Source of the DNA: an uncultured Lachnospiraceae bacterium
GTDB lineage: Bacteria > Bacillota > Clostridia > Lachnospirales > Lachnospiraceae
Direction: 5' to 3'
Assembly (NCBI GenBank): GCA_944380025.1
Contig: CALWGL010000005.1
Span: 1-33,212 of the forward strand
DNA: 33,212 bases
Shown in pieces: positions 1-33,212 of this stretch. The notes under the pieces are model-generated. The model had not been told where the DNA came from and did not search any database. It worked only from the letters and a program-made list of their open reading frames with translations. The first letter of the stretch is position 1, and the number at the start of each line of letters is the position of its first letter. The position numbers and the translations under genes were made by a program.

Positions 1-57
1 TCAGTAATAATCTAAATTTACTTGAGGTATTTTCTTTGGTCAACTCCTTGATTTAAA

Positions 58-2076
58 TTATACAGGAAGCTTTCTGTCAAGATATCTGCAGAACCACTCG
101 CAGAGCTCGTACAGATGCCGGATCTGCGCGTTCGCGTTTCCCGATCTGGTCAGCTCATGATTCTCCTTCGGAAAGATCACCAGCTTTACCGGAACCTCCG
201 GGTTTCTGTCCTTCATGGCGATGAACATCTGCTCCGCCTGCTCTCTGGTACAGCGGTAATCCTCCTCCCCGTGAAGGAGCAGGAGCGGCGTTCTGATGCG
301 GTCCGCCATGGATACCGGCGTGGTGCCGACCCGGTTCAGGAGCTCCTGCAGAATGGGAGCGGTATCCTTCCCCCGGTAAAAAAAGCCCATATCTCCGGTC
401 CCGTAAGAGGTTCCGGTATTGGTCAGCGCTCTCTGCGCGACGGCGGCGCGGTACCGCTCCGGATACCGGCCGATCAGCCTGCATGTCATATAACCGCCGT
501 AGCTTCCCCCTGTACAGCCTATCCGGTCCGGATCGATAAAGCCCCGGTCCACCGCCGCATCCAGGAAGGCATGCAGATCGTCCATGGCCTCCTGCTTCCA
601 GCTGATCCCGGCAGCGTTGAACTGCGGGCCATAGCCGGCGCTGCCCCTGGGATCACAGAACACCACCGCCATTCCCCTGGCCGCGAGCATCTGAAACTCG
701 AACCAGAAATCATACGCATAAAAGCAGTCCGGACCGCCGTGGATATCCAGGACCGCGGGATATTTTTTCCCTTCCTCATAAACGGCAGGCTTCATCACAT
801 AACCGTGGATCATGGTTTTCCCGTCCGCGCCCGGCGTCCGCTGTTCCTCCGGTTCGGAAAGGCGTATCCCGGAAAGCCAGCCGTTATGATGCGTGACCCG
901 CCGCTCCTGTCCGCCGTCCGTCCGGCACAGGTACAGATCCGCGATCTGAAGCGCCGTTCCCTTTCCGTACAGGAGCAGATCGTTCCGCCTGTGAAATCCG
1001 TGAATGCAGTGCCGGCCCTGCGTGACCGGCCGGACGCCGCACGCCCGGCTCCAGTGAAAGATCTGGCTGTCTCCCTGCCAGGCCGACAGAAAATAGAAAC
1101 CGTCTCTTCCGTCCGGCTGAAGAGGGGACGGATATTCTCCGTACGCGGTATGTCCCGTCACCATGGGCGCCACGCCGGAGCAGCCGGAAACATCTCTGAA
1201 AAGGTTCTCCGCTTCTCCGCCTTCGGGCAGCGCGATCATCCAGGGAACCTCCAGAAAGCCTTCCGCCTCCGCATCGCGTCCGATATAGACGAAGTGATCT
1301 GCGTCTCCCGGGAATACCGCGTTCCGGCTTCCTTCAAAATGCGGCGCGGCGATCTGTCTCATACTGCCGTTTTCACAGTCATACAGATAAAGCTCCGGCT
1401 CCATCTCACGCACATGCCGGTGCGGCCTTCCCGTGCAGGCGATAAATCTGCCGTCCGGACTCCAGACCGGATCCGAAAAAGGGACCTCTCCCCGCGTGAG
1501 CATGCGGGCAGGACCGCCCTCCGCATCCGCCAGGCCGAGATGGGAGATCCTGCCGTCCAGAAGGCCGTGCGCCTCATCCAGCTTGTACATCAGCGTTTCC
1601 ACCGCAACGGGAGCAAGCGCCCTCTCATGTTCCCAGGCCTCCCGCTCCTGCGCGCTCATCAGCGTCTGTTCCAGGCCCCTTTCCTCTTCTTCCTTCCAGT
1701 ATTCCGCGCAGAATGCGATCCTGCTCCCGTCCGGAGACCAGCAGTATCGGGAAACGCCATGGCGCATCCTGGTCAGCATGGTATACCGGCCGCCTTCTCT
1801 TTCATACAGCCAGATCTGGCGTTCCCCTTCTTTTCCCCTCAGAAAACTGATCCTGGTTCCGTCCGGAGACCAGGCTGGGCTGCAGCAGGATTCTCCGTCC
1901 GGAAGAAGAACGGTTTCCCGGCCGGTCTCAAGGTCCGCCAGGCAGACGCGGGACACATGCCCGCCGTCCTCTCCGTGAACGGTGCATACATAAAGCGCCT
2001 CTTTTCCGTCGGGCGACAGCTGCGGATCGGATACATATTCGATCCGGCGCAGATCCTCATATTCCAGAAGTCTCAT
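58..2076 (-). CDS. S9 family prolyl-oligopeptidase-type serine peptidase
   Basis: Probable cytoplasmic alpha/beta-hydrolase peptidase of 672 residues that would cleave short peptides after uptake. The N-terminal half shows repeated WSPDG motifs typical of the beta-propeller of acylaminoacyl-peptidase and DPP-like S9 enzymes. The C-terminal half carries the catalytic domain, with GGSYGGYM (Ser about 525), Asp in HGEEDYR (about 606) and His in KENHE (about 640). All three catalytic residues are present. I chose the ATG at 2076 because GGGAGG lies just upstream; an in-frame extension to 2286 overlaps the upstream gene and does not resemble the family. There is no signal peptide. It follows the cyclodeaminase-family gene by 43 bp on the same strand, so the two are probably cotranscribed. 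Exact substrate preference cannot be read from sequence. Confidence 0.92.
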   Translation of the reverse strand: MRLLEYEDLRRIEYVSDPQLSPDGKEALYVCTVHGEDGGHVSRVCLADLETGRETVLLPDGESCCSPAWSPDGTRISFLRGKEGERQIWLYEREGGRYTMLTRMRHGVSRYCWSPDGSRIAFCAEYWKEEEERGLEQTLMSAQEREAWEHERALAPVAVETLMYKLDEAHGLLDGRISHLGLADAEGGPARMLTRGEVPFSDPVWSPDGRFIACTGRPHRHVREMEPELYLYDCENGSMRQIAAPHFEGSRNAVFPGDADHFVYIGRDAEAEGFLEVPWMIALPEGGEAENLFRDVSGCSGVAPMVTGHTAYGEYPSPLQPDGRDGFYFLSAWQGDSQIFHWSRACGVRPVTQGRHCIHGFHRRNDLLLYGKGTALQIADLYLCRTDGGQERRVTHHNGWLSGIRLSEPEEQRTPGADGKTMIHGYVMKPAVYEEGKKYPAVLDIHGGPDCFYAYDFWFEFQMLAARGMAVVFCDPRGSAGYGPQFNAAGISWKQEAMDDLHAFLDAAVDRGFIDPDRIGCTGGSYGGYMTCRLIGRYPERYRAAVAQRALTNTGTSYGTGDMGFFYRGKDTAPILQELLNRVGTTPVSMADRIRTPLLLLHGEEDYRCTREQAEQMFIAMKDRNPEVPVKLVIFPKENHELTRSGNANAQIRHLYELCEWFCRYLDRKLPV

Positions 2077-2119
2077 TTTTTCCTCCCTTTTCTTCTCATC
2101 AGACGCTGCCGGAGCGCTG

Positions 2120-3073
2120 TCACTGCCTGTCCTCAGACCGGACTTCCTCATATACCATCCTTGCCCCGGCCACATCCTCCACTGCCAGGCCAAGCGCATC
2201 GAACACGGTGATCTCTCTGTCGTCCCTGCGTCCTTCCGCTTTCCCGAGAAGCAGCTCTCCGAGCGATCCGCGGATATGATCCTCACCGATCAGCCCTTCC
2301 TTCAGAGGGATCAGATATTCGCCGCTTTCCTTTACGGCGGACGGAGTATAGTCCGTATAGAGCTTTCCGGCAGCGATCAGATCGGAAGCCGCCTCCCTGG
2401 TCGTCGGGCTGAAGGTTCCCACCGCGTTCACATGAGCGCCGGGCTTCACCATATCCGCAGTCAGATAGGGTTCCTTTGCCGGACAGAGCGTGCAGATGAT
2501 ATCCGCATCCCTGACGGCTTCAGCGGCGTCCGCGCATACGATCGTTTCCACCCCGTATCTTTCCCGGTTCTCCTCCGCAAATCTCTCCGCTGCGGCAGGA
2601 TTGATATCATAGACGGTCACCCGGCTGATCTTCCGTACCAGACGGATCGCAGCCATGTGAGATCTGGCCTGAGCGCCCGCGCCGATGAGGGCGAGGCTGC
2701 GGGCGTCATCGCGCGCCAGAAGCTGTGTGGCAAGGGCGCTCACACAGCCTGTCCGGATCTCCGTGATGCTGCCTGCCTCGATCAGTCCGGCTACCGTGCT
2801 GTGTTCGCTTTCAAACAGGATCACATAGCCGATGTGGGATGGATATTTGGTCCCCATGTTCAGCGCATAGGCGGATATCACCTTCGCGCCGAAATAATCT
2901 CCCACATATGCCGGCATGAAGCCGAAGGCTGCAGTATTCGGCATGGTGCAGATCAGCCTCTGCGGCATGGCGCATTTTCCTTCCTCCAGATCGCAGAATG
3001 CCCTGCGCATGACCTCCAGACATTTCTCCGGCGTCAGTATCCTTCTTACCTGTTCTTCTTCAATGACGATCAT
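2120..3073 (-). CDS. Ornithine cyclodeaminase / mu-crystallin family protein
   Basis: A 317-residue NAD(P)-dependent enzyme of the ornithine cyclodeaminase/alanine dehydrogenase (mu-crystallin) family. Visible marks are the substrate-binding region around GAKVISA, the TGCVSALATQLLAR helix, the Rossmann nucleotide-binding motif LIGAGAQARSH with an acidic YDIN strand end, and the VNAVGTFSPTTREA segment that precedes the catalytic acidic region. Family members convert ornithine to proline, or act on other amino or imino acids; the exact substrate is not determinable here. The start at 3073 has AAAGGAG upstream. The gene is divergent from the YheO-type regulator across 81 bp and lies upstream of the S9 peptidase, which fits a role in processing amino acids released from peptides. 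Confidence 0.9.
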   Translation of the reverse strand: MIVIEEEQVRRILTPEKCLEVMRRAFCDLEEGKCAMPQRLICTMPNTAAFGFMPAYVGDYFGAKVISAYALNMGTKYPSHIGYVILFESEHSTVAGLIEAGSITEIRTGCVSALATQLLARDDARSLALIGAGAQARSHMAAIRLVRKISRVTVYDINPAAAERFAEENRERYGVETIVCADAAEAVRDADIICTLCPAKEPYLTADMVKPGAHVNAVGTFSPTTREAASDLIAAGKLYTDYTPSAVKESGEYLIPLKEGLIGEDHIRGSLGELLLGKAEGRRDDREITVFDALGLAVEDVAGARMVYEEVRSEDRQ

Positions 3074-3103
3074 TTCCGACTCCTTTCCGATACGCGGAAG
3101 CGG

Positions 3104-3132
3104 TTGATTTCTCCGCGTTTTTCCATTACAAT
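3104..3132 (+). promoter_or_regulatory. Promoter of the YheO-type regulator gene
   Basis: TTGATT (3104-3109) and TACAAT (3127-3132) are separated by exactly 17 bp, about 22 bp before the ATG at 3155. The divergent cyclodeaminase promoter must share this 81-bp interval, so one bound protein could affect both directions. The match is by eye against the housekeeping sigma consensus. Confidence 0.65.
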
Positions 3133-3154
3133 AAAAAGCAGCAGGGAGGTAATT

Positions 3155-3781
3155 ATGAAAAAGGACGAGCTTTTCAGCATTCTTGATACGGTCGCAAAAG
3201 GGATCGCGGACACCTTCGGGCCTGACTGCGAAACTCTCATCCACGACCTTACCACCACGGAGCATCCCATCCTTTCCATCTATAACGGCCATGTGAGCGG
3301 AAGGGCCGCCGGCTCAACGACCGATATCCAGGGCTTCACCTCCCGTCCTTCTCTGGACATCAACCGGCTGCAGAGACCGCATATCAATATGCTGGCTGAA
3401 CATGACGGCCGCAGGATCAAGTCCACCACCCTCCCTTTTTTCGCTGAGGACGGCGTCCTGGGACTCGGCATCAATTATGACTGCAGCGTCATTCACGACG
3501 CTCTCCGGGCGCTGAAAAATCTGGACGACGTCAATGGCTATCTTTACGAAGAGATCCACAGGAAGCAGACGCCTCAGATCGATCTTCTGTTTCAGGAAGC
3601 CGCCAGGATCTTCGACAAACCCCTCGGCGGTCTGAACCGGGAAGAACGGCTGCTGCTTCTCTCCCGCCTGAAGCGGAATCATTTCTTCGAGCAGCAGCGC
3701 GCCGTTCCCTATGCGGCTGAACAGCTCGGCATCTCCCGTTATACGGTCTACAAGGATCTGAAGGAACTGGAGCAGGTCTGA
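3155..3781 (+). CDS. YheO-type PAS/HTH transcriptional regulator
   Basis: A 208-residue DNA-binding protein of the YheO family. The N-terminal 120 or so residues match the YheO-like PAS domain (CETLIHDLTTTEHPILSIYNG near the start, then a LGINYDCS strand). The C-terminal 50 residues form the HTH_22-type helix-turn-helix (AAEQLGISRYTVYKDLKEL). The start at 3155 follows GCAGGGAGG. In other bacteria such regulators often sit next to PLP lyases, racemases or cyclodeaminase-type genes and respond to amino acids. Here the gene lies between an ornithine cyclodeaminase-family gene (divergent) and a MalY-type lyase (convergent, only 2 bp apart). It is the likely local regulator of the peptide block; the ligand is unknown. 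Confidence 0.88.
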   Translation: MKKDELFSILDTVAKGIADTFGPDCETLIHDLTTTEHPILSIYNGHVSGRAAGSTTDIQGFTSRPSLDINRLQRPHINMLAEHDGRRIKSTTLPFFAEDGVLGLGINYDCSVIHDALRALKNLDDVNGYLYEEIHRKQTPQIDLLFQEAARIFDKPLGGLNREERLLLLSRLKRNHFFEQQRAVPYAAEQLGISRYTVYKDLKELEQV

Positions 3782-3783
3782 GT

Positions 3784-4965
3784 TCACGCCCGGAGCGCTC
3801 TTTTCAGTCTCTCCAGCGACCTTTCCAGTTCTTTTCCGGGAACTGCCAGAGAATATCTCACGCAGAGATCGCTTCCGTAGTATTCCTCTCCCCCGTCCCC
3901 GACGAAGAGGCCTTTTTCCTCCAGCAGGCTGCGAAGTCTGTCCGGAGGCATCCCAAGCCCCGTATAATCCACCCAGGCCACATAGGTCCCGTCCGGTTCT
4001 GTCAGCACCGCCCGGGGCAGTTCTTTCCGCAGGAAGCTTTCCAGGATCCGGTAATTTCCTTCCACATAGGAGACCATCCGCTTTACCCAGTCCAGCCCCT
4101 CCGGCGTATACGCGGCCAGCAGCCCCGCATACAGAATGGGATCGATGCTGCCGTAATGGTCCGCATTTCTCTGAGAAAGATAGGCTTCTCTCAGTTCCTC
4201 GTTCTCGATCAGCACGTTGGCATGATTCACTCCGGTCAGGCTGAACGCCTTCCCGAGCGAAGTACAGCTGATCGCCTTTGCGGAAGGACCTGCCGCCTTC
4301 GTATAGGGCGTTACCGTCCTGCCGCCGAAGGTCACCTCGGCGAAGATCTCATCGCAGAATACCGGCACCCCGTAGCGCTCCGACAGTTCGGCGATCCTCG
4401 CCAGCTCCTCCTGTCCGAAAACAGTTCCTGTGGGATTGTTGGGATTACAGAGGACAAACAGGGTGTTCTCCGGATCCGCCATGTGCTTTTCCAGCGCATT
4501 CCAGTCCATCCGATAGGTTCTCTTTCCCTCTTTCCATCCGCACAGAAGCGGTATTTTTTTCGTATTCCGGCCCAGTCTGCCGGCAGCCTGCTCATACCGG
4601 TTATAGCCCGGAGTCAGCACCAGGATGCTTTCTCCCGGCCTGGTCAGCAGCCGGATCGCCGTGGCAAGGGAAAAGATTGTTCCATGGGTGGGCACGATCC
4701 ACTCCTCCCGGATCCTGTACCCCCTCGCGTGCTCCATCCACCAGGCCACCCGTTCCGTATAAGGAGCCGCACACAGCGTAAAGCCGAACACCCCTCTGTC
4801 CGCCGCCTCCCTGATCCCGCGGCAGAAAGCGGGACAGGTGGAAAACTCAAATTCCGCGCCGCAGTAGACGAGCAGTCCCTCTTTCCGCACCGCCTCCGGC
4901 GTAAGGACATCCTTCAGCCAGGAAACATTCCCCCGGTCCGCTCTGTTGTCAAATTCCTGCTTCAT
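3784..4965 (-). CDS. MalY/PatB-type PLP-dependent C-S lyase or aminotransferase
   Basis: A 393-residue fold-type I PLP enzyme. The N-terminal FDNRADRGNVSWLKD resembles the FD..DR.gT.S.KWD opening typical of MalY/PatB cystathionine beta-lyases. Other marks are CNPNNPTG, the cofactor-binding Asp in FCDEIFAE (Asp205) and the Schiff-base lysine in SLGKAFSLTG (Lys239). Enzymes of this subfamily usually cleave C-S bonds of cystathionine or cysteine conjugates to give pyruvate, ammonia and a thiol, though some are plain aminotransferases. It is the last gene of the peptide-transporter operon, 41 bp after dppF, which suggests that sulfur-containing residues from imported peptides are among its substrates. 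The upstream SD-like sequence is a modest AGGAAG. Confidence 0.87.
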   Translation of the reverse strand: MKQEFDNRADRGNVSWLKDVLTPEAVRKEGLLVYCGAEFEFSTCPAFCRGIREAADRGVFGFTLCAAPYTERVAWWMEHARGYRIREEWIVPTHGTIFSLATAIRLLTRPGESILVLTPGYNRYEQAAGRLGRNTKKIPLLCGWKEGKRTYRMDWNALEKHMADPENTLFVLCNPNNPTGTVFGQEELARIAELSERYGVPVFCDEIFAEVTFGGRTVTPYTKAAGPSAKAISCTSLGKAFSLTGVNHANVLIENEELREAYLSQRNADHYGSIDPILYAGLLAAYTPEGLDWVKRMVSYVEGNYRILESFLRKELPRAVLTEPDGTYVAWVDYTGLGMPPDRLRSLLEEKGLFVGDGGEEYYGSDLCVRYSLAVPGKELERSLERLKRALRA

Positions 4966-5006
4966 TCGTCTCTCTTCCTTGTTCCTGTCATATTTTTACG
5001 GATCCG

Positions 5007-5966
5007 TCATAACCGGCAGCAGGCTGCCAGATGATCTGTTCCGACCTGTCTGAGCGCAGGCTCCTTCTGCCGGCATTCCCCGCAGGCAAGCGGGCATCTG
5101 TCGGCAAACCGGCAGCCCGGCGGCGGGTTGACGGGGCTTGGCACCTCTCCCTGCATGGGGGTATAGACCTTCTTCTTTTCATACTCCGGATCGGCCACAG
5201 GGACCGCTTCCATCAGCCCCCTGGTATAGGGATGCGCAGGATGGGAATAAATCTCCTCCACGCTTCCCGTTTCCACGATCTTCCCCATATACATCACGGC
5301 GACCCGCTGAGAAATGCAGCGCACCACGGACAGATCATGCGCGATGAAAAGGTAGGTCAGCCCCATCTGATCCCTGAAATCCATGAGCAGATTGATGATC
5401 TGTGCCTGCACTGACACATCCAGGGCGGAGATCGCCTCATCGCAGACCACGAATTCCGGATTCACCGCCAGAGACCTGGCGATCCCCACCCGCTGTCTCT
5501 GCCCTCCGGAAAACTCGTGAGGGAAGCGGTTGGCATGCTCCCTGTGAAGCCCCACTTTCTCCAGAAGACCGTACATGATCTCGCTGCGCTCCGCACGGCT
5601 GCTGCCGATCCTGTGAATGTCCAGGCCTTCCGAGATGATCTCCCCCACCGTCATGAACGGATTCAGAGAAGCATACGGATCCTGATAGATCATCTGCATT
5701 TTGCAGCACAGCTCCTTTTTCCTCGAACCTGAGACCTTTGTGATATCCTCTCCGTGAAAGAAGATCCTTCCGCTGTCCGGCTGATAAAGCTTCAGCAGCG
5801 TTCTTCCCACCGTCGTCTTTCCGCAGCCGGATTCTCCCACCAGTCCCAGCGTCTCTCCCTTCCGGATGGAGAAGGAAACATCGTCCACGGCCTTCAGCAC
5901 TTTTCCCCTGTGTAACGTGAAATACTTTTTCAGTCCTTCCACCCGGACCAGCGGCTCCTGATTCAT
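5007..5966 (-). CDS. dppF: Peptide ABC transporter ATP-binding protein (OppF/DppF type)
   Basis: A 319-residue ATPase subunit of a di/oligopeptide importer. It has a Walker A motif GESGCGKT (44-51), ABC signature [15 protein letters not shown], Walker [13 protein letters not shown] and the switch His in FIAHDLSVV. The C-terminal oligopeptide/HPY extension carries a Cys cluster ([14 protein letters not shown]), which in relatives binds an iron-sulfur cluster. Its ATG overlaps the dppD stop codon (ATGA), indicating translational coupling. It would act at the inner face of the membrane as partner of DppD. Opp and Dpp systems cannot be separated safely by sequence alone. Confidence 0.95.
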
Positions 5967-7018
5967 ATCTTACCTTCCTTTCCGCCGTCTGCGGAGAGCT
6001 CCGGCGCCTCTTTTCTTCCCGCCGGCGGTTCGCCGCCTCCCGCGCGGCTGTCCATAAGCCAGCAACGGACGCTGTGTCCCTCGCCTGCCAGAGTCACTTC
6101 CGGCACCCGGTTCATGCACACGCGCATGCACCTGCTGCATCTGGCGGCAAATCCGCAGCCCTGCGGAGGCGCGAACAGGTCCGGAGGGGTTCCCGGGATC
6201 GACAGCAGCCGTTCCGGGATCTCTCCCCGCAGACTCGGCATGGAACCGAGAAGTCCAAGGGTATAGGGATGCTTCGGCCGGTAAAAGATATCGGCGGCCG
6301 TCCCGCTTTCCACGATCTGACCGGCGTACATGACCGCGATCCTGTCAGCCATCCTTGCCACCACCCCCATGTTGTGGGTGATGAAAACGATTCCCATGTT
6401 CAGCTCTTTTTTCAGCCGGTTCATCAGCTCCAGGATCTGTGCCTGGATGGTGACATCCAGCGCTGTCGTCGGCTCGTCCGCAAACAGGACGGAGGGCTTT
6501 CCGCACAGCGCCATAGCGATCATGACTCTCTGCCTCTGGCCACCGCTCAGCGTATGCGGAAACCGTTCGTATATCTCCTCCGGATTGGGAAGCCCGACCA
6601 GGGCAAGCATTTCCACGATCCGTCCCCGGGCCTGCTCCCGTGTCATATCCTGATGCGCCAGGATCATTTCCCGCATCTGCTTTCCGATCTTCGTGGTCGG
6701 ATTGAGTGAAGTCATCGCGTCCTGAAAGATCATCGCGAATTCCTTTCCCCGGTACTGCCGCATCTGCCGGTCCGTTTTCGGGACCAGATCCTCCCCCTGA
6801 TACAGGATGCTTCCCTTGCGGATCACCGCCGGCGGCTCCGGATTCAGCCGCATGACCGTCTGCACCGTCACACTTTTCCCGCAGCCGGATTCTCCCACGA
6901 TGGCCAGCGTCTCTCCCCGGTCCAGAAAGAAATCCACGCCTCTGACCGCCTTCACCTCTCCGCCTGCCGTTTCAAAGGATACATGCAGGTCACTGACCTC
7001 CAGCAAATGTCCGCTCAT
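5963..7018 (-). CDS. dppD: Peptide ABC transporter ATP-binding protein (OppD/DppD type)
   Basis: A 351-residue ATPase with Walker A GESGCGKS (42-49), signature [15 protein letters not shown], Walker B VLFADEPTTALD and switch His in ITHNMGV. The C-terminal HPY region has the family Cys cluster (CGFAARCSRCMRVC). A tail of about 30 residues rich in Gly, Ala, Glu and Lys extends past the usual end and looks disordered. Both ends overlap neighbours by 4 bp (dppC upstream, dppF downstream), a tightly coupled arrangement typical of this transporter operon. Confidence 0.95.
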   Translation of the reverse strand: MSGHLLEVSDLHVSFETAGGEVKAVRGVDFFLDRGETLAIVGESGCGKSVTVQTVMRLNPEPPAVIRKGSILYQGEDLVPKTDRQMRQYRGKEFAMIFQDAMTSLNPTTKIGKQMREMILAHQDMTREQARGRIVEMLALVGLPNPEEIYERFPHTLSGGQRQRVMIAMALCGKPSVLFADEPTTALDVTIQAQILELMNRLKKELNMGIVFITHNMGVVARMADRIAVMYAGQIVESGTAADIFYRPKHPYTLGLLGSMPSLRGEIPERLLSIPGTPPDLFAPPQGCGFAARCSRCMRVCMNRVPEVTLAGEGHSVRCWLMDSRAGGGEPPAGRKEAPELSADGGKEGKI

Positions 7019-8022
7019 GCGCTCTTTCCTCTCTTTCTCTGTTTCCGGTAGATACGCGCCAGATGATCCTCATCCTTCAGTCTGGGATCCAGCGCGTCGC
7101 GCAGGCAGTTTCCGAACATGTACAGGGCAAAAATGATGATGCAGATCACCAGAGACGGATACAGGAATCTGTGAAACTCCGTCATGAACACCTGCACGCC
7201 GTCCGAGGAAAGCTGCCCGAGAGAGGTCATGGGAGGGGAGATCCCGAGTCCGATATAGCTCATGCCCGCTTCGGCAAAAATAGCTCCGGGAATGGAGGAG
7301 CACAGCCCCACCGCCATATTTCCCAGAATGTTCGGAAGGATATGATGCAGGATGATCCTGGCGGGACCCGCTCCAAGCGTGCGGGCGGCAAGGACGAATT
7401 CCCGGTTCTTGAACTGCAGGATCCTTCCCCGGAAGCTTCTCGCCGATCCCATCCAGCCGGAAACGGCAAGCGCGATGATCAGGGAGGACGGGCTTCCGCC
7501 GAGCACCACAAGCACTAGGATCATATAGATCATGGACGGGATGCAGATCATGATATCCACGATCCGCATGATCACCATGTCCACCCGTCCGCCGGCCCAG
7601 CCGGAAACGGCTCCCACCGCCATTCCGATCAGGTAGGGAAGCAGCGCTCCCAGAAAACCGATCACCAGAGAGGTCCTGGCTCCCATCCAGACCCTGGTGA
7701 ACATATCCCTTCCCACGCTGTCCGTTCCGAACAGATGCCTGAGGGAAGGCGTCTGCTTCGCCTCCGTCAGCGACGTCATGTCATAACTGTACGGGGAAAA
7801 GACGGGTACCAGGACCGCCAGCAGAATGACAGCCGCAAGCACACTGATGCACAGTACCGCCATCCGGCTGCGGATCAGACGTCTGCCGACCTCCGGCCAG
7901 TACCGGCTGGACGGGCGCACCAGCGCCTCGCTGTCACGTTCCGCGTCTCCGACGGCCTCAAAATCCTCCGGTGCAAGGCCATCCTCCCATCTGCTGTCCT
8001 CTTTTTCATTTATCCGTTCCAT
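7015..8022 (-). CDS. dppC: Peptide ABC transporter permease (DppC type)
   Basis: A 335-residue inner-membrane permease of the BPD transport family. It has an N-terminal cytoplasmic stretch of about 45 mostly charged residues, a first membrane helix (AVLCISVLAAVILLAVLVPVF) and the OppC-type HLFGTDSVGRDMFTRVWMG segment. About five further helices follow, with an EAA loop region (REFVLAARTLGAGPARIILHHILPN). The start at 8022 follows GAGGAGAAG. It lies 10 bp after dppB and overlaps dppD by 4 bp. Confidence 0.94.
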   Translation of the reverse strand: MERINEKEDSRWEDGLAPEDFEAVGDAERDSEALVRPSSRYWPEVGRRLIRSRMAVLCISVLAAVILLAVLVPVFSPYSYDMTSLTEAKQTPSLRHLFGTDSVGRDMFTRVWMGARTSLVIGFLGALLPYLIGMAVGAVSGWAGGRVDMVIMRIVDIMICIPSMIYMILVLVVLGGSPSSLIIALAVSGWMGSARSFRGRILQFKNREFVLAARTLGAGPARIILHHILPNILGNMAVGLCSSIPGAIFAEAGMSYIGLGISPPMTSLGQLSSDGVQVFMTEFHRFLYPSLVICIIIFALYMFGNCLRDALDPRLKDEDHLARIYRKQRKRGKSA

Positions 8023-8032
8023 AATCTTCTCC

Positions 8033-8950
8033 TCAGATCACCCGTACTCTCGGATCCACCACACCATACAGAAGATCCACGATAAAATTGGCAAAAACCA
8101 CCAGCACCGCCTGAAAGACCACCAGTCCCAGCGTCATGGTATAGTCCAGTCCCGTGATCGAAGTCACGAAATACGCGCCAAGCCCGGGAATGGAAAACAC
8201 CTTTTCTATGATATAGGACCCCATCAGCATGCCGGCGATCTCCATGCCCAGGTTGGTAATCATGGGCAGGATCGCATTCCTGATCTGATGGAACACCACG
8301 ATCCTGATATTGCTGATCCCCTTCGCCTTCGCGGTCTTCAGATAGTCCTGCCGTCCCACCTCCAGCATCAGCGTGCGCATGGAACGGCAGTGTCCCGTGA
8401 TGACGCCGATGCTCAGCACAAGGGTGGGGAGGATCGTATGGCGGAACGAAAGCCACTGGCTGACAGGCAGCAGGTTCAGCCACACGCCGAAGATCAGCTG
8501 CAGGAGAGCCGCCAGAACAAAGGACGGAATGGAAGCCGTGATGATCGTAAGGATCTGACATCCGTAATCCAGCCGGCTGCCGCGCCTGCAGGCGGACAGG
8601 ATGCCCAGGAACATCCCGAGAGGGATGCCCAGGGAAAGCGCCTGCAGCCCGAGCTGAGCGGTCACGGGAAAGTACTGAGCGATCACGCCGTTGACGCTCC
8701 GTCCCACATAGGTCAGGGAATACCCGAAATCCAGATGGATCAGACTGTTCATGTAGGAGAGATACTGTTCCCACAGCGGCCTGTTCAGTCCGTAATATTC
8801 CATCATGCGCTCCGCGTTCTTCATATCAAGAGGATTCTGCAGGATGAACGGATTGCCGGGAAGAAGGCGCAGAAGGAAAAAGCACAGGGTTGCGATCGCC
8901 CAGACGGTTGCGATCGAGATAAAAAAACGCTTGATGATGTATTTTGCCAT
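8033..8950 (-). CDS. dppB: Peptide ABC transporter permease (DppB type)
   Basis: A 305-residue permease with the OppB/DppB N-terminal signature (a first helix followed by FFLLRLLPGNPF), about six membrane helices and the conserved C-terminal DPRVRV. The EAA loop is visible around QDYLKTAKAKGISNIRIVVFHQIRNAILP. The start at 8950 has GAGGTAG upstream. It is separated from dppA by a strong hairpin with a T run, so it probably receives only part of the transcription that starts upstream of dppA. Confidence 0.94.
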   Translation of the reverse strand: MAKYIIKRFFISIATVWAIATLCFFLLRLLPGNPFILQNPLDMKNAERMMEYYGLNRPLWEQYLSYMNSLIHLDFGYSLTYVGRSVNGVIAQYFPVTAQLGLQALSLGIPLGMFLGILSACRRGSRLDYGCQILTIITASIPSFVLAALLQLIFGVWLNLLPVSQWLSFRHTILPTLVLSIGVITGHCRSMRTLMLEVGRQDYLKTAKAKGISNIRIVVFHQIRNAILPMITNLGMEIAGMLMGSYIIEKVFSIPGLGAYFVTSITGLDYTMTLGLVVFQAVLVVFANFIVDLLYGVVDPRVRVI

Positions 8951-8960
8951 AGCCTACCTC

Positions 8961-9020
8961 AAAAAAGGAAGAGGCGAAAGCCCTGCGGGCTGATCCCCGA
9001 AAGGCCTTTCCTCCTCTTCC
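8961..9020 (-). terminator. Intercistronic terminator/attenuator between dppA and dppB
   Basis: Read on the minus strand, GGAAGAGG (complement of 9013-9020) pairs with CCTCTTCC (complement of 8967-8974) and is followed by six Ts. Inner pairing of GAAAG with CTTTC lengthens the stem. It sits 19 bp after the dppA stop and just before the dppB ribosome site. Partial termination here would make binding protein in excess over permease and ATPase, a known pattern in peptide transporter operons. Confidence 0.8.
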
Positions 9021-9039
9021 GTATTTCCAGAGCCGCCGT

Positions 9040-10770
9040 TTACTTCACCGTCGTATGATTGAATTCATAGGCGTCTTCCGACTCGTTCCACACAAAGCCC
9101 TCCACCCGGTCGCTGACCGCGTAATAGACCCCGTTTACCATGATGGGAATGAAGATATTGGAATCGATGAACATCTGCTCCGCTTCCGCCAGCATGGACA
9201 TCCTGGCTGTCCTGTCGTATTCATACTTCGCTCCGGAGACCAGTTCATCAAACGCGCTGTCAGAATAAATGGAGGAAAAAGGCGCGCCCGCGCCCATGGC
9301 GTCGCTCACGGATCCGCCCGTCATCCAGAACTCCAGCGCATACCGCGGATTGCTGGTATCGCTCGTCAGAGACTGATAATAGATATCGTAATCCATATAT
9401 ACCATGGACATCACGGCATCGCTGACCGGCTGCAGTTCGATCACAATGTTCTCCAGTCCCAGTACGTTTTTCCATTCGGACTGGAGCGTTTCCGCCATCA
9501 GGCGGTATTTGTCGCTGTCAAAGGTCAGATAGCTGACCTCGGGAAGCTCCGATACATCCGAATAGCCCAGCTCCTCAAGAGCAGCGGCCAGATATTCTTT
9601 TGCCTTCTGCGCGTCGCCGGTCATCGGCACGGCTTCGATGGGATAATCCTCCACGAACAGAGAATCTTCTTCATTTCCCGCGGCCAGGGAGCTGACGAAG
9701 CGGTTATATGCTCTTCCCGAAGGGCTAACCACGGAAACGATGGCCTCCCGGTTCAGCGCGTAGCTCAGAGCCAGTCGGAAATTCTGATTGGAAAGCAGCG
9801 CCGTCACCTCCGGATCCCTTTCCACAAATTCCGTTCCGTTATAGCAGTAACCGGTGGTATTGAACTCCAGTCCCTGAACGGCGCTGGTTTCCGCGTGCCC
9901 GCAGCTTTCCGGCATCAGCTGATAGGTTTCCTCGGACACGGATGTCAGGATATCCGCCTCTCCTGCCTGGAACATGGCATATCGTCCGCTTTCATCCGTA
10001 CTGTGGATCATCCGGAGACTTTCCAGCGGGAAGCTGTCTTCCGCCGCGATATAGGAAGGATTCTTTTCAAACTGCAGGTAGGAACCGTATACCCACTCTG
10101 TCAGAATGTAGGGACCGCTGTACATCAGGTCCTCCGGCGTTCCTCCCAGACTGTCTCCCTTGCTTTCCGCGAACTCCTGCCGCAGGGGATAGATCTCCAG
10201 CTGCGGATCGTAATCGGCGATCGCCTCTGAAAGCTCCACCGCAAAGGTGTGATCGTCCACCGCATAGATGCCGACTTCCGAAGCGTCGCACTCCCCGTTG
10301 TAATAGGCCTCTCCGTTTCTGTAATAGATGGCCGTCTCCGCCGACAGCGTCTGGATCATATAATACACAAAATCCGCCGCCGCAATGGGAGTCCCGTCGC
10401 TGTATACCGCATCCTTGATGGTATAGGTATAGGTGAGCCCGTCGTCGCTCACCGTATATCCTTCACAGAGCTCCGGATAAGCCACGCCGTCATACGGACG
10501 GTAAAGCATGGCGGAGATCAGGTAGAACACGCTGGCATCCAGATTGGATGCCGCCTGGATCATGTTGAGCGTATTGGGTTCCGTACTTACAAAGGTCAAT
10601 GAGGAAGCTCCGGATGAAGTCTCCTCATCCGTTCCTTCCGCCGCATCAGCCGTATCAGACACGGCTGTTTCTTCCGGGACCACTGCCGTATCCGTATACG
10701 TTCCGCAGCCGGACAGCATTCCGACTGCCATTGAAAGTCCCAAGATCAGAGCAAGCAATCGCTTTTTCAT
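9040..10770 (-). CDS. dppA: Peptide-binding lipoprotein of the ABC transporter (DppA/OppA type)
   Basis: A 576-residue SBP family 5 extracellular peptide-binding protein. The signal peptide ends in a lipobox, LSGC, with lipidated Cys22, followed by a Thr/Ala/Glu/Asp-rich linker of about 35 residues. The body shows family features such as YTYTIKDAVYSDGTPIAAADFVY and FRLALSYALNREAIVS. It delivers peptides to DppBC. The start at 10770 follows GGGAGG. A promoter lies about 85-110 bp upstream and a terminator-like attenuator follows the gene. The bound peptide class cannot be predicted; the neighbouring enzymes hint at proline, basic or sulfur residues. Confidence 0.95.
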   Translation of the reverse strand: MKKRLLALILGLSMAVGMLSGCGTYTDTAVVPEETAVSDTADAAEGTDEETSSGASSLTFVSTEPNTLNMIQAASNLDASVFYLISAMLYRPYDGVAYPELCEGYTVSDDGLTYTYTIKDAVYSDGTPIAAADFVYYMIQTLSAETAIYYRNGEAYYNGECDASEVGIYAVDDHTFAVELSEAIADYDPQLEIYPLRQEFAESKGDSLGGTPEDLMYSGPYILTEWVYGSYLQFEKNPSYIAAEDSFPLESLRMIHSTDESGRYAMFQAGEADILTSVSEETYQLMPESCGHAETSAVQGLEFNTTGYCYNGTEFVERDPEVTALLSNQNFRLALSYALNREAIVSVVSPSGRAYNRFVSSLAAGNEEDSLFVEDYPIEAVPMTGDAQKAKEYLAAALEELGYSDVSELPEVSYLTFDSDKYRLMAETLQSEWKNVLGLENIVIELQPVSDAVMSMVYMDYDIYYQSLTSDTSNPRYALEFWMTGGSVSDAMGAGAPFSSIYSDSAFDELVSGAKYEYDRTARMSMLAEAEQMFIDSNIFIPIMVNGVYYAVSDRVEGFVWNESEDAYEFNHTTVK

Positions 10771-10853
10771 GGTTTTTCCTCCCTGCTCCTGACGCCGGTA
10801 CAGTTCTGCTGCCCTCGTCAGACTTTGTTTAACACTTTAATCCGTTATCATAA

Positions 10854-10882
10854 CATATATCTCATGGTTGATTATTTGTCAA
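10854..10882 (-). promoter_or_regulatory. Promoter of the dpp operon
   Basis: On the minus strand TTGACA (complement of 10877-10882) and TATATG (complement of 10854-10859) are 17 bp apart. The predicted leader of about 75 nt ends in GGGAGGAAAAACC before the dppA ATG. Confidence 0.7.
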
Positions 10883-11040
10883 GTTATATTTCCTTTTTTT
10901 GCGACATTTTTTCAATTCTTTTTATATGATTCAGCCGAAAATCCTCTGTTTTTCTTTGCGCAAATGTTTAATTTTGTCGATTTTTACCTTTTCTCTTCCT
11001 TGTTTTATCGGCATTATTCCAATCCCTTTTTTGGACAATG

Positions 11041-11069
11041 TTGACATTTTGTTTACAAAATGGTATTTT
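11041..11069 (+). promoter_or_regulatory. Promoter of the amidohydrolase gene
   Basis: A perfect TTGACA (11041-11046) is followed after 17 bp by TATTTT (11064-11069). The ATG at 11095 is 25 bp further on, with AACAGGAGGT between them, giving a very short leader. Confidence 0.75.
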
Positions 11070-11094
11070 GAAAATAAAAAAACAGGAGGTGCCT

Positions 11095-12369
11095 ATGCAG
11101 ACCTGTCAGCTTCACAAAGCTTCTTTTCCCGCAGGCCGGCCCGATATCCTGGCCATAAAGGGCCGGATCATCGATGCAGTATCGGACGCCCCCGTTGAAA
11201 ACGGGCTGATCGTTACGGAAAAAAGCCGCATCCGCTACGCCGGACCCATGGATCCATCACAGATCCCTGCCGGGACTCCCGTGCTGGATGCCGGCGCCGG
11301 GAGCATCCTGCCCGGCTTCATTGACTGCCATGCCCATCTGACCGGCTGGGAGGATGCCGGCTCCTTTGCAAACGGAAAGATGTTCGGCGACCAGCTGCTG
11401 GGAGCCGCCTATCAGTGCGGGCTTCTTCTGGACGCCGGCTTTACCGGCATACGGGATATGAGCGAGGCCGGGCTCTATCTGTCCAGGGCCGCTTCCCGCG
11501 GCATTCTGCGCGCTCCAAGGATCCTTCCGGGCGGGAAGGTCCTCGGGATCACATCGGGCCATGTGGACGGGGAACCTCAGCTGGACAGAGAAGAATTCAA
11601 CCGCAGGGATCATCTCAGCTATCTTATGGACGGTCCGGAGGACTGTCTGCGGGGAGTAAGGGAACAGTTCCGCTCCGGCGCGCGTTTTATCAAGATCTGT
11701 GCCACCGGAGGCGTATCCTCTCCCACAGACCGGGTGGACGATGTGGCTTTTTCCCGGGAGGAGCTCGCCGTCATCGTGGGAGAAGCCAGGAGGCATCATA
11801 CCTACGTCTGCGCGCACTGCACCGGTTACGAGGGCGCGTACGCCGCTCTGAAGGCCGGAGTGACCTGTATTGAACACGGCGTCATGCTGACGCAGCGGGA
11901 GATCGATCTGATGGCGGAAATGGACGCCACTCTGGTCACCACGCTGTCTGTTTCCCTGGGCGTCGCCAATATTCCCGGCCTTCCGGACTGGATGGCAGAA
12001 AAGGCAAAGCTGTGTGCCGAAGCCAATATCAAGACCATTGACATGGCCCGGAAGGCCGGCGTGCGCATCGCGTTCGGCTCCGACTATTCCAACTCTCCCA
12101 ACACCCCCTACCTCCAGCTTGGGAAAGAATTTGAAGCCATGACCCGCGCAGGCATGACGCCGATGGAAGCCATCCGGGCAGGCACCATCAATGCCGCCTT
12201 CCTGATGATGAACCAGTCGGAAACCGGATCTCTGGAAAGCGGGAAGCTGGCCGATCTGGTCGTCGTGGACGGTGATCCGCTGGCGGATATCAATGTTCTT
12301 GCGGATGCCTCCCACGTCCGTTTTGTGATGATGAACGGAACGGTCATGAAGGACTGCATGGGAACCTGA
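11095..12369 (+). CDS. Metal-dependent amidohydrolase, Xaa-Pro/Xaa-Arg dipeptidase-like
   Basis: A 424-residue amidohydrolase-superfamily enzyme of the imidazolonepropionase/prolidase-like branch. Metal ligands are all visible: DCHAH (His79, His81), a probable carboxylated lysine in FIKICATGG (Lys200), His241 in CAHCTGYEG, His261 in IEHGV and Asp330 in GSDYS. The C-terminal strands (GKLADLVVVDGDPLADI) match the composite beta domain. Relatives hydrolyse N-acyl amino acids or dipeptides ending in Pro, Arg or Lys. No signal peptide is present. The ATG at 11095 follows AGGAGGT. Its position divergent from the peptide importer supports an intracellular dipeptidase role; the exact substrate is an inference. 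Confidence 0.9.
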   Translation: MQTCQLHKASFPAGRPDILAIKGRIIDAVSDAPVENGLIVTEKSRIRYAGPMDPSQIPAGTPVLDAGAGSILPGFIDCHAHLTGWEDAGSFANGKMFGDQLLGAAYQCGLLLDAGFTGIRDMSEAGLYLSRAASRGILRAPRILPGGKVLGITSGHVDGEPQLDREEFNRRDHLSYLMDGPEDCLRGVREQFRSGARFIKICATGGVSSPTDRVDDVAFSREELAVIVGEARRHHTYVCAHCTGYEGAYAALKAGVTCIEHGVMLTQREIDLMAEMDATLVTTLSVSLGVANIPGLPDWMAEKAKLCAEANIKTIDMARKAGVRIAFGSDYSNSPNTPYLQLGKEFEAMTRAGMTPMEAIRAGTINAAFLMMNQSETGSLESGKLADLVVVDGDPLADINVLADASHVRFVMMNGTVMKDCMGT

Positions 12370-12378
12370 CAGCTGCAC

Positions 12379-12441
12379 GTCATACCTCAGAAAGCAGGCG
12401 GACCATTCGAAAAGGAATGATCCGCCTGACACATGTATGAC
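12379..12441. terminator. Nested hairpin between convergent genes
   Basis: CAGGCGGA (12395-12402) pairs with TCCGCCTG (12421-12428), with CATTC/GAATG pairing inside. An outer arm GTCATAC (12379-12385) pairs with GTATGAC (12435-12441). It lies between the 3' ends of the amidohydrolase and the glucuronidase gene. Neither flank has a perfect T run, but its placement suggests a bidirectional terminator. Confidence 0.65.
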
Positions 12442-12448
12442 ATCTCTC

Positions 12449-14281
12449 TCACTTTTTGTAATCCACCGGCAGCCCCTCCCAGCGCTTCTTAAAGTAGTAA
12501 GCCGCTTCCTTTGGCTGGCGCTGCCTGGTAAAAATTCCCTTCTTGTTCCCGTTCATCCGCATGATTCCTTCCGTCGTCTGGAAATCCGCGAAGTTCCAGA
12601 CCAGCTCTCCTGCCACAAAATCGTAGGAGTCAAACACGCGGTGGCACATTTCCAGATACTCCACCTGATATTCCTGGCTCCACATCACAGAGGGCAGCTT
12701 GTGCTCCGCCGGACTGGTATCCGCTCCATACTCCGTAAAGACCACAGGTTTGTTCATCTGCTTTGCCGCCCAGCCGTCCATCTCCTCCCGGAAGGCCTCC
12801 TCCGCGTCCGAGATCTCATATCCGCCCAGCAGATACCAGCCGTAATAACGGTTCAGGGACAGGAAATCACAGAACTGCCAGCATCTGCAGGTATCCGGGC
12901 CCGAATTTCCGATCATGGCAAAAGTCCTGGGCCGTTTCTGCGGATCCGCTTCCCGGGCCCGGTCAAAGATCTTCCCGAAATAGGGCACCGCGGCCTTCTC
13001 CGTGGTCTCCGGCTCGTTGAACAGGCTCCATGCGATGACGCTGGGATGATTCTTATCCCGGCAGATCATGTCCTCCACACACTGCAGATGGTGGGCGAGA
13101 AGCCGGGGGACGGTTGGGGCTTCAAAAAATGAAGTCCTCTTCCCGGAAGAGGCTTCCGCGAAATTCATCAGGCTGCGGAACATGCCCACCGCCGCCACCT
13201 CATCGATGATCAGGATCCCCTCCCGGTCAGCCATCTGATAGATCTCCTCGCTGTAGGGATAGTGGGAGGTGCGGAAGCAGTTCGCCCCGATCCACTTCAT
13301 GCATTCAAAATCCCGCTTCATCACGCCGATATGGAAGCCCCTGCCCACGATGTCGCTGTCCTCATGCTTTCCGAAGCCCTTCAGATAGACCTTTCTGCCG
13401 TTTAACAGGATATCCCTGCCCTTCACCTCCACGGTACGAACGCCGATCCTGTCCGAGTACTCATCGATCAGCCTGTCTCCGTCCATGATCCGAAGCCTGA
13501 GCTCATACAGATAACCGTCTCCCACATCCCATCTGTGCACATCCGGGATGCGGAGGGTCCCTTCCTTCCCGGAAGAAGCGGCCACGCAGACCTCCTGTCC
13601 GCTGTCGGGTCCCCTGTCGCAGATCACGGCGGTCACTTCATGCTCTCCCGTTGTCTCCGCTGTATAATGGACCAGACCGTCCGCCCCGTCAAATTCAAAT
13701 GTCACGGAATAGTCCTCAATATGCTCCTTCGGCCAGGCGACCAGCTTCACCGGACGCTGCAGGCCGGAATAATTGAAGAAATCAAAATAGGGCTTCGAAA
13801 TCTTCTTCCCGTTTTTGAGCGTTTTCGTCATTCCGCAGGGGATCCGCGTCTCACTCAGCTCGTTATTGACCTTTACCACCAGCTTATTGAAGGCATTATA
13901 CTCTACCATGTCTGTCACCGGCGCCAGGAACGGCAGGAACCCGCCTTCATGAACTGCCGCCTGTACACCGTTCACATAAACGCAGGCGCAGTGCGCCGCG
14001 CTGCCGAAACGGATGGCAACCTCCTTCCCCTGCCACTCTCCGGGAACGAAGAAATCCGTCTCATACCAGACATCTCCCGTATATTCCCGGATGTCCTTGT
14101 CCGTGTAAAAGTCCTGAAAGCTTGCCGGGACGGGGATCATCTCGTTCCCCGGTATGCCGTCCTTCCAGTTCTTTTCCTCCCCTTCCTGTTTCCGGTCCAG
14201 TGAAAATTTCCACATTCCGTCCATACTCACCGAACGTCTTGCTGCCGATTCCTTCGGATACAGCATCTGGCATGTTCTCAT
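12449..14281 (-). CDS. uidA: Beta-glucuronidase, GH2 family, Loop-1-like
   Basis: A 610-residue glycoside hydrolase that would remove glucuronic acid from host or drug glucuronides, or glycosaminoglycan fragments. Order: GH2 sugar-binding domain (about 15-180), Ig-like domain, TIM barrel (about 280-600). The acid/base Glu423 is in FNEPE and the nucleophile Glu517 in FTEYGAD. Glucuronidase-specific marks are NRYYGWY (477-483) and the NKKG motif (579-582), which binds the sugar carboxylate in the E. coli enzyme. The segment between AAVGM and the HHLQ helix is as long as the E. coli loop, so it resembles the Loop 1 class. No signal peptide. I chose ATG 14281 because AGAGGG lies 8 nt upstream; ATG 14287 is also possible. 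It probably lies in one transcript with the GNAT gene upstream. Confidence 0.93.
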   Translation of the reverse strand: MRTCQMLYPKESAARRSVSMDGMWKFSLDRKQEGEEKNWKDGIPGNEMIPVPASFQDFYTDKDIREYTGDVWYETDFFVPGEWQGKEVAIRFGSAAHCACVYVNGVQAAVHEGGFLPFLAPVTDMVEYNAFNKLVVKVNNELSETRIPCGMTKTLKNGKKISKPYFDFFNYSGLQRPVKLVAWPKEHIEDYSVTFEFDGADGLVHYTAETTGEHEVTAVICDRGPDSGQEVCVAASSGKEGTLRIPDVHRWDVGDGYLYELRLRIMDGDRLIDEYSDRIGVRTVEVKGRDILLNGRKVYLKGFGKHEDSDIVGRGFHIGVMKRDFECMKWIGANCFRTSHYPYSEEIYQMADREGILIIDEVAAVGMFRSLMNFAEASSGKRTSFFEAPTVPRLLAHHLQCVEDMICRDKNHPSVIAWSLFNEPETTEKAAVPYFGKIFDRAREADPQKRPRTFAMIGNSGPDTCRCWQFCDFLSLNRYYGWYLLGGYEISDAEEAFREEMDGWAAKQMNKPVVFTEYGADTSPAEHKLPSVMWSQEYQVEYLEMCHRVFDSYDFVAGELVWNFADFQTTEGIMRMNGNKKGIFTRQRQPKEAAYYFKKRWEGLPVDYKK

Positions 14282-14332
14282 TCCCATCACCCTCTTCTTT
14301 CCTGAAAAATCGTAATACCTGCCGGCAGAGCC

Positions 14333-14448
14333 GCCTGCGGCCTGTGAACTCCGGGGCCTGCGCCTGCGGCCTGTGAACTCTCCGCCCTGTGCCTGCGGCC
14401 TGTGAACTCTCCGCCCTGTGCCTGCGGCCTGTGACCTCAAAGCCTGCG
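14333..14448. repeat. Four tandem copies of a 29-bp repeat
   Basis: Copies begin at 14333, 14362, 14391 and 14420, each starting GCCTGCGGCCTGTGAACT on the plus strand; the last copy is diverged at its end. Copies 2 and 3 are identical. There are no spacers. The array fills most of the 176-bp gap between the GNAT stop and the glucuronidase start. Confidence 0.9.
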
Positions 14449-14457
14449 CACCCGGGC

Positions 14458-15003
14458 TCAAAGCCTCTTTATCATGGAGATCTCCTTCTTCATCGAGCCG
14501 TCCTTCAGCCGCACGGCGTCCGGGCGCTCCGCCACGGGGAGGAAGCCCAATTTCTCATAGAGCCTTCTGCCCCGTTCGTTCCCTTCGATATAGTCCAGCT
14601 CCAGCTGAAGGATTCCCCTTTCCCTGGCAGCCTTCTCCATTTCCTCAAACATGGCTGTCCCGATCCCAAGCCCCCAGAACCTTTCCAGAAGCCCGATGGA
14701 AAGCACGGCCCGGTGTCTGGTCTTGATCCCCGGGAAAAAGCTGATCTGACCGTTCCCCGCGATCTCGCCGTTCACCGTACAGACGATCATCAGGGCATTC
14801 TGCGAACGGTTCAGCCCTTCCAGATATCCCGCCTCCTGCTCCGCCGTGGTCGTCCATTCCTCCGGATAGCGGAGAAGGAAGTCCGTCTCTGCGGAAAGGT
14901 GCTTCAGAACCTCCAGCATCTGTGTGCCGTCGGACGCGGACGGGCTTCTGAAAACCGCCTCCTGCCCGTTTTTCAGCCGTATTTTTTTCGTTTCGTAGAT
15001 CAT
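14458..15003 (-). CDS. GNAT family N-acetyltransferase
   Basis: A 181-residue acetyltransferase that would transfer an acetyl group from acetyl-CoA to an unknown amine. The acetyl-CoA-binding motif reads [20 protein letters not shown], a variant of Q/R-x-x-G-x-G/A. The C-terminal half has the usual N-E[11 protein letters not shown] sequence of the family. The start at 15003 has AAGAGG upstream with 5-nt spacing; a GTG two codons earlier is less well placed. It has its own promoter at 15049-15077 and precedes the glucuronidase gene. A functional link to glucuronides is not evident. Confidence 0.88.
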
Positions 15004-15048
15004 GGGCACCTCTTTTCCGCCGTCCGCCGGACAGCATTTTTTCTTTCT

Positions 15049-15077
15049 ATGGTAGCATATATGCTTAAGTCGCTCAA
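15049..15077 (-). promoter_or_regulatory. Promoter of the GNAT-glucuronidase genes with a palindrome in the spacer
   Basis: On the minus strand TTGAGC (complement of 15072-15077) and TACCAT (complement of 15049-15054) are 17 bp apart. The spacer contains the perfect palindrome AGCATATATGCT (15054-15065), a good candidate operator. Confidence 0.6.
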
Positions 15078-15092
15078 TCCTGTTTTCGGATT

Positions 15093-15200
15093 TACTATTT
15101 TGTCTTCATTGATCAGGACCAGACCTGGATTTTCTTTCGCCGCATCCAGCATTCTCTGCGTAAAACCGCTTTTGGAAAATACTCCATAAAGAATCCGATG
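15093..15200 (-). pseudogene. Remnant of an AAA ATPase (DUF234-type) C terminus
   Basis: A stretch of about 36 codons reads HRILYGVFSKSGFTQRML and then [18 protein letters not shown]. This matches the C-terminal pattern SKSGFT...A...V.LI seen in archaeal-type ATPases with a DUF234 nuclease-like tail. No ATPase core is present on either side. Upstream it runs into a terminator hairpin and downstream into the GNAT promoter, so it is a decayed fragment. The match is from memory of the family and short. Confidence 0.4.
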
Positions 15201-15210
15201 CGGGAAGGGA

Positions 15211-15258
15211 AAAGCCGGAAAGGCGGCGCGGATCACTCCGCGCCGCCTTTCCGGCTTT
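15211..15258 (-). terminator. Terminator of the fucose operon, 22-bp perfect stem
   Basis: Positions 15211-15232 and 15237-15258 are perfect reverse complements around a 4-nt loop (TCAC). On the minus strand the stem ends in CCGGCTTTTCC, 18 bp after the fucosidase stop. It is probably effective in both directions. Confidence 0.85.
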
Positions 15259-15276
15259 CTTCTGTATATCAATCGG

Positions 15277-16752
15277 TCAGACCAGCTCCACCTGAAATAC
15301 TACCGGCTTGTCGGTCGCAACGCCTTCCACCTTCACATGAAGTCCGCTCTCGTCCCGCGTCCATTCACAGGCGGAATCGAAGCCCAGCACGGATACACAG
15401 TCGATGATCCCGGCGAAATTGGGCTTATGGGAGGCATCCTGCTTTCCGAGGGAAGGGAAGGTATAGCTTCCGTCCTGCGCGCAGCGCATGGCGATGGCAT
15501 AGATGCTGTCGCCCTTCATGGTGTAGCGGATATCGTCGGAGGTAAACTCCTTCTTGATGCCGTCGGAGAACTGACCTTCCACCACCTGGGTAGGGCCTTC
15601 GCCGTATTTTCTCCACACATGGGTGCCGTAGATGGCCTCTCCGTTCACCTTGAGCCACGCACCGATCTCCCGCAGGATCGCCGCATCCTCCGCAGGGATG
15701 GTTCCGTCCGCCCTGGGGCCGATGTTCAGCAGGAGATTTCCGTTCTTGCTGACGATATCCACCAGATCGCAGATGATATCGGAGGCCGGACGGTAGTTGT
15801 TGTTTTCCGTATAGCACCAGGAATTCAGGGCAACCGCCGTATCCGTCTGCCAGTAGTAGGGCTTCACATCCGCGAACTGTCCTCTCTCAATGTCCACCAC
15901 GGCCGTGCCGAACATGAAGGCGTCGTGCTTGTAGTTGATCAGCACCTCCTCGCCCCACTCCTCGGCCCGGTTGTAATAATAGGCCGCCAGCTTCTTCAGA
16001 TAAGGGCGGAAGGACTGATGCTGGATCCACCAGTCAAAATAGAGAAGCTTCGGATGGTATGCGTCGATGATCTCGCAGGTTCTGGTCAGCCAGTCCTGCA
16101 GATACTCCTCCGTGGGCGCGGGCTCGCTGAAAATATCATGGTGATCCGCCTCCGACATGGCCGGCCAGTAGAAATCGCCGCGCTGCATGGGCTCCTTGAT
16201 ATCGCTGTCAAATTCCTTCCCGTGTCCCATGAAAAACCAGTGCTCCGCCCGGTGGGAGGAAGCGCCGTTTACCAGGCCGTGCTCATGGAACGCTTCGCAC
16301 AGCTCGCCCAGGGTATCCCGCTTCGGGCCCATCTCGGCCGCGTTCCAGTGGGAAAGTTCACTTTTATACATCTGGAAGCCGTCATGATGCTCCGCCACGG
16401 GCACCACATACTTTGCTCCGGCTTCCTCAAAGAGCTTCGCCCATTCCTCCGCGTTGAACTTCTCCGCCTTAAACATCGGAATGAAATCCTTGTAGCCGAA
16501 ATCCTTATGGGGGCCGTAGGTTTTCACATGATGTTCAAATTCCGGGCTTCCCTGGATATACATGTTCCTGGAGTACCACTCGCTGCCGAACGCCGGCACG
16601 CTGTAGACGCCCCAGTGGATGAAAATGCCAAATTTCGCGTTTTGGAACCACTTCGGCAGCGGATGGGCGCTCAAAGAGCTCCAGTCGTCCTTATAAGGCC
16701 CCTTTTCAATCACTTCATCGATCTGCTTCAGATATTCCTTCATGTCTCTCAT
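15277..16752 (-). CDS. Alpha-L-fucosidase, GH29
   Basis: A 491-residue GH29 enzyme that releases L-fucose from glycans. The barrel shows KFGIFIHWGVYSVPAFGSEWY near the start, the substrate-binding EHHDGF (121-126) and the probable nucleophile Asp240 in LLYFDWW. A C-terminal beta-sandwich follows from about residue 385. There is no signal peptide, so it probably acts inside the cell on imported oligosaccharides. Its ATG at 16752 overlaps the stop of the mutarotase gene (ATGA); no strong SD precedes it, so translation is probably coupled. A start three codons in (16743) is possible. The general acid cannot be assigned by eye. Confidence 0.93.
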   Translation of the reverse strand: MRDMKEYLKQIDEVIEKGPYKDDWSSLSAHPLPKWFQNAKFGIFIHWGVYSVPAFGSEWYSRNMYIQGSPEFEHHVKTYGPHKDFGYKDFIPMFKAEKFNAEEWAKLFEEAGAKYVVPVAEHHDGFQMYKSELSHWNAAEMGPKRDTLGELCEAFHEHGLVNGASSHRAEHWFFMGHGKEFDSDIKEPMQRGDFYWPAMSEADHHDIFSEPAPTEEYLQDWLTRTCEIIDAYHPKLLYFDWWIQHQSFRPYLKKLAAYYYNRAEEWGEEVLINYKHDAFMFGTAVVDIERGQFADVKPYYWQTDTAVALNSWCYTENNNYRPASDIICDLVDIVSKNGNLLLNIGPRADGTIPAEDAAILREIGAWLKVNGEAIYGTHVWRKYGEGPTQVVEGQFSDGIKKEFTSDDIRYTMKGDSIYAIAMRCAQDGSYTFPSLGKQDASHKPNFAGIIDCVSVLGFDSACEWTRDESGLHVKVEGVATDKPVVFQVELV

Positions 16753-17192
16753 CAGTCTGTCACCACACCTTTCTGCAGCATGATATTGGCGTAAAGCGCC
16801 GTTTCCCCCGTGGCAATGATGGCATAGGCCTTTTTGGCCTCCTCATAAAAGGCAAAACGCTCGATCTGCCCGATGGCAGCCTTTCCGCGGGGCTCATATT
16901 TCTCTTCGATCTGTTCGTATACGTCCCAGATGGGCGTTTCCACGTCGTCTCCCGGCATGACCTGCATCAGGTTAAACGGCTTCTCCACATAGGTATCCAG
17001 CGGAAAAACCTGCAGGATGGCGTCCAGAATCTCCGGCGTTCCGTGCCCGTCCATGCGGATCACCTTCGCGTCCTTTCCCATGGTCTCCGCGGGAAAATTG
17101 CCGTCCGCGATGACGAGCCGGTCGCTGTGTCCCATTTCGCACAGAACCTTCAGAAGCTCCGGCGATAAGATTTTCGGTATTCCCTTCAGCAT
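16752..17192 (-). CDS. fucU: RbsD/FucU family L-fucose mutarotase
   Basis: A 146-residue cytoplasmic protein that interconverts sugar anomers. The N terminus (LKGIPKILSPELLKVLCEMGHSDR) and His22 of GHSDRLVIADGNFP match the catalytic region of FucU/RbsD. Its coupling to a GH29 fucosidase makes L-fucose the likely sugar. The start at 17192 follows GAGAGGAAAG. The 114-bp gap upstream holds two perfect hairpins. Confidence 0.92.
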   Translation of the reverse strand: MLKGIPKILSPELLKVLCEMGHSDRLVIADGNFPAETMGKDAKVIRMDGHGTPEILDAILQVFPLDTYVEKPFNLMQVMPGDDVETPIWDVYEQIEEKYEPRGKAAIGQIERFAFYEEAKKAYAIIATGETALYANIMLQKGVVTD

Positions 17193-17228
17193 GATTGCTT
17201 TCCTCTCCCTTTCTTTTTTGTGTATCCC

Positions 17229-17291
17229 GCGCGGTTTTCAGACGGATCCGCGATCTGTCTGAAAACCGCGCTCCGGCAGAGGACGTTCTGC
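17229..17291 (-). repeat. Hairpins in the leader before fucU
   Basis: GCGCGGTTTTCAGAC (17229-17243) and its reverse complement (17257-17271) form a 15-bp perfect stem. A second stem, GGCAGA/TCTGCC, lies at 17274-17291. On the minus strand they come after the aldo/keto reductase stop, and an A/G-rich ribosome site follows the long stem. There is no T run directly after the 15-bp stem, so it is more likely a stabilising or processing element than a terminator. Confidence 0.75.
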
Positions 17292-17306
17292 CCTGCCGTC
17301 CTTTTT

Positions 17307-18320
17307 TCAGCGTGTGATCGTGCCGTTTACGTCCCAGAGATCCTCCCAGCCCTTTGCTCCCGGCCAGAGGAATACCTGTCCCTTTACCAGCCTGCAGTTT
17401 TTATCCGCAAGACGGATGGTCTCCATCTCCTCATCGGTCAGGGGATCCTCCGTGGCGCACTTCAGGTTGCTGATGTACTGGGGCTCCTTCACGGAAAACG
17501 GGATCGGAACCTGTCCTCTCTGCACCGCCCATTTCAGGCAGATCAGCGCCGGATGCACATGGTGGCGCTCCGCGATCTCAACGATCTCCGGCATCTGGGT
17601 ATCCGCCACATCCTCCGCCGTCCGGTCGCGTTCCGGCCGGGAAGGGGAACCGATGGGACAATAGCCCACCGGAAGGATATCGTGCGCCTTTGCGTAATCA
17701 AACAGCTCCGGCTGCTGGAAGCCGGGATGCAGCTCCATCTCCAGAGCCGCGGGCTTGATGCGGCACAGAGGCAGGACCGCCTCCAGCTTGGGGATCGTCA
17801 TGTTGGACATGCCGATGTATCTTACTTTTCCCTCGTCCACCAGCTGCTCGCACTGTCTCCAGGTCGCCATGAATTCATCCAGGTCAAAGGGTCTGGAATC
17901 GGGATTGCGGGAGTCGCCGTCGCAGCCCGGCGCATGATAGTTGGGGAAGGGCCAGTGCACGAAATACAGGTCGATATAGGACAGCTTCAGATCCTTCAGG
18001 CTCTTTTCGCAGGAAGCGATCACCTGTCCCTCTCCGTGCATGTCGTTCCACACCTTGGAGGTGATGAACAGCTCCTCCCGCTTCACGATCCCTTCCTGCA
18101 GCACGCGCTCCAAGGCTCCTCCGATCCTGTCCTCATTCATATATACGGAAGCGCAGTCGATCAGACGGTATCCCGCCCGGATGCCGCCGTAAACAGCCTC
18201 TGCGATCTGTTCCGGCCCGTATTTGTCGCTTCCGAAGGTCCCCATTCCGACGGCAGGCACTGTGGTCCCGTCATACAGCGCCCTGCGGGGGATTTTGTTC
18301 TGCTCTATGATTTCTGACAT
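17307..18320 (-). CDS. Aldo/keto reductase
   Basis: A 337-residue NAD(P)H-dependent (alpha/beta)8 oxidoreductase. The catalytic tetrad is complete: Asp55 and Tyr60 in LIDCASVY, Lys89 in ITSKVW and His122 in YFVHWPFP. The family signature LKDLKLSYIDLYFVHWP is present. Cofactor-binding residues lie toward the C terminus (PIPFSVKEPQYISNL). In the fucose operon it may oxidise or reduce L-fucose or a derivative; fucose dehydrogenase activity is known among aldo/keto reductases, but the assignment here is inference. The ATG follows AAGGAG, preceded by two tandem hairpins. Confidence 0.9.
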   Translation of the reverse strand: MSEIIEQNKIPRRALYDGTTVPAVGMGTFGSDKYGPEQIAEAVYGGIRAGYRLIDCASVYMNEDRIGGALERVLQEGIVKREELFITSKVWNDMHGEGQVIASCEKSLKDLKLSYIDLYFVHWPFPNYHAPGCDGDSRNPDSRPFDLDEFMATWRQCEQLVDEGKVRYIGMSNMTIPKLEAVLPLCRIKPAALEMELHPGFQQPELFDYAKAHDILPVGYCPIGSPSRPERDRTAEDVADTQMPEIVEIAERHHVHPALICLKWAVQRGQVPIPFSVKEPQYISNLKCATEDPLTDEEMETIRLADKNCRLVKGQVFLWPGAKGWEDLWDVNGTITR

Positions 18321-18337
18321 TTCAGTTCTCCTTGTAT

Positions 18338-18410
18338 CATAAGTCTCTGCCGCACGGCAGTCTCCGGCCTTTGTGCCATAAGTCTCCGCCGCGCGGCAGT
18401 CTCCGGCTTT
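18338..18410 (-). repeat. Two tandem 39-bp hairpin units before the aldo/keto reductase gene
   Basis: Units start at 18338 and 18377 and share CATAAGTCTC on the plus strand and a core hairpin. The first is the perfect CTGCCG-CA-CGGCAG (18347-18360), the second the slightly different CCGCCG-CG-CGGCAG (18386-18399). They occupy nearly all of the 90-bp gap between the alcohol dehydrogenase and the reductase, ending just before AAGGAG. Confidence 0.85.
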
Positions 18411-19463
18411 TCAGTCAAATACCACCGCAACCTTGCCGCAGTTTCCGCCGGCCATCAGGGAATAAGCCTCTCCTGCCTTCTCCAGCGGGAACTCGTGAGT
18501 GATCAGATCCTCCGGATGGATGCCCCAGCGCACCAGTCTCTCCACCAGCTCCTCCATTCTCCACAGAGAGGTTACCCAGGAGCCGTAGATGGTCTTCTGG
18601 CCATGGATGATATCCGGGCTGGGATTGAAGGTGCAGGTGCCGCCCTCTCCCACAAACGCGATCTTGCCCCACTCCCTGGTCGCGCGGATGGCAAGCTGAC
18701 GTCCCGGATCGCTGGCGCTGGCGTCGATGGCGCGCTCCACGCCGTGACCGTTCGTCACCTTCATGATGCCGTCCATCGCCTCATCGGGCGTGAACACATA
18801 GTCCACCAGGCCCAGCTTCTTTGCCAGCTCCACGCGGTATTCGTTCATCTCCACGCCGATCAGCATGTTGGCCCCCATGGCCTTTGCCAGCATCAGAGCC
18901 GCCAGTCCTACCGGGCCAAGGCCGGTCACCAGCACCGCGTCGTTTCCGCAGATGCCGATCTTCTCGATGGCTTCATAAACCGTTCCGAAGCCGCAGGCCA
19001 CCTGCGCGCCGTCCTTGTAGGTCAGCTCGTCGGGAAGGGCGATCAGATCCTTCTCATCCGCAAGGATGTAAGGAGCCATTCCGCCGTTTCTCTGCCAGCC
19101 GTATGCCTGACGGAAGCGGCTCTTGCAGGAAATGTAGTAGCCTCTGCGGCAGTCGTTGCACACGCCGCAGCCGGAAATATGATAAACGATGACTCTGTCG
19201 CCCTTTTTGAAGCGTCTGAGACCCTCGCCCTCCTCTACGATCACGCCGCAGGGCTCATGGCCGGCAACCATTCCGGGGATGTAGCCTTCCGGCCCCTTTC
19301 CCACATGCGCTCTGTAGATGCAGCGGATATCGCTTCCGCAGATCGTCGTCGCCTTCGTCTGGATCAGCACCTGTCCATGGCCCGGCTTCGGGATCTCAAA
19401 CTCCTTCATCTCCACCGTGCTGTTGCCGGGAAGCGTCGCCCCCCGCATTCTCATTTTTTCCAT
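18411..19463 (-). CDS. Zinc-dependent alcohol dehydrogenase (MDR family)
   Basis: A 350-residue medium-chain dehydrogenase of the threonine/sorbitol dehydrogenase type. Catalytic zinc ligands are Cys42 (TTICGSD) and His69-Glu70 (GHEP). Structural zinc is held by Cys99, 102, 105 and 113 (CGVCNDCRRGYYISC). The Rossmann motif GLGPVGLAALML is followed by an acidic GVEMNEYR. It is the first gene of the fucose operon and may act with the aldo/keto reductase on fucose, fuconate or a related polyol. No fuconate dehydratase or fucose kinase is in the window, so the pathway cannot be fixed. Start ATG 19463 follows GGGGAAGAAG; longer in-frame readings are repeat sequence. Confidence 0.9.
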   Translation of the reverse strand: MEKMRMRGATLPGNSTVEMKEFEIPKPGHGQVLIQTKATTICGSDIRCIYRAHVGKGPEGYIPGMVAGHEPCGVIVEEGEGLRRFKKGDRVIVYHISGCGVCNDCRRGYYISCKSRFRQAYGWQRNGGMAPYILADEKDLIALPDELTYKDGAQVACGFGTVYEAIEKIGICGNDAVLVTGLGPVGLAALMLAKAMGANMLIGVEMNEYRVELAKKLGLVDYVFTPDEAMDGIMKVTNGHGVERAIDASASDPGRQLAIRATREWGKIAFVGEGGTCTFNPSPDIIHGQKTIYGSWVTSLWRMEELVERLVRWGIHPEDLITHEFPLEKAGEAYSLMAGGNCGKVAVVFD

Positions 19464-19480
19464 TTCTTCTTCCCCTTTCT

Positions 19481-19677
19481 GCCGCCGCTTCGGCGGCACT
19501 GAATCTGTGAGGGATTGGGCATATGCCCGATTCCCGGGAGAAAACCGCAGGTTTTCTCCGCCTCTCTTTTCCGCCGCCGGACGGCGGCATTCCATTCATG
19601 AGAAATTGGGCGTGAGCCCAATTTCCAGGAGAAAACCGCAGGTTTTCTCCGCCCCTTGTCCGCCGCGTTCCCGCGGC
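19481..19677 (-). repeat. Tandem hairpin modules, period about 91 bp, in the fucose operon leader
   Basis: Three hairpin types recur. A: GCCGCCG-CTT-CGGCGGC (19481-19497), repeated at 19573-19588 and as GCCGCG/CGCGGC at 19662-19677. B: TTGGGC/GCCCGA (19514-19531) and the 10-bp perfect GAAATTGGGC/GCCCAATTTC (19602-19625). C: GGAGAAAACC-GCA-GGTTTTCTCC (19537-19559 and 19628-19650, identical). In transcript order the modules run A-C-B-A-C-B-A, and the last A hairpin is followed directly by the SD of the dehydrogenase gene. Confidence 0.9.
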
Positions 19678-19690
19678 CTTTTGTATTTTC

Positions 19691-19719
19691 ATTATAAATT
19701 TTCTCCTTTGAAATGATAA
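19691..19719 (-). promoter_or_regulatory. Promoter of the fucose operon
   Basis: On the minus strand TTATCA (complement of 19714-19719) and a perfect TATAAT (complement of 19691-19696) are 17 bp apart. Transcription would start near 19685, so the hairpin modules lie entirely in a leader of about 220 nt. Confidence 0.6.
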
Positions 19720-19942
19720 GAGAAACTTTTGACAACTTGTCCCGTTTCATGTCGCATCGGCGCAGGTTTTAATTCGCGGCCGGACACCCTTCACCTGCCG
19801 CCCCCAATCAGCCTGCCGCCCCACCAGCCGCCGCCCTCTTCTGCACGTCGATTGCGTGTTTTTCCCCGCCCGGGTCCCCTCACGCTTCCTGTGGTTCAAT
19901 ATTTTTCCAGGTTACGGCCAAAAACCCCAAAATTCCATATTC

Positions 19943-20058
19943 TACCGTACAAAAATGGTCTCCTCTACGGTACGGTAAATATTCCGAAAAGCCTATTTTT
20001 TTCCGTATCGGCTTTTTTGTACGGTTACCATATACTGACTGCCATTTTGTAACCGTAC
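19943..20058. promoter_or_regulatory. Cluster of ACCGTAC inverted repeats, candidate operators
   Basis: TACCGTAC (19943-19950) pairs with GTACGGTA (19970-19977). GTACGGTTAC (20019-20028) pairs with GTAACCGTAC (20049-20058). Both are perfect. Further single TTACGG or TACCGT motifs occur near 19912 and 20086. A smaller AAAAGCC/GGCTTTT inverted repeat lies between the two pairs at 19987-20016. The cluster sits between the divergent fucose operon and AraC gene. Confidence 0.55.
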
Positions 20059-20166
20059 CAAGAAGAATCACATTGCCCATTTTTTACCGTCCGTCAAAGA
20101 ATCGGCCTGCAGGAGAAATCGGTCCGCAGGAAAAATCGACCTGTAAGGCGTCCCGCCAGCGCTCCC

Positions 20167-20247
20167 TGCAGGCGATCAGTGGCAGGCGATCAGCGGCAGG
20201 CAGTCAGCGGCAGATGTTCAGCAGGAGGCGATCAGCGGCAGGCGGCC
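20167..20247. repeat. Five to six tandem copies of a 14-bp repeat
   Basis: Degenerate copies of GGCAGGCGATCAGC start at 20167, 20181, 20195, 20209, 20223 and (partial) 20237. The array ends immediately at the AraC promoter. Together with the hairpin leader (19464-19690) and the ACCGTAC cluster it accounts for most of the 871-bp gap between the two genes. In the rest (19735-19940 and 20060-20166) I see no gene. Confidence 0.85.
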
Positions 20248-20276
20248 TTGACTTTTTCCGCCCCCTGTCCTACAGT
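20248..20276 (+). promoter_or_regulatory. Promoter of the AraC regulator gene
   Basis: TTGACT (20248-20253) and TACAGT (20271-20276) are 17 bp apart, about 58 bp before the ATG at 20335. Confidence 0.65.
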
Positions 20277-20334
20277 AGGGGAAGCAGAAGGCGCAGAAGG
20301 ACGCGCCGCACCTTTCAGGAGGAAGAAGGCCGGC

Positions 20335-21234
20335 ATGTGGACGGATTACAAGGATGCAGATATTCATTTTTCCATCGCGGATACCCGATTTCATACGCTG
20401 AATCTCGTTTATGAGCGCTTCCAGCGCTCCATTCCCAGCCATTCCCACGGAAACGGCAGCTATGAGATTCATTTTATTGCCGAGGGGCGGGGACGCGCCA
20501 TCATCAACGGAATTTCCCATGAAGTAACGCCAGGCACCCTTTATGTGACCGGCCCGCATGTGGAGCATGCCCAGAGCCCGTTTCTGGAGGACCCCATGTG
20601 CGAATACTGCATTTACCTGAAAACAGAAAAAAGGCGGAAAAGCGCCGCGTCCTTCCCCGAGGGGGAAAAGGAGCTGCTTGCCGCCTTTGAACATACGCCA
20701 TTCTGGTTCGGAGCCGATACCCAGAACGCCGGAAGCCTGATCATGGAGATCTTCGGAGAACTGCAGGAGCGCAGGACAGGCTGCATTTTTCAGGTGGAGG
20801 CGCTGCTGCGCCAGCTTCTGGTAAAACTGGTGCGCAACTATGAAAAAAGCGGCCGTCCCAGGGCGCAGGATCTTTCTGCCGCCGCGGACAAGACCGCCGT
20901 TATCATTGAGGAATATTTTCTCTATCAGTACCGGAATCTGTCTCTGGAAGAGCTGGCCGGGAAGCTGGGGCTCGGCGCCCGCCAGACCGAGCGTCTCCTG
21001 AAGCGCCAGTACGGAAAGACCTTTCTCCAGAAAAAAGCGGAGGCCCGCATGTCCGCCGCGGCGATCCTGCTGTCGGACCCTTCCCGCAGCATCACCTCCG
21101 TGGCGGAGGATCTGGGCTACTCCTCCATCGAGCATTTTTCCTCGGCCTTCCGGAGCTATTATCACATCAGCCCCAGGCAGTACCGAAAGGAAGGCGTCTA
21201 CCACAGCTTTCCGGAAAGAAGCGAAAGCGGCTGA
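20335..21234 (+). CDS. AraC family transcriptional regulator
   Basis: A 299-residue regulator with an N-terminal cupin-type sensor domain (about 20-110, with SHSHGNGSYEIHFI and GTLYVTGPHVEHAQ) and a C-terminal double helix-turn-helix (about 195-290). The latter includes LSLEELAGKLGLGARQTERLLKR... and SITSVAEDLGYSSIEHFSSAFR, followed by ISPRQYR. The cupin His residues resemble sugar-sensing members. It is divergent from the fucose operon and probably controls it and perhaps the GH20 gene. AGGAGG lies 12 nt and AAGAAGG 5 nt before the ATG. Its last 37 bp overlap the convergent hexosaminidase gene. Confidence 0.92.
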   Translation: MWTDYKDADIHFSIADTRFHTLNLVYERFQRSIPSHSHGNGSYEIHFIAEGRGRAIINGISHEVTPGTLYVTGPHVEHAQSPFLEDPMCEYCIYLKTEKRRKSAASFPEGEKELLAAFEHTPFWFGADTQNAGSLIMEIFGELQERRTGCIFQVEALLRQLLVKLVRNYEKSGRPRAQDLSAAADKTAVIIEEYFLYQYRNLSLEELAGKLGLGARQTERLLKRQYGKTFLQKKAEARMSAAAILLSDPSRSITSVAEDLGYSSIEHFSSAFRSYYHISPRQYRKEGVYHSFPERSESG

Positions 21235-23861
21235 AGGAACCGGTCGCAGATCCCTTCCTCCGTGATTCCCGCATCCAGGCTCCCTATGGTATCGTTCCAC
21301 AGGCAGTAAATGGCTCCCGCCGTGCGGGACGACCACGCGGGCAGAAGCTTGGTCCGGCCTCCCAGGGGATATTCATTTGCCTCCCAGTCCGCAAGGGCCT
21401 CCAGATCCAGATAGTCGTAACCGCCCCCGGGAATGAGATACAGGCTGCTGTTGAGAGAATTGATCACGGTATACCCTGCCTGCCAGGTTTTCAGGGGATC
21501 CGACCAGTCGGCGCTCCAGATCTGAATCTGGATCTGCTCCGGCGAAACCGCCGCTTCCTCCCCTTCCTCCCACAGGCGGTACGCATTCTGTCCGGTACGC
21601 CCCTCCTTCCGGTTTGCTTCTTCGATCAGGCGCAGACTTCCCCACATCCGGACCGGGCGGCCGCTTTCCGCGGCCAGACTGACCATCTTCCGCATATAGT
21701 CCCGGTAATCCTGCACATCCCCATAATATTCATCCATACCGATATGCACGGTTCCCCCTTCCGCGAAAACCGGATCCTCTCCCTCCAGATATTCCTTCCA
21801 GAGTGTCTCCGTCAGAGAGAGCGTTTCCTTCCGGGAAAGATCCAGCTGGTCCACATTTTCCGGTTCATCCGCCAGAGCCGCCTCCGGAAACACCTTTGTG
21901 ATCGCAAGGCTGTGCGCCGGCGTGTCGATTTCCGGAACCACCTCGACGCCGAATCCGGCCGCCCATTCCACGAATTCCTTCCACTCCTCCTTGGTAAACG
22001 CGCCGTCCTGCGAGGTGATCCCCTCTCCTTTCTCATTTTGCAGGGAGGATTCCAGCCGGAAACCGGAATAGGCGGTAAAAGCATTTTCCAAGCTGTCGTT
22101 TTTCCCGCTGGTGGAAAGGATCTCATTATCGTTCAGGTGTATGCCGAGGGTGTTCATTTTGTGGGCGGACAGCTCCAGGACCATTTTCCGCAGGGTTTCC
22201 ATGGATACCATCCGCCTCCCGATATCGATGGAGAAGCCCCTCACGCTGTAGCGGGGATAGTCCCGGATCACGCCGCAGGGGATCCCGCCCGCGACGTGAC
22301 CCTGCCCGGCATTCTCCTGCCCCACAGCCATCTCCTCCTGCCTGGCATTCTCCTGCCCCGGATCCTTCTCCTTCCCCGGATCCTCCGTTTCCGCCCCCAT
22401 TTCCTCCAGAAGCCTGCAGAGGGTGTTCACGCCCCAGATCAGTCCCTGCCTTTCTTCAGCCAGAAGGACGATACCGTCCCTTTCGATCTCACACAGATAG
22501 CCTTCCTTCCCGAGGCCCAGCTCCCCGGAAGCCGTCCCAAGCCGGATATCCCCGGCGCTTTCGCCCGCGGATCCGGCTTCCGCCTCATCTGTCCGAACGC
22601 CTGCGGATCCGGCTTCCGCCGCGTCTGTCCGAACGTCTGTGGGCCCGGCTTCCGCCGCGTCTGTCCAAACGACCTCGGCCCTGTTCCCAAGCGCCTCCTG
22701 CAGGCGGGCGACCGCCTGAGAGGCCTCTTCCTTCCACCTGGCGTCCGCAAGGATCCGGATCTCTTCTCCGGGAAGGAAGCTGCCGCTTCCGGCACGCCAT
22801 TCCGCCGCCCCGCTGACCGCCTGCGGCCGCGTACTGTCCGCAGAGACCTGGCAATCTGTCGGGCGCAGGCTGTCCGCGGCTTCTTTTTCCGCGGGCTGTC
22901 CGCTTTCCGAAGCGGACGCCGTCTTCCTGCCCGCGAAAACGCCGTCCTCCTCCCAGACTGCCGGAACCGTGACCGGATAGCCGGGAGTCGTCTCCGTTTT
23001 CCCGTCTCTGGAAAGAAGGAAGCCCACCTCCACCTCTTTTTCCTCTACCGTGGGATATACCGTGCCGTCCCTGCCGATCACTTCCTCATAATCCGCTCCC
23101 GCGAGCTCGATCTGAACGCCCTCCGGCACTTCGGAAAGCACAAGCCTCCGGCTTCCGTCCGCCTCCGTTTCCACCCGGATATCCTGAAGCGACCAGGAAA
23201 GCGGGACCTCCTCATACAGTTCCGCTTCCAGAAGGGATACATTCTGATAATACAGATACTGATTCTCTTCGCTCTCAGACACCGCAGTCGTACGGATGCG
23301 GAAATACCTTCCCGCCGCAGGGCTGTCAAGCACCAGGCACTGCTCGTTTGCTTCCGGTGCCTCCTCCGCCCGGGCCGCCGTCACCCAGTCTGTCCCGTTC
23401 CGGGAGCTTTCCAGCACAAAGCCCTCCACGTTCAGCCTCTCCCAGCACAGCCGGACAAAGGAGATCCTTCTTTCCTCCGGAAATTCAAACATCAGCCAGT
23501 GAGACGGCTGCCCCGGTTCATTGGCGGAAGACCACCGGCTGTCCGGGCCGCTTCGGTTCCCGTCCGCCGCTTTTTCAGGAGAAAACGCTTCTGTCTCCGT
23601 GCTGTCCGCCGTCACGCGCACGCCCTCCGACAGTGCCAGGTTCACCATCTCTTTTCCGGAAGCGCTTCCTGCCGGAAAGCTTTCCGCCTCCTGCATATCC
23701 GCGCTCCCGTCTTCTTTCCGGCCGTCCCCGGAAAGGAAAATGGCCATAGCCGCGCACAGAAGCAGGACGGCCGCAGCCGCGGCCGCCCCCTTTTTCCAGA
23801 GCTTTCTGTTCCAGAGCTTTCTTCCCCGAACCTGATTTCCCTTCCGTTCCTTTTTCTTCAA
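21198..23861 (-). CDS. Membrane-anchored GH20 beta-N-acetylhexosaminidase with F5/8C domain
   Basis: An 887-residue extracellular glycosidase. Residues 25-44 form a membrane segment after a Lys/Arg-rich start (no lipobox, so anchor or signal peptide). A discoidin-like F5/8 type C sugar-binding domain follows at about 70-215, then a linker, a GH20b-type domain and the GH20 barrel from about 555. The catalytic pair Asp710-Glu711 is in HIGMDEYY. Two low-complexity insertions interrupt the GH20b region, one of three 12-residue repeats and one rich in Gly, Gln and Glu. The start is TTG at 23861, overlapping the cobO stop (TTGA), with AAAGGG upstream. It would release terminal GlcNAc, GalNAc or a disaccharide from mucin-type glycans; specificity is unknown. 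Confidence 0.88.
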   Translation of the reverse strand: MKKKERKGNQVRGRKLWNRKLWKKGAAAAAAVLLLCAAMAIFLSGDGRKEDGSADMQEAESFPAGSASGKEMVNLALSEGVRVTADSTETEAFSPEKAADGNRSGPDSRWSSANEPGQPSHWLMFEFPEERRISFVRLCWERLNVEGFVLESSRNGTDWVTAARAEEAPEANEQCLVLDSPAAGRYFRIRTTAVSESEENQYLYYQNVSLLEAELYEEVPLSWSLQDIRVETEADGSRRLVLSEVPEGVQIELAGADYEEVIGRDGTVYPTVEEKEVEVGFLLSRDGKTETTPGYPVTVPAVWEEDGVFAGRKTASASESGQPAEKEAADSLRPTDCQVSADSTRPQAVSGAAEWRAGSGSFLPGEEIRILADARWKEEASQAVARLQEALGNRAEVVWTDAAEAGPTDVRTDAAEAGSAGVRTDEAEAGSAGESAGDIRLGTASGELGLGKEGYLCEIERDGIVLLAEERQGLIWGVNTLCRLLEEMGAETEDPGKEKDPGQENARQEEMAVGQENAGQGHVAGGIPCGVIRDYPRYSVRGFSIDIGRRMVSMETLRKMVLELSAHKMNTLGIHLNDNEILSTSGKNDSLENAFTAYSGFRLESSLQNEKGEGITSQDGAFTKEEWKEFVEWAAGFGVEVVPEIDTPAHSLAITKVFPEAALADEPENVDQLDLSRKETLSLTETLWKEYLEGEDPVFAEGGTVHIGMDEYYGDVQDYRDYMRKMVSLAAESGRPVRMWGSLRLIEEANRKEGRTGQNAYRLWEEGEEAAVSPEQIQIQIWSADWSDPLKTWQAGYTVINSLNSSLYLIPGGGYDYLDLEALADWEANEYPLGGRTKLLPAWSSRTAGAIYCLWNDTIGSLDAGITEEGICDRFLQPLSLLSGKLW
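22570..22677. repeat. Three in-frame 36-bp repeats within the GH20 gene
   Basis: Copies begin at 22570, 22606 and 22642, each encoding a variant of the 12-residue unit VRTDAAEAGSAG on the minus strand. Because 36 is a multiple of 3, copy-number change would keep the reading frame and only alter linker length. Confidence 0.85.
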
Positions 23862-24394
23862 TATTCGATCCCTTTCCTTGCGCCGATCCCCCGGTCAAAA
23901 GGATGCTTCACACATTCCATCCGGGTCACATAATCCGCGCACGCTGTCAGCCACTCCTGCGGGTCCCGTCCGGTGCATACAATCTCCGGAAAATGCCGCT
24001 TATCGTCCGTCCGGCTTAACAGCCGCCGCAGAAGATCTTCCTCCAGCAGCTTCCAGTTCACCGGATAGGTCACCTCATCCAGAACGATCACATCCGCCTT
24101 TCCCGCCTCCGCCCGCTCCAGCGCCTGCTTCAGCAGCCCGTTATGGATCCGGGTCAGCTCCTTTTTTTCTTCCTCTGACATCTGAAAATAAAAGCCGAAG
24201 TCCTTTTCGCTCCTCAAGATCTCCACTTCCGCCAGCCGGTCCAGCGCATGCAGCTCTCCCGTATCCCGTCCCTTCATGAACTGGATAAAGAGCACCCGCT
24301 TTCCCGCGCCCGCAGCGCGCACCGCAAGGCCGACCGCAGCCGTGGTCTTTCCTTTGCCGTCTCCCGTATATAAATGTATCAGTCCTTTTTCCAT
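23858..24394 (-). CDS. cobO: Corrinoid (cob(I)alamin) adenosyltransferase, CobO/BtuR type
   Basis: A 178-residue enzyme that transfers the adenosyl group of ATP to cob(I)alamin to make the coenzyme form of B12. It has the P-loop GDGKGKTTA (11-19), FIQFMKGRDTGE, VIVLDEVTYPVNW and the C-terminal VTRMECVKHPFDRGIGARKGIEY typical of the family. The ATG at 24394 has GGAGG 5 nt upstream; an ATG at 24406 is less well placed. It follows a methionine-synthase-activation-type gene by 71 bp and overlaps the hexosaminidase start. Relatives work with cobalamin-dependent enzymes, and none other than the preceding gene product is in the window. Confidence 0.94.
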   Translation of the reverse strand: MEKGLIHLYTGDGKGKTTAAVGLAVRAAGAGKRVLFIQFMKGRDTGELHALDRLAEVEILRSEKDFGFYFQMSEEEKKELTRIHNGLLKQALERAEAGKADVIVLDEVTYPVNWKLLEEDLLRRLLSRTDDKRHFPEIVCTGRDPQEWLTACADYVTRMECVKHPFDRGIGARKGIEY

Positions 24395-24443
24395 TTCTGC
24401 CTCCATGCCGAAGCGTTTCCGCGCCGATGGACCGGCGCAGAAA

Positions 24444-24473
24444 TACGGTCTTATTCTGTACGGTCTTATTCTC
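24444..24473. repeat. 15-bp tandem duplication at a stop codon
   Basis: TACGGTCTTATTCT(G/C) occurs twice in direct succession (24444-24458 and 24459-24473). The upstream-transcript copy supplies the TAA stop of the activation-domain gene. Confidence 0.8.
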
Positions 24474-25128
24474 TGCGATCTGTTTTCTCCCGGCTGCAGG
24501 ACTGCGCCCCGCAGCTTCCTCTCCTGGAACAGTCCCCGCAGAATCCGGCGCAGACCGTTTCCGGGCTTTCGGACAGCCGGATCACGCAGGCCACGCTCTG
24601 CCTCGGAAGCAGCACACCGCCGGGAAGCAGACGCGAAGGGGGCTCCTCCCCATTTTCTCTCAGGCGGGAAAAGATCATCTCCATGGAAGAAAGCGGAAGC
24701 TGCTCTCCCGGAAACAGGTAACGCTGCGCATACAGGCCAAAGCGTTCCGCCAGAAGCCCGTTCAGCTGCCTGCATCCCTCACGGAGCAGCTCTCTGCACA
24801 GGCAGTCCGTCAGATAAGCCTCCGTCAGAAGCCCCTTCCCGCAGTACAGCTCCTGAAGCCTGTCCACCCGCTCCCCCAGCGACAGGGCCGCATACGCCTC
24901 CCGCCTTCTTTTATCCGGCACACAGGCCGCCCGGCAGTCCGCCGCCTCCTGCAGCCTTTCCCAGAGCCTTCTGACAAATTCGTCCTGTTTTTCCCGAAGT
25001 CCCTCCGTCTCCGCCGGATCTCTCCCGTCAGCAGCGTCCCAAAAATGATATTTTAACGCCGCCGCAGACAGCTCCTCCCGGCTCAGCTTCGGATCCAATC
25101 GACATTCCATCCCGCTATCCGCCTTCAT
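24466..25128 (-). CDS. Methionine-synthase activation-domain-like protein with Cys cluster
   Basis: A 220-residue protein resembling the stand-alone Met_synt_B12 activation-domain proteins of Clostridia. Visible features are a helical N-terminal half, then GLYAQRYLFPGEQLPLSSME, which matches the R.SPGY.DLP.E pattern with changes, then LLPGGVLLPRQSVACVIRL. The C terminus has a Cys-rich segment (CGFCGDCSRRGSCGAQSC has the C-x2-C-x4-5-C spacing), perhaps for a metal or iron-sulfur cluster. It may assist reactivation of cobalamin-dependent methionine synthase. Its neighbour cobO supports a B12 role. The start is uncertain: ATG 25128 has GGGGA 8 nt upstream, ATG 25110 is an alternative. Confidence 0.75.
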   Translation of the reverse strand: MKADSGMECRLDPKLSREELSAAALKYHFWDAADGRDPAETEGLREKQDEFVRRLWERLQEAADCRAACVPDKRRREAYAALSLGERVDRLQELYCGKGLLTEAYLTDCLCRELLREGCRQLNGLLAERFGLYAQRYLFPGEQLPLSSMEMIFSRLRENGEEPPSRLLPGGVLLPRQSVACVIRLSESPETVCAGFCGDCSRRGSCGAQSCSREKTDRRE

Positions 25129-25164
25129 ACATAGAATCCCCAGGCCGGGGATCAGGAAAAGAAG

Positions 25165-25187
25165 CCGCCGGCTTTTTCCGCCGGCGG
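25165..25187 (-). terminator. Terminator after the low-complexity lipoprotein gene
   Basis: CCGCCGGC (25165-25172) and GCCGGCGG (25180-25187) form a perfect 8-bp stem. On the minus strand it is followed by CTTCTTTTCC, about 40 bp after the lipoprotein stop. Confidence 0.8.
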
Positions 25188-25227
25188 TCCTTTTCTGTCA
25201 TCCGTTTTCTCTTCCTGGTCGGTCAGA

Positions 25228-25866
25228 TCAGTAATTGATCCCCTTAACGGCAAGCGCGCCGTCCACCACTCCGAAGGTGATATTGGGGACATCGTCCGCA
25301 GACACAACAAATCCCGCCATGCTGGCGGAAAGGCCGCTCAGATCCGCGCCTGCCACAGCTTCCATCAGCTCGGGCGTAAAAATGCGGTCCGCGCCGAGAG
25401 CCACAAACTCTTCTCTGGATGCAGGCGTTGCGCTTTCCTCCGGGAAGCCCACATAGACCGGATATGCCGTCAGATCTGCCAGCGCTTCCAGATCCTGCGC
25501 CGCCACTGCCTCCTGGATCTTTGCGGCAAAGGCTTCCGCCGCCTCGCTGTCCACAGCGAAGTTATCCGCGTAGCCCTCTGCGGCTTCCGTTTCCGTCTCA
25601 CCGGCAGCTTCTTCTGTCTGCGCGGCGCTCTCCTGCGTCTCAGTCTCTGCGGAAGTTTCCGCTGCGGAAGCCTCCTCCGTCACAGCGGTCTCTTCCGCTG
25701 CCGCCGTTTCTTCCGCCGCTGCGGTCTCTGCCTCCTGCGTGCTCTCCTGCTGCGTTTCCGCCGCGGCCGTCTGAGCCTGTGTGCTCTCCGTCTCAGCGCT
25801 CTGTCCGCAGGCTGTCAGACACAGTCCCAGGAGTCCCGCCGCTACGATCATCATTGCCTTTTTCAT
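25228..25866 (-). CDS. Low-complexity Glu/Thr/Ala-rich lipoprotein
   Basis: A 212-residue secreted lipoprotein of unknown function. The signal peptide (MKKAMMIVAAGLLGLC) ends in the lipobox LTAC with Cys20. Residues 21-100 are a Glu/Ala/Thr/Gln repeat-like linker that would extend the next domain from the membrane. The C-terminal 110 residues form a small globular domain of SnoaL/DUF4440-like appearance: EAFAAKIQEAVAAQDLEALA, then SREEFVALGADRIFTPELMEAV, then a final strand pair. The start at 25866 follows GAGGAG, and it is monocistronic by its promoter and terminator. The domain assignment is tentative. Confidence 0.85.
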   Translation of the reverse strand: MKKAMMIVAAGLLGLCLTACGQSAETESTQAQTAAAETQQESTQEAETAAAEETAAAEETAVTEEASAAETSAETETQESAAQTEEAAGETETEAAEGYADNFAVDSEAAEAFAAKIQEAVAAQDLEALADLTAYPVYVGFPEESATPASREEFVALGADRIFTPELMEAVAGADLSGLSASMAGFVVSADDVPNITFGVVDGALAVKGINY

Positions 25867-25904
25867 TTTCTTTTCTCCTCTCACCGGATCTTTCTTGCCC
25901 GGTC

Positions 25905-25930
25905 ATTATACTGGAATAGGATTCTGTCAA
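25905..25930 (-). promoter_or_regulatory. Candidate promoter of the lipoprotein gene
   Basis: A perfect TATAAT (complement of 25905-25910) and TTGACA (complement of 25925-25930) are present, but only 14 bp apart, shorter than the optimal 17. The short spacing may mean the -35 is not used as such. Confidence 0.45.
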
Positions 25931-25998
25931 ACATCAAAGCTGTATATTCCAGACGGAATCATACCATACCTTTCCGGAAATTGCACCTTCTTTTTTTG

Positions 25999-26022
25999 AA
26001 AAAAGGCCGGCCTCATCCGGCC
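25999..26022 (-). terminator. Terminator of the cysE-sigH operon extension
   Basis: On the minus strand GGCCGG, a 6-nt loop, CCGGCC and then six Ts. The stop codon of the frameshifted gene (26013-26015) lies inside the loop. Confidence 0.85.
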
Positions 26023-26380
26023 AGCCCTGTTCCCTTCAAAATGCTCCAGATATACGGCGCTCCGAACATGCACAGCTTTTTCGGCCCCCTGATCGGATCC
26101 CCTGCTGCCTGCGCCTCCAGGATCTTCTTATAAGCGCGCGTTACCGTAGCCTCCGTGATCGATTTTCCTTCCTGTCGCAGAAAAGCTCTCTTCCTTTTAC
26201 CGTATAGGTAAACGGAAGCTGCTTGCTGGTAAAAAACTGTTCTCCCGCGTGCAGCTCGATGACCCGCCACAGAAGCGGCCCCAGCTCTTCCGGTTTCTCA
26301 CAGCGTCTCACAGCAGCGACCGCTTCCCTTCGTTCCTGCTGCAGCCTGACGTCCGCTTCCGCATTTCCCTCTCTTTCCAT
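26013..26380 (-). pseudogene. Frameshifted small conserved gene of unknown function
   Basis: The first frame starts at ATG 26380 (GGGAGGG upstream) and reads through LLWRVIELHAGEQFFT and LPFTYTVKGRELFCDRKE. It then leaves the frame at an AAAA run (26163-26166). The continuation KSITEATVTRAYKKILEAQ... GPKKLCMFGAPYIWSIL is in the next frame. Adding one A there gives a continuous protein of about 122 residues ending at 26013. I recall similar uncharacterised proteins in Lachnospiraceae. It is either a recent loss-of-function mutation or a sequencing error in a homopolymer. No function is known to me. Confidence 0.7.
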
Positions 26381-26402
26381 GCCAAACCCTCCCTTCGTGC
26401 AG

Positions 26403-27794
26403 CTATCCAAACAGCATGGGCAGAAAATCGCGGATGCATTTCCGCCACACATTCCAGTCATGGCCGCCCTCATATTCCCGGCGCACGCATGTCACATGAT
26501 TTTCCTCACAGAAAGCGTCGTCCTCCTCAAAGTTTTTCCAAAAACCATCCTGTCTGCCCATCCCCCGGAACAGAAGGTTCATATTCCGGGAAAATTCCGG
26601 TTTCCGGATCTCCTCCAGATGGCTGTTGTCCGGATGCTCTCCCACCAGATTGTGCAGAAAACCGGAAAAAAGCCCGGCCCAGGCAAACAGCTCCGGATGC
26701 TTCCCGATCAGCATGCTGGTCTGCATGGATCCCATGGAAAGCCCGGCCATAGCCCGATGCTGCCGGTCCTTTTTTACCCGATAGGTTTTTTCGATGAAAG
26801 GAATGATATCCCCTGTCAGTTCCTCCAGAAACAGTTCCTGTCTGAGCTGAAGCTTTCCCGCGCCGCATTCCGTTATCACCATGCCGTCCGCCATCACCAC
26901 CAGCATGGGGACCGCTTTTTTCTCCGCCAGGAGGTTATCCATGATGTGGTTCAGCTTTCCCTGCCAGATCCATCCTCTCTCATTTTCGCCAAATCCGTGC
27001 TGCAGATACAGGACCGGATACTCCTCCCCGCTTTCCTCATAGCCCGGCGGCACATAACAGATGCAGGTCTGCGTCCTGCCGGTCGCCGCAGAGGTAAAGT
27101 ATTCATGCCGGATCGTACCGTGAGGCACATCCCGCATCAGGCAGAACTCTTCCATTGGCCCTATCTCCAGATAATTGATCGGCCTGCAGCAGCCATAGCC
27201 GATGGGAAGGAAAGGGCTCAGGACAAGACAGTTGTCCACGTAAAGACTCACGTAATAAAAACCCGGATCCACCGGCAGATCCACCGTCCAGATGTCCTTA
27301 TCCGTCTCCAGGAAAGGATACCGGATACCGCCGATCTCGATCTGCACATCCGCCGCGTTGGCAAAACGCAGGCGCAGACAGGGCATCCCCTCCGCCCGGT
27401 ACATGAGTCCTTCCTGGCCGGAAACAGGGACCGGAGCATCTCCCATCTCCAGCATTACCGGACGGCTGTAGGCGCAGGACTGTTCCACCACAGCCGGATT
27501 GTCCAGCCATTCCTTATCCGCGTCCATCTGCTCCCGGACCTCCAGAGTCAGGCCCTCCGTCACCGCCTCAGCCGCCCGGAGCGTACGGAGCACACCGTCC
27601 AGATAACCGCCCTGGCCGGCGTGATTTCTGGCGATCCCCTCCACGATGATATGAAGCCGCCCTGCCGCCATGGTCAGGAAATCATAAATATTATCCAGGT
27701 TTTCCCCTTCCGACTGCGGTACCTGCAGCATTTCCTCCAGATATCTGTGCAGCTCCTGCCGGGTGCGGATCCCTGCGAAATTCAGCTTGATCAT
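26403..27794 (-). CDS. Barstar-like domain fused to a CE1-type esterase
   Basis: A 463-residue two-part protein. Residues 1-80 resemble barstar, the barnase inhibitor: IKLNFAGIRTRQELHRYL, then GENLDNIYDFLT, which parallels the barstar YGENLDALWDCLT helix and keeps both acidic residues (Asp34, Asp38), then LHIIVEG and a final helix. Residues from about 90 form an esterase: an E-set-like beta domain (about 120-215), then an alpha/beta hydrolase with GLSMGS (Ser353), possible Asp416 and His445 in GGHDW. No signal peptide. ATG 27794 is preceded by GAGGAAAGG; ATG 27821 overlaps the sigH stop and is an alternative. Substrate and the reason for the fusion are unknown. Confidence 0.85.
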   Translation of the reverse strand: MIKLNFAGIRTRQELHRYLEEMLQVPQSEGENLDNIYDFLTMAAGRLHIIVEGIARNHAGQGGYLDGVLRTLRAAEAVTEGLTLEVREQMDADKEWLDNPAVVEQSCAYSRPVMLEMGDAPVPVSGQEGLMYRAEGMPCLRLRFANAADVQIEIGGIRYPFLETDKDIWTVDLPVDPGFYYVSLYVDNCLVLSPFLPIGYGCCRPINYLEIGPMEEFCLMRDVPHGTIRHEYFTSAATGRTQTCICYVPPGYEESGEEYPVLYLQHGFGENERGWIWQGKLNHIMDNLLAEKKAVPMLVVMADGMVITECGAGKLQLRQELFLEELTGDIIPFIEKTYRVKKDRQHRAMAGLSMGSMQTSMLIGKHPELFAWAGLFSGFLHNLVGEHPDNSHLEEIRKPEFSRNMNLLFRGMGRQDGFWKNFEEDDAFCEENHVTCVRREYEGGHDWNVWRKCIRDFLPMLFG

Positions 27795-27817
27795 GGGTCC
27801 CTTTCCTCTGTCTTCCT

Positions 27818-28420
27818 TCATCTTTCGATCGCCTTTCTCAGCTTGCTCCTGATCCGAAACAGCGCATTGTCCGTACTCTTGGCGTCCTTTCCAAGAACTC
27901 TTGCGATCTGCGGCGTACGCATCCCTGTAATATAAAGGTCCAGCACCTGCTTTTCAAATGCGCTCAGTTCCTTTTCGATGGTCCGCTCCAGCACCTCCAC
28001 ATTTTCCCTGTCAATGAACAGCTCTTCCGGGCTCTTCTCCGTATCGGCGGGGATCGCGTTCCTCAGTTCCGCCTCTTCCGTACCTTCCTGAACGCCGTAC
28101 AGGGAAATATAAGTGTTCAGAGGCATATGTTTTTTCCGCGAGGAAGCCTGTACCGCCGTATACATCTGGCGGGACACGCACAGCTCCGCAAAGGTGGAAA
28201 AGCTGGCGTCCCGGCCGCTGTCATAGTCCCGGACTGCCTTGAACAGGCCGATCATTCCTTCCTGGATCAGATCGTCGCTGTCTCCGCCGAGCAGGAACAT
28301 GGAGCGGGCCTTTGCCTTTACCATCCCTTTGTATTTTTCCATGATATAGTCCGTTATGTCCTGCCTTCCCTCTCTCAGCAGGCCGATCAGTTCCTCGTCG
28401 CTGTATTCTGTATAGACCAA
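27818..28420 (-). CDS. sigH: RNA polymerase sigma-H factor
   Basis: A 200-residue sigma-70-family factor matching SigH (Spo0H), which directs early stationary-phase and sporulation genes in Bacilli and Clostridia. Region 2 reads KAKARSMFLLGGDSDDLIQEGMIGLFKAVRDYD and continues with FAELCVSRQMYTAVQ. Region 4 is at the C terminus (FEKQVLDLYITGMRTPQIARVLGKDAKSTDNALFRIRSKL). The order cysS-mrnC-rlmB-sigH is the conserved one, here without the NYN-domain gene (yacP/rae1) often found before sigH. The start is TTG at 28420 with GGAGG 7 nt upstream, suggesting limited translation. Confidence 0.95.
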   Translation of the reverse strand: MVYTEYSDEELIGLLREGRQDITDYIMEKYKGMVKAKARSMFLLGGDSDDLIQEGMIGLFKAVRDYDSGRDASFSTFAELCVSRQMYTAVQASSRKKHMPLNTYISLYGVQEGTEEAELRNAIPADTEKSPEELFIDRENVEVLERTIEKELSAFEKQVLDLYITGMRTPQIARVLGKDAKSTDNALFRIRSKLRKAIER

Positions 28421-28480
28421 TCTGCTTCCTCCGACTTTTCTTTCCGGCCGTCCTTCCTCTCCTCCGGAAGGCGGCCTGAA

Positions 28481-29224
28481 CTATTTCCCAAGTCTCTGCC
28501 GCACGATCTCATAGGCGAGGACGCCGGCCGCAACGGAGGCGTTCAGGGAATCGATATCCCCCTTCATGGGAATGGATGCCGTGAGATCACAGGTCTCCTT
28601 CACCAGTCTTCCCACGCCCTCCCCTTCGTTTCCGATCACCAGACCGATGGGGCCCTTCAAGTCCAGATCATACATCGGCGTGCCGCCCATATCCGCGCAG
28701 ACGAACCACAGGCCCTGCTTTTTCAGCTCCTTCATGGTCTTTGTCAGGTTCGTCACCCGGGCTACCGGCGTATAATTCAGCGCCCCGGCGGAGGTGCGCG
28801 CCACGGTGGCTGTCAGCCCCGCCGCCCGGTCCTTCGGGATGATGACACCGTGAGCGCCCGCCAGATTGGCCGTCCGGATGATAGCCCCAAGGTTATGGGG
28901 ATCCTCAATGCCGTCCAGCAGGACTAGAAAGGGCGGTTCCTTCTTCTTTCGCGCCGCCTCCAGAAGCTCCTCCACCTGCGCGTACTCATAGGCCGCAGCA
29001 TAGGCGATGACGCCCTGATGATGCCCCGTCTCCGAAAGCTGATCCAGCCGTTCCTTTTCCACATATTTGACCGGGATATCCTTTGCCCTCGCCAGCCGCC
29101 TGATGGTCAGCACCGGCCCGTCCTGGCAGTGATCCTGGATAAAAAGCCGGTCGATGGGCCTGCCGGAACGCAGGGCTTCCGTCACCGCGTTTCTTCCTTC
29201 TATGGTCATTTCCTGATATCGCAT
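28481..29224 (-). CDS. rlmB: 23S rRNA (guanosine-2'-O-)-methyltransferase RlmB, TrmH family
   Basis: A 247-residue SPOUT methyltransferase that would methylate a guanosine ribose in 23S rRNA using S-adenosylmethionine. The N-terminal substrate-binding domain opens with EGRNAVTEALRSG. The three SPOUT motifs are LDGIEDPHNLGAIIRTA, IGNEGEGV and SLNASVAAGVLAYE. The start at 29224 follows GGAGG. A 94-bp gap separates it from mrnC. Confidence 0.94.
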   Translation of the reverse strand: MRYQEMTIEGRNAVTEALRSGRPIDRLFIQDHCQDGPVLTIRRLARAKDIPVKYVEKERLDQLSETGHHQGVIAYAAAYEYAQVEELLEAARKKKEPPFLVLLDGIEDPHNLGAIIRTANLAGAHGVIIPKDRAAGLTATVARTSAGALNYTPVARVTNLTKTMKELKKQGLWFVCADMGGTPMYDLDLKGPIGLVIGNEGEGVGRLVKETCDLTASIPMKGDIDSLNASVAAGVLAYEIVRQRLGK

Positions 29225-29318
29225 GTTTTCCTCCAAAATGTCAGTCCGTCCCGGCGCTGCCAAAAGCGCTCTCCGCCTGCGGCGTCCGCCGGGATATCCG
29301 GCCGCACACGCCACGCCC

Positions 29319-29759
29319 TTACAGCTTCCAGCCCAGATCCGCCAGGGAAAGGCGCAGAAGCGCAAGCAGACGCTCCTCCTGTCCGGACAGATACAGATAA
29401 CCGTACAGCGCTTCCAGTCCCGTGGCCTTGCGGTAATCCAGAACGCTGGCGTTTTTAGCCGTGGTATGGGATTTGGCGTTGCGCCCGCGCCGGTAAACGG
29501 CTTCCTCCTCCGGCGTCAGATGCGGCTGAAGCGCTTCCGCCATCTGCGCCTGCGCGGACGCCTTTGCCAGGCGGCTTTTTTCCCGGTGCAGCTGGTTCGG
29601 ACTTGCGTTGTGCCGCTCCACGATCACGGTCCGCAGGATCAGATCATAAATGCAGTCTCCCACGAACGCAAGGGTCAGGGGAGAATACGTCCTCAGATCC
29701 ACCTCCTGCAGCCCGAAATCCCGTTTGAGCAGGGAAAGCAGACTCAGACTCTCTTCCAT
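29319..29759 (-). CDS. mrnC: Mini-ribonuclease III
   Basis: A 146-residue RNase III-like protein without the double-stranded-RNA-binding domain. It has the catalytic segment LAFVGDCIYDLILR (Asp35) and the family blocks RRGRNAKSHTTAKNAS and DYRKATGLEALYGYLYL. In Bacillus it matures 23S rRNA ends. Its start overlaps the cysS stop by 16 bp, so translation is coupled. Confidence 0.95.
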   Translation of the reverse strand: MEESLSLLSLLKRDFGLQEVDLRTYSPLTLAFVGDCIYDLILRTVIVERHNASPNQLHREKSRLAKASAQAQMAEALQPHLTPEEEAVYRRGRNAKSHTTAKNASVLDYRKATGLEALYGYLYLSGQEERLLALLRLSLADLGWKL

Positions 29760-31153
29760 TTCACGCCCTCGCGGGTGTCCTCCAGGACGATCCCCTTTTC
29801 CAGAAGCTCGTTTCGGATCGCGTCCGCCCTGGCGAAATCCTTCGCCTTTCTGGCGGCCTGACGCTCTTCGATCAGCTTTTCAATGTCTTCGTCCAGCATT
29901 TCCTCCTTTTTGTCCACGATCAGGCCGCAGACATCGGAAAGCTCCCGGATCTGCTCATGGAGGGCGGACAGATAGGCTCTGGAGGAATTGCCGCCGGTAT
30001 TGGTATTGATGAATTTCACCAGTTCAAAAATGGCAGCAATGGCGTCCGCCGTATTGAAATCGTCGTCCATAGCCTCGTCAAAGCGGGCGGTGTAAACCTT
30101 CGCTTCCTCCAGAAGCTTCGTTTCCTCTTCCGTCAGCTCCTTTTCCTCCGCCTTTTCCAGCAGGAAATTCAGGTTGGAAACCGCGGTCAGGATCCGCTCC
30201 AGGCCGTTCTTCGCCGCCTCCATCAGCTCCGCGGAGAAATTCAGAGGGCTTCTGTAATGGGCGGACAGCATGAAGAAGCGCAGCACCTGCGGATCATATT
30301 TGGCAATGATGTCCCGCACGGTGAAAAAGTTTCCGGCGGATTTGCTCATCTTCCGGTTGTCGATGTTCAGGAAGGCATTGTGCATCCAGTAGCGGGCGAA
30401 AGGCTTTCCATTCGCCGCTTCGGACTGGGCGATCTCGTTTTCATGGTGCGGGAAGATCAGATCCTCTCCGCCCGCGTGGATGTCGATCTCGTCTCCCAGA
30501 TATTTTTTGCTCATCACGGAGCATTCGATGTGCCAGCCGGGACGGCCGTCGCACCAGGGAGACTCCCAGTAGGGCTCTCCGTCCTTTTTGGGCTTCCACA
30601 GCACGAAATCCAGCGGATCCCCCTTCTGATCCTCTCCGGATACCAGAAGGGAACGCTTGCCGCCCTCCAGGTCGTCCAGGTTCTTGTGGGACAGCTTTCC
30701 GTAATCCTGGAAGCTTCTCACCCGGTAATATACCGTTCCGTCCTCCGCCGCGTAAGCATGTCCGCCGTCGATCAGCTTCTGGATCATCTCCAGCATGCCG
30801 CAGATCTCCTGGGTAGCCTGAGGATGCACCGTGGCAGGACGCACGTTCAGAGATTCCATATCCTTTTTGCACTCCGCGATATAGCGCTCGGAGATCACCT
30901 CCGCGTCCACGCCCTCCTCAATGGCCTTTTTGATGATCTTGTCGTCCACGTCGGTAAAATTGCTGACATAATTCACCCGGTAGCCCTTATGCTCAAAATA
31001 ACGGCGTACCGTATCGAACACGATCATGGGGCGGGCGTTTCCGATGTGGATCAGATTGTATACGGTGGGGCCGCACACATACATCTTCACCTCGCCCGGC
31101 GTGATGGGGACAAATTCTTCCTTTTTCTTTGTCAGGGTATTATAGATCTTCAT
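29744..31153 (-). CDS. cysS: Cysteinyl-tRNA synthetase
   Basis: A 469-residue class I synthetase that charges tRNA-Cys. Zinc ligand Cys27 (YVCGPT), HIGN (36-39), the Zn-site region [12 protein letters not shown] and [12 protein letters not shown], and KMSKSAGNF are all present. A C-terminal helical DALR-like anticodon region follows. Sixty-six bp separate it from cysE, and both lie behind the Cys T-box leader, so expression should rise when uncharged tRNA-Cys accumulates. Confidence 0.97.
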
Positions 31154-31219
31154 CTTGTCTGTCTCTCCTTTTTTATGAATTCCCGCCTTACCGGTCCCGG
31201 GACACGTCAGGCAGGCTTC

Positions 31220-31891
31220 TTACGCGCCTTTTCCTTTAAGGTACCGCACCTGCGCCTCCAGGTCAAGCAGTCTCTGCGAAAGCTGCGCATTTTCCTTCTG
31301 CAGGGCGGCGATCTCTTCATGAACGGGATCCGGCAGATGCACCTGATCCATGGTCGCCCTGGGAATGGGCTGATCTCCCCGCTTCACCACGCGCCCCGGA
31401 ACGCCCACCACCGTGGAATTGGGCGGCACCTCCCGCAGCACCACGCTTCCCGCGCCGATCTTGGAATTTTCTCCGATGGTGAAGGAGCCCAGCACCTTCG
31501 CTCCGGCGCTGATCATCACGTTGTCGCAGACCGTGGGATGCCGTTTGCCGTGCTCCTTTCCCGTTCCGCCCAGCGTCACGCCCTGATACAGGGTCACGTT
31601 GTCGCCGATCACCGTGGTTTCCCCGATGATCACCCCGTTTCCGTGATCGATGAAAAATCCCTTCCCGATCTGCGCGCCCGGATGGATCTCGATCCCGGTC
31701 TTTCTTGCGCCGCGCTGGGAAATCCATCTTGCCAGAAAAAAATGGCCCGCCCGGTACAGCCTGTGCGCCACCCGGTAATGGAGCATCACCTTGAAGCTGG
31801 GATACAGAAAAACCTCCAGCGAGGAATGGATCGCCGGATCCCGTTCTCTGATGATGCGGATTTCTTCTCTGATATTACCAACCAGTCCCAT
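31220..31891 (-). CDS. cysE: Serine O-acetyltransferase
   Basis: A 223-residue left-handed beta-helix enzyme that makes O-acetylserine for cysteine synthesis. The N-terminal helices precede hexapeptide repeats (IEIHPGAQIGKGFFIDHGNGVIIGE..., GDNVTLYQGVTLGGTGK..., ISAGAKVLGSFTIGENSKIGAGSVV). The catalytic His lies in FIDHGNGV. The C terminus has a heptad-like tail (EEIAALQKENAQLSQRLLDLEAQ) that may be a coiled coil, longer than in the short form. The ATG at 31891 follows GAGGAGAGGG. Expression is probably controlled by the T-box upstream. Confidence 0.96.
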   Translation of the reverse strand: MGLVGNIREEIRIIRERDPAIHSSLEVFLYPSFKVMLHYRVAHRLYRAGHFFLARWISQRGARKTGIEIHPGAQIGKGFFIDHGNGVIIGETTVIGDNVTLYQGVTLGGTGKEHGKRHPTVCDNVMISAGAKVLGSFTIGENSKIGAGSVVLREVPPNSTVVGVPGRVVKRGDQPIPRATMDQVHLPDPVHEEIAALQKENAQLSQRLLDLEAQVRYLKGKGA

Positions 31892-31906
31892 ACCCTCTCC
31901 TCTTTT

Positions 31907-31984
31907 GCTGCCGCAGGCAGCACTTCAATCATGAAAGAACGGCGTCAGCCGTTCTTTGCCTCCTGTTTTGCTGCCACAAACAGC
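31907..31984 (-). repeat. Hairpin module between the T-box and cysE
   Basis: GCTGCC-GCA-GGCAGC (31907-31921), a 10-bp perfect AAAGAACGGC/GCCGTTCTTT stem (31934-31957) and a decayed GCTG/CAGC hairpin (31970-31984). On the minus strand the first of these is followed directly by AAAAGAGGAGAGGG and the cysE start. CATGATTGAAGT separates the hairpins, close to CATGAATGGAAT in the fucose operon leader. Confidence 0.85.
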
Positions 31985-31988
31985 ACTC

Positions 31989-32255
31989 AAAAAAGCCCTG
32001 CCGTCTCCTTTTTCATTTCAGAGACGGCAGGGCCGCGGTTCCACTCCGATTCAGAAGGATAGAAAAACTCTGTCCTTCTGCACTTGATGCGCGTAACGAG
32101 CGCAGGACGGATCCGGCTGTACAGGATGAACTCCTCTTCACCGGACCGGCTCCCGGATGCACTTCAGTCCTCACGCGCCGGGAATGCTTTCAGCCGGCGA
32201 CATTCCCTCTCTGCGGCCGGATCATGGACTGTTTTTTTCCGTTCCAGGCCTTTCT
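31989..32255 (-). promoter_or_regulatory. Cysteine T-box riboswitch with terminator
   Basis: On the minus strand the leader shows a stem I arm (GGGAATG/CATTCCC at 32180-32207 with GGCTGAAAG inside). A probable specifier TGC, a cysteine codon, lies within CTGAAGTGCATCC (complement of 32159-32161). The T-box core GAGTGGAACCGCG (32034-32046) differs by about one base from the consensus. The terminator has a 13-bp perfect stem (31995-32007 with 32021-32033), followed by six Ts. Uncharged tRNA-Cys would pair with the T-box and prevent termination before cysE-cysS. Confidence 0.9.
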
Positions 32256-32261
32256 CAATCT

Positions 32262-32297
32262 ATTATACAGGATATGCAAGAAAATCTGTTTTGTCAA
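32262..32297 (-). promoter_or_regulatory. Promoter of the cysE operon T-box leader
   Basis: TTGACA (complement of 32292-32297) is followed after 17 bp by TATCCT (complement of 32269-32274), and a perfect TATAAT (complement of 32262-32267) lies seven bases further on. Either -10 could be used; only the first has ideal spacing to TTGACA. Confidence 0.6.
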
Positions 32298-32324
32298 CCC
32301 CCGATCCCTCTTTACTGCAGGCAG

Positions 32325-32491
32325 GGTTACAGTTCACTCCGCGCCATTCGCAAAGCCGCGCTACGCGCTCTCCGCTGCTTCGCAGCTACCTTTGCTCATA
32401 AACGGGCGCTCCCTTCGTCCGCTCAGAGCCAGTCATCTGTTCGTGCAAGCACGACATCTGCCTGGTTCTGGCGGACGAGTGAACTGTAACC
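32325..32491. mobile_element. 167-bp MITE-like element with 15-bp terminal inverted repeats
   Basis: GGTTACAGTTCACTC (32325-32339) and its exact reverse complement (32477-32491) bound a non-coding interior. The interior contains small hairpins such as GCTGCTTCGCAGC. No transposase is encoded and no clear target-site duplication is visible. It lies just upstream of the cysE promoter. Confidence 0.65.
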
Positions 32492-32523
32492 AAGCAGGAA
32501 AATGGAAGCGAGATTCCGGTTTC

Positions 32524-33178
32524 TCAATTCTCCGCCAGCCCGGTTTTCCCCAGGAAATCCTCCAGCGTCCCGGCGTTCATCGCCGCCTTCATCCAGCTTT
32601 CCAGACAAAGCGCGTCTGCTTCCTGAAAAATACGCTCCTTCAGCCATTCGGGAGCCTGCCACCGAAATTCCAGAATCAGCAGAAGATCTTCTGATTTTCC
32701 TTCTGCCTTTCCATCCGTCTTCCCATTTTCATATTCCGCATTCCGCAGCTTTTTCAGTTCTTCCTCCCGGTTATATTCCAGGATTGACATGGCTACCACC
32801 TCCGCCCTCGGACTACGCAGGAAGAAATCCTTTCGAATTTCTTCCCGAAATCCTCCAGGATTCCATCCCGGATACATTCCGTCACAGCTCTTTCCACCGC
32901 ATCTACCAGAGATGCCTCTTCCTTCACACACTTCCTGACACGGGCCACAAATTCGCTGTATTCCCGCAGCGTCCGACACTTTTTCATCAGCTCCGGATTG
33001 GATCCCTGATTGATATTCAAAAACCGTACCTTCAACTCCAGCGCCGGTTCTCCTTCTTTCCATTTAAAAGAATCCGACAGCTTCAGGGTCATGTCATCCT
33101 CCGCATTCCGCATGCCGTTGTAAAAAACGACAAACCCGTATCCTTATGTTCCCGGTTCACAGTTAAAGCATCTGGCAT
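32524..33178 (-). pseudogene. Decayed Rpn-family PD-(D/E)XK nuclease/transposase-like gene
   Basis: Three pieces of one gene in different frames. The start (ATG 33178 after AAGGAG) reads MPDALTVNREHKDT, as in Rpn-type proteins. It then jumps at about 33133-33140 to the strand GFVVFYNGMRNAEDD, which lacks the usual 90 or so residues of nuclease core between them. The next part (LELKVRFLNINQGSN..., AVERAVTECIRDGILEDF) runs to a 23-bp insertion bounded by GGATTTC direct repeats (32824-32853), which shifts the frame. The C terminus AEVVAMSILEYNREEEL to the stop at 32524 follows. The product cannot be an active nuclease. Confidence 0.75.
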
Positions 33179-33212
33179 ATCGCTCCTTCCTTTCCGGCGT
33201 ACTTCATATGAC

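Follow-up and report, generated by a model that had tools for sequence, protein, structure and literature searches.

The stretch between the T-box terminator and the start codon of cysE belongs to a dispersed family of small structured repeats, each of which ends with a hairpin directly before a Shine–Dalgarno (SD) sequence. It occupies 31985-31892 on the minus strand of the window (the whole 33,212-nucleotide stretch of DNA that was analysed), with the ATG of cysE at 31891. Two copies in the leader of the fucose operon are members of the same family. In congeneric species we observed that the leaders of the same genes are filled or empty, with the boundary at the SD, a behaviour that the initial annotation of these leaders had not foreseen. 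Quite probably, the module represents one member of a new family of mobile repeats that are small and non-coding, and that target the SD and regenerate it.

Table 1. Positions of the repeat copies in the window, of their parts and of the neighbouring elements.
Feature	Position	Strand	Evidence
T-box leader 5' of cysE, a neighbour and not part of the module	32017..32255	-	Full-length match to Rfam RF00230 (87 bits, E 1.2e-19)
Terminator hairpin and T run of the T-box, flanking the module on its left	31994..32034	-	Sequence; recognisable at the orthologous place in congeners
H0, worn H3 copy TGCTGTTTGTGGCAGCA, left end of the array	31969..31985	-	14/17 bases match H3
Upstream SD-like stretch AAACAGGAGGC, left SD copy	31958..31968	-	Sequence; equivalent to the SD present before insertion, as judged from empty sites at other genes
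H2, perfect 10-bp hairpin AAAGAACGGC-TGAC-GCCGTTCTTT	31934..31957	-	Sequence; R2 E 2.8e-9; covariation over 33 copies
A-rich linker CATGATTGAAGT	31922..31933	-	Sequence; family alignment
H3, G+C-rich hairpin GCTGCC-TGC-GGCAGC, immediately 5' of the SD	31907..31921	-	Sequence; hardly any variation of the stem among 33 copies
Functional SD stretch AAAAGAGGAGAGGGT before cysE ATG 31891	31892..31906	-	Sequence
cysE, serine O-acetyltransferase, 223 aa	31220..31891	-	ORF; orthologues found across the genus
Fucose-leader unit 1 (H1-H2-linker-H3-SD)	19562..19650	-	R2 E 1.1e-19; among the sequences used for model building
Fucose-leader unit 2, ends before start codon ATG 19463	19470..19559	-	R2 E 6.5e-15

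Copies in the cysE and fucose leaders

The layout that the initial annotation had read in the cysE leader (hairpin, SD-like stretch, 10-bp hairpin, linker, G+C-rich hairpin and SD) is accurate (Table 1). Comparison of the first hairpin, H0 (TGCTGTTTGTGGCAGCA), with its H3 counterpart (TGCTGCCTGCGGCAGCA) identified the former as a worn copy of the latter, and arrays at other loci likewise open with an H3 and an SD-like stretch. The hairpin H1, found in complete units, is absent from this copy. The fold of the cysE stretch was more stable than those of dinucleotide shuffles (z -3.0). The preceding T-box was called slightly under the gathering score of its family (87 bits versus 93 for RF00230), and its Cys specificity is putative. 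Further 5' of the T-box region lies a stretch of ~167 bp (32325-32491), bounded by GGTTACAGTTCACTC and its exact reverse complement GAGTGAACTGTAACC; this resembles another small repeat with terminal inverted repeats, a second copy of which was not found in the loci examined.

The fucose leader carries two tandem units (19650-19470, minus strand), which are 80% identical to each other. The parallel drawn in the initial annotation between the two leaders, including their linkers (CATGATTGAAGT and CATGAATGGAAT), turned out to reflect a real feature shared by the family. A short upstream reading frame in the linker (ATGATT) was rejected as a functional candidate, as it is not conserved among family linkers. 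Spurious open reading frames cross the fucose-leader units (19396-19750, minus strand). The longest frame of the dehydrogenase gene (18411-19595) begins within unit 1, and automatic annotation could set its start too far upstream. Short tandem repeats unrelated to the module were also observed in the window at 14333-14438, 18332-18409, 20168-20243 and 22562-22678, with periods of 29, 39, 14 and 36 bp, respectively.

Architecture, pairing and placement of the family

A covariance model, R1, was built from an alignment (A2) of seven modules of the same genome. In the source genome it gave 134 matches at E<=10, about 91 of them at E<0.01, and it scored the cysE copy at E 3.9e-6. A second model, R2, was built from 33 copies, from which the cysE copy of the source genome was excluded. 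R2 detected three convincing sense matches in the window, namely the two fucose-leader units and 31896-31971 in the cysE leader (E 2.8e-9); no further sense match in the window was better than E 0.07. Hence, the dispersed family of structured intergenic repeats suggested by the initial annotation is borne out, with about 90 copies in the genome. A complete unit is ~75-90 bp long and consists of H1 (10 bp), H2 (10 bp), an A-rich linker of ~12 nt and the G+C-rich H3, followed by the SD and the start codon. The order of these parts is fixed and their spacing near-fixed in the family alignment.

We analyzed the pairing of the stems in the 33-copy alignment. H3 is nearly invariant in sequence. In H1 and H2, both partners have changed in each of the 20 pairs. 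Paired cells amounted to 98.9%, compared with 74.4% after shuffling, and covariation was 0.641, compared with 0.192 (sd 0.013) in shuffled and at most 0.136 in slid controls; as the alignment was fitted to the structure of the model these counts are inflated, although the raw sequences themselves plainly show how large the gap is and how few pairs are broken. G-U pairs made up ~10 of the 660 H1/H2 cells (about 1.5%), and the arms are therefore near-perfect inverted repeats at the DNA level too. Such arms could have arisen through a hairpin DNA intermediate or through the correction of one arm by the other.

Next, the position of the copies relative to genes was scored. A start codon directly follows 71 of the 89 sense copies in the source genome, compared with a loose expectation of 18% for random positions; a start codon within a few bases was counted if its frame had >=50 codons or was open to the end of the stretch. 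Nearly all of the remaining sense copies are upstream members of tandem arrays, the last unit of which adjoins the start codon. Among four apparent exceptions, three are separated only by worn sequence from a start codon just 3' of them, and the fourth appears to be due to chance. The two conditions under which the initial annotation would have failed, structural scores no better than those of shuffled sequence and random placement of the other copies, were thus both checked, and neither applied. The downstream genes, named from the starts of their proteins, are unrelated and include upp, purA, metK, rpsI, ackA, uvrA and pgi. We rejected a T-box-specific role of the module, since modules precede many genes without T-boxes and precede metK behind a SAM riboswitch. 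The latter riboswitch (RF00162; loci L326 and L330) lies 5' of metK, and in some species the module sits between the two, as it does between T-box and gene at cysE. It was also observed that in the G000 MAG many contig ends (C308, C122, C259, C297, C17, C28 and C71) lie no more than a few hundred bases from a unit, which suggests that short-read assembly was broken by the repeats and that the count underestimates the true copy number.

The fixed order and near-fixed spacing, the compensatory changes in every H1/H2 pair with almost all cells paired, and the sense orientation next to start codons all speak for a genome-wide regulatory RNA. In this view, selection maintains H1-H2-H3 ahead of the SD in many genes, where the module would bind a protein or affect the decay of the mRNA or the loading of ribosomes. 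The compensatory change in H1 and H2 is strong, and could indeed be a sign of selection on an RNA. However, the genes concerned are unrelated, close relatives do without the module, and H1, H2 or both are absent at many orthologous leaders (rpmD, metK and cysE). G-U pairs are scarcer than expected for drift at the RNA level. No Rfam 15 family matched the module at gathering threshold in the window or in 16 loci, and nothing credible was found by E-value in one array. Predicted SD accessibility was equal with the module (0.49), without it (0.52) and with shuffled upstream sequence (0.51), in a prediction whose automatic choice of the SD was poor at about a quarter of the loci; an effect of the module in raising or lowering SD accessibility was accordingly rejected in silico. 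On balance, we regard a regulatory RNA as an unlikely explanation of the family.

Empty and filled leaders, arrays and distribution

Five orthologous leaders, those of cysE, rpsI, ackA, metK and rpmD, are empty in some species and filled in others. Where the boundaries could be read, the unit begins just 3' of an SD, and an SD occurs again after the unit. This is seen best at rpsI. The empty leader of G307 reads ATTCTAATAAGGAGGA-AATAGGAAA-ATG (also CTAATAAGGAGGA-AATAGGAAA-ATG), whereas the filled leader of G300 reads ATTCTAATAAGGAGGA-unit-AATAAAAGGAGGA-AATTAGAAA-ATG. In this comparison the unit starts directly after AAGGAGGA and is followed by AATAAAAGGAGGA-AAT, so that the SD region is present twice. 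In G303 and G299 the left SD of rpsI has decayed to AAGAAGGA and the right SD is intact.

The cysE leader was compared among 12 congeners, in which the T-box leader is recognisable. Between terminator and ATG we found a two-unit array in G299, linker-H3-SD in G307 and an H2-like hairpin with H3 in G305; the leader is short and module-free in G308, G300, G301, G309, G302 and G304. In G303 it is different although the CysE protein is 100% identical. The metK leader is empty in G299, has a single unit in G306 and holds arrays in G303 and G307, and that of ackA is empty in G307 and G300 and filled in G000, G299 and G303. For rpmD, the leader is empty in G302, G304 and G309, and contains H3 only in G300 and G305, H1 and H3 in G301, H2 and H3 in G307 and an array in G107.

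Direct repeats containing the SD flank the unit at rpsI and at the loci L257, L245, L225 and L230, but are absent at ackA, where the left flank (ATATGGAGG) and the right flank (GGAAAAAGAGG) have no matching SD. Over 27 single insertions, the left flank was nearer to its own right flank than to those of other loci, a value reached in 17 of 20,000 permutations. This match between own flanks supports a duplication containing the SD, which, judging from the ackA exception, would not be uniform and which may have arisen at insertion.

Unit number also varies within loci. Loops of neighbouring H3 hairpins in the same locus agree in 52.5% of 80 pairs (6.8% when permuted), and the SD tails of neighbouring array H3 hairpins are more alike than expected by chance. 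At rpmD of G107 the two H3-SD repeats share an identical stretch of 29 nt, and two contigs (L241 and L226) that are 99.3% identical differ by one 86-bp unit. Hence, unit number changes quickly, via recombination or slippage. There is in addition a series of decay, in which H1 and/or H2 have been lost at many orthologous leaders and H3 and the SD kept; this argues against an indispensable regulatory role of H1-H2.

That local slippage and hairpin template switching made and homogenised the arrays, with the likeness between loci due to convergence on a hairpin and an SD and no mobility at all, would account for the near-perfect arms, for H3 loops that are specific to a locus and for the 86-bp change in unit number between close contigs. 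It is nevertheless very unlikely, because dozens of unrelated loci and species share the H1/H2 sequences GGCACGAACC / GGTTCGTGCC and RAAGAAYGGC, and slippage within a locus cannot give such shared stems. A point against mobility is that presence and absence are seen among species rather than as transposition events; some cases are explained equally well by a filled ancestor from which the unit was deleted between H3-SD repeats. The lack of terminal inverted repeats and of an enzyme tied to the family, with Y1 transposase not found in seven carrier genomes, and the unmatched flanks at ackA also count against it.

Under the mobile-repeat reading, which we prefer, a unit would enter the leader just 3' of the SD core (GGAGG), leaving an SD on each side. 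The right SD, beside the start codon, would keep the gene translated, and the left SD would be free to decay. Tandem arrays, in which H3-SD direct repeats are shared, may then expand or contract locally, and units may decay by loss of H1 and H2 while H3 and the SD stay; the cysE leader, with H1 gone and the left H3 (H0) worn, would represent one such state. The SD would be the target, or a tolerated site, of a repeat that probably moved by true transposition. The repeat would persist because the gene retains an SD beside its start codon, and mainly, we suggest, because insertion is harmless rather than useful. Since the unit lands on a ribosome-binding site and leaves a working one at its far end, it apparently can spread through essential operons without stopping their genes. 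More tentatively, the insertion machinery might recognise the SD itself, perhaps at the RNA level as all copies lie in the mRNA sense, and the family might be a selfish repeat that rebuilds the ribosome-binding site it enters and so spreads through housekeeping and ribosomal operons.

All 13 Eisenbergiella species examined carry the family at E<=1e-4, with 129 (G307), 98 (G306), 80, 60, 53, 41, 39, 34, 29, 17, 2, 1 and 1 matches, G302, G304 and G309 being nearly empty. Those relatives that have a name are Eisenbergiella MAGs, and the record titles of several point to chicken gut. Among 299 genomes spread over the bacterial family, just five gave matches. They include one genus (G253; loci L306, L310 and L314) that has the same architecture with quite different stems, and one (G217; L305) that has similar stems. 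Two loci filed under Mediterraneibacter and Caccomorpha (L241 and L244) align to Eisenbergiella contigs at 99.3% and 85-89%, respectively, and are for this reason likely to be misbinned MAG contigs; spread into other genera, as judged by the subfamily pattern, was rejected on these grounds. Several other Lachnospiraceae genera (L044, L045, L049, L055, L059, L060, L061, L069, ~1501) show a recurrent leader, ..ACTATTTG-TGCCGCCGCTTGGCGGCGGAATGGAGATT-ATG, which shares the idea of an H3 followed by an SD and differs in its conserved upstream part. This is possibly a related or a convergent family.

Relation to known repeats and significance

We compared the family with known small repeats. Like MITEs, it is short and dispersed in many copies and has empty and filled sites in relatives. 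By inspection it has no terminal inverted repeats, as the reverse complement of its right end (..GGCGGCR) does not match its left end (CCGGCACG.. or CGGAGAAA..); the inverted repeats of the unit are its internal hairpins. Its short hairpins, many intergenic copies and tandem arrays recall the palindromes of the REP/BIME/REPIN type, which are moved by a RAYT (Y1) transposase. However, a GTAG or CGTC tag next to H1 was found in 0 of 143 units. The Y1 transposase domain PF01797, the sole enzyme family searched, was not found in seven of 13 congeners (G000, G299, G303, G305, G306, G107 and G307), all of them carriers with 17 to 129 units each and with incomplete assemblies. With none found in these seven carriers, a Y1/RAYT enzyme was rejected as the driver, and palindromes of the REP type are an extremely unlikely explanation of the family. 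The terminal inverted repeats that define classical MITEs are lacking, as are the tags and the Y1 transposase typical of REPs, and we therefore class the family, on the preferred reading, among the small interspersed mobile repeats as a new form. An earlier description of SD-targeting repeats was not found in the open-licence literature.

Nearest in behaviour, as far as the available parts of the two sources describe them, are YPAL/RU-2 of Yersinia (PMC2229807) and BOX of Streptococcus pneumoniae (PMC3049150). YPAL/RU-2 is an enterobacterial element of 168 bp which, like the present family, has internal inverted repeats, is not A+T-rich, and has known empty and filled sites; its target duplications are variable (3-26 bp), and its targets span or adjoin dyad symmetry (PMC2229807). 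The present family differs in that its hairpins are three and separate, its units form tandem arrays and its stems keep their structure rather than their sequence, and targeting or regeneration of the SD does not appear in that part of the YPAL/RU-2 description (PMC2229807). BOX shares modular stem-loops, a variable number of tandem modules, intergenic positions near genes and differences between strains. It is built as boxA-boxB(n)-boxC with conserved sequences, and the part of its description available does not place the SD of the following gene at its end (PMC3049150). BOX also belongs to another lineage and has a different unit length. ERIC and Correia/NEMIS are likewise co-transcribed hairpin repeats able to alter the decay of neighbouring mRNA; as far as these same sources describe them, they are MITE-like, with terminal inverted repeats and no terminal SD, and the effect of ERIC depends on orientation (PMC2229807, PMC3049150).

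Small interspersed repeats usually sit where little harm is done. The present repeat occupies the most sensitive spot of the leader, and the operons concerned encode ribosomal proteins and functions of central metabolism; it appears to be tolerated because of the working SD at its end. This gives a testable rule for safe insertion. In these gut bacteria, the family probably accounts for broken MAG contigs and for spurious open reading frames. It also serves as a warning against taking strong compensatory change, when seen among paralogous hairpins, as proof of a regulatory RNA, and it supplies tandem hairpin leaders in finished form that regulation could co-opt.
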